This document shows positions 1 through 64,000 of a DNA stretch of 64,000 nucleotides, in pieces; within the stretch, counting starts at the first letter, position 1; the number at the start of each line of letters is the position of its first letter. Source of the stretch: Salinibacter pepae. Its GTDB lineage: Bacteria; Bacteroidota; Rhodothermia; Rhodothermales; Salinibacteraceae. The stretch is taken from positions 2,756,501 to 2,820,500 of the forward strand of contig NZ_CAMTTE010000001.1 in the NCBI RefSeq assembly GCF_947077775.1. Reading direction: 5' to 3'. The notes beneath the pieces were generated by a model, which was not told where the DNA came from, searched no databases, and worked only from the letters and a program-made list of their open reading frames with translations. The translations under genes and the position numbers were made by a program.

Positions 1-101
1 CAGTCTTGGGGCGTGTGAAGGAGATGGTGGCAGGAGAAACGGACAGTAACCGTGGGTCGAGGGGATAACTGCTTTGCTTGGTTTGCAGGGTGACGTGTTG
101 C

Positions 102-395
102 TCAGGCGTTCTTCGGCCGCACGTTCACGTCGACCTCCAGCCCCGCCCGGTCCAGCATGTTAATCAGCGCGTCGATGCTGAAGGCCTGGATCTTGCCGTT
201 CGTCAGTTCGCTGATCCGGGCCTGCGTCGTGCCCAGCTCCTCGGCCGCCTCCGCCTGCGTGATGCCTTGCTCTCGGAGGGAGCGCTCCAGAGGGGCCATC
301 AGGCGGGCCCGCACACGGAGGTTCTCTGCTTCTCCACCCTCAAAGCCGAGATCTTCAAAGACATTGCCGGTCGATTCGGTGATTTCGTTTTCCAT
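102..395 (-). CDS. higA: HigA-type antitoxin, XRE family
   Basis: This 97-aa protein has a helix-turn-helix of the XRE/Cro type at about residues 45-75 (ITQAEAAEELGTTQARISEL), followed by a short C-terminal strand. It is the expected antitoxin and autorepressor of the RelE/HigB-like toxin encoded 54 bases upstream on the same strand. The toxin-first order is the usual higBA arrangement. The acidic N-terminal 30 residues may wrap the toxin; that is inference. Co-transcription with the toxin from a promoter near 780-850 is likely because the gap holds no obvious terminator. Confidence 0.85.
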   Translation of the reverse strand: MENEITESTGNVFEDLGFEGGEAENLRVRARLMAPLERSLREQGITQAEAAEELGTTQARISELTNGKIQAFSIDALINMLDRAGLEVDVNVRPKNA

Positions 396-449
396 AACTG
401 AGATGGTCTTGCAAGAGAGAACACTGACTTAAAGGCTGTGGGTGCGAGG

Positions 450-779
450 TCACTCACCAGCGTGTTCTTTCGCGATCTTGTAGCGTCGGCGACCGATGTT
501 CAGATGCCGCTCCGGGGTCTTCCGAGACGTTTTCTTAAAAGCATGGAGCACATAAATCGAGTCGCCAAACTTTGCTACGTAAAAGATGCGGTACTCATTG
601 CCGTACTCCTTGATGCGGAGCTCGTAGGTTCCAGAGCCGATTGTCTTCATCGGTTTGAAATCCGTCGGTTGGTCGCCGCGCTGGACTTTGTCAAGCTGGT
701 AACCGGCTTCCCTGCGGACATCCTCCGGGAATGTGCAAAGGTCTCCTCGGCTCGATCCAACAAAAGCGAGATTTTGCAC
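450..779 (-). CDS. higB: HigB/RelE-like toxin (Gp49 family)
   Basis: This 109-aa basic protein matches the phage-derived Gp49-like/HigB branch of the RelE superfamily, which are ribosome-dependent mRNA interferases. Visible hallmarks are the GSGTYELRIKEYGNEYRIFYV strand region (residues about 48-68, quoted here in part), the YVLHAFKKTSRKTP segment with clustered Lys/Arg, and a C-terminal basic helix. Translation most likely starts at the GTG at 779-777: an in-frame stop lies six codons upstream and no ATG intervenes. It is the first gene of the toxin-antitoxin operon and sits about 30 bases downstream of a perfect inverted repeat that is a good operator candidate. Confidence 0.85.
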   Translation of the reverse strand: MQNLAFVGSSRGDLCTFPEDVRREAGYQLDKVQRGDQPTDFKPMKTIGSGTYELRIKEYGNEYRIFYVAKFGDSIYVLHAFKKTSRKTPERHLNIGRRRYKIAKEHAGE

Positions 780-810
780 GAGCGTCGGGACTATTCAGCG
801 GATGTGCCGC

Positions 811-842
811 ATCACTTTATATTGAAATCGATATAAAGTGAT
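811..842. promoter_or_regulatory. 12-bp perfect inverted repeat, putative TA operator
   Basis: ATCACTTTATAT (811-822) and its exact reverse complement ATATAAAGTGAT (831-842) flank an 8-base spacer. The site is strikingly AT-rich in a GC-rich window and lies 32 bases upstream of the toxin GTG. Position, symmetry and size fit an operator bound by a dimeric HigA-type antitoxin. Without a T-run it is less likely to be a terminator of treZ, which ends at 890 on the same strand. Confidence 0.6.
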
Positions 843-889
843 CCAGGTTGTTCTTTAGTTCAATAAAAAAGTCGGGCGGATGGCTCCAT

Positions 890-2662
890 TCAGTCCCCCT
901 GCACTACCACCGCCCCGGGCCGCGAAAACGACACCGTCTCCTCTGTGAGTGCAGGCGGACGCGGGGCCGGGGTGTAGCCGGCCTGCTCGGTGTGAAGCAG
1001 TACGGAAGGCCCCGAGGCCAGGTCCAGATCGGCGGTGCCCTCCAGATTTACGGCAACGTGGATCGGGGGACGCTCCAGCCGAAGCGTCGTGTCGCTCGGC
1101 GCCTCCACGGTCAGCTCGTCGCCGAGCCGTGGGCGCAGGGCCAGCAGGTCGTGGTAGAGGGCCAGCACGCCGTCGTGGGGCGGGCGGGTGGGCTCGTCCC
1201 AGTCCAGCACGCTGCGCTCGAAGGGGGCCGGGGCCTGCGGGTCGGGCACCGCGCCCTCAAACCCCGAGAAGTCCGCGAACTCGTCCTTGCGCCCTTCGGT
1301 GACCGACGGGCCGAGCTCCTCGTCGTGGTCGGTAAAGAACTGGAACGGCGTGGACGCCGCCCACTCCTGGCCCATGAACAGCAGCGGCACCTCCGGCACC
1401 ACGCAGAGGAGCACCGAGAGCGCCCGGTACGTCGCGGGCGACACGTCGCCCGTGAGGCGGGTGCCGGTGGGCCGGTTGCCCACCTGGTCGTGGTTCTGGA
1501 TGAACACGACGCACTGCGTCCGGTCGACCGGATCGGGATCGGTGCCGCGAGGGCCGTCGAAGTGCTCCGAGTGTTCACCCCGGTAGAACCAGCCGTCGCG
1601 CAGGGTCGTGGCGATGTCGGCGGCCGTCGTATCCTGGTAGTCGCGGTAGTAGCCTTCGGTGTCCCCCGCCGTGAGGACGCGCAGCTGGTGGTGCAGGTCG
1701 TCGCTCCACACCGCATCGAGCCCGTAGCCGCCGTCGTCGCGGGGCTGCACGAGGCGGTTCAGGTTGCGGCGGTCCTCGGCGATGAGGTGCCGTTCGGGGC
1801 CGTCGACGTGTTCGCCCACCGCGGCCGATAGCTCCCCCAGAAAGTGCGTTTCGCTCTCATCGCGGAGGGCGTGGGTGGCGTCGAGGCGGAGGCCGTCGAC
1901 GTGGTACTCGCGCAGCCAGTGCAGCGCATTGTCGAGGAAGAAGCGCCGCACGCCCGCCGAGCCCTCGCCGTCGAGGTTGACGGCCGGGCCCCAGGGCGTC
2001 TCGGACGTGTTGGTGAGAAAGGGGCCGAAGGCGTTGGCGTAGGCCCCGTCCGGCCCCAGGTGGTTGTAGATGACGTCCAGGAGCACGGCCAGGCCGGTCT
2101 GGTGGGCCGCGTCCACGAGGCGGCGCAGGGCCTCGGGCCGGCCGTAGGCGCGGGCGGGGGCGAACCAGGCCGCCGGGTCGTAGCCCCAGTTCCGGGCGCC
2201 CGGAACGTCGTGCACCGGCATCAGCTCGATCGCCGTCACGCCCAGGTCCCGCAGGTACGCGAGCTGCTCCCGCACGGCATCGAAGGTGCCCGCCTTGGTG
2301 AAGGCGCCCACGTGCAGCTCGTAGATGACGAGGTCCTCCCGGGCCACGCCGTCCCAGTCGTCGTCCTCCCACGCATAGGCGCTCGGGGCAATCACTTCGG
2401 ACGGCCCGTGCACCCCTTCCGGCTGGAAGCGGGCGGCGGGGTCGGGAAAGGGGCCGTCGTCGCCCAGCCGGAACCGGTAGCGCGTGCCGGGGCCGGCGGC
2501 GTCCGTGGTGCACGCGAACAGGCCGTCCTCGGTCTCCGACAGGGGGAGGGACGGCCCGCCGCTGAGCGCCAGGGTGACGGCGTCGGCTGCCGGGGCCCAG
2601 ACGCGGAACGTGACGGCGTCGTCGTGGGGGTGGGCGCCGTGGAGGGGAAAAGAGGGAGACAT
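890..2662 (-). CDS. treZ: malto-oligosyltrehalose trehalohydrolase
   Basis: This 590-aa GH13 enzyme hydrolyses the maltosyl-trehalose linkage to release trehalose, a compatible solute. An N-terminal CBM48-like domain (about residues 10-95, FRVWAPAADAVTLAL) precedes the TIM barrel. GH13 motifs are intact: DVIYNH (about 196), GLRLDATHAL with nucleophile Asp261, LIAED with acid/base Glu296, and FIQNHDQVGN with Asp392. The barrel signature NWGYDPAAWFAPARAYG is typical of TreZ. The ATG at 2662 is chosen because the longer upstream reading (to 2770) adds a Pro/Arg-rich stretch without homology. It follows malQ on the same strand after 190 bases. No treY is visible in the window. Confidence 0.9.
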   Translation of the reverse strand: MSPSFPLHGAHPHDDAVTFRVWAPAADAVTLALSGGPSLPLSETEDGLFACTTDAAGPGTRYRFRLGDDGPFPDPAARFQPEGVHGPSEVIAPSAYAWEDDDWDGVAREDLVIYELHVGAFTKAGTFDAVREQLAYLRDLGVTAIELMPVHDVPGARNWGYDPAAWFAPARAYGRPEALRRLVDAAHQTGLAVLLDVIYNHLGPDGAYANAFGPFLTNTSETPWGPAVNLDGEGSAGVRRFFLDNALHWLREYHVDGLRLDATHALRDESETHFLGELSAAVGEHVDGPERHLIAEDRRNLNRLVQPRDDGGYGLDAVWSDDLHHQLRVLTAGDTEGYYRDYQDTTAADIATTLRDGWFYRGEHSEHFDGPRGTDPDPVDRTQCVVFIQNHDQVGNRPTGTRLTGDVSPATYRALSVLLCVVPEVPLLFMGQEWAASTPFQFFTDHDEELGPSVTEGRKDEFADFSGFEGAVPDPQAPAPFERSVLDWDEPTRPPHDGVLALYHDLLALRPRLGDELTVEAPSDTTLRLERPPIHVAVNLEGTADLDLASGPSVLLHTEQAGYTPAPRPPALTEETVSFSRPGAVVVQGD

Positions 2663-2852
2663 GCCAGACGGGGACAAAACGGGGGGCGGTACGGAGGGCG
2701 ACGGCCGCTGGAGAGGCCACGCCGGAGACGGACGGCGCCTGCGCCACGCGTCCGGAAGGCGATCGGGCAATCGCGGGGAGCCGTCCCCGAATCGGCCCTA
2801 CCCGGTGACGCGACGCCCGGCGCAGTGCGACCGCGGGGGGCAGGGCGAGAAA

Positions 2853-4373
2853 CTAGTCGCCGTATCCGGACGCCCGGCCGTACAGGTGCGTGAGTTGCGC
2901 GAGCCGCGTCTCGTCCTCCTCGGCGATCCGGTCGGGGGTGAAGCGCCATGCCCAGTTGTCCCCCATCGTCCCCGGGGTGTTGATGCGGCCCTCGCTGCCC
3001 AGCCCAATCACGTCCTGAAGGGGCGTCACCACGCGGTCGGCGACCGACGCCATCATTGCCCGAAGCGCCTGCCGGTGGACGCTCTCGTCGGGGTTCGTGT
3101 CGGGCAGGTTGAGGTACGAGTGCGCAAAATTGCGCTCCTTGTCGGAGAGGTCGTCCCGCCACCAGCCGACGATCGTGTTGTTGTCGTGCGTGCCGGTGTA
3201 GGCGACCATGTTGCGGCGGTGGTGGTGCGGGAGAAAGTCGTTGTCCGGGCCGCCGCCGAAGGCGAACTGCAGGACGGCCATGCCCGGAAAGTCGAACGTG
3301 TCCCGCAGCGCCCCTACCGAATCGGTGACGATGCCGAGGTCCTCGGCGACGACGGGCAGCTCCCCGAACTCGTCCTCCATGGCACGGAAGAACGCGGCCC
3401 CCGGCCCGCTCTCCCACGAGCCGTCGATGGCGGTATCGTGCCCGGCAGGGATCGACCAGTACTCGTCGAAGCCCCGGAAGTGGTCGAGCCGCACGAGGTC
3501 GAACAGCTCGAATGCGCGCCGCAGTCGCTCCGTCCACCACGCAAAGTCGTGCTCTTCCATCCGGTCCCACCGGTAGAGGGGATTGCCCCACCGCTGGCCC
3601 TCCGGGCTGAAGTAGTCGGGCGGCACCCCCGCCACCGACGTCGGGGTGCCGTCGTCGTCGAGCCGGAAGCGCTCCTGGTGGGCCCACACGTCGGCGCTAT
3701 CGGGGGCCACGTAGATCGGCAGGTCCCCAAACAGCCGGATGTCGCGGGCGTGGCAGTAGGCCTGCAGGGCCGTCCACTGGCGGTGGAAGAGGTACTGCCA
3801 GTAGACGTGTCGCTCGATGGCGGTCTCGTGTTCGTCGCGGGCGCGCTTGAGGGCCTCCGGGTCGCGCCGCACGAGGGCCGAGGACCATTCGGTCCAGGCG
3901 GACCCGCCGTGGGCGTCCTTCAGGGCGGCGTAGAGGGCGTAGTCGTCGAGCCAGGCGGATTGGGACGCCCGAAACTGCTGCACGCGCGTCGCCTCCGGGG
4001 TCGATACGTCGGCCCGAAACCGGCGGAAGGCCGTGCGGAGGACCTTCCGCTTGCGGGGGACGAGGCGCGCGTAGTCGACGTGGTCGGCGGGCAGCTCCGT
4101 GAGGGGGGCGAGGTCGTCCTCCGTGAGGAGCCCGTCCTCCACGAGCGGCTCGGGGCTGATCAGAAGCGGATTGCCGGCAAACGTGGAGGGGCTGGAGTAG
4201 GGCGAGGCGCCGGGCCCGATGGGCCCGACCGGCAGCACCTGCCACAGCCGCTGGTTGGTGCGGGTGAGGAGGTCGGCAAACTGAAACGCGGCCGGGCCCA
4301 GGTCGCCGATGCCGTACCGGCTGGGCAGGGCGCTGACGGGGAGGAGAAGGCCGCTCGTGCGTCGAGAATCCAC
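2853..4373 (-). CDS. malQ: 4-alpha-glucanotransferase (amylomaltase)
   Basis: This 506-aa GH77 enzyme transfers 1,4-alpha-glucan segments and releases glucose in maltodextrin/glycogen metabolism. The N-terminus (SGLLLPVSALPSRYGIGDLG) is the classical MalQ start. Catalytic residues are the nucleophile Asp297 in LVRLDHFRG, the acid/base Glu344 in VVAEDLG, and Asp397 in THDNNT. The length matches bacterial amylomaltases. The adjacent treZ suggests that glucan remodelling by MalQ supplies or recycles chains for trehalose production. Confidence 0.95.
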   Translation of the reverse strand: MDSRRTSGLLLPVSALPSRYGIGDLGPAAFQFADLLTRTNQRLWQVLPVGPIGPGASPYSSPSTFAGNPLLISPEPLVEDGLLTEDDLAPLTELPADHVDYARLVPRKRKVLRTAFRRFRADVSTPEATRVQQFRASQSAWLDDYALYAALKDAHGGSAWTEWSSALVRRDPEALKRARDEHETAIERHVYWQYLFHRQWTALQAYCHARDIRLFGDLPIYVAPDSADVWAHQERFRLDDDGTPTSVAGVPPDYFSPEGQRWGNPLYRWDRMEEHDFAWWTERLRRAFELFDLVRLDHFRGFDEYWSIPAGHDTAIDGSWESGPGAAFFRAMEDEFGELPVVAEDLGIVTDSVGALRDTFDFPGMAVLQFAFGGGPDNDFLPHHHRRNMVAYTGTHDNNTIVGWWRDDLSDKERNFAHSYLNLPDTNPDESVHRQALRAMMASVADRVVTPLQDVIGLGSEGRINTPGTMGDNWAWRFTPDRIAEEDETRLAQLTHLYGRASGYGD

Positions 4374-4493
4374 GGGAGAAAACGGTTGATGAGGAGGTTG
4401 TCGGGATGGGGGCGGCGCGCCGCTGCGGGCCCCGAACCGGGCGCGACGAGTGCGAGACGGGGCCGTGGCGGGCCGGGGGGCCCGCGGCCCGGG

Positions 4494-6226
4494 TCACTCG
4501 GGGGCCTCGTCGACCGGAAGGTGGGGCCGCTCATCGGGGGCGAGCCGCGTGTCGGGGGCGCCGGTGGCGGCCTCCACCCGGCCCCGGTACAGCCGCCGGA
4601 AGCGCCGGTAGAGCGTGTCGAACTGGGCGTCGGCCTCCGCGGCGGGCACGTCGATCACCTCGGGGTACTCAAACGTCGCGGCCCCGGCGGTGTCCACGAA
4701 GAGCGTCTTGAGGCCGAGCCGGCGCTGAAAGATCGACGCGGTGGCGTGGAAGACGTGAAACTTCTCGACCGGCAGGATCCACAGGTAGTGCGACAGCACG
4801 CCCCGGCGGATGTAGAAGCCGTCCTCGCCGCTGGCGTACATGTGATTGCGGTACTGAAGGACAGCCCATCCCAGGATGAACGGCACGAGCCCGAACCCCC
4901 ACCAGGGCAGGACGACGCCGCCCAGGTGCAGCCAGCCCGCCGGCCAAAAGTAGACGGCGGGCAGGAGCAGCGCGGCGAGCACCGCCGTGTACCGGATGAA
5001 CCGGCGGCGAATGGTCAGGCGCGAGACGCGTGTGAACGACTCGGGCAGCTGGACGGAGCGCACCTGGCGGGCCAGGTCGAGAATGCGTTCCGCGCCGGCG
5101 AAGGGCGCGATGACCCGGTGGCCCTGCTCCTCCACGTCCAGCCCGATCGTCTGGACCTTCAGCTCGTACCACCCGAAGGCCCGCATAAACGGGTTGGTGC
5201 GGAGGATCAGCGCCTGCACCTTGTCGAGCGGGATCGTGCCCTCCGTCACCGTAAACAGGCCGTGGCGCTTGCGCAGCTTGTCGCCGTCGAGCCACAGCCG
5301 AAAGTTGTAGTAGCGCGCCACGTGGACCCCGATGCCACTGAGCCATCCCAAAATGATGGCGGCCCCCACCGTTGCGAGGATGGCCAGGGCGGGGTGGCTG
5401 AAGACGATCTCCGACACCCACTCCATCCGGCCGCGGGCCCGGAGCACCCGTTCGACCAGTGCCTCTGGGTTGAAGAGCTCGAGCACCGTGAAAATCACGG
5501 CGAGGTAGAGCAGAGAGAACCGGAACGCCCCCGACAACAGCACCCGCCGCAGCGGCATGTCGAGCAGCGTGTCCCTGTCGGCGGCGTCTTCGGCGTCCGC
5601 GTTCGCCGCCGCCGCGTCGCTCCCCTCCGCGTCCCGCTGGAACGACCGGACCACCTGACGGATCTTGCGGGCCTCGTCCTGATGCACATACTCCAGGCTG
5701 CCCTCGGTGCTTGTGCTGCCGGCCGTCTCGAGCTTTACCTTCGCGATGCCGAACAGCCGGGCGACGAGGTTGCGTTCGATCTGGATGTTCTGGACGCGTT
5801 CGATGGGGATGCTCCGGTTTTTCCGGTTGAACACGCCGCTCTGGATGACAATCTGTTTCGGCGTGATGCGGTAGCTGAACCGCCAGTACTGGAGCAGGAT
5901 GGCCGGCAGGGCAAACACGCCGTACAGCGCGCCGAGCACCAGGGAGGTGACGTTCTCCGTCGAGCCGGGGTTGCGAAGAATCGGGAGCAGGATGATCACC
6001 AGGGCGGGCAGGCTGGTGCCCACCCGCAGGAGGAGCGTGAGCGGATGCAGGCGCTGCGGCTCACGGACGGCCCCGAGCGTCGTTGCGGCCGCGTCCTCCG
6101 CCGCATCGGTCGGGTCGGCCTCCGCATCGGTCGGCTCGGCCTCTGCATCGTCGGCGGGGCGGTCCGGCACTGGGGGCGGGTCCTGGCGCCCATCGGAATT
6201 GGGCTCCGCAGGGGAGGAGGGCGGCA

Positions 6227-6230
<4 letters not shown>
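4494..6230 (-). CDS. bacterial PH (DUF304) membrane protein, YdbT-like
   Basis: This 578-aa integral membrane protein has an acidic, Asp/Ala/Glu/Pro-rich N-terminus (about 1-55). After it come hydrophobic pairs (about 65-110, 225-290, 405-450) alternating with bPH2/DUF304 modules; the IPIERVQNIQIERN segment (about 142-155) and IPLDKVQALILRTN are the diagnostic signature. It resembles YdbT, which is usually encoded beside the single-domain partner YdbS. Its start codon overlaps the stop of that upstream partner by four bases, implying translational coupling. The molecular role is not established; a membrane or envelope function is inferred. Confidence 0.85.
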
Positions 6231-8371
<2,141 letters not shown>

Positions 8372-8488
8372 TGCGAGAGCGAACGGTCGTCTCACGTCGA
8401 CCGCGACACGTTTGCGGCAGGGTTGTAACAAAGGTGGGGGCGCGGTCCGTTGCCCAAGGCCCATCCCCTCAAAAGACCCCGTGTCTTC

Positions 8489-8677
8489 ATGGACCTCGAC
8501 ATCCGCACCGTTCTTCGCTGGCTCATCATCGGCGTAATTGCACTCCTCGGCCTCAGCCTCGTGGGCGTGCTGGTGGACGTGGCGGGGGCGCTGCTCCAGC
8601 TCGTGCTGAAGGCGGGGGCGGTCGTGCTCGTGGTGCTTCTCGTGATTCGCGTACTGGAGGGCGTGCGGTCGGGGTAG
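8489..8677 (+). CDS. small membrane protein, hypothetical
   Basis: This 62-aa protein is almost entirely hydrophobic after MDLDIRTVLRW, with two transmembrane segments (about residues 10-32 and 34-56) and a short charged C-terminus. The ATG at 8489 is preferred over an upstream in-frame ATG because it gives a clean amphipathic N-terminus. No family is recognised. It lies alone between truA and the arginine deiminase gene on the same strand. Confidence 0.6.
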   Translation: MDLDIRTVLRWLIIGVIALLGLSLVGVLVDVAGALLQLVLKAGAVVLVVLLVIRVLEGVRSG

Positions 8678-8745
8678 GTGGCTTTTCTCCGGGTTGATTT
8701 CGACCTTACGGGTGCACAATTCCTCCCGAAAAACCCCCGTTTCCC

Positions 8746-10053
8746 GTGGACACGGTTCAGGCGTCCCCTACCCCTTCCGTTGAGCAGTCGTCGGCCTACA
8801 GCATTCCCGCCGAGGCCCATTTGCTCGAACAGGTCATCGTCCACACCCCCGGGTCGGAGATGGAGCTCGTGTCGCCGGCGAACCGAGAAGACCTGCTCTT
8901 CGATGACATCCTCTTCGTCGGCCACGCGCGGCAGGAGCACCTGCTCATGTGCTCGGTCTTTGAGAAAATTGTCGGCCGCCCCGACGCGGTGCTCCAAATT
9001 AAAGACCTTCTGCTCCAAACGTTCGAGGCGGCCGAGGAGGCCCGTCACGCCTTCGTGGAGAAGCTGTGCCGAAGCCTGCCGGAGCAAAACCTGGGGGCCG
9101 TGGAGGACGAGCTGAAGCGGTTCTCTCCCGAGGAGCTCCAGCAGTTTGCCCTGACCGGCCAGTCGGACCTCGCCATCCGGGCCCAGCCGGTGCCCAACCT
9201 CATGTTCACGCGCGACCTCGCGGCGGTGGTGCACGACCACATCATCCTGAGCCACGCCGCGACGGTGGCGCGGACGCGGGAAAGCATCATTATCAACGTC
9301 ATCCTGCACCACCATCCCCGATTCGCCCCCCACAGCGACAAGGTCATTGAGCTGCCCCCCGGCGTCACCTTTGAGGGGGGCGACCTGCTCGTGGCGAGCC
9401 CCGACACGGTCCTGATCGGCCACTCGGAGCGAACCTCGCTCGGGGCCATCATGGCGATTGCGCACGAGTTGTTCGAGCGCACGCCGGTGGAGCATGTCCT
9501 CGCCGTCGACCTGCCCAAGCGGCGCGCCACCATGCACCTCGACACGGTGTTTACCTTCGCGTCGCCGGAGGAGGTGATCGTCTTTCCCCCGCTCCTCGAA
9601 ACCCATGGCTTCGGGTACGCGATGCACTTCACCGCCGCGGACGAGACGGGACGCTTCGTGACGGACATGCGCCGCAACCTGCGCGACGTGCTCGACGAGC
9701 TGCTCGATCGCGACCTGACGTTCATCCCCTGCGGCGGCACGGAGCGCCTCCACCAGGAGCGCGAGCAGTGGACGGACGGGGCCAATGTGTTTGCGGCCGC
9801 ACCGGGGGCCATCCTGGGCTACGAGCGCAACAGCCGCACCTTCGAGCGCCTGCGGGAGCACGGCTACCGAATCGTGTCCGCCGAAAGCTTCCTCTCCTAC
9901 TTCGAGTCGGGAGAGTTTCATCCCGGCCGGGAGAAGGTCGCAATCCAGTTGGGGGGGACCGAACTGTCACGGGGACGGGGGGGGCCGCGCTGCATGACGC
10001 TTCCGGTCGCCCGCCACGCCACGCCGTCGGGCGACGCTCCCGCGGGCGAGTAG
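8746..10053 (+). CDS. arcA: arginine deiminase family protein
   Basis: This 435-aa protein converts arginine to citrulline and ammonia if it is a true ADI. All catalytic motifs of the guanidino-group-modifying superfamily are present: VPNLMFTRD with Asp157, the EGGD loop with Glu210, MHLDTVF with His264 and Asp266, DGANV near 344-348, and the nucleophile Cys416 in GGPRCMTLP. The start is a GTG at 8746. The length is close to bacterial ArcA (about 410), with a short disordered C-terminal extension. No ornithine carbamoyltransferase, carbamate kinase or antiporter gene lies nearby, so a complete fermentative ADI pathway is not shown here. Confidence 0.88.
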   Translation: MDTVQASPTPSVEQSSAYSIPAEAHLLEQVIVHTPGSEMELVSPANREDLLFDDILFVGHARQEHLLMCSVFEKIVGRPDAVLQIKDLLLQTFEAAEEARHAFVEKLCRSLPEQNLGAVEDELKRFSPEELQQFALTGQSDLAIRAQPVPNLMFTRDLAAVVHDHIILSHAATVARTRESIIINVILHHHPRFAPHSDKVIELPPGVTFEGGDLLVASPDTVLIGHSERTSLGAIMAIAHELFERTPVEHVLAVDLPKRRATMHLDTVFTFASPEEVIVFPPLLETHGFGYAMHFTAADETGRFVTDMRRNLRDVLDELLDRDLTFIPCGGTERLHQEREQWTDGANVFAAAPGAILGYERNSRTFERLREHGYRIVSAESFLSYFESGEFHPGREKVAIQLGGTELSRGRGGPRCMTLPVARHATPSGDAPAGE

Positions 10054-10223
10054 GGGCGTCGGGGAAGAGCCGGGTGCGGCGCCCGCACACAGGATGCCGC
10101 GTCCTGGGGCGCCCCGGGCTCGTTCCCCCATTCTTCCATTCTCCAACGCAGGCCCCGAAACTGCCGCCCGCGCCTGCAGGTTCAGATAATATGTCGATCT
10201 TCTGAACCCATTTTCCGGTGCTT

Positions 10224-11207
10224 ATGCGTGACGTGATTATTATCGGGGCCGGCCCCGTCGGGCTGGCCTGTGGCGTGGAGGCCAAGCGCCGCGACCTCGA
10301 TGCGCTCCTCATCGAAAAGGGCGCGCTCTGCAACTCGTTTATCGGGTACCCCACCCGGATGGAGTTTTTCTCCACCCCGGGCCCGCTGGAGATTGGAGGG
10401 CACCCGTTCCCGACCCGCGACTACAAGCCGCGCCGCGAGGAGGCGCTCGACTACTACCGCCGCGTCGCCACGACGGAGGACCTGAACCTGCGCCTCTACG
10501 AGCCCATGACGGACCTGCGGGGGCAGGATGGGCACTACACGGTCGTGACCGAGAACGACACGTACGAGGCCCGAAAGGTGGTGGTGGCCACCGGCTTCTA
10601 CGACGTGCCCAACCAGATGGGCGTGCCGGGGGAGGACCGCGACAAGGTGCGGCACTACTTCAAGGAGCCGTTCCCGTACGCCCTCACGGACGTGGCCATC
10701 GTGGGCGGGGCTAACTCGGCGGTGAAGGCGGCCCTCAACTGCTACCGCCACGAGGCGAACGTGACGATGGTGGTGCGCGACTCGGCGCTCGACGACGGGG
10801 TGAAGTACTGGCTCCGGCCCGACGTGGAAAACCGGATCGACGAAGGCTCCATCGACGCCTACTTCGACACGACCGTCTCGGCCATCGAGTCGGACACCCT
10901 CCACCTCGACACCCCCGACGGGCCGCAGACCATCGACAACGACTTCGTCCTCGCGATGACGGGGTACCGGCCGAACTACGACTTCCTGGAGCGGCTCGGC
11001 ATCGCCATCCGCAACGACGAGGCCCGCACGCCGGTGCACGACGAGGAGGGCACGTTCGAAACGAACCGTGACGGCCTGTACCTCGCCGGGACCATCTGTG
11101 GCGGCTGCGACACGAGCCGGTGGTTCATCGAGAACGGGCGCGTCCACGCCGAGAAGATCACGGACCACATCGCCGCCACGCTCGACCCCGAGCCCGCCGT
11201 GGTGTAA
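10224..11207 (+). CDS. ypdA: YpdA family putative bacillithiol disulfide reductase
   Basis: This 327-aa flavoprotein has an FAD-binding Rossmann motif at the extreme N-terminus (DVIIIGAGPVGL) and a second, NADPH-binding motif VAIVGGANSA near residue 157. It shows the YpdA-type C-terminal segment with AGTICGGCDTSRWFIENG. YpdA uses NADPH to reduce bacillithiol disulfide, and many Bacteroidota make bacillithiol. The ATG at 10224 is preferred; a GTG two codons upstream is also possible. The active site in YpdA is a single Cys; CGGC here contains two candidates. No thiol-biosynthesis genes are adjacent. Confidence 0.85.
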   Translation: MRDVIIIGAGPVGLACGVEAKRRDLDALLIEKGALCNSFIGYPTRMEFFSTPGPLEIGGHPFPTRDYKPRREEALDYYRRVATTEDLNLRLYEPMTDLRGQDGHYTVVTENDTYEARKVVVATGFYDVPNQMGVPGEDRDKVRHYFKEPFPYALTDVAIVGGANSAVKAALNCYRHEANVTMVVRDSALDDGVKYWLRPDVENRIDEGSIDAYFDTTVSAIESDTLHLDTPDGPQTIDNDFVLAMTGYRPNYDFLERLGIAIRNDEARTPVHDEEGTFETNRDGLYLAGTICGGCDTSRWFIENGRVHAEKITDHIAATLDPEPAVV

Positions 11208-11657
11208 GGGGGAGGGGATACCCCCCGAGCCATCGCTGGGGCTTCAGATCCGAGCCCCGGGTTTTCGTTCCCGGAGCCTCATCCGACTTCACGCAACTCC
11301 TGCTCGATGAGAGCGACTGTCGGGGCGCGAACGGCTCCTGAACTGGCGTTCCTCGGGGCTAGGCCGGTCCGTCGGCGGGATGGGGCACAGACCCGCGGTC
11401 CAAGGCCGCCCGTGGCGCGTGTCTCAACCCGATCGGGCAGTCGCCGCGTCTCCGGTGGGCCGGCGCGGCCCGTGTGAACCCGTTCCTGCTGACCCTGTGT
11501 GGTCGGTTGCGTCATCGTTGCCTGAGCCCATCCCCCGCATCGGCTCTTGTCGCAGGCGACGGCGCGGGCGCTCTGCTCGGGCCGAAAGCGCCCCCCGAGC
11601 CCACACGCTCCCCGGACGCATCTCTTCTCCCTCACCGTTCCGAAACGCAAAACCGCA
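11208..11657. other. intergenic, 450 bases
   Basis: No convincing gene is seen between ypdA and the DUF4920 lipoprotein. The first ~75 bases contain GC-rich imperfect inverted sequence (around 11240-11280, CCCCGGG/CCCGGAG) that could act as a weak terminator of ypdA, but it has no T-run. The remainder is GC-rich and contains only reading frames with non-protein-like composition. Confidence 0.5.
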
Positions 11658-12155
11658 ATGTCTACGCTGGGTCGTCTCTGCTCCCTGCCTGTCCTCTTTT
11701 GCTTCGCCGTGCTTGCCGGCGCCTGCCAGTCGGAGCCATCGTCGCCCCCGGACGCGGCTGCGCAGGCGCAGGACGTGCAGACGTACGGGGCGTCCGTCGA
11801 TACGGCGGCGGCGCGGGCGGCGGCGGAGGTGGCGGCCAAGCCGTCGAGGCTTGCCGACACGACCGTGACAGTTCAGGGACGCATCTCGACGGTGTGCCAA
11901 AAGAAGGGGTGCTGGCTCGCGCTGGACACGGGCACGGCGATGCCGATCCGCGTGCTCGTGCCGCGTACCGACGACGGGTACGAGTTCACGGTGCCGACGA
12001 CACTGGCCGGCGAGGCCACGGTCACGGGCACCCTCCGAACCGTCGAGCTTGACTCCGCCACGCAGAACCATCTTGCCGAGGACGGGGCTTCGTCGGCACG
12101 CGCCCGAGAAGTGCAGATTGCGGCGACCGGCATTCGGGTGGTGCCCGACGCCTGA
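11658..12155 (+). CDS. DUF4920-type lipoprotein
   Basis: This 165-aa predicted lipoprotein has an N-terminal signal (MSTLGRLCSLPVLFCFAVLAG) ending in a lipobox LAGAC, with lipidation at about Cys22. An Ala-rich linker follows, then an OB-like domain containing VQGRISTVCQKKGCWLAL, the hallmark of DUF4920, with two conserved Cys that may bind metal or form a disulfide. The ATG at 11658 is chosen because it begins the signal peptide; frames upstream lack one. The biochemical function is unknown. Confidence 0.8.
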   Translation: MSTLGRLCSLPVLFCFAVLAGACQSEPSSPPDAAAQAQDVQTYGASVDTAAARAAAEVAAKPSRLADTTVTVQGRISTVCQKKGCWLALDTGTAMPIRVLVPRTDDGYEFTVPTTLAGEATVTGTLRTVELDSATQNHLAEDGASSARAREVQIAATGIRVVPDA

Positions 12156-12283
12156 CCGCCCGTCTCGGGCAGTGCTGCGGCGCAGCTGCATTCGCTACGC
12201 TGACCGGTTGCTCCGTCCGCGACGGAAGAGGAGATCGGCCCTCACCCCCCCCTCCGCGTCGAAAGGCGGCCCGCCGGTGGGCC

Positions 12284-13624
12284 TCACGCCGTGTCGTTCA
12301 CCTTGAACTGGCGGAGGGCCCGAATGGCGTGGGGGTCTTCGGAAAGCGACGTGGCCGCCTCAACGAGCTGACGGAGCTGGTCGTCGCTCAGGGGCTGGTC
12401 GATCGCGTTTACGTCGTAGGCGATGCCGAGGTCGGGAAAGTCGCGGTGGCTCGACTGGAGGTTGCTGGCCCCGGCCTCGTAGATGGTGTCGTCGATCGCC
12501 TTCTTGGTCCCGCGCACGTCGCTGTGCACCACGGCCAGCACCCAGTGGGGGAGTTCGGCGTTCACGCCGATCGTGTGCCCCTGCCCGAAGACGGTGTCGC
12601 GGACGGTGCCCTGCTCGTTTAGGAGCCGGGTGGAGGTGCTCATCCGCGAGGCAATGCGGGGCTGGGCCTCCTGCGTGGCGGCGCCGATGTGGGGGGTGGT
12701 AAAGACGTTGTCCATCTCGGCGTACGGGTTGGTCCAGTCCTCGTCGGCGCTGCCCGGCTCCTCGGGGAAGACGTCGACTGCCGCGGCGCGCACGTGATCC
12801 TCGTCGATGGCCCGCTTCAGGTCGGCCGGGTCGTACAGAAAGCCGCGGGCCGCGTTGATGAAGGCCCGCGGGCTGTTGTCCGGCCGGTCCGCGCCGAGCT
12901 GCCGGAAGTGGCTGTAGTCGAGCAGGCCGCTGTTGGGCTGTCCCTGCGGGTCCTCCGCCGAGACGTGCACCGTCACGAAGTCGCCCTTCCGAAACGCCTC
13001 CGCGAGGCTGGAGCACGAGGTCCAGCCCAGAGTGGTCCCCACCTCACGGGCCACGTCCGCCTCGTCGTAGAAGCGAATGTTCATCCCGAAGGCGTCGGCC
13101 AGGCGGGCCAGCTGCTTGCCGATGTTGCCGAGCCCAATGACGGAGAGGGTCTTGTCCATCAGCTCGTAGCGGCGGGTGCTGTCCTTCGTCCACAGGTGCC
13201 GCCGTCCCGTTTCGTTGGCGGTGTAGAGCCGGCGCGCCAGCACGACCATTTCGCCCATCACCATCTCCACGACCGACCGGCCGTTGCTCACCGGGTCGTT
13301 GAGCACGAGCACGCCCTCGTCGGCACAGGCCTGCTTGTCGACGGTGTCGTCGCCGATGCAGCACAGCATGATGGCCGCCAGGTTGTCGGAGGCCTGTACC
13401 ACGTGCTCGTCGACGACGAACTTGCTGCGCTTGTAGATGAGATCGTGCTGGCCCTGGCGCAGCCGCTCGACCATCGCGTCCTGGTCGTAGCACTCCGGTT
13501 TGGGCACCCGATCCGGCTCGATGCCCTGTTCGCGCAGGAGCGTGTCGAGGCTCGGGTCCGGCTCCTCCAAGATCAGGGCCTTTTCGAAATGATCGTTGAG
13601 GAAGCGCGTCTGCAGAGACTCCAT
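12284..13624 (-). CDS. serA: D-3-phosphoglycerate dehydrogenase with C-terminal ACT-like domain
   Basis: This 446-aa member of the D-isomer 2-hydroxyacid dehydrogenase family probably oxidises 3-phosphoglycerate in serine synthesis. The Rossmann motif GLGNIG is at about 160. The catalytic Arg is in FINAARGFLYD, the Glu in AVDVFPEEPG, and the His in TTPHIGAAT. The last ~85 residues (HWVLAVVHSDVRGTKKAI onward) look like an ACT-type regulatory domain, the usual serine-feedback site. The ATG at 13624 starts the conserved N-terminus; the longer reading to 13840 is Arg-rich and rejected. A hairpin (12268-12283) directly follows the stop. Confidence 0.85.
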   Translation of the reverse strand: MESLQTRFLNDHFEKALILEEPDPSLDTLLREQGIEPDRVPKPECYDQDAMVERLRQGQHDLIYKRSKFVVDEHVVQASDNLAAIMLCCIGDDTVDKQACADEGVLVLNDPVSNGRSVVEMVMGEMVVLARRLYTANETGRRHLWTKDSTRRYELMDKTLSVIGLGNIGKQLARLADAFGMNIRFYDEADVAREVGTTLGWTSCSSLAEAFRKGDFVTVHVSAEDPQGQPNSGLLDYSHFRQLGADRPDNSPRAFINAARGFLYDPADLKRAIDEDHVRAAAVDVFPEEPGSADEDWTNPYAEMDNVFTTPHIGAATQEAQPRIASRMSTSTRLLNEQGTVRDTVFGQGHTIGVNAELPHWVLAVVHSDVRGTKKAIDDTIYEAGASNLQSSHRDFPDLGIAYDVNAIDQPLSDDQLRQLVEAATSLSEDPHAIRALRQFKVNDTA

Positions 13625-13747
13625 GGTGTAGACGGAGGGTTCGCGAAGCGGGAGGGTGGGCGTAGACCGACTAGATACAACGGAAGCCCCCATTCCGTGC
13701 AGGGGACATCCGTAAAAAACGGGCCACGTTTTCGGATGGATGAGGGG

Positions 13748-13786
13748 ACAACAAAGAAGCCGCCGGGCCGGGGGGGCGCGGCGGCT
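13748..13786 (-). terminator. putative intrinsic terminator downstream of sucD
   Basis: On the minus strand, AGCCGCC (13786-13780) and GGCGGCT (13764-13758) form a GC-rich stem with a C/G-rich loop, followed directly by TTCTTTGTTG (13757-13748). It lies about 60 bases after the sucD stop and before the serA start, so it would separate sucD from serA. The T-run is interrupted, so efficiency is uncertain. Confidence 0.55.
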
Positions 13787-13844
13787 CCTCAGTCGTCGCG
13801 ACGGCAGGGGGCGCCGTCGGCAAACCGGCATGCCCCGCACCGGG

Positions 13845-14711
13845 TTACAGGACGTCCTGCACCGTCTCGCCGATGAGGGCGGGGTTTTTGACCACGGTCG
13901 CGCCGGCCTCTTCGAGCGCCTGGAACTTGGCCTCGGCCGTGCCGGAGCCGCCGGACACGATCGCGCCGGCGTGGCCCATGCGGCGGCCCGGCGGCGCCGT
14001 GCGCCCCGCGATGAAGCCGAAGACGGGCGTGTCCATGTGGTCCTGGACGTAGCGGGCGGCCTCCTGTTCGTCGGTGCCGCCGATCTCGCCGATCAGGACG
14101 ATGCCGTCCGTGTCGGGGTCGTCCTCGAACAGCTCGAGCGCGTCGATGAAGCGCGTGCCGATCACCGGGTCGCCCCCGATGCCGACCGCCGTGCTTTGGC
14201 CGAAGCCGGCCCGCGTGATCTGGTCGACGGCCTCGTAGGTGAGGGTCCCGGAGCGCGAGATGATGCCGATGGAGCCGGGCTCAAAAATCATGGCCGGCAT
14301 GATGCCCACCTTGGCCGCGCCCGGCGTGATGACGCCCGGGCAGTTCGGGCCGATGAGGTGGGCGCCCTTCTTCTTGACGTACTGGTAGGTGGGCTTCATG
14401 TCCGCCACCGGAATCCCCTCCGTGATGCAGATGATGACCTCGGCCCCCGCGTCGGCGGACTCCTGAATGGCGTCGGCCGCGAACGGAGGGGGGACGAAGA
14501 TGATGGACGTGTTGGCGTTTTCCTGCTCCACCGCCTCGGCGACGGTGTTGTAGACGGGCCGGCCCAGGTGCGTCTGGCCGCCCTTGCCGGGGGTGACCCC
14601 CGCCACCACGTTGGTGCCGTAATCAATCATCTGTTCGGCGTGGAAGGTGCCTTCCGAGCCCGTAAAGCCCTGCACCACAACGCGCGTGTCGTCGTCGACG
14701 AGAATGCTCAT
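13845..14711 (-). CDS. sucD: succinyl-CoA synthetase alpha subunit
   Basis: This 288-aa subunit of the TCA-cycle enzyme forms succinate and nucleoside triphosphate from succinyl-CoA. The N-terminus ([18 protein letters not shown]) is the CoA-binding fold, [14 protein letters not shown] is conserved, and the phosphorylated active-site His is in [13 protein letters not shown] near the C-terminus. The length matches the family. The beta subunit (sucC) is not in the window. The gene is in line with gatA and tatA upstream. Confidence 0.96.
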
Positions 14712-14885
14712 GCGTTCGGGAAGTTTGGAGTGGGAAGTGTGGAGTGTGGAAGGGGGGATCGGGAAAGTGACCCGGAGATACAGCTTATAGCCTAATGGAC
14801 GCCCCCAAAAAGCGCCAGGGACCGGAACGAAAAACCATCCAAAACCGGAGCGTGACGCGTGATCTTTTCCGCCGGTCCGTTCCTC

Positions 14886-16439
14886 TCACGCATCACTCTT
14901 CATGATTGCGTCGCCGACGCGCAGGAGCAGCGCCTCGTCGAAGTGGGGCCCGAGGACCTGCAGCCCCACCGGCAGCCCCGGCGTGTCGGGGTGCTCACCG
15001 ATCGGTACCGTGAGGCCGGGCAGCCCCGCAAGGTTGGCCGTGACGGTGTAGATGTCGTTCAGGTACATTTCGAGCGGGTCGTCGGTCTTCTCGCCAAGCC
15101 GGAACGGGGGGGTGGGTGTCGTGGGCGTGATGAGGGCGTCGACGTCCTCGAAGGCCCGTTCGAAGTCGTGGCGGATGAGGGTACGCACGCGCTGGGCCTT
15201 CTCGTAGTACTTGTCGTAGTAGCCGGCGGAGAGGGCGTAGGTGCCGAGCATGATGCGACGCTTCACCTCGTCGCCGAAGCCCTCGGTACGGGTGCGGGTG
15301 TAGAGGGCGTCGAGGGTGCTCTGCTCGTCGTCGAGTTGGGCTTCGAGGGTGTCCGCGCGCGCCTCATCGCCCTGTGCGCGGGCAGTGGCGAGCTCCTCTT
15401 TCAACTCCTCGCGGCGCTCCTGGAGGGCCTGCTTCGTCTCCTGCAGGTCGGCCCGGTGGCCGTAGCGGATGCCGTCGTAGCGGGCGAGGTTGCTGGAGGC
15501 CTCGGCCGTGGCGACGAGGTAGTAGGTGGCCACGCCGTACTCGGTGTGGGGGAGGGACACCTCCTCGACGATCGCGCCGGCGTCTTCAAGCGCGTCGACC
15601 TGCTCGCGCACCATGCGGCGGATGTCGTCGTCGAGCCCCTCGGCGAAATACTCTTTCGGAAGGCCGAGGCGGAGCCCCTCCACGCCGTCGCCCAGCGCCG
15701 CCGTGTAGTCGGGCACGTCGACCGGGGCGCTGGTCGCGTCGCGCTCGTCCTCGCCCGCGATCACGTTGAGGATGGTCGCCGCGTCCTCCGCGCTGCGGGT
15801 CAACGGGCCGATCACGTCGAGCGACGACGCGAACGCGACGAGGCCGGAGCGGCTGACGCGGCCGTAGGTGGGCTTCAGGCCCACGGTGCCGCAGAAGGCG
15901 GCGGGCTGGCGCACCGACCCGCCCGTGTCGCTGCCGAGGGCGGCGTGGCACAGGCCGGCGGCCACCGCCGCGGCCGACCCGCCGGACGACCCGCCCGGCA
16001 CGTACTCGGAGGCGTGCGGGTTGCGCACCGGGCCGAAGTGGGACGTTTCGTTCGACGAGCCCATCGCAAACTCGTCGCAGTTCGTCTTGCCGATGAAGAT
16101 GGCGCCGGCGTCGCGGAGGCGGTCGATGACCGTCGCGTCGTAGAGCGACGAGAAATCCGCCAGCATCTTCGACCCGCAGCTGACCGGGTAGCCGCGGATG
16201 CAGATGTTGTCCTTGACGGCCAGGACGAGGCCCGCGAGCGGGCGCGGGTTGCCGCGCTCACGCTGGCTGTCGAGGTAGCGGGCGTGGTTCAGGGCGCCGT
16301 CCTGGTCGACGCTCGTGAACGCGTTGATCTCGTCGTTGCGCGCGTCGATCCGCTCCAAAAAAGAAGAGACCAGGGCTTCACAGCTGGTCTCTCCGGCGTC
16401 GAGGGCGCGACGGGCATCGGTAAATGTCGGGTACTCCAT
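14886..16439 (-). CDS. gatA: aspartyl/glutamyl-tRNA(Asn/Gln) amidotransferase subunit A
   Basis: This 517-aa amidase-signature enzyme supplies ammonia to convert Glu-tRNA(Gln) or Asp-tRNA(Asn) to the amidated form. The Ser-cisSer-Lys triad is recognisable: Lys in LAVKDNICIRG, the Gly/Ser-rich GGSSGGSAAAVAAG, and the nucleophile Ser in GSDTGGSVRQPAAF. A charged helix insertion (residues about 330-385, rich in Glu/Arg/Leu) lies between the conserved blocks. The ATG at 16439 gives the family N-terminus. GatB and GatC are elsewhere. tatA lies 91 bases upstream on the same strand. Confidence 0.95.
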   Translation of the reverse strand: MEYPTFTDARRALDAGETSCEALVSSFLERIDARNDEINAFTSVDQDGALNHARYLDSQRERGNPRPLAGLVLAVKDNICIRGYPVSCGSKMLADFSSLYDATVIDRLRDAGAIFIGKTNCDEFAMGSSNETSHFGPVRNPHASEYVPGGSSGGSAAAVAAGLCHAALGSDTGGSVRQPAAFCGTVGLKPTYGRVSRSGLVAFASSLDVIGPLTRSAEDAATILNVIAGEDERDATSAPVDVPDYTAALGDGVEGLRLGLPKEYFAEGLDDDIRRMVREQVDALEDAGAIVEEVSLPHTEYGVATYYLVATAEASSNLARYDGIRYGHRADLQETKQALQERREELKEELATARAQGDEARADTLEAQLDDEQSTLDALYTRTRTEGFGDEVKRRIMLGTYALSAGYYDKYYEKAQRVRTLIRHDFERAFEDVDALITPTTPTPPFRLGEKTDDPLEMYLNDIYTVTANLAGLPGLTVPIGEHPDTPGLPVGLQVLGPHFDEALLLRVGDAIMKSDA

Positions 16440-16530
16440 GCGTAGACGGGAAAACTCTGCGGAGAGGGGGGCGCAGCGAAGAGAGGGGACGGGACGTGGA
16501 CGAGGCCCGGCTCCAGCGAGCCGGGGGCCG

Positions 16531-16893
16531 CTAGGAGGGCTGCTCCTTCTCCTGCCCCTGGGCGTTCGACTCGGCGGCGCCTGAAGACGGCGAGCCGCCG
16601 TCCGCCGGCTCCTCGGCGGCCGGCTCCGAGGGACGGCCCTGGGGCTGTCCCTGGGGACGTTGCTGTTGGCCCTGACGGGGCTGGGGGGCGCCCTGCTGCG
16701 GGGCCTGCGGCTCGTTGATCTGACGCCCCTGCCCCTCGTTCTCAATCTCGCGGGAGATCTCGTTCGTCGCGCTCTTGAACTCCCGGATGCCCTTGCCGAT
16801 GCCGCGCGCAATTTCGGGGATCCGCTTCGCCCCGAACACGAGCAGTAGGACCAGGAAGATGATAATCAGTTCGGGAAAGCCGATGCCGCCCAT
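16531..16893 (-). CDS. tatA: Sec-independent translocase protein TatA with Gln/Pro-rich tail
   Basis: This 120-aa protein has the TatA layout: a short N-terminal transmembrane helix (GFPELIIIFLVLLLVFG, about 5-21), the FG hinge, and an amphipathic helix (AKRIPEIARGIGKGIREFKSA). It forms the pore of the twin-arginine pathway, which matters for halophiles that export many folded proteins. The last ~65 residues are unusual: Gln, Pro and Gly repeats followed by an acidic end. The ATG at 16893 is fixed by the helix start. No tatC is visible nearby. Confidence 0.9.
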   Translation of the reverse strand: MGGIGFPELIIIFLVLLLVFGAKRIPEIARGIGKGIREFKSATNEISREIENEGQGRQINEPQAPQQGAPQPRQGQQQRPQGQPQGRPSEPAAEEPADGGSPSSGAAESNAQGQEKEQPS

Positions 16894-17197
16894 GGGAATC
16901 GTGGAGGGCTTGGTGGGAAGAAAGAGAGCACGCGCGTTCCGGCTTGTCAGCTGCCTCGAGGCGGGCAGACACGACCGACAGCGCCAAAACTGGCACCTGT
17001 AGCCGGACGCGAGGCAAACGAGGCGGGGGAATGGGGGTTCCAGCTTGTGTGGCCTCCGCAAAGATGAACGCGGTTCCCGAAACAGCCCCCCGTGCGGGCA
17101 TGTATCGGTGGAAAACTTTTTTCGCCATGTGCCCCTGACCGCCCGCTCGGGCCCCGGCGATGCTCGTGTGTTCTTCGTGATGCGCCCCCCCATGCCG

Positions 17198-18281
17198 ATG
17201 TCTTCCCCCCGCCCCCGACGCCGCGACGCTTACCCAAGACGACATTCGGAGCTGGCCGAAGGCCGAACTGCACTGCCACCTCGACGGCTCGGTGCGGCTG
17301 GAGACGATGCTCGACCTGGCGCAGCAGCAGGGCAAAATGAGTGTGCTCCCCGCCGACAGCGTGGCCGGGCTCCGCGACGAGCTCCGGCAGGTGGAAGCGT
17401 CCGGTACCCTGGAGGCGTACCTCGCCTGGTTCGACTACACGATTCCGCTGCTCCAGACCGAAGCGGCGCTCCGGCGGACGGCCTACGAGCTGGCGGCGGA
17501 CAACGCGGCGGAGAACGTCCGGTACCTGGAGGTGCGGTATTCGCCCATCCTTCACGTCGAGTCGGACCTGTCCCTCGAGGCCGTGAACGACGCGGTGATC
17601 GAGGGGCTCCGGCGGGCGGAGGCGGACTTCGACATTACGACCTCCCTCATCGTCTGCGGCCTTCGGGATCGGTTCGAGAGTGCGTCGATGCGGCTGGCGG
17701 AGCTGGCCGTCGAGTATCAGCACGAAGGGGTCGTGGCGTTTGACCTGGCGGGGGGCGAGGCGGGGAATCCGCCGAAGGGACACCTCCACGCGTTCTACCG
17801 GGCCCGCAACAACCTCCTCAACCTCACGATCCACGCCGGGGAGGCCTGGGGCCCCGACTCCATCCGCCAGGCGCTCTTCTACTGCGGGGCGCACCGCATC
17901 GGGCACGGCATCTCGCTGCGGAAGGACCCGGAGCTCATGCAGTACTTTGCCGACCACCGCATCCCGCTCGAAATCTGCCCGACCAGCAACGTGGACACGC
18001 AGGCGGTGCCGAGCCTGGAGGCCCACCCCATCGAAACGTACGTGCGGTCCAACATTCCGGTCACCGTCAACACCGACAATCGGCTCTTCAGCCGCACCTC
18101 GGTGACGAAAGAGCTCTGGCGCGTGCACCAGCACTGCAACCTGGAGGCGCGCCATCTCCGCGAGATTGCCCTCAACGGGTTCCGGTACGCGTTCCTGCCG
18201 CACCAGCAGAAGCAGGACCTGCTCCGGTCCGTGACGGACGACTTTCCGCTGGCGGAGACCGCCGAGACGCCGCTGTGGTAG
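17198..18281 (+). CDS. add: adenosine deaminase, apparent frameshift near the start
   Basis: The adenosine deaminase fold is complete: the metal site KAELHCHLDGS, HAGEAWGP, HRIGHGI and VNTDNRL, with LEICPTSNVDTQ between the last two. The enzyme deaminates adenosine (or a related 6-aminopurine compound) to inosine. The conserved frame has no ATG, GTG or TTG start between a stop at 17178-17180 and the HCHLDG motif. An ATG at 17198 lies one frame off. Removing one C from the six-C run at 17205-17210 joins it into MSSPAPDAATLTQDDIRSWP and a 360-aa protein. Either the tract carries a sequencing or real insertion, or translation initiates otherwise, for example at the GTG at 17292, which would drop the zinc ligands. 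It is downstream of divergent tatA. Confidence 0.8.
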
Positions 18282-18598
18282 TTTCGGGTGTGGGGAAACG
18301 GGCGAACGGGAGAGAGGGAGTGTAGGAGAGGGGAAGAATGTGAAAGAGCTGGACGACGACGGCTCGGCCTGTCATCTGGTTCGATCCTGGGAGGTCTGAT
18401 TCCTATCATGCCCCAAGCTAATTTGATCGAATAGATATGGAAAAAGGGGACACGGAGACGCGGTGAGGTCGCGTCCTCCATTCTCCCCGTCCCCTGTTCT
18501 CCGCGTCCCCGCGCCGAGCCGAACGAGGCGCTCCCCCAACGAGTCCAGTTTGGCTTGTCAGAGTCCTCTTCACTTCTCGCCAATCATCCCCACCGCCC
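18282..18598. other. intergenic, 317 bases
   Basis: No gene is seen between the adenosine deaminase and aroA. The stretch 18405-18445 is AT-rich (AAGCTAATTTGATCGAATAG) and may hold the aroA promoter. It is followed by an imperfect inverted repeat of GGAGACGCGG type (about 18448-18512). A GGTTCGATCC string near 18375 resembles a tRNA T-loop, but no cloverleaf can be built around it. Confidence 0.45.
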
Positions 18599-19891
18599 AT
18601 GGTTCAGACGATCGATCAGGCCGCCTCCCTGCGCGGCACCGTGTCCCTGCCCGCCGACAAGTCGATCTCGCACCGCTCCGCCCTCCTGTCGGCGCTCGGG
18701 ACGGGGCGCTCGCGGGTGTACAACTTTCCCGACTCGGCCGATCCGCAGTCGACCCTCGACTGTGTGCGTACCCTCGGAATCGAGGCCAGCCGGAACGACG
18801 AGGGCGTGCTCGCGATCCACGGCCGCGGGCTCGGGGGGCTGCACCCGCCGAGCGAGCCGCTCGACTGTGGAAACTCCGGCACCACCATGCGCCTGCTCTC
18901 GGGCATGATGGCCGGCCAGGAGTTTGGGAGCGTCCTGACCGGGGACGAGTCCCTGCAGCAGCGGCCGATGGAGCGCATCGCCGACCCCCTGCAGGCCATG
19001 GGGGCACGGATTGACCTACGAAGTGGACACGCGCCCATCCGCATCCGCCCGCAGCGTTCGGACGGACTGCGGCCCCTCGAGTACCGGCTGCCGGTGGCCT
19101 CGGCCCAGGTCAAGTCGTGCGTGCTGCTCGCCGGGCTGTACGCGTCGGGGCGCACCGTTGTGATCGAGACGACCCCCTCGCGCGACCACACCGAGCGCAT
19201 GCTGGGCCTGGAGGTGCAGGAGGTGGGCGGCGAACGGCACATCATCGTGGAGGAGGACCACACCGTGCCGGCCGTCGACTGGTCGGTGCCCGGCGATTTC
19301 TCGGGGGCGGCCTTCTTCCTGGTGGCTGGCACGCTGGTGCCCGACAGCGAGCTGCACCTCGACGACGTGGGCCTCAACCCGTCGCGCACGGCCCTGCTCG
19401 ACGTGCTGGACGGGATGGGGGCCGACATTACGGTTGAGAACGAGCGCGTGCAGGGCAGCGAGCCGGTGGGCGACATCACCGTCCGCTCCGCGTCGCTCTC
19501 CGGCATCGACATCGGGGGGCGTCTCATCCCCAATCTCATCGACGAGATTCCCGTCATCGCCGTGGCCGCGGCCTGCGCGGAGGGGCGCACTGAGATTCGG
19601 GACGCGGAGGAGCTGCGCGTGAAGGAGACCGACCGCCTCCACGCGATGGCGCAGAACCTGGAGGCGCTGGGGGCGAAGGTGCAGGAGCGAGAGGACGGCC
19701 TTATCATCGACGGCAACGGCCCCAATCTGTTGGGGGCCGCGGTGACGAGCCACGATGACCACCGCATTGCCATGGCAATGGGCGTGGCCGGCCTCGTGGC
19801 GCACGGCACCACCACCATCTCGGACGCCGAGTGCGCCCGCGTGTCGTTTCCGGGCTTCTGGGACGAACTCTCGCGCGTGTCGGTGTCCTAG
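18599..19891 (+). CDS. aroA: 3-phosphoshikimate 1-carboxyvinyltransferase (EPSP synthase)
   Basis: This 430-aa enzyme transfers enolpyruvyl from PEP to shikimate 3-phosphate in aromatic amino-acid synthesis. The conserved N-terminal block LPADKSISHRSALL contains Lys21, Ser22 and Arg26. DCGNSGTTMRLL and QRPMERI form the substrate site. The later blocks IPNLIDEIPVIAVAA with catalytic Asp, EELRVKETDRL with catalytic Glu, and SHDDHRIAMA are all intact. The ATG at 18599 begins the conserved domain. Confidence 0.96.
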   Translation: MVQTIDQAASLRGTVSLPADKSISHRSALLSALGTGRSRVYNFPDSADPQSTLDCVRTLGIEASRNDEGVLAIHGRGLGGLHPPSEPLDCGNSGTTMRLLSGMMAGQEFGSVLTGDESLQQRPMERIADPLQAMGARIDLRSGHAPIRIRPQRSDGLRPLEYRLPVASAQVKSCVLLAGLYASGRTVVIETTPSRDHTERMLGLEVQEVGGERHIIVEEDHTVPAVDWSVPGDFSGAAFFLVAGTLVPDSELHLDDVGLNPSRTALLDVLDGMGADITVENERVQGSEPVGDITVRSASLSGIDIGGRLIPNLIDEIPVIAVAAACAEGRTEIRDAEELRVKETDRLHAMAQNLEALGAKVQEREDGLIIDGNGPNLLGAAVTSHDDHRIAMAMGVAGLVAHGTTTISDAECARVSFPGFWDELSRVSVS

Positions 19892-20066
19892 GGGCACGTC
19901 CGGGTGGCCTCGGAGAAGGGGCCGTGTCTGGAGGGAAACGCGGAGCACGAAGGATGCCCGCGGCGATGCGTCGGTTGCCAGCCCCGCACACACGATCGAG
20001 GGGTGGGCCCCGGCGGCCCGTGCCGACTACGGCCGTCCGCCGCCGGGGGCCGGCCCGCAACCTGCG

Positions 20067-20366
20067 CTACTTGGCCGCCAGGACATCTACGTGCTCGATC
20101 TGGGGCGGCTCCTCGAGAAGCTCGTCGGCGTGCTCCATCAGGGCCGCAGCAATGTCGCCGTCGAGGTGTGCCTGTCGGCCCTCTTCGCCCGCGAAGGTGT
20201 CGAAGATGCCGAAGGTGGTGTCGTCGATCTGGAGGGCGTACCAGGAGACGGTCTTCTCTTCGTCCTCGGCGAGCGGAAGGGCGTCCTCAAGGAAGGTGCG
20301 GACCTCCTCCACCTTGTCGGGCTTTGCGTGCAGGCGAGCGAGGAGCGATTTCTGTTCGTTGGCCAT
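20067..20366 (-). CDS. putative quinol monooxygenase (ABM domain)
   Basis: This 99-aa protein has the dimeric alpha/beta-barrel ABM pattern: LLARLHAKPDKVEEVRTFL, then WYALQIDDTTFGIFDTFAGEEGRQAHLDG and a C-terminal strand (IEHVDVLAAK). Relatives such as YgiN act on quinols or are stress-linked monooxygenases without cofactors; the substrate cannot be told from sequence. The ATG at 20366 begins the domain, which spans the whole protein. It is convergent with aroA and opposite in direction to the small gene at 20592. Confidence 0.75.
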   Translation of the reverse strand: MANEQKSLLARLHAKPDKVEEVRTFLEDALPLAEDEEKTVSWYALQIDDTTFGIFDTFAGEEGRQAHLDGDIAAALMEHADELLEEPPQIEHVDVLAAK

Positions 20367-20591
20367 GGTGGGGATGGAACCGGATTGGGGAAAGGGGCAA
20401 GAAAACTGGTACTGGCAGTGCCGCCAGGTCTGCTTTCTGTAATTCTCGGGCCGTGGCAGTGTCTCCCCGCAAGCGTTACCATCCCCCAATATCTTGAGGC
20501 TGTCGGCAGGGCCCGCTGAACGTCTTTGGGGCCACAGTATACCTGTCCGCCGCGCGGTCATGTCGTGCATCTGCAAATAATCCCTCCGACC

Positions 20592-20885
20592 ATGAGGCCC
20601 CCTTTCTCCGGCCCGAACGGTCCCCGTTCTCTCACCGACCGGGAGGCGAAGGTCGCCCGTCGGGTCCGTCGGGCCCTTTACCTGCCGGAATCCATGTCGG
20701 AGGAGGAGGTGGCGCGGCAGTTTCGGGACAGTGTGGCCTGGCGACGAGCGCGGCTGGTGCTGGCGAGCGAAGAGTTGCGCGGGCGGCTCGCTGAGGCCCT
20801 CGGGCCGCTCGCGTCGCGGATGCGTGGCCACGCTCGGTCTCTATTCCGCCGCGCACGAGGAGTGTGGGGGCGGCTCTGGGAGTAG
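20592..20885 (+). CDS. small basic hypothetical protein
   Basis: The 97-aa product is Arg-rich (RRVRRALYL, WRRARLVLA, RSLFRRARGVWGRLWE) with likely helices and no transmembrane segment. The basic composition contrasts with the acidic proteome, suggesting nucleic-acid or membrane-surface contact; that is inference. No family is recognised. It could be a spurious frame, but its start, its well-defined helices and its independent spacing make a gene plausible. Confidence 0.45.
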   Translation: MRPPFSGPNGPRSLTDREAKVARRVRRALYLPESMSEEEVARQFRDSVAWRRARLVLASEELRGRLAEALGPLASRMRGHARSLFRRARGVWGRLWE

Positions 20886-20972
20886 TGAAGGGGCGCGTTC
20901 GGGCAGGGAGGGGCGGCCGGGCCGACTGGGCGCCCCCGCGGTCCCCCCGACAAGGCCGGAAGCCGGCCCGCG

Positions 20973-21914
20973 CTACGCGTCCTCGCCGTCTCGGGACGGG
21001 ACGAGCGACTTCCCGAAGCTTTTCACGGTGAAGACAGGGCAGGAGGCGCTTCGTGTCACCTTCTCCGCCACGCTCCCGATGAGGAAGCGCTGGAGCCCCG
21101 TGCGGCCGTGCGTCGCCATCACGACCAGGTCGGCGGCGTGGTCCGCGGCGAAATCCACGATGTCGCGGGCGGCGTAGCCGGCGAGCACGTGCGTGTCGAT
21201 TGGCGCGTCGACGTCGCCGAGGTCCGCCGCCAGCGCCTCGAGGGCCTCGCGGGCCCGCTCCTGCACGTCGGGCTGGGAGGGAGCGAGCGGATCGATGCCG
21301 TACGCGGTCGGGAAGGTCGCCTCTTCGACCACGTGCAGGAGGTCGATCGACGCGCCGTAGGCGTCCGCCAGGGCCGTGGCGTGGTCCACCACGAGGGGCG
21401 ACTGCTCCGACAGGTCGACAGGCACGAGCACGCGGTCGATCGGCGTTCGGGCGGGGGCGTCCTCGTCGTCCGCGAGGACCGTAAACACCGGGCAGGGCGC
21501 CTGGCGCACCACCTCTTCGGCCACGCTCCCGCTCAGCAGACGGTCCATGCCCTGCCGGCCGTGGGTGCCCATCACCACGAGGTCCATGTCGTGCTCGGTG
21601 GCCTGCTCCACGATCGCCGTCTCGGGCGAGGTGCTGTCCGTCTGGGCGTACACGACCGGCACCGTGCCACGCTCCTGCGTCACGGTTTGGACCTCCACGC
21701 GCTGGGGGGCCGCGTCGTCGACCGCGCCCCCCTCCACGGGGGTCACCGGCAAGAAGTCCATGGGGTTGGACGCGTCCCCGTCGTCCGGCGTCACCACGTT
21801 GAACACGCAGATCGTAGCGCCGGACCGCAGCGCCAGGTGCGCGGCGTGGGCGAATGCGTCCTCGGCCACCGAGGAGAAGTCGGTCGGGAATAGAATGGTG
21901 TCAATGTTGAGCAT
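20973..21914 (-). CDS. tandem universal stress protein
   Basis: This 313-aa protein contains two Usp domains (about 1-150 and 155-300). Each has the nucleotide-binding signature: VVMGTHGRQGMDRLLSGSVAEEVV in the first and VVMATHGRTGLQRFLIGSVAEKVT in the second (quoted in part). Both match the G-2x-G-9x-G-S/T pattern of ATP-binding Usp proteins. It lies 44 bases downstream of the response-regulator gene on the same strand, so it is probably in its operon or regulon. The ATG at 21914 starts MLNIDTILFPTDFS, a standard Usp N-terminus. Confidence 0.92.
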   Translation of the reverse strand: MLNIDTILFPTDFSSVAEDAFAHAAHLALRSGATICVFNVVTPDDGDASNPMDFLPVTPVEGGAVDDAAPQRVEVQTVTQERGTVPVVYAQTDSTSPETAIVEQATEHDMDLVVMGTHGRQGMDRLLSGSVAEEVVRQAPCPVFTVLADDEDAPARTPIDRVLVPVDLSEQSPLVVDHATALADAYGASIDLLHVVEEATFPTAYGIDPLAPSQPDVQERAREALEALAADLGDVDAPIDTHVLAGYAARDIVDFAADHAADLVVMATHGRTGLQRFLIGSVAEKVTRSASCPVFTVKSFGKSLVPSRDGEDA

Positions 21915-21958
21915 CGGAAGGGGGACAGAATCAGAGACGAAACGGTGAGGGAACGAGG

Positions 21959-22612
21959 TTACGTGCTCTCTTCGCTTTCCACCCACTGCACGGCGTGCTT
22001 CATGAGCTCGTTGGCGGAGTCGAGGTTGAGCTTGTTCTTGATCCGGGCCCGGTACGACTCGACGGTCTTGACGGACAGGTGGAGCCGCTCGGCGATTTCG
22101 CGCGTCGAGAGGCCCTGGCCCGTCAGCTCAAACACCTCCAGTTCGCGGTCGCTCAGCACCTCGAGCGGCGACTGCATGATGCGCTCGCGCCCGCCCTCGG
22201 CCATGCTCTGTAGCAGTCGCTCGTTGATCTCTTCGCTGACGAAGATGCGGTCGTTGAGCACCTTCCGGATGGCCTGCACAATGTCGTCGCCGGCCTCCTG
22301 CTTCATTACGTAGCCCCGCGCCCCGGCCCGGATGCAGCGCTCGGCGTAGAGGGTCTCGTCGTGTCGCGAGACGACAAGAATCTGCACGTCGGGCACCCGC
22401 GATTGGAGGTGCTTGATGAGCTCCATCCCGCTCATGCCGGGCAGGGAAATGTCCACGATGACGAGGTCGGGGGCCAGGTCCTCGATCTCGCTGAGGGCCT
22501 CCTCGGCGCTGTCCATCTGGCCGGCCACGTTGAGGTCGGCCTCCGCCTCGATGGTGCGGGCCAGGCCCTTTCGCAGAAGCGGATGGTCGTCAACCAGGGC
22601 GATGTCTTCCAT
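21959..22612 (-). CDS. NarL/FixJ-type response regulator
   Basis: This 217-aa protein has an N-terminal receiver domain with acidic pocket DD (residues 8-9) and phosphoacceptor Asp54 in LVIVDISLPG, with Lys104 in YVMKQEAG. The C-terminal LuxR-type HTH has LSDRELEVFELTGQGLSTRE and VKTVESYRARIKNKL. It is expected to be phosphorylated by the PAS histidine kinase encoded upstream (22808-24205, 195 bases away) and to regulate transcription, possibly of the flanking Usp genes. Confidence 0.95.
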   Translation of the reverse strand: MEDIALVDDHPLLRKGLARTIEAEADLNVAGQMDSAEEALSEIEDLAPDLVIVDISLPGMSGMELIKHLQSRVPDVQILVVSRHDETLYAERCIRAGARGYVMKQEAGDDIVQAIRKVLNDRIFVSEEINERLLQSMAEGGRERIMQSPLEVLSDRELEVFELTGQGLSTREIAERLHLSVKTVESYRARIKNKLNLDSANELMKHAVQWVESEEST

Positions 22613-22807
22613 GGGAGGGCGCGGTGTGGCGGCAAAAGAAGAAAACGTGCATCCCGGCTCCGATCCAGATGGCCTCGTGCGGTCACCAGACAGGATAACG
22701 TGTGTTGCGGGAAACAGAAAGTACCGAGGCGGGCCGGGCGTCTGTACCGGGCGCCCGTCGTCTCCCCCTGTGGGGGATCGCCCGACGGTGGCACGTCCCG
22801 ACGTGCT

Positions 22808-24205
22808 TTACGACTCGGCCGGCACGGGGGACGAGGCCTCGTCCACGGGCACATCGGCCGTTCGGGGGATCGTGCAGGTCACCACCGTTCCGTCTCCGGG
22901 GTCGCTCGTGATCTCGAGGCCCCCTCCGATGATGCGGGCGCGGTACTGCATGATGTGGACCCCCATCCCGGACCCGTCCGACACGCCGGGATCGAAGCCG
23001 GTGCCGTCGTCCCGCACCTGAAGGCGGATCTGCTCGTCGCCGGAGGCGAGAATGACCTTGATGTTGTCGGCCTCGCCGTGGCGCACGGCGTTGCTCACGG
23101 CCTCCTGGGCGATGCGGTAAAGGTGCGTCGCAACGGTGTTGTTGTGGACGAGAACGGTGTCGACCTCCCGGAACGAACACGCCACGTTGAACATCCGCAC
23201 GGCATTCTGGGACAGGCGGCGCAGGGCCTCGGTCAGGCCGTTGGCCTCCACGTCCACCGGAATGAGGCCGTGCGACAGGTCGCGGGCGTACTGGTCGGCC
23301 TCCTTGACGTGGTCGGTGATCTCGGCCATGTCCGCGGCGCGCTCGTGGCCCTCCTCCTCCAGCTGCCGGGCCAGGTCCTGACTCAGCAGGCCGATGCCGG
23401 TCAGCATCTGCCCGAGGCCGTCGTGCAGGTCCTGTCCAATGCGGCGGCGCTCCTCTTCGCTGATCTCCAGGATTTCCTTCTCGAGCCGGCGCCGCTCGCT
23501 AATGTCGCGCACGATGCCGGTGAAGAGGATTCGATCGCCCAATTCCACTTCGCTCACGGCCAGGTCCATCGGGAAGGTGGATCCGTCCTTGCGACGGCCC
23601 CATACCTCTCGTCCAATGCCGATGATGCGCTTGCGCCCGGTCTCGTGGTAGTTCCGAAGGTACTCGTCGTGCTCGTCGCGGTACGGGGGCGGCATGAGCA
23701 CCTTCACGTTCTTCCCGATCACCTCTTCGGCGTCGTACCCGAAGATGTCCTCGGCGGCTTCGTTGAACGACTCGATCTCCCCGTCCGCGTCGATCGTGAT
23801 GATGCCGTCGACCGTCGTTTCGAGGATGGCCTGGGCCTTCGCCTCGCTCTCGCGCTGGGCCTGGCGCACGCGCTTGTAGCGGAGCACCACCGCCACTGCG
23901 GTCCAGAGGCCGGCCAGCACCAGGCCGCGCTCCATGAGCGCCTCGGCGGGGACGGAGGCCGCGAACTCAAGGGCGCACCCGAGCCCGACGAACGCCGTCG
24001 TCAGGAGGCCAAATCCGATCGTGGGGCCCCGCCCTTCGAGAAAGAGGGTCAGCAGAATGACCGCGACCTGAAGCATCTCCACGGTCGCCCCCATCGGGAG
24101 CATCCAGTCCAGGAGAAAGAACGCCCCGGACAGCAGGCCGAGGCCGACGTAGAGGGGAATACGTCGCGAAGGGAGGGGCATGCGGGCGAACAGGGGGCGA
24201 AGCAT
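22808..24205 (-). CDS. PAS sensor histidine kinase with FixL-like haem pocket
   Basis: This 465-aa kinase begins with four probable transmembrane segments (about 15-110), then a PAS domain (about 122-240), a HisKA_3 dimerisation helix with phosphoacceptor His261 in GQDLHDGLGQ, and an HATPase_c domain (HLYRIAQEAVSNAVRHG; DDGTGFDPG; GMGVHIMQYRA). The PAS domain carries the FixL haem signature: His179 in RDEHDEYL and Arg199 in IIGIGR are 20 residues apart, as are the haem-ligand His200 and the distal Arg220 of Bradyrhizobium FixL. Oxygen or NO sensing is inferred from this. Cognate regulator: the gene 195 bases downstream. Confidence 0.9.
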   Translation of the reverse strand: MLRPLFARMPLPSRRIPLYVGLGLLSGAFFLLDWMLPMGATVEMLQVAVILLTLFLEGRGPTIGFGLLTTAFVGLGCALEFAASVPAEALMERGLVLAGLWTAVAVVLRYKRVRQAQRESEAKAQAILETTVDGIITIDADGEIESFNEAAEDIFGYDAEEVIGKNVKVLMPPPYRDEHDEYLRNYHETGRKRIIGIGREVWGRRKDGSTFPMDLAVSEVELGDRILFTGIVRDISERRRLEKEILEISEEERRRIGQDLHDGLGQMLTGIGLLSQDLARQLEEEGHERAADMAEITDHVKEADQYARDLSHGLIPVDVEANGLTEALRRLSQNAVRMFNVACSFREVDTVLVHNNTVATHLYRIAQEAVSNAVRHGEADNIKVILASGDEQIRLQVRDDGTGFDPGVSDGSGMGVHIMQYRARIIGGGLEITSDPGDGTVVTCTIPRTADVPVDEASSPVPAES

Positions 24206-24424
24206 AGAGGCACCGAGAGCAACGAGGCGGCGTGGCGTGGTGCCGGGGACGTGGGGCGTGCCCCCACGGTCGCTCTCTGGAAGCTCCTACGACGGAATGG
24301 AGCGGCTGCCGGACCGACGAAGCAATCCACGAGACGCTTTTTACTAATGCTTTTTGCGGAGCAGAGTTCGTCGCGTCCGCCTTTGTTGGCGGCAGCGCCT
24401 TCTCGTCACCCGTCCCGGCCCGCA

Positions 24425-25270
24425 ATGCTCCACGCCGCCCACATTCTGTGTCTGGGGTCGTCCACGTCGGCGGCTGGCACACAGGCCGCGCATCTGGCCC
24501 GTCGCACCGGGGCGACGCTGCACGTGATGCCCCGCCCGTCCGGCCGGGCCGGCGCCGGCCCGACGGGGGCGGATCCGGGCTCCGGGGCAGAGGCGGCGGT
24601 GCCGGCGCACGTCGTCGAAACACACCCCCGCTCCGTGACGGCGGTGCTCCAGTACGTGGGGGACGCGGACATCGACCTCGTGGTGGCCGACACCCCGCTC
24701 GACCGCGGGCCGGTTCCGCCGCTTGCCACCGACCTGACCCGGGCCCTCACCCGGCGCCTCGACCGTCCCGTTTTCGTCGTGGAGCGCCAGGACGACCCGG
24801 ACGTCGTTCAGCGTCTCCTCGTCCCCACCGACCTGTCCGCCCCCGCCCTCCGCGCCTTCCGGCACGCCGTGGCGCTGGCCCGCCTGTACGACGCCGCCAT
24901 CGATGTCCTGCACGTGATCGAGTCCGTCCCGTACGTGGCCCTGACGCCGACGGATCGCCTTTCGTTGGGGGCGACGACGCTGTCGGAGCGGCGCGGGCGC
25001 CGCCGGCTCCGCGCCTTCCTGCAGGAAGGCGAGGCGGCGGGCGTACAGGTGCAGTCTCACATCATGCGTGGCGCCGCCGCGGATCAGATTAGCCGCTTTG
25101 CGAACCAGGGCGACGTGGACTTGATGGTGCTCTCCGCCCACGGCAGCGACGCGGAAGAGGGCCCGCTTGGGCCGGTTGGGGCGCGCGTGCTGGGGCGGGT
25201 GACCCGTCCCCTGTTCCTGGTACGAGCCTCCGGCCCATCGCTCCTCGGCCCGCCCGACGACGCGGCGTAG
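24425..25270 (+). CDS. universal stress protein, tandem domains
   Basis: This 281-aa protein is divergent from the histidine kinase gene. The second Usp domain (about 135-270) is clear: RLLVPTDLSAPALRAFRHAVALARL, then MVLSAHGSDAEEGPLGPVGARVLGRVTRPLFLV. The first domain (1-130) is degenerate and lacks an obvious ATP-binding G-2x-G-9x-G motif; the second also has an altered loop (GSDAEEG). The ATG at 24425 is used because MLHAAHILCLGSS is a typical start, though MLFAEQ upstream (about 39 codons earlier than the conserved domain) is possible. Confidence 0.8.
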   Translation: MLHAAHILCLGSSTSAAGTQAAHLARRTGATLHVMPRPSGRAGAGPTGADPGSGAEAAVPAHVVETHPRSVTAVLQYVGDADIDLVVADTPLDRGPVPPLATDLTRALTRRLDRPVFVVERQDDPDVVQRLLVPTDLSAPALRAFRHAVALARLYDAAIDVLHVIESVPYVALTPTDRLSLGATTLSERRGRRRLRAFLQEGEAAGVQVQSHIMRGAAADQISRFANQGDVDLMVLSAHGSDAEEGPLGPVGARVLGRVTRPLFLVRASGPSLLGPPDDAA

Positions 25271-25405
25271 CCGCATCGGAAGCGGGGGCCGCACGGTTGT
25301 GCCTCGCTGCCCGGGATGGACGCCGTCGGCCGTCTTCCTTACATTGGGACTGCTCACATCGGGACTGCTCCCGCTCGCCGCCCTTCTGCATCGGTTTCCC
25401 CATTC

Positions 25406-26245
25406 ATGCCTCCGTCTCCCCCCACCCCGGATCAGGAATCGCCCCCCGCGACGCTTCCGGCGCCGTGTCCCACCCAGCCCGTAGCGGGCCGCCCGGTCGA
25501 CACCGACACGCCACTGTTCGACTGGACGCCGGTGCCCGACGCGACCCGCTATCGGGTCCAGATCGCACGCACGGAGGCCTTCGAGGCCGTCCACTACGAC
25601 GAGATCATGGATCGCGGCACCGCCGTGTCGCTCGGGGCCGTGCTCCCGGACGCGGACGCCACGGCCTGTTGGCGCGTGCGGGCGGAGCGGGCGGACGAGG
25701 CCCGGTCCGACTGGAGCGGGCCGGCCCGCTTTGCGGCCCCGTCCGCGGGGCTGGAGTCCGCGGCGGGCACGGTCCGGGTGGAGGCGCCGCCGGTGCCGCT
25801 CCACCCCACGAGCAACCAGACCCCCCCGCTCGACCAGAGCGCCGTTCCGTTTACGTGGGAGGCCGTGCCGGAGGCCACTGGGTACCAGCTTCAGGTGGCG
25901 CCGGCCGACGCCCCTGAGGACCCGGTCGTCGACTGTACGGTTGACCAGACCACGTCGGTGACCCTCTACGACATGTTGTCCGGAACGGGCACGTCGTTTC
26001 GATGGCGTGTGCGCCCGCTCTTCCGCGTGGCCGAGCCCGGGCCCTGGAGCGATCCGGTGCCGTTCGTCGTTGCGCCGGCGGCGGACGAGGAGCGTGCGCC
26101 CGAGGGCGAAACCCCGCGGGCGGGGGCCCGGATCGCGGGGCCGGCCACACAGGCACGAACGAGCACGACCCTCTCGCTCACTGTGTCGCTGTTTGCCGTG
26201 CTGAGCTTCCTCGCCACCATTGCACTCATCATCCTCGCCGGGTAG
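25406..26245 (+). CDS. FN3-like repeat protein with C-terminal membrane anchor
   Basis: This 279-aa protein has two similar Ig/FN3-type modules (about 30-115 and 130-220). Each begins with a PLFDWTPVPDATRYRVQI or VPFTWEAVPEATGYQLQV strand and ends in a Trp-Arg-Val-Arg strand (ACWRVRAERAD; FRWRVRPLF). A Pro-rich N-terminus and one C-terminal transmembrane segment (about 255-277, LSLTVSLFAVLSFLATIALI) indicate a tail-anchored protein with the repeats on the N-terminal side. No signal peptide is seen. Function unknown; it precedes ldh by 45 bases and may be co-transcribed. Confidence 0.7.
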   Translation: MPPSPPTPDQESPPATLPAPCPTQPVAGRPVDTDTPLFDWTPVPDATRYRVQIARTEAFEAVHYDEIMDRGTAVSLGAVLPDADATACWRVRAERADEARSDWSGPARFAAPSAGLESAAGTVRVEAPPVPLHPTSNQTPPLDQSAVPFTWEAVPEATGYQLQVAPADAPEDPVVDCTVDQTTSVTLYDMLSGTGTSFRWRVRPLFRVAEPGPWSDPVPFVVAPAADEERAPEGETPRAGARIAGPATQARTSTTLSLTVSLFAVLSFLATIALIILAG

Positions 26246-26290
26246 TGCGGCGAGGGGTCTCGATTCGTCCCCACACCGCCCGTTCGTTCC

Positions 26291-27241
26291 ATGATTCAGC
26301 GACGCACCGTCGGCATCGTCGGCACCGGCAACGTCGGCACCGCGGCCGCCTACGCCATGTTCAACCAGAGCCTCGCCAGTGAAATCCTGCTTCTCGACCA
26401 GGACACCCGCCGGGCCGAGGGGGAGGCCATGGACCTGATGCACGGCCAGCAACTGGTGGGGGGCATCACGTGCCGCGCGGTCGAGTACGCGGCCCTCAGC
26501 AATGCCCAAATCATCGTCCTCTCGGCGGGGGCAAGCCAGCAGTCGCCGGACGAGACGCGGCTCGGGCTGCTGCAACGCAACGCGGAAATCTTCCGCGAGA
26601 TTATCATCCAACTCGACAAGCACGCGCCGAACGCCATCCTCGTGGTGGCGACGAACCCCGTCGACGTGCTCACCTACATCTGCCAGGAGCTGAGCAGCCG
26701 GCCGAACCGGCGCATCCTGGGCACCGGTACGCTGCTGGACACGGCCCGCTTCCGGGCGCTGCTCGGGCGGCACTACGGCGTGGACCCGCGCTCGGTGCAC
26801 GCGTACATCCTCGGGGAGCACGGCGACTCCGAGGTGCCCATCTGGAGCAACGCCACGATTGGGGGCCAGAAGATCCGCGGGGAGACCGTGCTGGGGAAGG
26901 AGTGGGAGGAGGCGGCGATGCAGTCGATCTTCGAGCAGGCGCGCGACGCGGCCTACGAAATCATCGACCGGAAGGGCCACACGGACACGGCCATCGGCCT
27001 CGTCATTGCCCGCATCGTCCGTGCCGTGCTCGAGGATCAGCAGAACGTGCTGCCCGTCAGCACGCGCCCCGACGGCGCGTACGGCATCGACGACGTGTGC
27101 CTGAGCGTCCCGTGCGTCGTGGGGCTGGAGGGCATGGAGAAGCGCGTGGACCCGGGGCTCAGCGACGAGGAGCGACAGGCCCTTCGCGATTCCGCACAGG
27201 CCCTTCGCGACAGCCGTGCCGACTTGACGGTGGGGACGTAG
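26291..27241 (+). CDS. ldh: L-lactate dehydrogenase
   Basis: This 316-aa NAD-dependent dehydrogenase carries GIVGTGNVGTAAAYA at the N-terminus. The substrate loop is SAGASQQSPDETRLGL; Gln at the position that is Arg in malate dehydrogenases favours lactate over oxaloacetate. The catalytic His is in ILGEHGDSEVPIWS and the catalytic Arg in DETRLGL. The fold length is standard. The C-terminus is highly acidic with a short repeated QALRDSAQALRDS motif. Adjacent genes do not indicate a pathway. Confidence 0.9.
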   Translation: MIQRRTVGIVGTGNVGTAAAYAMFNQSLASEILLLDQDTRRAEGEAMDLMHGQQLVGGITCRAVEYAALSNAQIIVLSAGASQQSPDETRLGLLQRNAEIFREIIIQLDKHAPNAILVVATNPVDVLTYICQELSSRPNRRILGTGTLLDTARFRALLGRHYGVDPRSVHAYILGEHGDSEVPIWSNATIGGQKIRGETVLGKEWEEAAMQSIFEQARDAAYEIIDRKGHTDTAIGLVIARIVRAVLEDQQNVLPVSTRPDGAYGIDDVCLSVPCVVGLEGMEKRVDPGLSDEERQALRDSAQALRDSRADLTVGT

Positions 27242-27280
27242 GGGCATCCGGCGGGCGCGCCGGGGCGAGGAGCGACGACG

Positions 27281-27330
27281 CCCGGAATCTACGACGTCCG
27301 GGATCTACGACGTCCGGGATCTACGACGTC
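27281..27330. repeat. three tandem 16-bp units at the 3' end of ispG
   Basis: ATCTACGACGTC recurs at 27287-27298, 27303-27314 and 27319-27330 with a 16-bp period (unit about GGGATCTACGACGTCC). The third unit overlaps the ispG stop codon (27321-27323). Each unit contains the palindrome GACGTC. The array lies between convergent ldh and ispG ends, so it sits in the mRNA tail of both. Confidence 0.75.
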
Positions 27331-28517
27331 GGAAGGTCCGGCTTGGTGACGCCGGTCGCCTCCGCGGCGTCTTCGTCGGCGGCCTCGTCGCCTGTCGGGG
27401 CGCCGTCTCCGGTGGCGCCCGTAGCGGGGGCCTCGTCGCCCGACTCGTCCTCCTCGTCCCAGTTCTCGATGGCCTCCAGGACGGTGTCCACGATTTCGTC
27501 TTCCGGGACGGTGTCCACCACCTCGCCGTGCTTGAAGAAGTGCGCGCGGCCCCGTCCCAGAGAGACGCCGAGGTCGGCCCCTTCGGCCTCCCCCGGGCCG
27601 TTGACGGCGCAGCCCATGAGGGCCACGTCGAGGTTCTTGTCGAAGCTCTTCTCGGCCACGGCCTCTTCTACCTCTTCCACGACCGAGAAGAGATCGCCCA
27701 CGAGCCGCCCGCAGGTGGGGCACGCGATGATGTTGACGCCGGGCCGCCCGATGCCGAGCGACTTGAGGATGCGGTGGCCCACCTTCACCTCCTCCACCGG
27801 GTCGGCGGCGAGGGAGACGCGAATCGTGTCGCCGATGCCGTCGGCCAGCAGCGAGCCGATGCCGATGGAGCTCTTGACCGTGCCGGTGTCGAGACTGCCG
27901 CTCTCTGTGACGCCCAGGTGCAGCGGGTAGTCCGTCTCCTCGGCCACCTTGCGGTAGGCCTGAATCATCATGTAGGGGTCGGAGTGCTTCACCGAGATGA
28001 CGATGTCCTCGAAGTCGTTGCGCCTGCACACCTCCACGTGGCGCATCGCGCTCTCGAAGAGGGCCTGCGGCTTGGGGTAGCCGTGCTTGTCGAGGATGTC
28101 CTCTTCCAGGGAGCCGGAGTTGACGCCAATCCGGATCGGAACGCCGGCCTCCTTGGCGGCCTCCAGCACCTCGCGCTCCCACTCGCGCTTCCCGATGTTG
28201 CCGGGGTTGATGCGCACCTTGTGGATGCCCGCCTCGATGGCCTTGAGGGCGTACTGGTAGTTGAAGTGAATGTCGGCCACGACGGGCACGGGCGCCCCCT
28301 GCACGATGTCGTCGAGCGCGTCGGCGTCTTCGGGACGGGGCACGGCCACGCGCACGATGTCGGCGCCCGCGTCCGCCACCCGCTCAATTTCTTCGAGGGT
28401 CGTCTCCACCTCGTGCGTCTTCGAGACGGTCATGGTTTGTACGGAGATCGGCGCCCCGCCTCCGATTTGGACATCACCAACCTGAACGGGGCGGGACGAG
28501 CGACGAGGACGTTCCAT
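27321..28517 (-). CDS. ispG: 4-hydroxy-3-methylbut-2-enyl-diphosphate synthase (IspG/GcpE)
   Basis: This 398-aa enzyme reduces MEcPP to HMBPP in the MEP isoprenoid pathway. The TIM barrel opens with VQIGGGAPISVQTMT, and PVVADIHFNYQYAL and KVRINPGNIG are conserved. Iron-sulfur ligands are in ACPTCGRLVGD (two Cys) and the third Cys is in ALMGCAVNGPGEA. The C-terminus adds ~45 acidic, Ala/Thr-rich residues beyond the family end. The ATG at 28517 gives the family N-terminus. ispE is elsewhere in the window (36.5 kb), so the pathway is dispersed. Confidence 0.95.
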   Translation of the reverse strand: MERPRRSSRPVQVGDVQIGGGAPISVQTMTVSKTHEVETTLEEIERVADAGADIVRVAVPRPEDADALDDIVQGAPVPVVADIHFNYQYALKAIEAGIHKVRINPGNIGKREWEREVLEAAKEAGVPIRIGVNSGSLEEDILDKHGYPKPQALFESAMRHVEVCRRNDFEDIVISVKHSDPYMMIQAYRKVAEETDYPLHLGVTESGSLDTGTVKSSIGIGSLLADGIGDTIRVSLAADPVEEVKVGHRILKSLGIGRPGVNIIACPTCGRLVGDLFSVVEEVEEAVAEKSFDKNLDVALMGCAVNGPGEAEGADLGVSLGRGRAHFFKHGEVVDTVPEDEIVDTVLEAIENWDEEDESGDEAPATGATGDGAPTGDEAADEDAAEATGVTKPDLPTS

Positions 28518-28645
28518 AGACCGGGGCGAACTTAGTGACGAAAGGGGGTGTGAAGGCAGAGAGGGCAAGAATGGATGCCGTATCCGGGGCCCCGTGTCGG
28601 GGCCCCACGACCGGTGCGTGAGGGGCGTCCCGTGCTTCTGGGCCG

Positions 28646-29599
28646 TCACGACTCGCTGGCCTCGTACAGAATCCGCTTTTCCTCCTCACTGAGCGCGTCG
28701 TACCCCTCCTCACTGATTTTGTCGAGGATGCGGTCCACCTCCTTGGTATGCCCGGAGGACGGGGCCGAGGCCCCGTTCGTGTCGCCGGGGCGCTGAGCGG
28801 GGGCGGAGCCTGAGGAAGAAGAGCCCGAAGAGGACGAGGACTGGAACCAGCCCGTGACGCGGTCAAGCAGTCCGGAGCCGGAGCGGCGGGAGGAGCGGCC
28901 CCGAAACAGGACGCCAATTCCGGGCAGCGTCCCGAGGGCGCCCTGCTGGTTCTTGGCGTAGAGGAAGCCGGTAAGGGCGCCGCCCCAGTGGGCCGCGACG
29001 GCCGTGTTGCCGCCGGGGCGCAGCGCCATCAACGCGTCGATGCCCAAAAACCCAATGACGACCCACAGGAGGGGCACGACCCCAAAGAAGAGCAGTCGGA
29101 TCTGCTTGTACGGGTACAGGATCGCCACGGTTGTCAAGACACCGAGCACCGAGGCGGAGGCCCCCAGCACCGGAATGCTCCGCCCGCCCTGCATCCCGCC
29201 CGAAATGCTGGGCGCGATCGGGCTCAGGAGCAGACAGATGAGCGCGCCGCCGACGGCCGTCGTGAGGTAGACGCTCCAGAACTGGTCCGAGCCGTGCATC
29301 CGCTCAAACTCGCGCCCCACCCAGAAGAGCAGGAGCATGTTGATCCCGATGTGGAACAGCCCGGTGTGCATGAAGCTGTACGTCACCAGCTGCCAGGGCT
29401 CCAGCAGGATGTCCGGAAACACCGGGTGCAGCGCCAGGTGCGACCGGACGAACATGAGCCCGGTGCTCCACAGGTTGAGGAACTGCAGAGCGACCCACAC
29501 CACGACGTTAATCGTGATGATGGTGCGCAGCGCCGCCGGCTGCTGGTAGTACCACGTCTTGAAGTCGTACACGGTCGATGGCTGGGCTGTTGACCCCAA
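28646..29599 (-). CDS. rhomboid family intramembrane serine protease, acidic C-terminal helix
   Basis: This 317-aa membrane protein has six or more hydrophobic segments. The rhomboid signature HIGINMLLLFWVG (about 83-95), GASA with the nucleophile Ser148, and His204 in AHWGGALTGFLYA are all present; the canonical GASG is GASA here. A Ser/Gly-rich linker and a C-terminal helical domain (DRILDKISEEGYDALSEEEK) resemble the DUF6576 tail. The start is a TTG at 29599 or a GTG at 29572; the latter begins at MYDFKTWYYQQ. Rhomboids cleave transmembrane substrates, here unknown. Confidence 0.88.
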   Translation of the reverse strand: MGSTAQPSTVYDFKTWYYQQPAALRTIITINVVVWVALQFLNLWSTGLMFVRSHLALHPVFPDILLEPWQLVTYSFMHTGLFHIGINMLLLFWVGREFERMHGSDQFWSVYLTTAVGGALICLLLSPIAPSISGGMQGGRSIPVLGASASVLGVLTTVAILYPYKQIRLLFFGVVPLLWVVIGFLGIDALMALRPGGNTAVAAHWGGALTGFLYAKNQQGALGTLPGIGVLFRGRSSRRSGSGLLDRVTGWFQSSSSSGSSSSGSAPAQRPGDTNGASAPSSGHTKEVDRILDKISEEGYDALSEEEKRILYEASES

Positions 29600-29922
29600 T
29601 CAAAGGCAAAACGAGAAAATGGCGCCGTTCTGGACGTGCCGTTTCCTAAATACACCGCCTTATACCGCGGAGTGAGGGCAAGGTTTGCTCGGGGGACGGT
29701 CCCGATCGGCCGGTTTGCGTTCGGTGGGCGATCGTCACGTTCCTCATATTTGGCGTTGTTGGATTTGGCGTCGTTGGACAGCGTGATGCGTGAGGAGTGA
29801 TGCGCGATTCTGAAAGCTCACGTCTCCCGCATTACGTCACGCCTCCCGGTTCGACCGTCGAAGGAGGCGTACGGTCGGAGACTGAGTCGACCTCGATACG
29901 GCCAGTTGTCCCCTGGATCCCC
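29600..29922. other. intergenic, 323 bases, with a 15-bp tandem duplication
   Basis: No gene is seen between the two rhomboids. The upstream half includes an AT-richer patch (29643-29670) suitable for the promoter of the first rhomboid. At 29748-29777, ATTTGGCGTTGTTGG is repeated once in tandem with a single mismatch. From about 29782 to 29850 imperfectly inverted GCGTGATGCG / CGCATTACGTCACGC elements occur. Confidence 0.5.
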
Positions 29923-30588
29923 TTACCACCGCATTACCCGATCCGGCTGTACCGGCAGCTTGCCCCGCCAGTACTGGATGAGGAGAAAACCAATCACCAT
30001 GCCGCCGAGGTGGGCAAAGTTGGCCACCCCCGCCTGTGTGCCCGTGACCGCCGAGTAGAGCTCCAGTGCCCCAAACCCGGCGACGAGCCACTTGGCCTTG
30101 ATCGGAAACAGAAACCAGATGTAGATTGGCTGATTCGGAAACATCATGCCGAAGGCCAGCAGGATGCCGTACACCCCGCCCGAGGCCCCCACCGTCGGGA
30201 TCGGCGCGCTCACGAACGCGAGGTGGGTGAGGGCGGCGCCGATGACGCACGCGAAGTAGAAAAACACGAATCGCTGCGAGCCCCAGCGGTTTTCGACCTG
30301 AACCCCAAACATCCAGAGGGCGAACATATTGAAGAACAGGTGCCCAAAGCTCCCGTGCAGGAAGCCGTAGGACACCAACTGCCAGGGCCAGAAGTCGGGA
30401 CCGGCGGTGCCGGGCGGGTAGAGGGGCATGAGGTCCAGCACGCTCGCCAGCATTGAGGACCGCGCCAGCGTCTCGGCCGCCACAAACTGGGCCAGGAAAA
30501 ACAGGCCGTTGAGGATGAGGAGGTTCTTAATCACCGGCGGCATCACCGAGACCCGAGTGGGCGGCCGGTACTGGGTGCGTTGCGGCAT
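29923..30588 (-). CDS. rhomboid family intramembrane serine protease
   Basis: This 221-aa compact rhomboid has six transmembrane segments (about 20-40, 65-95, 107-128, 135-155, 165-182, 190-210). The signature HLFFNMFALWMFG is present, the nucleophile Ser136 is in GASGGVYG, and the catalytic His193 is in FAHLGGMVIG. Unlike the other rhomboid it keeps the canonical GASG. The ATG at 30588 starts a basic N-terminus ahead of the first segment. Tandem rhomboids on the same strand suggest duplication followed by domain addition. Confidence 0.92.
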   Translation of the reverse strand: MPQRTQYRPPTRVSVMPPVIKNLLILNGLFFLAQFVAAETLARSSMLASVLDLMPLYPPGTAGPDFWPWQLVSYGFLHGSFGHLFFNMFALWMFGVQVENRWGSQRFVFFYFACVIGAALTHLAFVSAPIPTVGASGGVYGILLAFGMMFPNQPIYIWFLFPIKAKWLVAGFGALELYSAVTGTQAGVANFAHLGGMVIGFLLIQYWRGKLPVQPDRVMRW

Positions 30589-30738
30589 GCGATACGAACG
30601 TCTTGTTCGGAGGGGGAGAAAACCGCACGGCAGTGCGGATCCAGTCAACAATCGTACAGCCTGCGGGGCCGTGCGTTCGGGCGGCGGGGGCCGGGTCCCA
30701 TCACCATCGCGTCACTCGTCGCCTGCCTGTTCGGTCCC

Positions 30739-31494
30739 GTGGTTCTCTTTGTTTCCGACATGCACTTTGGGCGCGGGGCCCGCTCGGCGGAGCGGACGAA
30801 GGAGGCGGCGCTCGTCGAGTGCCTGAAGGCCCACGCGTCGGCCATCGACCACCTGTACCTGCTAGGCGACGTGTTTGACGGGTACATCGAATACCGCCAC
30901 CTTGTCCCGAAAGGGTTCGTTCGGTTCCAGGGCCTGCTTGCGCGCTGGACCGATCGGGGCATTCCGGTGACGTACCTGCTCGGCAACCACGATCCGTGGC
31001 ACCAGGACCACTTCTCGGAGGAGTTGGGGGTCACGCTCGTTCCCGACTCGATCGAGGCGACCCACTTCGGGCGACGCCTCCACCTCGCGCACGGCGACGG
31101 CCTGGCGGCGACCGACCCGCCGCGCTCCTGGGTGCGGGCCCTGCTCCGCCACCCGGTGCCGGTGCGGCTCTACCGGGCGCTGCTGCCCGCGGACATCGGG
31201 CTTGGCCTGGCGCGCTGGGTGAGCCGGCGGCTCCACGACCCGGACGCGACGGACGCGGCCACGCCGGCCCGCCTCCGAACGCAAGCCCACAGGCTCCTTC
31301 GGCACGAGGCGCTGGACGGGGTCGTGCTGGGGCACGGCCACGAACCGGCCCTGGACCGCGGCCCGGACGGGGTGTATCTCAACACCGGCAACTGGTACGA
31401 ACGACGGACCTTTGCCCGTTTGGACGAGGCGGGGCTGCGCCTCCAGCACTGGAACGGCACGCGCGCTCAGGGCATTGAATCCGTTCCGTCGTGA
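30739..31494 (+). CDS. lpxH: UDP-2,3-diacylglucosamine diphosphatase-like metallophosphoesterase
   Basis: This 251-aa calcineurin-like phosphoesterase has the LpxH pattern: FVSDMHFGRG (D-x-H), GDVFDGYI, LLGNHDPWH, LAHGDGL and VVLGHGHEPA as metal ligands in order. LpxH removes UMP from UDP-diacylglucosamine in lipid A synthesis at the inner membrane; assignment rests on motif order and the flanking envelope genes. The GTG at 30739 gives VVLFVSDMHFG as the first strand; a longer upstream reading lacks homology. The PBP gene starts 51 bases downstream. Confidence 0.8.
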   Translation: MVLFVSDMHFGRGARSAERTKEAALVECLKAHASAIDHLYLLGDVFDGYIEYRHLVPKGFVRFQGLLARWTDRGIPVTYLLGNHDPWHQDHFSEELGVTLVPDSIEATHFGRRLHLAHGDGLAATDPPRSWVRALLRHPVPVRLYRALLPADIGLGLARWVSRRLHDPDATDAATPARLRTQAHRLLRHEALDGVVLGHGHEPALDRGPDGVYLNTGNWYERRTFARLDEAGLRLQHWNGTRAQGIESVPS

Positions 31495-31545
31495 CGGGGC
31501 GCACCGGCCCCGTTCGCCTGTTCTTTTGTACCGGCCCGCTGGTCC

Positions 31546-33921
31546 ATGTCTGAGTGGTCCTATTCCGACGAAGAGCTCGATCAGTACTTCCGTGACCGGT
31601 CCGCCCGGGAGGGCAATCGACCGGGGGAGGGCGCGTCGGGGGACGAAGAAGACGGACACGGGCGTCCCACCACCGGCTTCCGGGGCTTCTTTCACCGCCG
31701 GATCGCGGACCCGTGGGCGGCCCAGGCCGCCGCTGTGCTCTCCGTCCTCACAGGGATGCTGGCAATTGGGGTGCTGGCAGGCGGTACGTACGTCTGGACC
31801 CTGACCGACGACATCCCGTCGACCGAGCGCCTGGAAGACCCCACCATGCAGCTGGCCACCATCGCCTACACGGCCGACGGCGAAGAGCTGGCCCGGTACG
31901 CCCGCCAGAACCGCTCCTGGGCCCCCTACGACAGCATCTCGTCCCACGTCACCGACGCGCTCATCGCGACGGAGGACCAGCGGTTTTACCAGCACTGGGG
32001 CGTGGACCCGCAGGCCATCGTGGCCGCGGTGGCCGACATCCTGACCGGCAACTTTCGGGGGGCGTCGACCATCACGCAGCAGCTCGCGCGCAACCTGTAC
32101 AACGAAGCGGTGGGGCGGGCCGTCACCATTCCGCGCAAGGTCCGAGAAATGGTGACGGCCGTGGAGCTGGAGCGGCGCTACACGAAGCGGGAGATCCTGG
32201 AGATGTACCTCAATACCGTGAGCTTTGGGGGAAACGTGTACGGCATCGAGTCCGCAGCCCGGACGTATTTTGGGCGGCGCGCCGCGCGGCTCGATCCCCT
32301 CCAGGCCGCCACCCTGGTCGGGATGCTGCGGGCGACCACCTACTACAACCCGGTGCGAAACCCGCAACACGCGAAGCAACGGCGCAACGTGGTCCTGCGG
32401 CTGATGCGGGAGCAGGGCGCCATCAGCGCCGCCTACTACCGCGACCACGTCGACGACCCGGTCCGGGCCGACTATCACTCCTCCCGCCTCTCTGCGAGCC
32501 TCGCCCCGTACTTTGCCGAGCACGTGCGCACCACCCTCTCGGACTGGGCCACGGACGAGGAATACAGCGACCATCCCCTCCACGGCCGCGACATTTACGG
32601 CGACGGGCTGCGGGTATACACGACCCTCGACTCCAAGCTGCAAAAGCTGGCCCGAGCGTCGGTGGAGCACAACATGACCGCGCTCCAGAAGGTGGTGGGC
32701 TACCAGTGGAGCGAGCCCTCGCCCGGCCTCTACAGCAGCTCGCTGGAGGACTACCGGTCGCTGACGCCCGGGGAGGACTACGAGCCGTTCGCCCACTTCT
32801 GGGCGTCCAACCCCGAGGTCCTGAACGACTTCATCCGCCAGACGACCCGCTACGACACGCTTCGGGCCCGCGGGAGGGGGCCGAAGGCGGCGGTGGACCG
32901 GCTCCGCGACGCCCCGTCGTTTCTCGACTCGCTGAAGGCGGCGAAGAGCCGCCTGGGGGCGGGGCTTGTTTCCCTCGACCCCCGGAACGGACACGTAAAG
33001 GTGTGGGTGGGGGGGCGCGACTTCGAAACCGAAAAGTACGACAAGGTCGGGACCGCCCGGCGGCAGCCGGGGTCGACGTTTAAGCCGTTCACTTACACCG
33101 CCGCCATCGACAACGGCTACTCCCCCTACGACACGCTCCTCGACAGCACGTTTACCTGGAAAGACGCGGGGGCGGACACGACGTGGTCCCCCCAGAACTA
33201 CGACGGAGAGTCCTCCGGGGAGATGCTGACCCTGAGCCAGGGGCTGGCCAACTCCAAAAACACGATCACGGCCCGGCTCGCGCTCGACCTGAACCCGCAG
33301 ACGGTCACCACGTACGCCCGCCGAATGGGCATTCCGGACGAAACCCTGAAGGCGGTTCCGTCCATCGCGCTCGGCACCAGCAACGTGCGGCTGCTCGACA
33401 TGGCCGCGGGCTATAGCACCCTGGCGAACGGTGGGCTCTACAACGAGCCGGTCGCCATCACGCGGGTCGAAGACCGGTACGGCAATGTGCTCTGGGAGTC
33501 GTCGTCGAGCCCCCGAGAGGCACTCTCCAAGCGGACGGCCTACACGGTCGTCGACATGATGCGGGGGGTGATCGACTATGGCACCGGCGTGCGCATCCGC
33601 ACGCAGTTCGACCTTGGGGAGTACGATCTGGGCGGAAAAACGGGGACCACCGACCGGGCGGCGGACACGTGGTTCATGCTCATGCACCCCGAATTGGTGA
33701 GCGGCTCCTGGGTGGGCTTCGAAGACCAGCGCCTGACCTTCCGGACGGGCTTCTGGGGGCAGGGGGCGCACACCGCGCTCTTCCTCGTCGGCGACTACTA
33801 CCGGCGCATCACCGAGTCGGACACGGTGTCGCTCGCAAACACGTCGTTCCCGCTGGTGGAGGGCTACGGCGCCCCGGAGGACACCACCGGCAGCCCGAAC
33901 GGCGGGCGCGTCGGGTGGTAG
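31546..33921 (+). CDS. mrcA: bifunctional class A penicillin-binding protein (PBP1a-type)
   Basis: This 791-aa enzyme has a cytoplasmic acidic N-terminus, a signal-anchor helix (about 60-82), a GT51 glycosyltransferase domain (Glu143 in ATEDQRFYQHWG; RGASTITQQLARNLY; EILEMYLNTVSFGGNVYG), a linker, and a transpeptidase domain. The transpeptidase motifs are Ser510 in QPGSTFKPF, SKN at 570-572, and KTGTT at 698-702. It polymerises and cross-links peptidoglycan in the periplasm. The length is typical for PBP1a. Confidence 0.95.
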   Translation: MSEWSYSDEELDQYFRDRSAREGNRPGEGASGDEEDGHGRPTTGFRGFFHRRIADPWAAQAAAVLSVLTGMLAIGVLAGGTYVWTLTDDIPSTERLEDPTMQLATIAYTADGEELARYARQNRSWAPYDSISSHVTDALIATEDQRFYQHWGVDPQAIVAAVADILTGNFRGASTITQQLARNLYNEAVGRAVTIPRKVREMVTAVELERRYTKREILEMYLNTVSFGGNVYGIESAARTYFGRRAARLDPLQAATLVGMLRATTYYNPVRNPQHAKQRRNVVLRLMREQGAISAAYYRDHVDDPVRADYHSSRLSASLAPYFAEHVRTTLSDWATDEEYSDHPLHGRDIYGDGLRVYTTLDSKLQKLARASVEHNMTALQKVVGYQWSEPSPGLYSSSLEDYRSLTPGEDYEPFAHFWASNPEVLNDFIRQTTRYDTLRARGRGPKAAVDRLRDAPSFLDSLKAAKSRLGAGLVSLDPRNGHVKVWVGGRDFETEKYDKVGTARRQPGSTFKPFTYTAAIDNGYSPYDTLLDSTFTWKDAGADTTWSPQNYDGESSGEMLTLSQGLANSKNTITARLALDLNPQTVTTYARRMGIPDETLKAVPSIALGTSNVRLLDMAAGYSTLANGGLYNEPVAITRVEDRYGNVLWESSSSPREALSKRTAYTVVDMMRGVIDYGTGVRIRTQFDLGEYDLGGKTGTTDRAADTWFMLMHPELVSGSWVGFEDQRLTFRTGFWGQGAHTALFLVGDYYRRITESDTVSLANTSFPLVEGYGAPEDTTGSPNGGRVGW

Positions 33922-34285
33922 GAATCGCGGGCGAATTTCGAGTTGCGATTTTTGAAGGGGCGGTTTCCGGTCCCCCCTTGTGATTCGGGCAGCGTCAAGC
34001 AATTCCGTCCGGACTGGAGGCGTCTTAAGCAGAGTGCTGAGCGCGAGTGCGACCGCGGACTCCCGGGGTGCGAAGCGGAGCCGATAGACCTCCTCGGGTG
34101 GGGCGATAACGCCGGATGTGAAGAGATTCACTCCGAAAAGACGTCTTCGCTGCGCTCCGGGTGCTTCGGTTGTTCGGCAGCCCTCTCAGAACGACGCGTC
34201 CTTCGTGGCTTTGAAGGACCTCTCGATCGTGCGTCCTGGCATGGTCCCCTTCCCATTCGTCCCTCGAAATTCGTAATTCGACACT
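33922..34285. other. intergenic, 364 bases
   Basis: No gene is seen between the PBP and SbcD genes. An AAGGGG/CCCCCTT inverted sequence at about 33955-33980 could terminate the PBP transcript. From 34145, CTTCGCTGCGCTCCGG and CTCAGAACGAC (34185-34195) resemble elements near 42.2 kb and may be a degenerate interspersed repeat. The last ~30 bases are AT-richer and precede the GTG start of sbcD. Confidence 0.45.
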
Positions 34286-35581
34286 GTGACGCTGCTGCAC
34301 ACCGCGGACATCCACCTGGGGTTCAAGACGCACGGACGGCGCGATCCGGACACGGGCCTGAACACGCGGCTCCTCGACGTGCGGCGCTCGTTGGAGGCCG
34401 TGGTCCAGCGCGCCCTCGACGCCGACGTGGACGCGTTTCTGTTCTGTGGGGACGCCTACCACACCGCCGACCCCACCCCCACACAGCAGGACATTTTTGT
34501 CCAGTGCCTCCGGCCCCTCGCCGACGCGGACATTCCGGTCGTGCTGATCGTGGGCAATCACGACCACCCCGTCACGTTTGGCCGGGCCTCGTCGCTCGAC
34601 ATTTTCGACCACATCGCCGGCGCGGTCCACTGCTACCGCAAGCCGGCGCCCAGCGTCCAGGTCCTCGACACGAAAAGCGGGCCGCTTCAACTCATCCCGC
34701 TGCCCTGGCCCATCCGCAGCCAAATTCTTGCGAGGGACGAGTACCGCCGCATGTCGCCGGATGAGATTCGGCAGTTCGTGGAGGAGCACTACGTGACCTA
34801 CGTCCAGCGCCGGGCCGCCGAGATCATGGAGGAGGAGACCGGCATCACGCCCGAGGGCACCGAGCACGCCCTGTCGCCCGACGTGCCCACCGTACTGGCG
34901 GGACACGTGACCGTGCAGGGGGCCGCCCTGTCCGGCTCGGAGCACACCACCACGATCGCGTCGGAGCCGAAGTTTACCGTGGGGCAGCTTGCCGTGCGTC
35001 CCATCGACTACGTGGCCCTGGGCCACGTGCACCGGCCGCAGAATCGCAACGAGGAGGGCCATCCCCCCGTCGTGTATTCCGGCAGCATCGAGCGCGTGAC
35101 GTTCAATGAGGCCCAGGAGGACAAGGGGGTTCAGTTGGTGGACATCGACCCGGCGCGCGACCCGGGGACCCAGACCACCTTCGTGGAGACGCCGGCCCGC
35201 CCGTTCGTCGCGGTTTCGGTCGACGCCCGGGACGCGGACGCCCCGACCGAGCAGGTGCTGGCGGCGATCCAAGAGCGCGATGTCGCGGACGCCATCGTGC
35301 GGGTCCGGTACCGCGTGCGGGAGGAGCAGGTGGCGCAGGTTGACCCTGAACGGCTCCGGGAGGCCCTTGCGGCCGCCGACACGGTCGCCGGGATCGAACG
35401 CACGGTAGACCCGGCCGACCGCAAGCGCCGGACGGCCGTCACGCGCGAGTCCGGACTCGAAGAGGCGGTGCGCCAGTACGTGGGGCAGCATGACGAGCTG
35501 TCCGGACTGGAGGAGGACCTCGTGGAGACGGCCCTGGCGCTCGAGGCGGGGCTGGAGGCCGACGAGGCGAACCCTGGGTGA
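34286..35581 (+). CDS. sbcD: SbcD/Mre11-type DNA repair exonuclease
   Basis: This 431-aa metallophosphoesterase has MTLLHTADIHLGF at the N-terminus, FCGDAYHTADP, VLIVGNHDHP, AGHVTV and ALGHVHRPQ, the ordered metal ligands of SbcD/Mre11 nucleases. It processes DNA ends and hairpins with the SbcC ATPase. The start is a GTG at 34286, five codons before the metal motif. No sbcC follows; the next gene is an acidic hypothetical. The C-terminal ~60 residues are acidic and could be the SbcC-contact region. Confidence 0.88.
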   Translation: MTLLHTADIHLGFKTHGRRDPDTGLNTRLLDVRRSLEAVVQRALDADVDAFLFCGDAYHTADPTPTQQDIFVQCLRPLADADIPVVLIVGNHDHPVTFGRASSLDIFDHIAGAVHCYRKPAPSVQVLDTKSGPLQLIPLPWPIRSQILARDEYRRMSPDEIRQFVEEHYVTYVQRRAAEIMEEETGITPEGTEHALSPDVPTVLAGHVTVQGAALSGSEHTTTIASEPKFTVGQLAVRPIDYVALGHVHRPQNRNEEGHPPVVYSGSIERVTFNEAQEDKGVQLVDIDPARDPGTQTTFVETPARPFVAVSVDARDADAPTEQVLAAIQERDVADAIVRVRYRVREEQVAQVDPERLREALAAADTVAGIERTVDPADRKRRTAVTRESGLEEAVRQYVGQHDELSGLEEDLVETALALEAGLEADEANPG

Positions 35582-35739
35582 GCACCGCTCCCCACCGGGC
35601 ACCTAAGGCGACTCGTGAGCCTCTTCTTACCCCCAAGGCGATCGTGCCGAATCTGTAATTGACACCATCGCCCCGAGGCACGGTTGAATGTTCGCCCACC
35701 TACCTCCATGTTATGGACATCCCATTATTCATTCCGTGC

Positions 35740-35795
35740 TCGAAACTGGGGACGTACGGCTGTACAGGGCGTACGGACAGTTTCGCAATCAACGC
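35740..35795. promoter_or_regulatory. repeated GTACGG with CTGTACAG palindrome
   Basis: Between 35750 and 35785, GTACGG occurs twice, flanking the perfect palindrome CTGTACAG. The arrangement lies about 30-60 bases upstream of the preferred GTG start at 35807. It may be an operator or part of the promoter, but no known binding site is matched. Confidence 0.35.
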
Positions 35796-35806
35796 ATCAA
35801 ACACCC

Positions 35807-36349
35807 GTGGATATCGAAAATCGTACTGTAGTCGTCCCGCGAAAGGAAGACACGACCAAGGAGGAAGAGCCCGTCGAAGTGTGGCCGCTGGTTGAGGCGG
35901 CCCTCGACAAGGTTGACGCCGACCCGACCACCTACCAGGCGGCCCAAGCGGCCATGGAGGTGAGCGATGGCTGTGCAACCCTGGCCAACTTCTTGATCAG
36001 CCAGGCCGAGCAGGTCGAGAAGATGGACTACCGTTTCAAGGTCCCCCTGGTTGTGCTCGGCGCCAAGCTTGCCCGCGAGGACGACGGTTCTACGACCATT
36101 TACGACCCCGGCGAGGGAGCCTTTCACTTCGAGACCGACGATCACCACTTTGCCTTTGAGGTCTACGAGGACTGGACGGTCGACTGGGAAGAGGTGACCG
36201 ACCGGATCGAAAAGGGATACAACTGGGACGGCGTCGAGAAGCAGGTCTGGGCCCTCGACTGGCTCATGGCCTATCTTGAGGTTCCCTCGGACGACTACAT
36301 GGTCGACGACGAAGGGGACGACGACGACCAGTATTACAGCCGCATCTGA
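35807..36349 (+). CDS. acidic hypothetical protein
   Basis: The 180-aa protein is strongly acidic, ending in a cluster of Asp (VDDEGDDDDQYYSRI). It has no signal or membrane segment and mixes helical (LVEAALDKVDAD; AQAAMEVSDG) and beta segments (TIYDPGEGAFHFET; FAFEVYEDWTVDWEEV). No family is recognised. The GTG at 35807 is preferred as the composition becomes protein-like there; an in-frame ATG at 35708 would add an Arg/Ser-rich 33-residue extension of doubtful coding quality. It follows sbcD by 225 bases on the same strand. Confidence 0.65.
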   Translation: MDIENRTVVVPRKEDTTKEEEPVEVWPLVEAALDKVDADPTTYQAAQAAMEVSDGCATLANFLISQAEQVEKMDYRFKVPLVVLGAKLAREDDGSTTIYDPGEGAFHFETDDHHFAFEVYEDWTVDWEEVTDRIEKGYNWDGVEKQVWALDWLMAYLEVPSDDYMVDDEGDDDDQYYSRI

Positions 36350-36485
36350 CGGCGGCTGACGTCCTTCGTGGTCCCGGCCCCACGCCGTCCGCCGTACCGC
36401 TCTGGGGGGAGTGCTTCCGAGGGAACACCCGTTCTGTACCTGTTCCGGCCAAACAGCCAAACCAGCCCCCCGGTTGCGCCCGAGA

Positions 36486-37340
36486 TCAGTTCGGCGCCGG
36501 CATGAGGTGGGTGCGGAGGTCCAGCGGCTTCAGTGACTGAAGGGCCGCCCGGGCTGCGGCCGTCTCTTCGAAAAGCCCGTACACGGCACTGCCGGACCCG
36601 GAGAGGGAAACGCAGGCCGCGTCTGTCTCCTGCAGCGCCGCTCGCGTCGCATCAACCGCTGGCTCCGCCGCCGCTACGGGCGCTTCAAAGTCGTTGGTGA
36701 GAACCTGTCCCCAACGGGATAGGTCATTTGAGAGCACGAGACGCCGTAGGTCGGGCCGGTTGGCCTCTGTGGGGGAGACCCGGTCGTAGGCCCAGGGGGT
36801 GGCGACAGCGACAGACGGCACGGCGATGAGTAGAGAAAACGGCAGGCGGTACGATGTGCCGTCTTTGGAAAGTGGCGAAAGCGTGTCGCCGCGCCCGGTG
36901 GCGTAGGCGGCCGGCGCATCCTGGAGAAAAAACGGCACGTCGGCCCCGATCGTGCGTCCGATCTGTCGGAGCACGTCGGGAGACGGGTCCACGTCCCACA
37001 GCCGCGCGAGGAGCCGGAGTGTGGCCGCGGCGTCGCTGGATCCACTGCCCAGGCCGGCGCCGTACGGCACCCGCTTCTCGAGGTGAAGGTCGGCGCCTGC
37101 GGGCACGTCACACGCCGCCGCAAGCCGGTGGGCCGCCTGCAGGCACAAGTTGTCCCTGTCTGTGGGGAGCGACGGGTCCGAGCATGTGAGGGAGAGGGCG
37201 TCGGCGGGCGCCGCGGCAATCGTATCGGCCCAGTCGATCCGGTGCAGGATCGTTTCGATGTCGTGGTACCCGTCGGGGCGCCGACGAAGGACGTGGAGGC
37301 CCAGGTTAATCTTGGCCGGGGCATCTTGGACGAGGGGCAT
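36486..37340 (-). CDS. ispE: 4-diphosphocytidyl-2-C-methyl-D-erythritol kinase
   Basis: This 284-aa GHMP kinase phosphorylates CDP-ME in the MEP pathway. It opens with QDAPAKINLGLHVLRRRPDGYHDIETI, the IspE signature (quoted in part). The ATP-binding PYGAGLGSGSSDAAATLR and the C-terminal CVSLSGSGSAVYGLF are present. The ATG at 37340 gives the standard N-terminus. It lies 73 bases after thrB on the same strand and is probably co-transcribed with thrA-thrB, placing two unrelated-pathway GHMP kinases next to each other. Confidence 0.93.
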   Translation of the reverse strand: MPLVQDAPAKINLGLHVLRRRPDGYHDIETILHRIDWADTIAAAPADALSLTCSDPSLPTDRDNLCLQAAHRLAAACDVPAGADLHLEKRVPYGAGLGSGSSDAAATLRLLARLWDVDPSPDVLRQIGRTIGADVPFFLQDAPAAYATGRGDTLSPLSKDGTSYRLPFSLLIAVPSVAVATPWAYDRVSPTEANRPDLRRLVLSNDLSRWGQVLTNDFEAPVAAAEPAVDATRAALQETDAACVSLSGSGSAVYGLFEETAAARAALQSLKPLDLRTHLMPAPN

Positions 37341-37413
37341 CGACCGGGGGACGGGACGGTGAGAAAACGCGCGAAGCAGTGTAGATTTGGGCTGCCCTTC
37401 TGTCTTCCCGTGC

Positions 37414-38373
37414 CTACGACGACTGCGAGTCGGCAGGGGGGCGCGCGGCGACACGGGCCCCCTTGGAGGGAATGGGGGAGATCCAGGCCTCCGTGGACAC
37501 GTCGTGCTGCGCGAAGGCCTCGACCATGGCGTCCCGCACGCGCTCGGCCTGATCGGGCCCCTCGCACCAGGCGAACAGGGTGGGGCCGGCGCCCGAAAGC
37601 GAGCAGCCCAGGGCGTCGTGCGCCCGTGCCGCGTCCTGCACGTCCGCGAAGCCGGGAACGAGCGCGGCCCGGTGGGGCTCCACGATCAGGTCGCGCAGGG
37701 CGCGCCCGATGAGCGCGAGGTCGTCGCGGTAGCAGCCGGCCACGAACGCGCCCAGGTGCGCCGTCTGCCGGACCGACTCGGACAGCGGAATCGTGTCGGG
37801 CAGGCACGCCCGTGCCTCCCGGGTCGGGAGGACCCGGTCCGGGTGGACGAGGACACAGCGGATGCCGGAGGGGACCGGGATCGGCACTACGTCCGGGGGG
37901 TCCATCTCGCGGGTGAGCACGAGGCCGCCGAACAGACAGGGGGCGACATTGTCGGGGTGCAGGTCGCCGCTTGCGACGGCCTCCCCGGCCAGCGCGTGGG
38001 GCAACAACGCCGCCCGCGACCAGGACGCCGAAAGCAGCTCGGCCCCGGCCACGACCGCGCCCACGGCGGAGGCGGCCGAGCCCCCAAGCCCGGACCCGAG
38101 TGGGATGCCCTTCTCGATGGACACCTCGAAGCCGCCGCTCATGCCCGTGGCGTCCCGAAGAGACTGCAGGGCGACGGTGGCCGTGTTGTCGGCGGGCGTG
38201 GTGGGCAGGTCGGGGACGCGCCCGGTGATGGAGCCAACCCGCACCGTCGGGTCGTCGAGCCGCCGCACCGTCACCCGGTCGCCGAGGCCGTCGAGGGCCC
38301 CCCCCAGCACGTCGTACCCCACGGCCACATTCCCCATGGAGGCAGGGGCGAAGACGGTCACCTCACTTTTCAT
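37414..38373 (-). CDS. thrB: homoserine kinase
   Basis: This 319-aa GHMP kinase phosphorylates homoserine for threonine synthesis. VFAPASMGNVAVGYDVLG is the ThrB N-terminal block, PLGSGLGGSAASAVGA the phosphate loop, and GCSLSGAGPTLFAW the third GHMP motif. It follows thrA on the same strand with a 176-base gap. The ATG at 38373 is the family start. Threonine synthase (thrC) is not in this window. Confidence 0.95.
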   Translation of the reverse strand: MKSEVTVFAPASMGNVAVGYDVLGGALDGLGDRVTVRRLDDPTVRVGSITGRVPDLPTTPADNTATVALQSLRDATGMSGGFEVSIEKGIPLGSGLGGSAASAVGAVVAGAELLSASWSRAALLPHALAGEAVASGDLHPDNVAPCLFGGLVLTREMDPPDVVPIPVPSGIRCVLVHPDRVLPTREARACLPDTIPLSESVRQTAHLGAFVAGCYRDDLALIGRALRDLIVEPHRAALVPGFADVQDAARAHDALGCSLSGAGPTLFAWCEGPDQAERVRDAMVEAFAQHDVSTEAWISPIPSKGARVAARPPADSQSS

Positions 38374-38549
38374 TGTCTGATCTGATCATTGTCTCATCTC
38401 TTTCGGCGGGGAAGTTCTGAGGTCGGAATTGGGTTTACAAACCTCAGAATGGTCCGTTCTGCTCCCGCAACCGCCTCCTACGCTCCCACTCATCTGTTTT
38501 TGGTTTGTCTGCACGTGCGCCCAGACGCCCACATGCAATCACGCCCGAC

Positions 38550-41027
38550 CTACGACATCAGGCGGAGCAGGTCGGCAAAGACGCCCGCCGCGGTGACCTG
38601 GGGGCCGGCCCCGGGGCCCTGCACGATGAGGGGGGTCTCGTCGTACCGGTCCGTCTGAAAGCGGACGATGTTGTCCGTGTGGTTGATGCGGGCAAAGGCG
38701 TGGTCGGCGGGGTAGCGGCGCAGGCGCACCGACGCGTCGCCGTCCCGCGTGACGCCGCCCACAAACCGGAGCACTTGGTTTTCGGCCCGGGCGTCCCGGA
38801 GGAGTTTCGTCATGTCCGCGTCGTGCTCGGGAAGCCGGTCCAGGAAGGTCTCAACCGAGCCGTCGCGGAGCGGCCCCGGCACGAGCCCGTCCACGGACAC
38901 CTCGTTCAGCTCTAGCGGCACGCCCATTTCGCGCGCCAGGATGACGACCTTGCGGGCCACGTCCATGCCGGAGAGGTCGTCGCGGGGGTCGGGCTCGGTA
39001 AAGCCCTCCGCCCTGGCCTGACGGAGAATGGCGGAGAAGGGTCGGTCGCCGTCGAACGCGTTGAAGAGGTACGAGAGCGTGCCGGAGAGGATGCCCTCGA
39101 TCCGGTGCACCTGGTCGCCCGTCTCGGTGAGGCTGTTGAGGGTCTGCAGGATGGGCAGGCCCGCCCCCACGGTCGTCTCGTACAAATACTGGGGCCCGGG
39201 CCCCCGGCTGGCGGCCTGCAGGGCCTGGTGCGTGGTCCACGTGTCGGTATTGGCCTTCTTATTGGGCGTCACCACGTGGATGCCGCGCTCCAGCCAGTCC
39301 TCGTAGCGCCGGGCGATGGGGGCGCTGGCGGTGCAGTCGACGATCACCGTGTGCGGGTGATAGTCGGTCTGTACGTGGTCGACGAAGGCGTCGAGGTCGG
39401 TCGCCTCTCCTGCAGACAGGTCGGCCCGCCACGTTTCGAGGTCGAGGCGCTGCTCGGCCCGGAGCATGCGGGACGACGCGGCGATGCCGCGCACGCGAAG
39501 GTCGATGTCCTGTTGGTCGCGGAGCCGGCCGGCCTCGGTGCGAATCTGGTCGAGCAGGGCCGCGCCGACGTTGCCGGCGCCAATGACGCCGATCGACAGG
39601 GTCCGCTTCGAGAGGTAGAAGCCCGCGTGGGCGGCCCGTAGGGCGCGGCGGGCGTCGTCCCCGTCCACCACGGCGGAGATGTTGCGCTCCGAGGACCCCT
39701 GGGCGACGGCCCGCACGTTGACGCTGGCCTCGCCCAGGGCCCCGAAGAAGGTGGCGGCGACGCCGGGCGTGCCGGCCATTTGGTCCCCCACCACGGCGAG
39801 GATGCTGCAGTGGGGCACCAGCTCGACCGTCCGGAGCTGGCCGCGGTCCAGCTCGGCGTAGAAGGCGTGCTCGGCGGCCTCACGGGCGACCTCGGCCTGG
39901 GCCTGGGGCACGGCGAAGCAGATTGAGTGCTCGGAGCTGCCCTGCGAGATCAGGATGACGGACACCCCTTCCTCCTCCAGCGCGTTGAAGAGGCGCCGCG
40001 CGATGCCGGGCACCCCGATCATGCCACTGCCCTCCAGGTTGAGGAGGGCCACGTCGTCGATCGTGGAGAAGCCCTTCACGACCGACGCGCCGTCGTCGTT
40101 GAGGTGAATGCGGGTGCCGGGCCGGTCCGGCGCAAAGGTGTTGCGGATCGTGATCGGAATCTCGTGCTCGACGGCGGGCGACAGCGTGCGCGGGTGAATG
40201 ACGCCGGCCCCGAAGTAGGCCATCTCCATGGCCTCCTCGTAGGAGAGGGCGTCGAGGCGGCGCGCGTCGGGGACGTACTGCGGGTCGGCACTCATCACCC
40301 CGTCGGTGTCCGTCCAGATCGTGAGGGCCTCCGCCTCCAGCAGCGCCGCGAAGAGGGCGGCGGAGTGGTCCGAGCCGTTCCGCCCGAGGGTGGTGGGCAC
40401 CCCGTCGGGCGTGGTGGCGATAAAGCCGGTGGCAACGATCACGTCGGGGGTGTCGTGCGCGGCCCGCCAGTCGGCAAACCGTTCCTGAGTGGCTTCCCAG
40501 TCGACCACCGGACCCATCTCCTCGTGGGTGACGACGAGCACCTCGCGGGCGTCGCACACGGCGGCCGACAGCCCCCGATGGCGCAGCACCCCCCCGAGCA
40601 CGCGGGCGGACCACAGCTCGCCGTACCCGGCCACGAGGTCGCGGGTCGTGTCGGGGGCCGTGCCCATGAGGCGGGTGGCCCGAAGCACGTCGGCCAGGTC
40701 GTCTAGGTCCTGGTCCAGCGTGCGGAGCACGGAGGCGGCGGCGTCCCCGTCCAGCAGATCGGTCACCACGGCCCGCTGATCGTCGCGCAGGGACTGAAGG
40801 CGATCGGACAGTCCGTCGGCGTCGGTGTGGGCCTGCTCGGCGAGGGCAAGCAGGCGGTCGGTCACCCCGCTCATGGCCGACACAACGACCGCGACCGGCG
40901 GGGGGTGGGCACCGAGCAGGTCGGCCACGTGCCGGATGCGGGCCGGGTCGGCGAGGCTGGTGCCGCCGAACTTGTGAACCCGCCAGCTGGCGGGCGCAGG
41001 GGCGGACGATTCCACAGACGATTCCAT
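38550..41027 (-). CDS. thrA: bifunctional aspartokinase / homoserine dehydrogenase
   Basis: The 825-aa fusion carries an N-terminal aspartokinase (WRVHKFGGTSLADPARI; VVSAMSGVTD), a central pair of ACT domains (about 320-460, with the VALLNLEGSGMIGVPG and SILAVVGDQMAGTPG repeats), and a C-terminal homoserine dehydrogenase (about 465-825; GVIGAGNVGAALL, VTPNKKANTD, GGVTRDGDA). It catalyses the first and third steps of the threonine branch. The fused organisation is that of the enterobacterial ThrA/MetL and of many Bacteroidota. It heads the thrA-thrB-ispE stretch. Confidence 0.96.
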   Translation of the reverse strand: MESSVESSAPAPASWRVHKFGGTSLADPARIRHVADLLGAHPPPVAVVVSAMSGVTDRLLALAEQAHTDADGLSDRLQSLRDDQRAVVTDLLDGDAAASVLRTLDQDLDDLADVLRATRLMGTAPDTTRDLVAGYGELWSARVLGGVLRHRGLSAAVCDAREVLVVTHEEMGPVVDWEATQERFADWRAAHDTPDVIVATGFIATTPDGVPTTLGRNGSDHSAALFAALLEAEALTIWTDTDGVMSADPQYVPDARRLDALSYEEAMEMAYFGAGVIHPRTLSPAVEHEIPITIRNTFAPDRPGTRIHLNDDGASVVKGFSTIDDVALLNLEGSGMIGVPGIARRLFNALEEEGVSVILISQGSSEHSICFAVPQAQAEVAREAAEHAFYAELDRGQLRTVELVPHCSILAVVGDQMAGTPGVAATFFGALGEASVNVRAVAQGSSERNISAVVDGDDARRALRAAHAGFYLSKRTLSIGVIGAGNVGAALLDQIRTEAGRLRDQQDIDLRVRGIAASSRMLRAEQRLDLETWRADLSAGEATDLDAFVDHVQTDYHPHTVIVDCTASAPIARRYEDWLERGIHVVTPNKKANTDTWTTHQALQAASRGPGPQYLYETTVGAGLPILQTLNSLTETGDQVHRIEGILSGTLSYLFNAFDGDRPFSAILRQARAEGFTEPDPRDDLSGMDVARKVVILAREMGVPLELNEVSVDGLVPGPLRDGSVETFLDRLPEHDADMTKLLRDARAENQVLRFVGGVTRDGDASVRLRRYPADHAFARINHTDNIVRFQTDRYDETPLIVQGPGAGPQVTAAGVFADLLRLMS

Positions 41028-41135
41028 ACGAGGAGGCGAATTAGGGGGGTGGACCCGTGGCGGGCGACTTCAGCCTCGACCCGCAAGAGAACAACGCCGG
41101 TCGTCCCTGTGCGGCCGAGACGGGCGGGGGAGGGT

Positions 41136-41993
41136 TTATTGGGACCCCACCTGCTCGTTCGCGGCGACGGTGGCCACGAGGAGGCGATGGAGCTGGGAAC
41201 GGCCCGTTTGGAGGGAAGGGCCCTCCGAGGACGGGGCGCCATCCTCCTCCGCCAGGTGCTGCGCGGTGAGGAGCGTGAGGGCCATGACGTGCACGCCCAT
41301 GTGGCGGGCCGCAAGCACTTCGGGCACCACGCCTGTTCCCACGGCGTCGGCCCCCAGCCGACGGGCCATCCGGTGCTCGGCGGTCGTTTCGTGATGGGGG
41401 CCCAGGAGGCCCATGTAGATGCCTTGCCGCAGGGGGACGCCCGCGCTCCGGGCCGCGTCGCTCGCCCGTCGCCGGAGCGTCGCGTCGTAGGGGGCGGTCA
41501 TGTCGGGGAAGCGCGGGCCCCACTCCTCCACGTTGGGCCCAACGAGCGGGTTCTGGCCCTGAAAATTGATGTGATCGGTCAGCAGCATCAGGTCGCCGCG
41601 ATTGGCCTGTGCGGTGACGCTGCCGGCCGGGGCCGCCAGCAAGAGCGAGTCGACGCCCGCGGTGGCGAGCATGCGCACGGGGAAACTGACCTCCCGGGGC
41701 GTGTGTCCGTCGTAGAGGTGGAACGCCTGGTCCAGCTCGACGACCTGGGTCCCGCCGAGCGTACCGATCGTGAGCGTGCCGTCCGACGCCGGGTAGTGCG
41801 GAAGATTGGCGTACGGAATCGTGTGCTCGACCGTCCCCGCCTGAAGAACATCGTCGAGGTCCACGTCGCGCATGATGGCAACGGTGGGGGAGGCGTCTAG
41901 GTCGGGGAGGGCGGCGGCCGCCGCGTTGACCTGTTGTTTGTACGCGGCGGTACCGTCGGCGGTGAGGGCGGAGGCGTCGGCGGCCGTAGACAT
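41136..41993 (-). CDS. divergent purine nucleoside phosphorylase family protein
   Basis: This 285-aa protein has the trimeric PNP fold: VPEVLAARHMGVHVMALTLLT near the end, GIYMGLLGPHHETTAEHRMARRLGADAVG (quoted in part), and LDQAFHLYDGH. Several hallmarks of catalytic PNP are changed. The phosphate loop GSGLG is replaced by MRDVDLD (41-47). The RFH Arg is Ala90, and TNAAG is APAG. The MST segment is TGV (220-222), and the base-contact Asn equivalent is Ala244. Glu202 is kept. The enzyme may have a different substrate or be inactive. It lies 108 bases upstream of thrA on the same strand. Confidence 0.75.
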   Translation of the reverse strand: MSTAADASALTADGTAAYKQQVNAAAAALPDLDASPTVAIMRDVDLDDVLQAGTVEHTIPYANLPHYPASDGTLTIGTLGGTQVVELDQAFHLYDGHTPREVSFPVRMLATAGVDSLLLAAPAGSVTAQANRGDLMLLTDHINFQGQNPLVGPNVEEWGPRFPDMTAPYDATLRRRASDAARSAGVPLRQGIYMGLLGPHHETTAEHRMARRLGADAVGTGVVPEVLAARHMGVHVMALTLLTAQHLAEEDGAPSSEGPSLQTGRSQLHRLLVATVAANEQVGSQ

Positions 41994-42081
41994 GCGGAGG
42001 GCGGATTGAAAGCAGTGTGGCGCGGAGGAGGGCGAGACGACCCGGGACTATGTAAACACGCAGAAATACGTTTATTCGAGA

Positions 42082-42262
42082 GTCATTCTGAGCGACCGAC
42101 GACCGGAGGAAAAAGCGAGTCGACGAATCTTACTGGGTCCAGCGCGAACGCTGATTGGGGCATATACCGGCCCGAAAGCCGCTTCTGCTGATCTTCGAAG
42201 AGATTGATTTCATCAGTCGCTTCGCTCGTGTCTCGACCCCGCTTCGCTGCGCCCGGAATGAC
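42082..42262. repeat. possible MITE-like element with imperfect inverted ends
   Basis: GTCATTCTGAGCG (42082-42094) and CGCCCGGAATGAC (42250-42262) are inverted copies with 11 of 13 matches, bounding 181 bases with no reading frame of note. The right end continues outward from CTTCGCTGCGC, a string also present at 34145. This suggests a small interspersed repeat family, but target-site duplications cannot be confirmed by eye. Confidence 0.4.
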
Positions 42263-42291
42263 TTGTTGGGAAGGGTCTTTTGCGTGTCTAC

Positions 42292-43488
42292 TTAGTCCTC
42301 CATGTCTTCGAGGATGCTCCAGATCTTCTCGATCTCCTCGGAGGTGGCGTCCGGGTCGTCCCCGGAGCGGCTTTTCTGTTTCGACTCGTCGGTTTGGTCG
42401 GCGTCGGACGCCTGGGCGTTGGGGGCGGCGTGTGCGTCCTGGTTCGATTGGGAGGGGGCATCGGCTTGCTGCCCCGGCGCGTCGGCCTGGGGGGCGGACT
42501 GTTCGTCCCGCCCATGGGGACGGTCTTCAGGGGCCTCCGGTTCGGAAGAGGGCTGTTCCGCCGGGGCGTCCGGCTCCGAGGAAGAGCGGGGCGTGGGGGC
42601 GGCCTCGCTCGCGACATCGTCCGTGAACACCTCCGACGGGGCGCGCTCCTCTGGAGACTCCTCGGCCGGGGCGTCGGCGTCGGTCAGCGGCTCGGTTTCG
42701 GCGAGAACGTCCTCGTCGGGCGAGGCGGGACCGTCCGCGTCTGTGGACGGGGCCGTGGATGGGTCGACGGTTGGGGGCGCCTCGGACGCGTCCGCGTCGT
42801 CGACCGACGCGGCATCCGGGGCGGCCGGCTCCCTGTCGGCGGCCTCGTCGTCCGCCTGGGTCAGATCCGGAGCGGAGGGGGCGCCGGATGGGCCTCCGGG
42901 GCCGGCCGGCGATTCGGGCTCGGGCGACGCGGCCTCGTCGGTCGACGGCTCCGCGGCTCCGGGCGAAGGGGGATCGGAGGGGGCGTCCTCCCGGTCGTAC
43001 GCCTCCAGCACCTCAAGCTCCGAGTTGAGGAAGCCGCGCAGCCGCGCGACGGCCTCGGTGCGCCGGTTTTGGAGGTGGCGGATGTCGGCTTTCAATTGCT
43101 CGCGCTCGGTCTCGGCGTCGCGTTTGATCTCTTGGGCCTGGTCGCGGGCGTCCTCCACGATGCGCTCGGCGTCGCGCTCGATATCGGCCGCTTCCGCCTT
43201 GGCGTCCTCCACGATGCGATCGGCCTTTTCGCGGGCGTTCTGGAGCGTTTCCTCGGCGTTTTTGCGGGTCTGGTCGAGGGCCTGCTGGAGGGCCTCCTCG
43301 ACCTCCTGGTAGTGGTCCATTCGGCTCTGCAGTTCCTCCACCTTGTTCTTCAGGCGGCGGCGCTCGTCGTCGAGGTCCTCCCACTGCTCGGCCACCATGT
43401 CGAGAAACGCGTCGACCTCCTGGGGGTCGTACCCGCGGAGGCTCCGGTCAAACTCTCGCTTTCGAATGTCGAGCGGCGTGAGGTTCAT
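42292..43488 (-). CDS. DivIVA-domain coiled-coil protein with acidic disordered tail
   Basis: This 398-aa protein starts with a DivIVA lipid-binding domain (LTPLDIRKREFDRSLRGYDPQEVDAFLDMV) and a long coiled coil (about 35-165, rich in EEL/ERD/AKAE heptads). A ~220-residue tail is dominated by Ala, Pro, Glu, Asp and Ser. The protein ends with EEIEKIWSILEDMED, a probable conserved interaction helix. DivIVA proteins mark curved membrane and division sites. yggS lies immediately upstream on the same strand, as in Gram-positive division clusters. The ATG at 43488 is the family start. Confidence 0.88.
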   Translation of the reverse strand: MNLTPLDIRKREFDRSLRGYDPQEVDAFLDMVAEQWEDLDDERRRLKNKVEELQSRMDHYQEVEEALQQALDQTRKNAEETLQNAREKADRIVEDAKAEAADIERDAERIVEDARDQAQEIKRDAETEREQLKADIRHLQNRRTEAVARLRGFLNSELEVLEAYDREDAPSDPPSPGAAEPSTDEAASPEPESPAGPGGPSGAPSAPDLTQADDEAADREPAAPDAASVDDADASEAPPTVDPSTAPSTDADGPASPDEDVLAETEPLTDADAPAEESPEERAPSEVFTDDVASEAAPTPRSSSEPDAPAEQPSSEPEAPEDRPHGRDEQSAPQADAPGQQADAPSQSNQDAHAAPNAQASDADQTDESKQKSRSGDDPDATSEEIEKIWSILEDMED

Positions 43489-43669
43489 GGCGACTGCGGC
43501 TTGGATCGGGGGACACGTGCAGCAATGGGGGGCGACCGCGCGGGACGAACCGCTTGTCCTGTGCGATCCGCCACGCGAAGCAGGGAGGCTCCGAGGTTTA
43601 CCCTGTGTGCACCGGGCGGCCCGAACACTGTTTCGGGCCACCCCGGTCTCTGAGAGGGGGGAGGCCGGC

Positions 43670-44428
43670 TTAGTCGTAGTCGCGCGGCCCGAAGATCGAT
43701 GTGCCGAGCCGGATCATGGTGCTTCCTTCTTCGATGGCCACCTCGAAGTCGTTGCTCATCCCGATGGAGAGTTCGGTCATCTCCACCTGCGGGTTGCCGG
43801 ACGCGTCGTAGGTGTCGAACAGCTCCCGCATTTTCTGAAACTCGCCCCGCACGTCTTCGGGGTCGTCCACGAACGAGCCGAGGGCCATGAGGCCCTCGAC
43901 GGCAAGGTGGTCGTACTGGGCGCAGTGGTCGAGGTACTCGTGCGTCTCGGACGGGTCGAGCCCGTACTTCTGGTCGTCGCCCGTAATGTTGACCTGCACC
44001 AGGCACGGGAGCACGCGGTCGTTCTTGGCGGCCCGTTTGTTGAGCTCCTCTGCGAGGCGGGGGCTGTCGAGCGCGTCGAACCAGTCGGCGTGGCGGGCAA
44101 TGAATTTGGCCTTGTTCCTCTGCAGATGGCCCACCATGTGCCACTTCACGTCGCCGCCCTCGACGGCGCCCGGGCGGGCCTTTGCCTTGTCGCGAAGCTG
44201 CCGGGCCCGGTTTTCGCCGAAGTGCTCCAGCCCCACGCCCGCGCCGGATTCGATGGCCTGCATCGGAAATGTTTTGGAGACGGCGACGACCGTGATCTCG
44301 TCGGGGGACCGCCCGGCCCGCCCGCAGGCCTGAGCGATGCGCTCACGGATGGACTCGACGCGTTCCGTCACGGCTTCGGGGCGGATCTGGGCTTCCACCT
44401 CCGGCGTGGCGTCCGGAATCTTGCTCAT
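43670..44428 (-). CDS. yggS: YggS family PLP-binding protein
   Basis: This 252-aa TIM-barrel protein binds pyridoxal phosphate and modulates PLP homeostasis. ITVVAVSKTFP holds the PLP Lys (about 51), and GEHF-type FGENRARQL, KWHMVGHLQRNKAKF and SIGMSNDFEVAIEEGSTMIRLGTSIFG complete the family signature (last motif quoted in part). It is 181 bases upstream of the DivIVA gene on the same strand. The ATG at 44428 is used; upstream reading is long and without homology. Confidence 0.93.
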   Translation of the reverse strand: MSKIPDATPEVEAQIRPEAVTERVESIRERIAQACGRAGRSPDEITVVAVSKTFPMQAIESGAGVGLEHFGENRARQLRDKAKARPGAVEGGDVKWHMVGHLQRNKAKFIARHADWFDALDSPRLAEELNKRAAKNDRVLPCLVQVNITGDDQKYGLDPSETHEYLDHCAQYDHLAVEGLMALGSFVDDPEDVRGEFQKMRELFDTYDASGNPQVEMTELSIGMSNDFEVAIEEGSTMIRLGTSIFGPRDYD

Positions 44429-44577
44429 GTGCGGGACAAGGTTGCGTGTTGCGAAGCGTCTGCGAGCCGGGTATTGGTATTCGGGGGTGGGCGCGCATGA
44501 TCCGGTGCGGGCGCCCCCGGCGGTTGGGTGCGTCCGGGGCGGGGGCACCCTGCCTCGCGTGCAAACCCGGCGCGTGG

Positions 44578-44763
44578 CTACTGGGTCGGCTGCACGTCGA
44601 ACGACACGACGCGGCCGCCCTGTGCGACGATGTGGACGCGCAGGGGGCGGCAACAGACGCCACAGTCCTCGATGTAGGTCTGCTCGCGGACCGACGGGTC
44701 GACGAGCACGGCGGTCGTCTCCCAGCAGTGCGGGCACGTAAATGACTGCTCGCGGACGTTCAC
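44578..44763 (-). CDS. CPXCG motif-containing cysteine-rich protein
   Basis: The ~61-aa protein has SFTCPHCWE followed by QTYIEDCGVCCRPLRV, two Cys pairs that probably bind one zinc (a variant of the CPXCG family, with W in place of G). The GTG at 44763 starts VNVREQSFT at the expected distance; an in-frame start at 44808 would add 15 residues. Family function is unknown. It is between the ABC-type permease gene and yggS, all on the minus strand. Confidence 0.8.
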   Translation of the reverse strand: MNVREQSFTCPHCWETTAVLVDPSVREQTYIEDCGVCCRPLRVHIVAQGGRVVSFDVQPTQ

Positions 44764-44850
44764 GGCGTGAGGGGCGTTGGGGAACGAATAGCGAGTGGGA
44801 GGGGCCACGGGCAGGGGCCGGGGACCACTGGCCAGGCCACACAGGGGCCC

Positions 44851-47397
44851 TTACGTCTCCGTCCGCAGCACGTCGAGCGGCGGGCGGTCGTAAAGGCCGC
44901 GGCTGTTCCAGAGGCCAATCGCGATGGTCACGAGCACGGCGAGGACGAACGCCGCGAGAAGCACGAGCGGCGCGACCACGAAGGGCCCTTCGAAGACGAA
45001 GTAGGAAAGCCCCCACGCGCCCGCCAGGGCCAGCAGCAGGCCGGTCGCGGCCGCAAAGGCCCCGAGGAAGAGATACTCCACCGTCATGATGGTCTGCACG
45101 GTGCGGCGCGAGGCGCCCAGCGTTTTCAGAAGGACGCTCTCCTCGGCCCGCTGGTAGCGGCTCACCACCACCGCCCCGGCCAGCACGATAAGCCCCGTGA
45201 ACACGCTGAAGAGGGCCATAAACCGAATCACGTACGCGAGGCGCCCGAAGAGGTCCTGGAACGTGGAAAGGATGAGGGACAGGTCGATGGCGGACACGTT
45301 CGGGTATTCCTGCACCACGTTCCGCTGCGCCGCGGCCGCCACGTCGTCGTTCGGGGTGCGCCCGAGCAGGACGTGGGTCTGTGGGGCCGCCCCGAGCACG
45401 CCCTCGGGAAAGACCACGAAGTAGTTGGTGCCGATGCGCTGCCAGTTCACGTCGCGCAGGCTGGAGATGTAGGTCGTAACCGGCCGGCCCTGCACGTCGA
45501 ACGTGAGGGTGTCGCCGACGCCCACGTTGAGCTCCTCCCGGGCCATTTCCTGCTCCATCGAGATGGGAACGGCCTCGCCGGACTGCATCGGGTTGCCCTC
45601 GACGGAGCCGACGAACTCGCCCGCCACGACCGTTTCGCTCTCGGTGAGGTGGTCCCGGTACGTGACGCGGTACTCGCGCTCGTAGGCCCAACTCACGTTG
45701 ACCGTTGAGTCCTGCCGCAGGGCCTCGAGGGCGCGGCCCTGCAGGGCCTGCAGGCGTGTCGTCACGATGGGCTCGCTGGCCAGGACCGGGGCGCCTGCCT
45801 TCTCCACGGCGTTGCGGACGCCGTCGATCTGGTCGTTCTGGATGCCGAACATCACGAGGTTGGGGCGGTTCTCGCCGCCGGCCACCTGAATCTGCTCCAG
45901 GAGGGTCCGCTCCACGAGCACGAGGGTCGTGATGAGAAAGACACCGAGGCCGAGCGTCAGCAGCAGCACGGTGGTCTGGTTGTGGGGCCGGTACAGGTTC
46001 GCCAGGCCCTGCCGCCAGGGGTAGGACCAGGAGGTGGGGAAAAAGCGGCGCACGCCCGCCATGATGCCGCGGGCCACGAGGGCGAGCACCCCGAACACGG
46101 CGCCCACGCCGACGGCGTAGCCGAGCCCAATTTCCCAGGTGGGCGCCTGGAGCACGGCGATGCCCGAGACCGTGGCCGCCACGGCGATGGCCACGGCCCA
46201 CCGGGCGGGGTCGCGCCAGCCTCCCGTCGAGGGGGCCACCTCGGTGCGCAGCGCCTGGAGCGGCGAGACGCCCCGCACCTCCAGCAGCGGCCACAGCGCG
46301 AAGAGCAGCGTCACGCCCAGCCCGACGACCAGCCCCAGGCCCACGGCGGTCCACGACACCGCGAAGGCGACCTCAACGGGCAGGAAGTCGGCCAGGAGGC
46401 GCGGCACGAAGGCCTGCAGGGCCACGCCGAGCAGGCTGCCGAGGCCGGCCCCAATCAGGCCCAGCACGCCGGCCTGGGCGAGGTAGATGCGGAACGTGGG
46501 CCCGGCCTTCGCCCCCAGACAGCGCAGGACGGCGATCGAGGTGAGGCGGCGCTGGACGTACACGTGCACCGCACTCGCCACGCCGAGGCTCCCCAGCAGC
46601 AGCGCCACGAAGCCGGCGAGGCCGAGGAACCGATACAGGTCGCTGAGGCCGTCCTGCCAGCCCGAGGCCGCCTCCTCCACAGTATCGAGGTCAAGGTCGT
46701 GCCGGTCCAGGTAGGGGTCGATCCCCGCGATCAACGAATTCAGGTCGCGGGTCTCCGCGAACTCGAACATCACCTCGTACTCCACGCGGCTCCCGCGGCC
46801 GAAGAGAGATGTGTCGAGCCGGGCGCGGGGCAGGTAGACGCGGGGGCTGGCGGCCGAGGTAAAGCTCGACTCGCCCGGGGCCTGCTTCAGCTCCCCGAGG
46901 ATGGGATACTGCGTGTCCCCGATGCGGACGGAGTCGCCCACCTCCACGCCGAACTGGCGCAGGAGCGCCCCGTCCACGAGGGCGCCGTCCTCGGCTTGAT
47001 AGCGGGCCGCCGCGTCGCCGGGGCGCGTCTCCAAGGCGCCGTAGAACGGAAAGCCGCCCTCCACGGCCCGCACGGCGGAGAGCCGCGTGCCGCCGGTGGC
47101 GGGAAAGTAGGCCATCGACGCGAACGAGATGCGGCGCGACTGGGTGCCGCCAATCGAGTCGAGGAGCGCCTCGGTGGAGTCCCGAAACGGCGCATCGCTC
47201 TCGATCTTCAGGTCGGCCCCCAGGAGCGTCTTCGCCTCCCGGTCGACCGTCCGCGTCAGGTTTTCGCCGAAGCCCCGAATGGCCACGAGGGCCGCCACGC
47301 CCAGCACCATAGCAGAGAGGTAGAGGGCCAGTCGGGTGCGGCTGCCGCGACTGTCGCGCCAGGCCATCTTGAGAATCCACGGGACGTTCTCGCTCAT
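44851..47397 (-). CDS. ABC transporter permease, FtsX/MacB fold (YbbP-like)
   Basis: This 848-aa membrane protein has an N-terminal helix, a large periplasmic MacB-type domain (about 45-250), three helices (about 270-400), a second FtsX unit with a periplasmic domain (about 480-690), and three terminal helices (about 715-840). FtsX hallmarks are GSLGVASAVHVYVQRR with RCLGAK, and GAVVVSRYQRAEESVLLKTLGASRRT (quoted in part). It resembles YbbP-type permeases that work with an ATPase such as YbbA. No ATPase gene is adjacent. The ATG at 47397 is used. Confidence 0.88.
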   Translation of the reverse strand: MSENVPWILKMAWRDSRGSRTRLALYLSAMVLGVAALVAIRGFGENLTRTVDREAKTLLGADLKIESDAPFRDSTEALLDSIGGTQSRRISFASMAYFPATGGTRLSAVRAVEGGFPFYGALETRPGDAAARYQAEDGALVDGALLRQFGVEVGDSVRIGDTQYPILGELKQAPGESSFTSAASPRVYLPRARLDTSLFGRGSRVEYEVMFEFAETRDLNSLIAGIDPYLDRHDLDLDTVEEAASGWQDGLSDLYRFLGLAGFVALLLGSLGVASAVHVYVQRRLTSIAVLRCLGAKAGPTFRIYLAQAGVLGLIGAGLGSLLGVALQAFVPRLLADFLPVEVAFAVSWTAVGLGLVVGLGVTLLFALWPLLEVRGVSPLQALRTEVAPSTGGWRDPARWAVAIAVAATVSGIAVLQAPTWEIGLGYAVGVGAVFGVLALVARGIMAGVRRFFPTSWSYPWRQGLANLYRPHNQTTVLLLTLGLGVFLITTLVLVERTLLEQIQVAGGENRPNLVMFGIQNDQIDGVRNAVEKAGAPVLASEPIVTTRLQALQGRALEALRQDSTVNVSWAYEREYRVTYRDHLTESETVVAGEFVGSVEGNPMQSGEAVPISMEQEMAREELNVGVGDTLTFDVQGRPVTTYISSLRDVNWQRIGTNYFVVFPEGVLGAAPQTHVLLGRTPNDDVAAAAQRNVVQEYPNVSAIDLSLILSTFQDLFGRLAYVIRFMALFSVFTGLIVLAGAVVVSRYQRAEESVLLKTLGASRRTVQTIMTVEYLFLGAFAAATGLLLALAGAWGLSYFVFEGPFVVAPLVLLAAFVLAVLVTIAIGLWNSRGLYDRPPLDVLRTET

Positions 47398-47559
47398 TCG
47401 GGCTCTGAAAAGCGTCAGGAAAGTGGCGAGAGGAGAGGGCAAGACGTGAGCCGGAAGAGGCCCGACGTGTGGCGCCGGAGGCCACGTGTCACGGCCGAGG
47501 TTCACAACGCCCGCTGGGGACGGGGGGCCGCCCCAAGGGTTGTCTCAGCTCTCCAAGGG

Positions 47560-48069
47560 CTACCTCAGTTCTGTGTCGCCGAATTGCTCGCCGAGGTCCC
47601 GACACAGGGCCTCCAGGTGCTCCCGGTCGGTCGGGTCGAACGCGCCGAGCGTGTCGGAGTCGACGTCGAGCACGGCCAGCAGGTCATCGCTCGGCGTAAG
47701 GACGGGCACGACGACTTCCGACTGGGTGGACGACTGGCACGCGATGTGGTCCGGGGCCTTGGACACATCCGGCCACAGCTGCGTCTCGCGGGTCCGCGCC
47801 GCCGCCCCGCACACCCCGCGGCCAAAATCGATGTGGAGGCAGCCGTGCGGGCCCTGATACGGGCCCACGAGCAGCGTCTCATCGGACACCGCCCGGTAGA
47901 ACCCGGTCCAGTCGTAGTGGCCGAACGAGTGGTGGAGTTCGCACGCCACGGTGGCCATCGCCGACACCCAGTCGGTCGGGCCGTCCAGCAGCGCGTCGAT
48001 GCGGCGACGGGTGTCGGCGTAGCGCTCGGCTTTGTCCGATGCGGTGGCGGGGGAGGCAGGAGAAGGCAT
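47560..48069 (-). CDS. msrC: free methionine-(R)-sulfoxide reductase (GAF domain)
   Basis: This 169-aa GAF-domain enzyme reduces free Met-R-sulfoxide and helps in oxidative stress. The catalytic Cys spacing is exact for fRMsr: Cys77 (GPHGCLHI), Cys87 (GRGVCGAAA) and Cys111 (HIACQSSTQSE), with spacings of 10 and 24 residues as in the E. coli enzyme. The DWTGFYR and LDVDSDTLGAFDPTDREHL blocks complete the fold. It is upstream of the FtsX permease gene on the same strand. Confidence 0.92.
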   Translation of the reverse strand: MPSPASPATASDKAERYADTRRRIDALLDGPTDWVSAMATVACELHHSFGHYDWTGFYRAVSDETLLVGPYQGPHGCLHIDFGRGVCGAAARTRETQLWPDVSKAPDHIACQSSTQSEVVVPVLTPSDDLLAVLDVDSDTLGAFDPTDREHLEALCRDLGEQFGDTELR

Positions 48070-48136
48070 CTGGGGCGGGCGGTCGTGTGTGAACGTAGTC
48101 AGGGACGGCCCAACGGGCGGACCGCGAGGGGCAGTG

Positions 48137-48421
48137 CTACTCCGTCACCTCCACCTGACTGGTGTAGAAGGCGACGTGGTCCTTGAGCTCGGAGGCCTCG
48201 TCGGACGGATCCGGGTAGTACCAGGCGGAGTCCTCCGCGCGATTGCCGTTGTCCACCAGGTCGTAGTAGTGGGCCTTGCCCTTCCACGGGCAGGTGGTGC
48301 GGTGCTCGCTCTTCTTAAAGTAGTCCTTGTTCAACGACGCGGGCGGGAAGTAGTGGTTGCCTTCAACGACGACGGTATCGTCGCTCTCGGCAAGAACGAT
48401 GTCGTTCCAGGTGGCTTTCAT
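48137..48421 (-). CDS. DUF427 domain protein
   Basis: This 94-aa protein matches DUF427: MKATWNDIVLAESDDTVVVEGNHYFP, TTCPWKGKAHYYDL and SAWYYPDPSDEA (first motif quoted in part). The fold is a small beta protein with a conserved Cys-Pro-Trp-Lys-Gly loop; the biochemical role is unknown. The start lies 19 bases after the end of the frameshifted membrane gene, so it may be the last gene of the TPP-riboswitch-led operon, or a separate gene if the upstream stop truncates transcription. Confidence 0.85.
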   Translation of the reverse strand: MKATWNDIVLAESDDTVVVEGNHYFPPASLNKDYFKKSEHRTTCPWKGKAHYYDLVDNGNRAEDSAWYYPDPSDEASELKDHVAFYTSQVEVTE

Positions 48422-48440
48422 GGTAAGCGGTCGGTTGTGA

Positions 48441-48924
48441 TCAGAAGTGAACGTGATGGTCCTCGTCTTGCAAGGCACGGGGTGTCTTTGATAGCATAGG
48501 TGTTACGGGCCCGCGGTCCACAGGTGCCCCGTCGTGTCGAAGTTGTTGCAGTGTCAGGGGGGAGCGCCGCCCCTGCCGTGATTGGTCCTGAGAGGCGTCC
48601 CGAAGCGTGCGGACCTTCCAGGGCGCCCTCAGCAGCAGGAAACGAATGGCCATGGCGCCCTCCACGACGCCGGCAATCACGAGGGCCACGACGAGGACTG
48701 ACGTTTGGGGGGCAGCATGCCCACGATCCCAACCCGATCCACAGCGTGGCCGGTCCGTAGAAGAACGGAAGCGTGCAGTCGATCCCCCGTCGTTGTTGCT
48801 CGTTGGACAGCGCGTCGTACGCCGCCCGGTCGGGCATGTTGAGGACGGAGGGGGGCCGCACGGCGGACGACGAGCTGGCGGGTCGACGCTCGCGCCCTTT
48901 TTCGTGAAAGCGCGGGCGCTTCAT
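48441..48924 (-). pseudogene. two-segment membrane protein interrupted by frameshift
   Basis: The gene starts at ATG 48924, overlapping the THI5-like gene stop (TGA) by ATGA, and reads MKRPRFHEKGRERR to GPATLWIGLGSW, a first membrane segment. It then runs into Arg-rich nonsense. Deleting one base in the six-G run at 48717-48722 (six C on the coding strand) restores a second membrane segment TSVLVVALVIAGVVEGAM and continues to the TGA at 48441-48443, for ~160 aa. The repaired product has two transmembrane helices and a basic tail. No family is recognised. It is a sequencing error or a recent frameshift. Confidence 0.6.
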
Positions 48925-49862
48925 CTGAGGGCCGCCGCGGTCTCTTGCGACGGCGTTCCCGGCCCGGGGAGCGCGAGGGCGTTCGTCCAGTACGCCTCCT
49001 TCCCGGGGCGGTCGTCGATCAGGTCGCGACCTGCCATCCAGGCCTCCAACTGCCCGTAGTACTGGGCCGTCATCGACAGGTCGTACGTGAAGCACGGCAG
49101 GGTGGCCCCAAAGATCGCGTCGGTCTGTGCGTCGTCGAGGTCCGCCCCGGTGCGCCGCGCGTAGACGGCCCGCGCCTCCGCCGGGCGCTGGTGCAGAAGG
49201 TCGATCCCACGGCGCAGCACGTCCACGAGGCGGGCGAAGGCGTCTCGGCGCTCCTCCAGCCGACTGGGCGTGCTGATCAAGACGAGTTGGCAGAAGTCCG
49301 GGATGCCCCAATCCTTGAGGGCGAAAAACTCCGCGTCGAGGCCCCGCTGGGCCGCCTCCACGAGCTCGAAGTTATAGAAGGCCAGGGTGGCCGCGTCGGC
49401 CTCTCCGTCGACCAGGGCGTCGGTGTGGTAGAAGCCGTAGTCGACCGGCGTGAACGCGTCGGGGTCGTACGTTCCGCCGTTGGCCGCCACCATCGAACCG
49501 GCGATCGCGGGGCCGCCGGGGCCGGGGGCCCCAGGATATTGCAGGCGTGTTCCGGCGAGGTCGCGGGGGCGCTCAATGCCGGCGTCGGGGCGGTACATCA
49601 CCCCGCCGTTGGTGTGCAGGAACCGGGTGAAGCCGACGACCGGTCGGCCGGCGGCGCGGTCCTCAACGAGGTGGAGCGGCTCGGTGACCGCCACGTCCAT
49701 GTCGCCGTCTTCGATGGCGGTGACGGCGTCGAGATGCTCCTCCGGCTCAATGACCTCGAGGTTCAGGCCGGCGTCTTCGAGCCAGCCGTGTTCTTTGGCG
49801 AGAAGAAGGGGGGTGTGATCCGGGTTCAAGAACCACTCGAGCCCCAGGCGAATCGTGTCCAT
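48921..49862 (-). CDS. NMT1/THI5-like protein under TPP riboswitch
   Basis: This 313-aa protein has the periplasmic-binding-protein fold of NMT1/THI5: IRLGLEWFLNPDHTPLLLAKEHGWLEDAGL (quoted in part), VAVTEPLHLVED, TFTRF-type GFTRFLHTNGGVMYRP, TPVDYGFYHTDALVDGEADAA. Homologues bind thiamine pyrimidine precursors (ThiY) or synthesise HMP (fungal THI5). The ATG at 49862 gives no signal peptide; a TTG at 49958 would add a 32-residue stretch with a weak hydrophobic core and would start only 6 bases after the aptamer. The TPP riboswitch supports a thiamine role. No permease or ATPase follows in the window. Confidence 0.82.
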   Translation of the reverse strand: MDTIRLGLEWFLNPDHTPLLLAKEHGWLEDAGLNLEVIEPEEHLDAVTAIEDGDMDVAVTEPLHLVEDRAAGRPVVGFTRFLHTNGGVMYRPDAGIERPRDLAGTRLQYPGAPGPGGPAIAGSMVAANGGTYDPDAFTPVDYGFYHTDALVDGEADAATLAFYNFELVEAAQRGLDAEFFALKDWGIPDFCQLVLISTPSRLEERRDAFARLVDVLRRGIDLLHQRPAEARAVYARRTGADLDDAQTDAIFGATLPCFTYDLSMTAQYYGQLEAWMAGRDLIDDRPGKEAYWTNALALPGPGTPSQETAAALR

Positions 49863-49937
49863 TTCGGGAACGGAGGTTGTGCTGGCGATTGACGAGAAAA
49901 GAAGCGCCAGCAGTGCCTCCCCTGCCCACGGCCGTGG
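49863..49937 (-). promoter_or_regulatory. hairpins between TPP aptamer and start codon
   Basis: On the minus strand the leader holds a perfect 14-base palindrome (CCCACGGCCGTGGG, 49937-49924). Nearer the ATG is an 8-bp stem TGCTGGCG/CGCCAGCA (49912-49905 and 49887-49880) with a 17-base T/C-rich loop. It ends 17 bases before the start codon at 49862. These could be the expression platform of the riboswitch, controlling either transcription or initiation. Confidence 0.45.
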
Positions 49938-49963
49938 GTGAAGAGCGGGACGGGCCAAGACGA

Positions 49964-50062
49964 GTTCCTACGCCGGTGCGAACCGGGTCAGGTTCAAAGG
50001 GTGTGATCTCAGCCTCGACTGCACTGCACTGACCACAGGCACAGGTGTCGAAGCACCCCTAG
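49964..50062 (-). promoter_or_regulatory. TPP riboswitch (THI element)
   Basis: On the minus strand the conserved pieces occur in order: GGGGTGC (50059-50053), a variable P3 arm (50048-50015), CTGAGA (50012-50007), ACCC, TGAACCTGA (49996-49988), CCGG...CCGGCG, and TAGGAAC closing at 49964. These match the thiamin-pyrophosphate aptamer including the T-loop/pyrimidine sensor CUGAGA. The aptamer ends about 100 bases before the ATG of the THI5-like gene and likely represses it when TPP is abundant. Confidence 0.92.
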
Positions 50063-50548
50063 CGCATGTACGGCCGTATCATAAGGGGTGCCCGAATCGA
50101 CGTCAATGCCCACCCGGCGGAAATTTTTGCAAGCAGTGGGGCGTGGCGATCCTGTTACAGTACAGGGGGCCCTGTGGAGGGCGGCCAGGGGAATTCGTTT
50201 GGGGACGCCACGCCACGTCCCCTCAACCCATACGCCGTCGCCACCCTGCCGGGAACGCTCAGCGGATGCCTCCTCGTGACAGGCGGACTGAGACACAACA
50301 ACTTAACTAAGCAACCAAAATCGCCCGCCCCCGGAATCTTTCCGGCCGTCCCCCGTTGCTTCCTTCTAGCAAAAACCCACAAGAACCCGTTTCCAGTTTT
50401 TAAAGGAAGCAGTCTCGTACGTCGGCCCTGCGCCGCCCCTTCTGTACGTTTCCACCCCATCCGGACTGCGGTCTGCCGACCATCATCCTCGATGTAAAGC
50501 GGCCTGCACTCCCCTTCTGAACTCTACCAACGCAAGAACCCGTCCCCC
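50063..50548. other. intergenic, 486 bases
   Basis: This stretch lies between the riboswitch and the divergent reductase gene and should hold two promoters. The AT-richer part near 50290-50320 (ACAACTTAACTAAGCAACC) and 50395-50405 (CCAGTTTTTAAAGG) are candidate promoter regions. No reading frame looks protein-coding. Confidence 0.45.
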
Positions 50549-51256
50549 ATGGCTTCCGACACGCTAGAGACCACGCTTACCTCCATCCACCAGATGACCC
50601 CTCGGGTCAAGCAGTTCATCCTTGAGGCGGGGGACCACACCTTCGCCTACCAGCCGGGCCAGCACGTCGTGATCAAGTTTGAGCAGAACGGAGACGTCGT
50701 CGGGCGGCCCTACACGCCGGTCAACCTGCCGGGCACCGGGGCCCTGGCCCTCGGCATCAAGCGCTACGACGGCGGCACGGCCTCGACCTGGATGCACGAC
50801 CGGTCGGTGGGGGACCAGGTCACCGTCACCCGGCCCAGCGGCAACCTCCATCTGCGCGACTTGGACCGAGATGTCGTGTTCCTCTCGACCGGGACGGGCA
50901 TCACCCCGATGATCGCGATGCTCAAGCAGTACCTGAGCGAGGGCAGCGGCCGGGCGGCGTTCCTCTACGGGGAGCGGACGCAGGAGGACATCATGTACCG
51001 GGAGACCCTCGACCACCTGTCCGCCGACCACGAGAATCTGGAGGTGCTCTACTCCCTGTCCGACGAGGACTGGGACGGGCCGACCGGGCACGTGCAGACC
51101 CACCTGGGCGATGTGGTGGACGAGCGCTTCGAGGACCCGCACTACTACATCTGCGGGATCCCCCCGATGGTGGTCGACAGCGAAGAGATGCTGCAGGAGG
51201 AGGGCGTCGACGACGGCCGCATCTTCACCGAGGGCTGGGAAAGCGACGCGGTGTAG
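50549..51256 (+). CDS. FAD-dependent ferredoxin/flavodoxin reductase-like protein
   Basis: This 235-aa protein has an FAD-binding beta-barrel with RPYTPVN (residues 53-59) and an NAD(P)-binding domain with FLSTGTGITPMIAML and ICGIPPMVVDSEEML. It lacks any iron-sulfur or oxygenase partner domain, so it is a stand-alone ferredoxin-NADP reductase type flavoprotein. The specific electron partner is unknown. The ATG at 50549 begins the barrel. Confidence 0.88.
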   Translation: MASDTLETTLTSIHQMTPRVKQFILEAGDHTFAYQPGQHVVIKFEQNGDVVGRPYTPVNLPGTGALALGIKRYDGGTASTWMHDRSVGDQVTVTRPSGNLHLRDLDRDVVFLSTGTGITPMIAMLKQYLSEGSGRAAFLYGERTQEDIMYRETLDHLSADHENLEVLYSLSDEDWDGPTGHVQTHLGDVVDERFEDPHYYICGIPPMVVDSEEMLQEEGVDDGRIFTEGWESDAV

Positions 51257-51671
51257 CCTGCGTGCCTCCCTGGGAAGCCCGTCGCCTCACATCCGCCGTG
51301 TGGCTTCCGACCCGGCTTCCACCCCCGTCGCTTCGGATTGCCGCTGTGCTTTACCACCTGTCCCGCTGTGGACGGTGGTCCCGGTGACCCAAACCGGACC
51401 GGCTCCCGACCATGGAGGCTGTGGATCTCCCCGCGGGTGTGGCTCCGACGAAGGCGCTGCCCGAGCGGATGCGTCTCCTGCCTCGGCGCAATTGTAACCC
51501 TGGCGCAGTTGTAACGCCCTGCCCCTGTAACGCCCTGTCCCCGCCGGGCACACACGATCAGGGGATGAGTGCGCGGCCGGAGATGGGCGCCCATTGTCCT
51601 CGCCCACGCCATGGAGAGCAGACTCCGTCTGTCCCACCTACACTGCTTCTTTTCCGGATTGCCTTCGTCCC
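51257..51671. other. intergenic, 415 bases, with short direct repeats
   Basis: No gene is seen. At 51485-51542 a repeated motif occurs: GGCGCAATTGTAACCCT, then GGCGCAGTTGTAACGCCCT, then CTGTAACGCCCTGTCCCC. These direct repeats may be remnants of slippage or a regulatory array upstream of the exported protein gene at 51672. The remaining sequence is GC-rich without coding character. Confidence 0.5.
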
Positions 51672-52862
51672 ATGCGTCGTGTCACAGGGGGGCCCCATCT
51701 CGCTTTCTTCCTCTGCCTCTGTGCGCTACTTGGCGCCGGGCAGGCGGCCAACGCCCAGCAGCCCGCCCCTGCACGCGGACGGGCCACCCTGGTGGGCACC
51801 GTCGTAGACTCGGCGACCGGCGCCCCCCTGTCGGACGTGAACGTTTTCATCGCGGAGAGCATGCGGGGGACGACGACCGACGACCAGGGGCGCTTTCGGC
51901 TCACGGGCGTGCCGCTCGGGGCGCAGCAGCTGTACGTCTCTTTCGTGGGGTACGAGTCGGCGTCCCGGAGCCTCAACCTGCGGGAGGCGAGGCCGTATCG
52001 GTTCGAGTTTGCGCTGCCGGAAACGGTCCTGGAAGGAGAGGGCGTCGTCGTCGAGGCCGAGCGGGACGAGCAGTGGCAGCGGCGCTTCGAGCGATTTAAG
52101 TCGGCCTTTCTTGGCGAAACCCCCAACGCGGAGCAGGCGAACATCCGAAACCGGGAGGTGCTCAGCTTCGACGGGGGCCTGGGCTCGCTGGACGCCTTTG
52201 CCGCCCGCCCCATCGTGATTGAAAACCAGGCCCTCGGCTACCGGGTGGAGTACCACCTGGAGGACTTCAAGGTCACCCAGCGGCGGACACAGTACGATGG
52301 GGAGCCGTTCTTTGAAGAACTGGAGGGCACCCCGGCCCAGGAGGCGGAGTGGGAGAAGGCCCGCCGGGAGGCATTCCTCGGGTCCTTCCACCACCTCATG
52401 CTCGCCATGATTGAGGGTCGGGTCGAGGAACAGGGCTTCAAGCTGTTCTACCGCCAGAACGCACCGGGCGGCCCCCCCGGCAGCTCGTCGTCGGGCCCGC
52501 CGGGGAGCGGCGGCTTTGGATCGGGCTTCTCCGGGGGCGGACGGATGTCCATCGAGGTGGGCGACATCATGACCGAGGGAGACGGGCCGGACGAGCACAT
52601 TCTTGACTTTCAGGGGGCGGCCGAGGTCATCTACCTCGGAGAGAAGCAAAGTGAGGCCTATTCGGCCTGGCGGGAAGAGCGCACCGGGCGCCGGGGCGGA
52701 CGGGCGCCCCGCTACCAGACCTCCCAGTTCTGGCTGGAGCGGGGCCCGGCCACCGTCGACTACAAGGGCGAAGTCGTGGAGCGGTACGGCGTGACGGTAT
52801 CGGGATACTTCGGGTTCGAGCGGGTGGCCGACCAAGTGCCAAAGGGGTACCGTCCGCAGTAG
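51672..52862 (+). CDS. exported protein with carboxypeptidase regulatory-like domain
   Basis: This 396-aa protein has a signal peptide (MRRVTGGPHLAFFLCLCALLGAGQAANAQ, cleavage near 29; quoted in pieces because it is longer than allowed: first MRRVTGGPHLAFFLCL). A carboxypeptidase-regulatory-like beta domain follows (about 38-115: GTVVDSATGAPLSDVNVFI, GTTTDDQGRFRLTGVPLG). The rest (120-396) is a beta-rich region with a Gly/Ser-rich insert (about 265-295). Such N-terminal domains are common in Bacteroidota surface proteins. It has no TonB-barrel. The ATG at 51672 starts the signal peptide. Confidence 0.8.
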   Translation: MRRVTGGPHLAFFLCLCALLGAGQAANAQQPAPARGRATLVGTVVDSATGAPLSDVNVFIAESMRGTTTDDQGRFRLTGVPLGAQQLYVSFVGYESASRSLNLREARPYRFEFALPETVLEGEGVVVEAERDEQWQRRFERFKSAFLGETPNAEQANIRNREVLSFDGGLGSLDAFAARPIVIENQALGYRVEYHLEDFKVTQRRTQYDGEPFFEELEGTPAQEAEWEKARREAFLGSFHHLMLAMIEGRVEEQGFKLFYRQNAPGGPPGSSSSGPPGSGGFGSGFSGGGRMSIEVGDIMTEGDGPDEHILDFQGAAEVIYLGEKQSEAYSAWREERTGRRGGRAPRYQTSQFWLERGPATVDYKGEVVERYGVTVSGYFGFERVADQVPKGYRPQ

Positions 52863-52991
52863 GCGCCGATGCGGGCGGCCGAAACCCTTCTCCGAGGCGA
52901 CGAATACAGCCCGTGGGGATCTTGATTCCACGTCCTCACGGCACGCGGCCCGCCGCGCGTCCTCGCATCTACCAGAAGCCCATCCACCCAC

Positions 52992-53669
52992 ATGACTGCC
53001 ATTTCCACCCCAGACTCGGAGGATCTCCACATCATCATCGCCGGGGCCGGGCGCGTCGGGCACCGGACGGCCCGGGTCCTGAGAGACCAGGGCCACGACG
53101 CGTATCTCATCGACAAGGACCCGGACATCGTCGAGGACGCCCGGCAGGCGCTGGGGGCGACGGTTATCGAAGGGGACGCCACAGACCCGAAGGTGCTGGC
53201 GCAGGCCGACCCCAAGCGGGCCGATGTCCTCGCTGCCCTCACGGAGACCGGAGCAACAAACTTTGCAATCTGTGCGGTCGTCAAGCACCTCACCGGCGAC
53301 ATCCGCACGGTTGCCCGGATCGAACGGCCCGATCAGCTCGACGAGGAGGGCACGTTCTTTGACCGGGTGGTCTACCCGGAACGGGCCGGGGCAAAGTCCG
53401 CGGTTAATCAAATCCTGACCGGGGACACGCGGGTCTTCGAGGACGTTACCGGCGACCTTGACGTGGCGGAGGTTCAGGTCGCCCTGGAGGCCCCGGCTGC
53501 CGGCAAGCAGCTGGATGCCGCCGCGCTCCCGGATCAGAGTCACGTCGTGTTCGACGTCACCAACGACGAGGTGCCCCAGCCCGGCACCGAGCTCGTGCCG
53601 GGACACCGGTACCTGATTGTGGCGGCCCCCGGCGTGGCCCGTGAGGCGCGGAGACGACTGGTCGGCTAG
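52992..53669 (+). CDS. TrkA-type NAD-binding regulator (RCK)
   Basis: This 225-aa protein has a single RCK_N domain (HIIIAGAGRVGHRTARVL, then AYLIDKDPDIVEDARQ; DADR-type ATVIEGDATDP) and an RCK_C domain (about 140-222, VAEVQVALEAPAAGKQL; HVVFDVTNDEVPQPGTELVPGH). It resembles KtrA/TrkA regulators of K+ channels and transporters. In a salt-in halophile K+ uptake is central, but no transporter subunit is adjacent, so the target cannot be told. Confidence 0.85.
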   Translation: MTAISTPDSEDLHIIIAGAGRVGHRTARVLRDQGHDAYLIDKDPDIVEDARQALGATVIEGDATDPKVLAQADPKRADVLAALTETGATNFAICAVVKHLTGDIRTVARIERPDQLDEEGTFFDRVVYPERAGAKSAVNQILTGDTRVFEDVTGDLDVAEVQVALEAPAAGKQLDAAALPDQSHVVFDVTNDEVPQPGTELVPGHRYLIVAAPGVAREARRRLVG

Positions 53670-53771
53670 CGCCGAGGCCGCCGAGACACACCGCTCAGTG
53701 GGGGCGGAGGGGCGGCTGTTCCTCTTCTGCTCCCGGCTGGTGCCCAGAGACACTCGTGGCCCCGCGCCTCG

Positions 53772-54086
53772 CTAACCCGACGCGGGAAGGTAGTTCATCC
53801 CCTCCCCGACCGGGTCCGCCAACTGGAGTTCATCGACGACGTGCCGCTTCGTATTGGGCCTCAGCTCCGTCCACCGGGCATGGGCGAGACGGCCCAGTTC
53901 GATCGGGCTGCCGTACACCTCGTACCACTCCTCTGCGAACTGCTCGCCTCGTTGTTCGCTCACTCTGCGGCGCAGCTGCTGTAATTTCTCGGCCTGCCGC
54001 TCGAAGTCAGGGGTCCGGCTTCCGAACAGTCGCTCGAACTGGTCCAAAAGATCGGAGCGGGAAGGGATAGAGTCTGTGTCGTCCAT
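53772..54086 (-). CDS. hypothetical protein
   Basis: The 104-aa protein has a helical N-terminal half with charged residues (DLLDQFERLFGSRTPDFERQAEKLQQLRRRVSEQRGEQFAEEW, quoted in parts of fewer than 20: DLLDQFERLFGSRTP) and a more variable C-terminus (IELGRLAHARWTELRP). No family is recognised. The ATG at 54086 is the better start; an upstream reading to 54209 is Pro/Arg-rich. Confidence 0.55.
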   Translation of the reverse strand: MDDTDSIPSRSDLLDQFERLFGSRTPDFERQAEKLQQLRRRVSEQRGEQFAEEWYEVYGSPIELGRLAHARWTELRPNTKRHVVDELQLADPVGEGMNYLPASG

Positions 54087-54377
54087 CGGCCTGTTGGTCT
54101 GTGGGGGAGCGTGGAGCAGTCGCCCGACTGCGGTCATTGGGACCCGCGGCCAGCTGCCAGGCACCTGCCAGGAATCTATGCCGCTGGGGCAGGAGGTTCT
54201 GGTCCACAAAATGTGTGCGACGTTAAATGAGAACGGCCCGGTGGTCTGTCCATGCGCGCCTCCCTTCCGGTGTGATGTGGAAGAAATGTCGGAGGCGACC
54301 GTGCGAACCTGCCGGCAAGAGGGGGCGTGGGCGCACGCGGCATCGTCACCGGGTGGGGGCCGAGCTCCCCCGGCGTC

Positions 54378-54902
54378 TCAGCCGAGCCCGTAGTGCAGTG
54401 CGCTGCCGAGAAGGGGGAGGAGGGTCAGCAGGCCGAGTTCAAGCCCGACGGTGCCCCGCAACCTCCCGTTGCGAGCGGCTGAACGCGAGGGAATCGAGAG
54501 TCCCCACAGGTTCTGAACGGGCACGTCCTCGCCGTTGAGCTCGGCCTGCCACCGCAGAAACGTGAGCGTGGGGTAGATGGACGCCACGCCGACCAGCGTA
54601 AACAGCCCGACCTTCGTCCACAGCACCGGGCTTTGCATGTAGTAGGCAAACCCTTTTCCAAAGTACAGAACCTGCACCGCACCGGTGACGAACACGCCGA
54701 CGGCGGCAATTCCGTACACGAGGTCGGCCGTGCCCAGTGACCGGGCCGTGGCGGCATCGGTGGGGCCGCGCAGCAGGGCGTACTCGGCCGCCACCGCGGC
54801 GTAGGTGAGCATGAAGCTGAGGATGTGCAGGTACAGCACGAGCGCGGAGGACCAGAGGGCCATCGGCATACGCAGATTGGCGAAAAACAAGTGCGAGGGC
54901 AT
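54378..54902 (-). CDS. DUF2214 family membrane protein
   Basis: This 174-aa protein has four transmembrane segments (about 15-38, 58-80, 95-116, 152-170) and the DUF2214 pattern: YLHILSFMLTYAAVAAEYALL, then TADLVYGIAAVGVFVTGAVQVLYFGKGFAYY (quoted in part) and SIYPTLTFLRWQ. Function unknown. The ATG at 54902 starts MPSHLFFANLRM; a TTG two codons upstream is less likely. Confidence 0.82.
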   Translation of the reverse strand: MPSHLFFANLRMPMALWSSALVLYLHILSFMLTYAAVAAEYALLRGPTDAATARSLGTADLVYGIAAVGVFVTGAVQVLYFGKGFAYYMQSPVLWTKVGLFTLVGVASIYPTLTFLRWQAELNGEDVPVQNLWGLSIPSRSAARNGRLRGTVGLELGLLTLLPLLGSALHYGLG

Positions 54903-54935
54903 GCCCAATGTGCCACAGGGTTCCCCGGCGGCCCG

Positions 54936-55343
54936 CTACGCCGGCACTCCGGCCGCCGGCACCCGCCGCACGGATGCGACGCGCCCGTTCTCGAACCGAA
55001 CGTGGAGCCAGGACGGCGTCGCAGTGTCCTCTGCGTCGTAGATCAGCAGCGGGCGCTCGCCGTCGGACGCGTAGGCCCGGGGGACGCCCCGAAGCAAGAT
55101 CACCTGTCGGCGGGTCATGCCCACCGCCACCGTGCCGCGGCGCAGGGCGTGTTCGATGGAGGGCGAAACCGAATGCGTGTCAAGGTAGTGCTCAAGCGCC
55201 GCGCAGCACAGTGGTGGGCCGCCGGTGCTGTCGCTCCCGCCGCCCCCAGGTGCGGTGAGCACGTACCCGAGACCAGCGCCCACGTACACCAGCAGGGCGA
55301 GTGTGGCCGGGAGGACATGCGAGACGAGCGGGAGATCAGGCAT
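54936..55343 (-). CDS. hypothetical exported or anchored protein, BamE-like fold
   Basis: The 135-aa protein has an N-terminal hydrophobic segment (about 8-30, VLPATLALLVYVGAGLGYVL), a Gly-rich linker with two Cys, and a C-terminal half (GTVAVGMTRRQVILLRGVPRAY ... WLHVRFENGRVASVRRVP) reminiscent of the BamE/SmpA fold. The resemblance is by motif only. It is 33 bases upstream of the DUF2214 gene on the same strand. Confidence 0.6.
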   Translation of the reverse strand: MPDLPLVSHVLPATLALLVYVGAGLGYVLTAPGGGGSDSTGGPPLCCAALEHYLDTHSVSPSIEHALRRGTVAVGMTRRQVILLRGVPRAYASDGERPLLIYDAEDTATPSWLHVRFENGRVASVRRVPAAGVPA

Positions 55344-55389
55344 ACCAATCGTGGAGGCGGGAGATCGTTGGGCGCCTCGTCGGACGCGT

Positions 55390-56178
55390 TCACTGCTTGG
55401 TGCCGGCTGCGTCGCCCAGCGCCGCCCTCACCCCGCCCACGGTGAGGCGGAGAAACGGCCCCTGCATGCTGGCGTCCGGGCCGCCCCCGAGGCGGCTCTG
55501 CCCGAGCTGCCAGTCGGAGCTGAGGGCGGAGAGCAGATAGCCGCCCCGCAGGCCGAGACGAAGCCCATCGCCCCCCGGCGTGCCGAACTGATACTCCAGC
55601 CCCGCCCCTAGGCTCACCAGCAGGCTCCCCGTGCTGAGCGTGGCGGACCGGTCCGGGTCGGCGAGAACATCGTCAAAATGGGTCGAGCCGTCGTCCCCAA
55701 TGTTGAGCAGGAGGCCGCCCGCCCCGACGCCCGCCGTCGGGAACGCGCGCAGCCGAGGGGTCGGCTCAATCCAATACCCCAGCGACAACAGCCCGTACCC
55801 GCCCCCGAGAAAGACATCCCGCCCCTCAAACCCCTGATTTGGGGCGAGGAGGCCGTTCAGCTCAGCCCCCAGCAGAATACGACCCGCCACGACACGGTAC
55901 GTGCCTCCGCCGATGGAAAGCAGCTCTGTGGAGAAGGTCGGGTAGCCGTTGGCGGACAGGCGGTCGTTGAGCGGCCCGAGATCAGTACCGCTCACGCCGA
56001 TGGCTACGTAGCTGCGCTCCTCGGGCGCCTCGCCCGCATCCGCCGTGGGCCCGTCCTGCGCGACCACTGGGGGGGCGGCGGCAGCCAGCAGGAGGCCCCC
56101 GACGAGGAGCGCCTGGGCGGGGAGAAGGAGAAAGCGCGGGCGTGCGGACGAGCAGGCAGGGGGTGTCATCCGGTACAT
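55390..56178 (-). CDS. hypothetical exported beta-rich protein
   Basis: The 262-aa protein has a probable signal peptide (about 1-40; LLLPAQALLVGGLLLAAAAPP, then VVAQD cleavage). The mature part has alternating beta strands with Gly/Leu/Arg (TYRVVAGRILLGAELNGLL; GLLSLGYWIEPTPRLR; SLLVSLGAGLEYQFG; GLRLGLRGGYLLS) that resemble a small outer-membrane barrel. It does not end in a classical aromatic C-terminus. The ATG at 56178 or 56169 is possible. Confidence 0.65.
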   Translation of the reverse strand: MYRMTPPACSSARPRFLLLPAQALLVGGLLLAAAAPPVVAQDGPTADAGEAPEERSYVAIGVSGTDLGPLNDRLSANGYPTFSTELLSIGGGTYRVVAGRILLGAELNGLLAPNQGFEGRDVFLGGGYGLLSLGYWIEPTPRLRAFPTAGVGAGGLLLNIGDDGSTHFDDVLADPDRSATLSTGSLLVSLGAGLEYQFGTPGGDGLRLGLRGGYLLSALSSDWQLGQSRLGGGPDASMQGPFLRLTVGGVRAALGDAAGTKQ

Positions 56179-56612
56179 CAGCACGGAGGCATCTGTGACC
56201 AGTTGTTGAGACAGAGAGAAACGACCGACGCCCACGCCCGGACCGGCAAATGCCATCCGCTGCCGAGGGGACCGGTGCCGAAGTCCCCAGCCCCGAATCC
56301 CTGCGCCCGTCGCCTCCTTGCAGGAAGTCATTCGGCACGAAAGAGGCGAAGGTTCGCCTATTTTATCAAAAGAAGACCCTTTTATCATCTTTATTACGCT
56401 TGTTGCCCGGGGAGGTGGCTCTACAGTGCCAACGGCCGGGCAGGCGCTCGGGACGGTGACGGGGCGGCGTCTAGAACAGACGGGCAGATTCTGTCTCGTC
56501 TGCTGGGGGACGGTGTGCCCGCCTGTGCGAAAAACGAAGCGGTCGGCCCGCGACGAGTCGCCTTCGGAAGGGGTGCTGAACGGCCCATCAGCGTCTCGCG
56601 TCCCGCCGGTTG
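56179..56612. other. intergenic, 434 bases, with AT-rich promoter-like segment
   Basis: The block 56360-56400 is unusually AT-rich and carries a direct repeat, TTTTATCA at 56362-56369 and 56381-56388, 19 bases apart. It could be a promoter or regulatory site for the exported gene at 55390-56178. No reading frame in this region looks coding. Confidence 0.45.
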
Positions 56613-57005
56613 CTACCCGTCCGGGTCCGGGTCGTCGTTCTCGGGGACATCGGGTGCGTCGTCCGTGTCGCCCGGACGGTCCCGAAACGGAGACCCATCC
56701 CCCAGATCTGCAGGGGAATTCGGTCCGTCGAGGGGCTCCAGCGAACGGGCACCGGGGGGGCGTTTGCTGACCGAGTCGGTCAGAGACTGTCGGGCGGCAT
56801 GCTTCGACGGGCGGCCGCTGACCCGCTCGCGCCAGAGCTTCCAACTCGACCGCTTCAGTCGGGCGCGCATCAGTGCGATGACGGCCTCTTCGTCGAGTCC
56901 GTACCGCGCCTCGATGGCCTCGAAGGGCACGTCGTCTTTCCAGGCCATGCCGATGACGTGGGACACGTCTTCATCCGAGAGGTTGTGGTCGCTTTGGACG
57001 CCCAT
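56613..57005 (-). CDS. TIGR03643 family protein
   Basis: The 130-aa protein matches TIGR03643/DUF2805 in its first half: DEDVSHVIGMAWKDDVPFEAIEARYGLDEEAVIALMRARLKRSSWKLWRERV (quoted in parts under 20: DVSHVIGMAWKDDVPFEAI). The fold is helical and resembles a small DNA-binding domain. The C-terminal ~60 residues are acidic and disordered. The ATG at 57005 is the start. Function unknown. Confidence 0.82.
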   Translation of the reverse strand: MGVQSDHNLSDEDVSHVIGMAWKDDVPFEAIEARYGLDEEAVIALMRARLKRSSWKLWRERVSGRPSKHAARQSLTDSVSKRPPGARSLEPLDGPNSPADLGDGSPFRDRPGDTDDAPDVPENDDPDPDG

Positions 57006-57544
57006 GGCGAGCGAGAAATCTCAACGTAGAGCATACGTGGCGAAACGGCCCACCTCAAAGGCGCGGCACGACGGCTCCCCTCAGCCGACGGCGACTGGGG
57101 ACCTGACGGGAAACGGACGGCCCTCGAGCCGAAGCGTATCTGTGCCGTCCATCGGGCGGGACAACTCATCAACTTGGACATGGACGGCACGACGATCGAT
57201 TCGCCCAGGGCCTGGACCCGAGAGTAACAAGGTCGAAAGGTTGCGCGGTCGACCCAGGCGCCGCGGATCCGCTCCCGTCGATTGAGCGGGGCTGTCTACC
57301 GTTTGGCGGGCGCAGCCCAGGAGGGGGGCCTGATCCGTCTCCCGGATCGGCATCGTCCCTGACCGGTTCCGGGTATCCGCTGAACGAGACGACCGGCAGC
57401 CTGCATGTGCATTTGAAGGGCGAAGACAAAAGACGAAAACAAACCGTGCCCTGGGGCTGCCGCCTTCCGGACGGGGAGGCCCCGAGGGGCGCTCAGCGGA
57501 AGTCTTTAAGGGGACTCCCTTCGTGTCATCAGACCTCATTCACC
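57006..57544. other. intergenic, 539 bases
   Basis: No convincing gene is seen. A minus-strand frame ending at 57081 has a protein-like tail (HVQVDELSRPMDGTDTLRLEG) but its upstream half has no coding character, so it may be a gene remnant or chance. The start of the membrane protein at 57545 lies at the right edge. Confidence 0.4.
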
Positions 57545-57928
57545 GTGAACTACGTCCGCAGCGCCCTCACCTACGGCGCGATTTTTTGCCTGATCGGCCT
57601 GCTTCTCTTCTTTTTCGGCGGCCTTTTGCTCGGCGGCGAGTCCCGCCTGCCGGCGCCCCGTGGGGGCTGGGCGGGGGGACGAGCCGGCGTGGCCTCCGTC
57701 CGGGCCGGCATGCTGTTCGTGGCACTGGGGGCCGGGCTGGGCATGCTGGTGGCCCTGTGGGTGCAGGCGTCCTGGGGCGAGACCACCGCGGTTCTCGTCA
57801 TCATCGCCGGGGGGATCTGGGCCTTTGGGCCGGCGGGGGTCGACGAGGTCGGGGAGGTGCTGTGGCGGATCGGTCGGGTGTGGACGGCCATTCTGGAGTG
57901 GGGCCCCGATCCGGGGTGGGGGCCGTAA
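57545..57928 (+). CDS. small membrane protein, hypothetical
   Basis: The 127-aa protein has three or four hydrophobic segments (about 7-30, 49-72, 78-95) with Gly/Trp-rich loops (SRLPAPRGGWAGGRAG; EWGPDPGWGP). It starts at the GTG at 57545; upstream in-frame residues are not protein-like. No family is recognised. Confidence 0.6.
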   Translation: MNYVRSALTYGAIFCLIGLLLFFFGGLLLGGESRLPAPRGGWAGGRAGVASVRAGMLFVALGAGLGMLVALWVQASWGETTAVLVIIAGGIWAFGPAGVDEVGEVLWRIGRVWTAILEWGPDPGWGP

Positions 57929-57945
57929 CACCCAGTCCGGAGGTG

Positions 57946-58194
57946 TCATTCCTGCCGGTCCCGCATGAAGGCCCTCAGGACCCGGCTCTGCCTCTTGAGG
58001 TACGTCGTGTCCGTTTCTTTGATGTTCGACATCGCCTCATCGGGCACTTCGTAGAGCACCTGACGGCCGCGTCGCAGTGCCCACGCGGCTACGGGATAGC
58101 CCTCGCAGGGCGCCCCCCGGCGCGTCGCCCGCGCCACGGCGGCCCGGCGCACGTTCAGGTGGCGGGCAAGCTCCGACTGAATGAGTCGCTGCAT
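57946..58194 (-). CDS. small HTH-like DNA-binding protein
   Basis: The 82-aa basic protein begins MQRLIQSELARHLNVRRAAVARATRRG, a helix-turn-helix-like pattern with many Arg (quoted in part), and continues with PCEGYPVAAWALRRGRQVLYEVPDEAM. It could be a transcriptional regulator or phage-type excision protein, but no family match is certain. It is convergent with the membrane protein gene at 57545-57928, separated by 17 bases. Confidence 0.55.
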   Translation of the reverse strand: MQRLIQSELARHLNVRRAAVARATRRGAPCEGYPVAAWALRRGRQVLYEVPDEAMSNIKETDTTYLKRQSRVLRAFMRDRQE

Positions 58195-58772
58195 GGTTGC
58201 TGGAAGACGGTCAGGGAAGGAAAAGAACTGAGCGCAGTGCGGCGGGGCGGGCACGTTTGCCGGGGCCCTGCGTGCCCCGGGCCCTCTCTGATGCCTCGTC
58301 CTCGTCGAGACCACGGTCTCAAGAGGATGCGCAAGGAATCTCAGTTCTGAGGCGCCCGGGAGGTTCCCCGCCTGGGGCACAGCTACACGAGGCGACTGTC
58401 ACCATCCGGGAAAATGGACCCGCCCGCAGTTCGTTTTCGTGCCGCACTGCCCCCTGGGGCCGGCCCAGATTCCGCAGGGGACGGGCGCAGGGGCTGAAAA
58501 TGCTGAGCTCCCTTCAGCAGGTGCGGAAAGCAGTACAGACTTGTAACAAACCCGCCTCCGCCCCTCCCGGCTGCGTTCACACGCTTGTCAGAGGGGGACG
58601 AACCATTCAACCCGGCCCTGCCCCCCTCCTTCCTCAGAAACGTAGGAGGCATGCCCCCGTGAACGAAAAGGAATTTGATCCGGCCGCCCTACCTGCCGCG
58701 GCGGCGTAGAGCCACGGGGCCCCGTGGCTTCGTACCGAACTCTCCGTTCCAACCCTGACGCTCCCCCAACCG
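58195..58772. other. intergenic, 578 bases
   Basis: The region ahead of the alcohol dehydrogenase holds no gene I can support. At 58644-58649 AGGAGG precedes an ATG (58651, three codons) and an overlapping GTG (58659) that opens a 16-codon frame ending at 58709. It may be a leader peptide or chance. Confidence 0.4.
58659..58709 (+). CDS. possible 16-aa leader peptide upstream of alcohol dehydrogenase
   Basis: A GTG at 58659 opens MNEKEFDPAALPAAAA, ending at TAG 58707-58709. A strong AGGAGG lies 9 bases upstream, unusual in this window, and an overlapping 3-codon ATG frame ends at the GTG. The product is short, acidic at the start and Ala-rich at the end. The gene downstream starts 63 bases later. 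Evidence for translation is only the ribosome-binding site. Confidence 0.25.
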   Translation: MNEKEFDPAALPAAAA

Positions 58773-59813
58773 ATGAGAGCCGCCGTCTTCCACGAGCCGG
58801 GCGACATCCGCGTCGAGGATGTGCCCGATCCCAGCATCGAAGCGCCCACCGACGCCATCCTGCGCATCACCCGCACGGCGATCTGCGGGTCGGACCTGTG
58901 GTTCTACCGGGGGCACCGGGACTACGAGGCCGGCTGGCGCACGGGCCACGAGCCGATGGGGGTGGTTGAGGACGTGGGCAGTGAGGTGCGCTCCCTGGAG
59001 CCCGGAGACCGCGTGCTGGCGCCCTTTGCGATCAGCGACGGCACCTGTGAGTTTTGCCGGCAGGGGCTGCACACCTCCTGCGTGCACGGCAACGTCTGGG
59101 CCGCAGAACACGACGGCGCCCAGGGGGAGGCCGTCCGTGCGCCGCAGGCCGACGGAACGCTCGTCAAAATCCCCGAACGCGCAGAAGGGGACGCGTCGCT
59201 GCTCCGGGCGCTGTTCCCACTGACCGATGTGATGGGCACGGGGCACCACGCGGCCGTGTCGGCGGGCGTGGAGGCCGGCTCGACCTGTGTGGTCGTTGGC
59301 GACGGGGCCGTGGGGCTCTGTGCCGTGCTGGCCGCCCAGCGGCTCGGGGCCGAGCGCATCATTGCGATGGGCCACCACGAGGAGCGGCTCGAGAAGGCCC
59401 GCGGCTTCGGCGCGACGGACATTGTCTCCAGCCGCGGGGAAGAGGCGGTCGAAGAGGTTCGAGAAATGACGCGTGGCGGCGCACGTCACGTCATGGAGTG
59501 TGTCGGCGCCGCCTCGGCGATCGAAACGGCGATCAGCGTGTGCCGGCCGGGAGGGACGATCGGCTACGTCGGGGTTCCGTTCGGGGCCGAGGACGGAGGC
59601 CTGGACATGTTTCGGCTCTTTCGGGAGAACATCACGCTGCAGGGCGGCATCGCGCCGGTGCGGGCGTACATCCCCGAGCTGATGGACGACGTCCTTGACG
59701 GGACGCTCGACCCGTCGCCCGTCTTCGACAAGACCATCGGCCTGGAAGAGGTGCCCGACGGCTACGCCGCGATGGACGAGCGGGCGTCCATCAAGGTGAT
59801 GGTGGAGCTGTAG
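58773..59813 (+). CDS. zinc-dependent alcohol dehydrogenase family protein
   Basis: This 346-aa MDR enzyme binds catalytic zinc through TAICGSDL and GHEPMGVV and has the NAD(P) motif VVGDGAVGLCAVLAAQ. The structural-zinc loop reads SDGTCEFCRQGLHTSC: three Cys, with Asp in place of the first. The substrate may be an alcohol or aldehyde. It is tail-to-tail with a second alcohol dehydrogenase gene, 38 bases between the stops. Confidence 0.9.
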   Translation: MRAAVFHEPGDIRVEDVPDPSIEAPTDAILRITRTAICGSDLWFYRGHRDYEAGWRTGHEPMGVVEDVGSEVRSLEPGDRVLAPFAISDGTCEFCRQGLHTSCVHGNVWAAEHDGAQGEAVRAPQADGTLVKIPERAEGDASLLRALFPLTDVMGTGHHAAVSAGVEAGSTCVVVGDGAVGLCAVLAAQRLGAERIIAMGHHEERLEKARGFGATDIVSSRGEEAVEEVREMTRGGARHVMECVGAASAIETAISVCRPGGTIGYVGVPFGAEDGGLDMFRLFRENITLQGGIAPVRAYIPELMDDVLDGTLDPSPVFDKTIGLEEVPDGYAAMDERASIKVMVEL

Positions 59814-59851
59814 CGGGCCCGGCGCGCCGGTTCCTCTCGGGGAGCAAGGGG

Positions 59852-60919
59852 TCACACCTCTGCCTGCGTCCTGCCTCCCCCGAAGTCATCAATCACGGCG
59901 ATGCCCGTGCCGGCGAAGGTGCCCATCTGCCGCAGGCGATCGGCCGCCTCCGGAAGCGAGATCGTCTGCCGGACGAGCTGACGGGGATGGAGGCGGCCCG
60001 TCTCGATCATGTTGAAGAGGGCCGGATAGCGGTGGGCCTGCAGGCCGTGTGCGCCGCGCACCTCCAGCTCGTCGGCCACCACGCGGTCGAAGGGAATGGC
60101 GGTGCGTGCGTGCTCGTCCACCAGGAGGCCGACCTGGACGTGTCGCCCGTGCGTCCGCAGGTTCGCCACGGAGTTGCGGCACGTGTCCGGGCTGCCCAGG
60201 GCGTCGAGGGAGAGGTGGGCGCCGCCCTGGGTGGCCTCGCGGACGGCGGCGGCCACGTCCTCGGTGTCGTCGGCGTTGATCGTGCGGCGGGCCCCCACCT
60301 CGTCGGCGAGCGCGAGGGCCGGATCGGCAATGTCCACCGCGACGACCCGGGCGCCGGCGGCCCGGGCAATCATGACGGCCGACAGGCCCACGCCGCCGCA
60401 CCCGTGGACGGCCACCCACTCGCCGCTGCGCACCGCTCCCTGGTCGACCACGGCCCGGAAGGCGGTGGCGAAGCGGCAGCCGAGGCTCGCCCCGGTGACC
60501 GCGTCGATCGACCCCGGAAGGCGGACCAGGTTCTCGTCGGCGTAGTCGATGGCCACAAATTCCGCGAAGGCGCCCGGGCCGGAAAACCCGGGCTGAAACT
60601 GGTCCGGGCACACCTGGTGTTGCCCGGCCCGGCATTGCTCGCAGGTGCCACAGCCGCCCACGAACGGCACCGTTACGCGCTCCCCCCCAGACCACTCCTC
60701 CACACGGTCCCCGACCGCCGTCACGATTCCCACGACCTCGTGCCCCGGCACGTTCGGCGGGGTGATCATCGGGTCGTGTCCCTTCCAGCCGTGCCAGTCG
60801 CTCCGGCACACCCCACACGCAAGCACCTCCAGCACGACGCCCCGCGGCGCAGGGGGGGGCCGTGAAACCGTCCGGAGCGTCAGGGGCGCGTCAAATTCGT
60901 CGTAGACGAGGGCCTTCAT
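59852..60919 (-). CDS. zinc-dependent alcohol dehydrogenase
   Basis: This 355-aa MDR enzyme has catalytic-zinc motifs LACGVCRSDWHGWKG and GHEVVGIV, the four-Cys structural loop CGTCEQCRAGQHQVC, and the NAD motif GCGGVGLSAVMIARAAGARV. The N-terminus MKALVYDEFDAPLTLR is standard. It is a zinc alcohol dehydrogenase of unknown substrate, convergent with the gene at 58773. Confidence 0.92.
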   Translation of the reverse strand: MKALVYDEFDAPLTLRTVSRPPPAPRGVVLEVLACGVCRSDWHGWKGHDPMITPPNVPGHEVVGIVTAVGDRVEEWSGGERVTVPFVGGCGTCEQCRAGQHQVCPDQFQPGFSGPGAFAEFVAIDYADENLVRLPGSIDAVTGASLGCRFATAFRAVVDQGAVRSGEWVAVHGCGGVGLSAVMIARAAGARVVAVDIADPALALADEVGARRTINADDTEDVAAAVREATQGGAHLSLDALGSPDTCRNSVANLRTHGRHVQVGLLVDEHARTAIPFDRVVADELEVRGAHGLQAHRYPALFNMIETGRLHPRQLVRQTISLPEAADRLRQMGTFAGTGIAVIDDFGGGRTQAEV

Positions 60920-61101
60920 GGAAACAGGCCTTCATGGAAACAGCGGGACACGGCAAGGGAAGGACGGTCCGCTATACGGGAACGTGGGCGCCGTGATGCA
61001 GGCGGGGAACGACCGTTGGGGGAGGGGAGGGACAGCGAACCCCGAGACGCGCCTGGGCCAGTGGGCTGGGACGAGATGGGATACGGCGCCCGGCCGACCG
61101 C

Positions 61102-61575
61102 TTAGGACAACGAAAACAGCTGCAGGGACGAAAGGTACTGGCCGATGTGGTACAGGGAGGGGGTGCTCCGGTCCCGTTCCGCAATCCACTCCCGGGCTTC
61201 CGCTGGGGCATCGGTGGGAAGGAAAAGCGGAGCGGCCTCGGCCTGCCGAAACCGCTCGTTGAGGGCCTCCATCTCGGTTCGGGCAATCAGATCATCCTCG
61301 TGGACGACCGCGACGTACTCAACGCCGGCCGCCGCTACCTTTGGCATCCACTCCCGGACCAGCCACTCTATGCTAGAGCGTTGATGGGCCGTCACATTCC
61401 GTGCATCGACGATTAGTCCAGCCGCCGCGCGCGACCGCACAAACTCGAGAAGCTGGTTGGCGCCGTACCGAAACTCTTCTCCTGTGGGCTGTCCCTTCCA
61501 GCGAAACCGGACCGCGTTGATGTCAGCATCAACCTCCATTGAGTACAACCGGGATGTGCCGTGGGGGGAAGGCAT
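61102..61575 (-). CDS. STAS/SpoIIAA-like protein
   Basis: The 157-aa protein has a beta-alpha pattern (VRFRWKGQPTGEEFRYGANQLLEFVRSR; GLIVDARNV; WLVREWMPKVAAAGVEYVAVV, quoted in short pieces) like SpoIIAA/STAS-type domains used in anti-sigma switch or transporter regulation. The C-terminal 35 residues are outside the fold. Assignment is motif-based; no partner kinase is adjacent. The ATG at 61575 or 61539 is possible. Confidence 0.55.
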   Translation of the reverse strand: MPSPHGTSRLYSMEVDADINAVRFRWKGQPTGEEFRYGANQLLEFVRSRAAAGLIVDARNVTAHQRSSIEWLVREWMPKVAAAGVEYVAVVHEDDLIARTEMEALNERFRQAEAAPLFLPTDAPAEAREWIAERDRSTPSLYHIGQYLSSLQLFSLS

Positions 61576-61975
61576 GGCCGATCGGGGTCAACCTGTTCAG
61601 ATGCCAGTGTGGACGGCCTCTTCCGTTGGAGCAACGGGGCAAGGGACGACAAAATGGGCCCCTCGCGGTGCCGACACGAAGGGAGCAGGCACAACGAAAA
61701 TAAATTTGATGTACTTCAACACTGGAGTTATCGGGCACAACGCGGGGGTTTTAAACTCGGCGTTCCGGGCATCGGGTGGAGAATGGAGGACAGCCCCGGC
61801 CCCGGCGGGGGACGTGAAAAACTCCGAAACAGACACATGACGTGGAGACCCTACCCCGCTGGGTCCCGTTACTGGACAGCGTTTGGCCTGCGGGGCCGAT
61901 CCGACCCCTGGCATCAGGGGGCGGAGGCACCGGTGGTGTGCGCGTAGGGTCCTGCCTCACAGATTGATTGTTTGT
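61576..61975. other. intergenic, 400 bases
   Basis: No gene is seen between the STAS-like gene and the zinc-ribbon/S10 fusion, which are divergent. AT-richer stretches at 61695-61720 (AAAATAAATTTGATGTACTT) and 61955-61978 (AGATTGATTGTTTGTATG) are the likely promoter regions. Confidence 0.45.
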
Positions 61976-62797
61976 ATGACCGACTCGCCTGTGTACTCCG
62001 CTCAAGACGCTCCCAACTCCGCCGAGGCGGAGGGGGCGACGTACCTCAAAACGTGCAGCCGGTGTGGGCAGCTGGTGCGGATGGCCCGGTCCGAGGATGG
62101 GACCTGGCGCTCTCTGGAGCCGGCGGCAGAGGGGGCCTCGTCCCAGCACCCCCACGAATGCGGGTCCGTCCCCAGGATCAGTCAGGACTGGAGCCTTCAG
62201 GACCTGACTCACCCACTCACCTGCCGGCTCGACTGCTGGTGGTGCGGGGAGGAGGTGTACCTACACACCGACGGCAGCGGCCCCTTCACGCTCTTCGACA
62301 ACCTGAGCTGGCCGTGGCCGACCCACGACTGCTGGCATCAGCAGCGTGACGAGCGAGACCGGGCCCTCCTGAAGCTCGAAAGCGATCTTCGGGCCGGTGG
62401 GTACCAGGGGCAGGGCCGCCTGGTCAACCTCGCGCCCTCCTCCATTCCGGACGCAATTCCCCCGAAGGGCCGCAAGAACCCGCCGGTGCTTCAGATTCGC
62501 CTCTCGAGCACGGATCACCAGATGGTGGACCGGGCCGTCCGGCAGATCACCCAGTTCGTATCCGACCGCCAGCCCCGGGCGCCGGTCGCGGTGCCCCTTC
62601 CGGTCGGCAAGAAAGCCGCCGCGGACGAGCGCCAGGGCAGGACAAACGGACCGCCGAGCCGTGACGAGTCCTTCAGCCAGCACATCCACCACCGCGCGAT
62701 TGAGATGTGGACGGCAGGGCCCAAGCTGGTCGCCCAGCTCGGCCAGGTGCAGCTGCCGGAGGCCGTAGACGTCACCGTCCGGCAGGCCAAAAGTTGA
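61976..62797 (+). CDS. zinc-ribbon protein with ribosomal protein S10-like C-terminal domain
   Basis: The 273-aa protein has an N-terminal Cys-rich part: CSRCGQLV (Cys27, Cys30), HPHEC (60, 62), then CRLDCWWCGEEV (83, 87, 90) and PWPTHDCWH (117-121). The second set resembles known zinc ribbons with a FDNLSWPWPTHDC end. Residues 171-270 align with ribosomal protein S10/NusE: LQIRLSSTDHQMVDRAVRQI matches its IRLKAFDHRLIDQ block, VAVPLPVGKK its PIPLPTRK block, and the HIHHRAIEMW to VQLPEAVDVTV stretch its IRTHLRLVDI to LDLAAGVDVQI end. It is not the S10 gene of the ribosome, since no ribosomal-protein operon surrounds it and it is longer. It is followed by exonuclease and ssb genes on the same strand. 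Function unknown; a translation, antitermination or RNA-binding role is inferred. Confidence 0.75.
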   Translation: MTDSPVYSAQDAPNSAEAEGATYLKTCSRCGQLVRMARSEDGTWRSLEPAAEGASSQHPHECGSVPRISQDWSLQDLTHPLTCRLDCWWCGEEVYLHTDGSGPFTLFDNLSWPWPTHDCWHQQRDERDRALLKLESDLRAGGYQGQGRLVNLAPSSIPDAIPPKGRKNPPVLQIRLSSTDHQMVDRAVRQITQFVSDRQPRAPVAVPLPVGKKAAADERQGRTNGPPSRDESFSQHIHHRAIEMWTAGPKLVAQLGQVQLPEAVDVTVRQAKS

Positions 62798-63057
62798 TCT
62801 GCGGGAAACGATCCCACCTCGCCTCAACACGCCCGGTCCGCAAAAAGTTACCGTGTGTGGGCCGGGACGGCCGACGCGGAAGAGGCATCCGGTACATCTC
62901 CCGCTGCGCAGAGGAGGATGGACGCGCCTTGTGCCCAGTTCCCCGGTCAAGACCAAAAACAAGACCCAAAAAGAGGCCGGCCACAGGAAGAGGGAGGCAC
63001 GCGCGCCCCAGAAGCCGCCTCGATCGAAAGCCCCCGATCAACCACCCCTGCTCGGCA

Positions 63058-63576
63058 ATGAACGTTTTTCTCGATACAGAGACCACCGGCTCGGGGCCCC
63101 AGGATGCCGTGATCGAGCTTGGCGTCGTCGCGGCCCAGGGAGAGGTGCTCATTCACACCCTCGTGGCGCCCCTGGCGCCGGTGACCCGTGGGGCCCGGCG
63201 GGTGCACGGCATCACGGATGAGGAGCTGGCGGAGGCGCCCCCGTTCTCGACGGTTGCCGACCGGCTGGACACGGTCCTAGCCGACGCCGGGTGCGTATGG
63301 ACCTTCGGGCCCACCTACGACCGGCGGATGCTGCTTCAGACCGCTGCCCTGGCCGAGTGCCCCGAAACCCACCGCCGGATTCAGGACAGCACGTGGCAGG
63401 ATCTGCAGCCCGACGCCACCCGCGTCCTCGGAGACGCGGAACGGGTCGCGCTCACCGACGCGGCGACGCGCCTGGACGTATCAATTCCGACGGAGGGGCA
63501 TCACCACCGCGCCCTCTACGACGCCAAACTTGCACGCCGGGTGTGGACGAGCGTCCGCCGCCCCGCCTCTGGTTGA
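63058..63576 (+). CDS. DEDDh 3'-5' exonuclease (DnaQ-like)
   Basis: The 172-aa exonuclease has ExoI FLDTETTG (Asp6, Glu8), ExoII WTFGPTYDRRML (Asp), and ExoIII GHHHRALYDAKLA (His and Asp). It degrades single-stranded DNA or RNA 3' to 5'. The GARRVHGITDEELAEAPPF segment is typical of DnaQ-like proteins. The ATG at 63058 gives MNVFLDTET. It lies 164 bases before ssb and may work with it in DNA repair or replication. Confidence 0.88.
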   Translation: MNVFLDTETTGSGPQDAVIELGVVAAQGEVLIHTLVAPLAPVTRGARRVHGITDEELAEAPPFSTVADRLDTVLADAGCVWTFGPTYDRRMLLQTAALAECPETHRRIQDSTWQDLQPDATRVLGDAERVALTDAATRLDVSIPTEGHHHRALYDAKLARRVWTSVRRPASG

Positions 63577-63740
63577 GGGCGGCCTGCGGCCCCTGTCGGC
63601 GCGGTTTGAGGCGTGCAACCAGAGCGGCCCCAATCGCTTGAACAACTGCACGACGCGGAGGCCTCTTCGCGCTCCGGCAGCGGTTCGGCACCGACGCCCC
63701 TACGACCTCGACACTGTCCTTCACAACCCCACTGAACGCC

Positions 63741-64000
63741 ATGGCTCGAAGCGTAAACAAAGTTGTCCTGATCGGCAACCTCGGGGACGATCCGGAGCTC
63801 CGATATACCGGCAGCGGGACGGCCGTCTGCAACATGAGTCTCGCCACCAACGAGTCCTACACCAACAGCGACGGGGAGGAGGTCCAGCAGACCGAATGGC
63901 ACGACGTGGTGGCCTGGGGCCGCCTCGGAGAAGTGTGCAACGAGTACCTCGAAAGGGGCTCGCAGGTGTACTTCGAAGGAAAGATCGAGACCAACCAGTG
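63741..64000 (+). CDS. ssb: single-stranded DNA-binding protein, truncated by window end
   Basis: The ATG at 63741 opens MARSVNKVVLIGNLGDDPEL, the canonical SSB N-terminus, followed by TGSGTAVCNMSLATNESY, TEWHDVVAWGRLGE and YLERGSQVYFEGKIETN. These are the OB-fold strands with the conserved Trp and aromatic residues that stack on DNA. The gene runs past 64000, so the C-terminal acidic tip cannot be seen. About 86 codons lie in the window. Confidence 0.95.
   Translation, partial: MARSVNKVVLIGNLGDDPELRYTGSGTAVCNMSLATNESYTNSDGEEVQQTEWHDVVAWGRLGEVCNEYLERGSQVYFEGKIETNQ

Follow-up and report, generated by a model that had tools for sequence, protein, structure and literature searches.

The window analysed here, 64,000 nucleotides of a 3.59-Mb contig of the Salinibacter pepae genome (G000), contains a gene for a paralogue of ribosomal protein S10, hereafter S10L (61976..62797, forward strand), which starts with ATG and continues for 273 codons without interruption, just where an earlier note on this DNA had placed it. 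The 273-residue product consists of two putative zinc ribbons followed by an S10-like domain, an assignment based on the open reading frame, a match to Pfam PF00338, selection and a structural model. The hexamer TGTATG at the start is common to four genomes. The next gene on the same strand encodes a 172-residue exonuclease of the RNase_T family (DEDDh type; 63058..63576), recognized by its family match, and is followed by a second ssb gene (ssb2; 63741..64000, forward strand), which encodes 171 residues, runs beyond the end of the window and was assigned through the SSB family match of its orthologue in G003, another Salinibacter genome. SSB2 is a complete SSB with the C-terminal sequence DDDLPF, and the product of ssb2 (G000:C1:2820241) is 85% identical to the main SSB over 85 amino acids. 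A gene for a UvrD-type helicase lies further downstream, preceded in three of four genomes by an ORF that resembles hutH by eye. The nuclease and ssb neighbours and the free-standing position described earlier are thus borne out: S10L lies away from the ribosomal protein genes, and a separate canonical rpsJ is present elsewhere in the genome (G000:C1:3224553-3224843). A scan for promoters and terminators around S10L gave nothing informative. In G003, two ORFs resembling an IS transposase (L036:7253-7971) stop 25 bp short of the S10L start codon on its upstream side, and the region upstream of S10L is unlike that of the other genomes. Elsewhere in the window, two adjacent converging genes (58773-59813, forward; 59852-60919, reverse) both resemble zinc-dependent alcohol dehydrogenases by eye.

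The S10-like domain (residues 172-270; 62489..62785, forward strand) was delimited with Pfam, phmmer, AlphaFold2, Foldseek and VIA-align. Residues 173-268 align to positions 1-97 of the 98 of PF00338 (Ribosomal_S10), scoring 39.7 bits where 21.2 are required (E 5.9e-10), and a six-frame search with the same profile gives 42.5 bits; the forms found in G006, another genome of the genus, and in G018, a genome of another genus of the same family, score 31.7 and 45.2 bits, respectively. Searching the PDB sequences with phmmer returned S10 chains (best E 6.6e-7), and with a profile of four sequences the E-value falls to 4.4e-13. An AlphaFold2 model of the full-length protein has a mean pLDDT of only 46.9, with blocks at or below 55 up to residue 140, and therefore the structure search was run on the model of the S10 domain alone (residues 169-273, four sequences), which has a mean pLDDT of 74.1 and core blocks mostly at 81-89. 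This model runs strand-helix-strand, disorder at domain residues 44-63 and again strand-helix-strand. Its best Foldseek match has an E-value of 1.5e-5 (prob 1.00), the best 50 Foldseek rows from the PDB all come from entries for ribosomes, NusE or S10, and the best 50 VIA-align rows have Z of 11.0-12.4 across 79-95 residues. The likeness to S10 along residues 171-270 that had been noticed by eye is therefore real: neither a failure of the model to take up the fold nor a lack of a profile match, both of which were looked for, was seen. S10L is a paralogue of uS10 on the S10/NusE fold and belongs, as a divergent member, to the family of S10-domain proteins.

Residues 21-126 contain two tandem CxxC...HxC clusters, C27-x2-C30 ... 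H60-x-C62 (zinc ribbon 1, residues 27-62; 62054..62161, forward strand), read from the sequence, and C87-x2-C90 ... H117-x-C119 (zinc ribbon 2, residues 87-119; 62234..62332, forward strand), read from an alignment. The earlier note had pointed out these same Cys/His clusters, and its ribbon in front of the S10 domain stands except in number, since it was headed as a single ribbon and two are found in tandem. In the ribbon alignment C27 and C30 of ribbon 1 are invariant while H60 and C62 are not. Ribbon 2 is of the type CxxC..V...F..L..PW..HxC, and an alignment of seven proteins has 12 invariant columns, the four ligands of this ribbon all among them. Ribbon 2 is 53% identical over 49 residues and 40% identical over 48 residues to proteins of Nostoc plasmids (L033:5857-6420; L034:5866-6435), and 29 plasmid records, from Serratia, Rhodobacter, Yersinia and Sinorhizobium among other sources, contain similar stretches (E up to 1). 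Relatives were also found in the same class among 394 genomes searched, in G154 (L108:1513-2436; E 6.5e-5) and G345 (L109:859-1839; E 9.1e-5, both one-genome E-values), each with two CxxC ribbons, and the G154 gene directly follows a type I restriction specificity gene. These ribbon-module proteins, including those of the Nostoc plasmids, have the pattern CxxCG..V...FFDxLGPPWxKHPC. No Pfam model reached its cut-off on the ribbons, either in S10L or in the ribbon-module proteins, and no ribbon relative was matched in phages. Two candidate assignments were rejected as falling under their cut-offs: a ribbon of the ribosomal protein S27a type in S10L (13.8 bits, cut-off 22.3) and, for the protein of G006, DUF6083 (16.3 bits, cut-off 27.1).

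What does the company that S10L keeps tell us about its role? The exonuclease (E <= 1e-8) is present in four of the 13 genomes of the genus, all of which have S10L (G000, G003, G004 and G007), and is absent from the other nine; among 31 genomes searched, there is one more, distant match, in G030, which belongs to another family. In all four the gene order is S10L-exonuclease-ssb2. An ssb gene is present in 13 of 13 genus genomes; the four with the exonuclease carry two apiece, including the copy at this locus, and the other nine have one (eight genomes) or three (G010). Outside Salinibacter, similar company is seen in a single instance. G018 encodes a short S10L of 86 amino acids without ribbons on a 15.5-kb plasmid-like contig (C178) with a Rep3 initiator and an ORF that is ParA-like by eye; there the Rep3 gene, S10L and the gene for another RNase_T exonuclease, whose C-terminus is ExoX-like, follow one another on one strand (L061:3827-6382). 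Together with the occurrence of ribbon relatives on plasmids and beside a restriction specificity gene, this arrangement favors a reading in which S10L serves a small DNA-processing module, made up of the exonuclease and its own SSB and perhaps the UvrD-type helicase, as a structural or nucleic-acid-binding adaptor and has no role in transcription. We regard this reading, the main rival of the one preferred below, as less likely than not. The four genomes fall into a single clade (100/100) of a tree of the 2-kb rpsJ locus, and therefore the linkage may be a single event and hitch-hiking. G006 has S10L without the exonuclease and a single ssb, so that either S10L preceded the exonuclease and ssb2 or G006 lost them. 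The intergenic gaps (about 160-260 bp) are poorly conserved, and the operon therefore remains putative. The exonucleases of the window and of G018 are only 27% identical over 98 residues, and the helicase is not peculiar to the module, helicases 45-49% identical to it being present in five other genomes of the genus. Among the PADLOC models of anti-phage defence, taken as individual families, S10L matches none, the exonuclease is matched by DEDDh and PDC-S48, and the helicase by 47 models, including RTasHel and GajB; general nucleases and UvrD helicases can match such models.

Does S10L serve the ribosome? In the domain model, the disordered stretch corresponds in position to the loop by which ribosomal S10 binds the ribosome, and the site of this loop is degenerate in S10L (residues 211-231; 62606..62668, forward strand; pLDDT < 50). 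An alignment of 30 distinct canonical S10s (29 of the order and one of Clostridioides) with five distinct S10L domains was used to compare loop and core. Compared with four others of the order, the canonical S10 of S. pepae is 77-86% identical over the loop and 80-91% identical over the core, and its loop is 55% identical to that of Clostridioides, whereas the four long S10Ls are 72-97% identical to one another in the core but only 17-62% in the loop. The loops of four canonical S10s carry a net charge of +2 to +4, those of the S10Ls one of -11 to +1, which is negative in four of the five, and the G018 relative has a loop of 10 residues instead of 22, with 12 missing. Of 11 loop positions invariant in canonical S10s, 10 are not retained across all five S10Ls; in the core, 14 of 40 such positions are retained in all five and 26 are not. 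S10L also falls below the cut-offs of both bacterial S10 equivalog models of NCBIfam, with less than half of the required score (NF001861, 36.9 vs 85 bits; TIGR01049, 35.2 vs 72.75 bits). S10L is not classed as ribosomal protein S10 because the defining features tested were not found in it, and nothing in these comparisons makes it resemble a second copy of the ribosomal protein. That S10L is an alternative S10, or a hibernation or assembly factor, using the place of S10 in the 30S head is quite improbable: membership of the S10-domain family speaks for such a role, and there is a precedent for paralogue swaps in bacterial ribosomes in the zinc-binding bL31A and bL31B (excerpt of PMC10931766), but the scrambled or shortened loop, the missed equivalog cut-offs and the long N-terminal extension speak against it. 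The earlier suggestion of a ribosome-directed regulator is likewise not supported, because the conserved ribosome-binding loop is lost. We infer instead that S10L acts outside the ribosome.

Full-length S10L, with both ribbons and S10 domain, as the earlier note had wished to see in homologues, is present in five of the 13 genus genomes (G000, G003, G004, G007 and G006), the other four proteins being 56-99% identical to that of the window. Within the order, six of 114 genomes have S10L, five of Salinibacter and G018 with its short form. A scan of an 84,980-species collection with strict patterns, which may have left out records near the window, gave three loci, on contigs of G007, G006 and G018, and the S10L profile (E <= 1e-16) found three of 394 genomes of a phylum sample, all Salinibacter, many of the 23 genomes listed having been scored on 12 first-look candidates only. 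In a PF00338 census of 198 phylum genomes at least 95% complete, 190 matched and eight did not, and a second S10-domain match occurred in three (G000, G003 and G007, the genomes of that sample that carry S10L), each time S10L. Another genome, G013, has two canonical-type S10 matches (G013:C18, G013:C500); it is a 540-contig draft with 5% contamination and probably a mixed bin. In the rpsJ-locus tree all five carriers of full-length S10L fall in a clade of seven with G005 (94% complete) and G011 (83% complete), in which S10L was not found. In a tree of S10 sequences, which has long branches and 29 of its 30 canonical rows from one order, the S10Ls, including the plasmid-like G018 copy, lie on one side of a branch (100/99); S10L may have arisen through duplication of the Salinibacter rpsJ or through an older transfer. 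Two scans of viral contigs with strict patterns found no relatives of S10L, nor did PHROGs give a match; that the S10 part came from a phage or a plasmid was considered and set aside on these scans and on the matches in phage and plasmid records. Among the matches listed (in one of the searches 30 of 47 records), the S10 matches in such records are 25-33% identical, and all of those with a named gene under the match are rpsJ or ribosomal protein S10. One of them, a Clostridioides difficile record listed as a plasmid (NZ_CP149721.1; L101), carries a fusA-tuf-rpsJ-rplC operon followed by more ribosomal genes, and at least 12 Clostridioides plasmid records match S10 among the matches listed.

Across the S10L gene dN/dS is 0.05-0.23 in six pairs, with dS close to saturation in two pairs involving G006; it is 0.15-0.23 in the five pairs with dS of 0.5-2.3, and reaches 0.74 in the loop in two pairs, where 20-21 codons make the values rough. 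Judged from these substitution rates, S10L is under purifying selection. It is accordingly very improbable that S10L is a duplicate of rpsJ that is decaying or has no function. For such decay one could cite its patchy distribution, the failure to find it in two genomes within the carriers' clade (one of them 83% complete) and the transposase-like ORF close upstream in G003, but against it stand the open frame, the low dN/dS and the conservation of the zinc ligands of ribbon 2 and of the S10 core.

uS10 has a dual role, in the ribosome and, as NusE, in transcription (excerpt of PMC10931766), and the surfaces of the second role can be looked for in S10L. In Escherichia coli NusE, the helix-1 residues contacting NusB include H15, R16, D19 and V26, according to a figure legend of the review PMC8341153. 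When their equivalents were placed via the DHxxxD motif, those of H15 and D19 (H181 and D185) were retained in five of five distinct S10Ls, while those of R16 and V26 differ among them. The canonical S10 of the window's genome also retains H15 and D19; R16 is absent from the canonical S10s of the order, too. H15 and D19 are invariant across the 30 aligned canonical S10s, and therefore their retention in S10Ls may just reflect fold or ancestry. On the face of NusE opposite NusB bind RNA polymerase and the C-terminal domain of NusG (NusG-CTD), and a loopless NusE of 86 residues binds all three partners (excerpt of PMC4642336). The G018 S10L has the same length as this NusE-delta-loop construct, as used with NusB (same excerpt). 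Among the best 50 VIA-align rows the lowest rmsd, 2.4-2.5 A, is to the NusE chains 3r2c, 3r2d, 3d3c and 2kvq (79-85 residues), in part because the query's own loop is disordered, and ribosomal S10 chains have Z equal to or above that of these short chains. A boxA-like motif (E. coli-type consensus) has one match in the 64 kb, 1.8 being expected, far from S10L. The surviving S10 surfaces leave a NusE-like function possible but do not amount to evidence of binding.

Our preferred reading, held tentatively and at less than even chances, is that S10L is a non-ribosomal NusE-like adaptor with the following, conjectural mechanism. The S10 core would serve as a protein-docking module, like NusE in antitermination, with NusB on one face and NusG-CTD or RNA polymerase on the other; the ribbons would bind nucleic acid or a further partner; S10L would stay out of the 30S subunit; and it could bring the exonuclease and SSB encoded beside it to transcribing or replicating DNA. 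Against it speak, besides the varying R16 and V26 equivalents, the many canonical core positions not retained and the lack of a boxA-like site near the gene, the context of the locus, which points to DNA metabolism rather than transcription, and the G018 form, which has no ribbons. The NusE-like adaptor is nevertheless ranked most likely, with the exonuclease/SSB adaptor close behind and some probability left for functions other than those named here, and both adaptor readings can hold together; the linkage of S10L, exonuclease and ssb2 in Salinibacter may go back to one event. A stronger form, in which S10L is a dedicated, ribosome-free NusE on the transcription machinery and the ribbons, exonuclease and SSB couple transcription to nucleic acid processing, seems doubtful; if it is true, S10L would be to NusE what RfaH is to NusG.

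The findings suggest a ribosomal protein turned separate adaptor. To our knowledge, the two jobs of S10, in the ribosome and as NusE, have been separated so far only through engineering of the loop. A paralogue that has kept the core and lost the loop would be a natural case of this separation, and would allow testing which S10 surfaces suffice off the ribosome. In S10L, moreover, a zinc-ribbon module that occurs on plasmids and at restriction loci is joined to the fold of a ribosomal protein. In the open-licence literature, no description of an S10L-type protein or of a dedicated NusE paralogue was found among the matches listed.

How does S10L compare with known systems? With uS10/NusE (PF00338, rpsJ) it shares the fold, the order of strands and helices and the motifs IxL..DH...D, PxP, HxRxI and LP. 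It differs in having N-terminal zinc ribbons, in lacking the conserved ribosome loop, in being accessory in distribution and in not lying beside ribosomal genes; measured against the canonical S10 of S. pepae, core identity is 31-34% for the full-length S10Ls and 40% for the G018 form. The ribbon module of plasmids and restriction loci has in common with S10L the C,C,H,C and F..L..PW spacing of ribbon 2, but its proteins have other C-terminal parts, with weak C2H2-like matches or none and without an S10 match, and in those of the Nostoc plasmids the second ribbon alone is clear, unlike S10L with its two. Loop-shortened NusE in complex with NusB or NusG-CTD (3d3b/3d3c, 3r2c/3r2d, 2kvq) has the same compact S10 core and the conserved H15/D19 equivalents, but is a trimmed ribosomal protein (for E. 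coli, excerpt of PMC4642336), whereas S10L is a separate gene with ribbons. RfaH and LoaP, specialised paralogues of NusG and thus of another protein family, are parallel to S10L in concept only, as dedicated paralogues of a general Nus factor (excerpt of PMC6391919).
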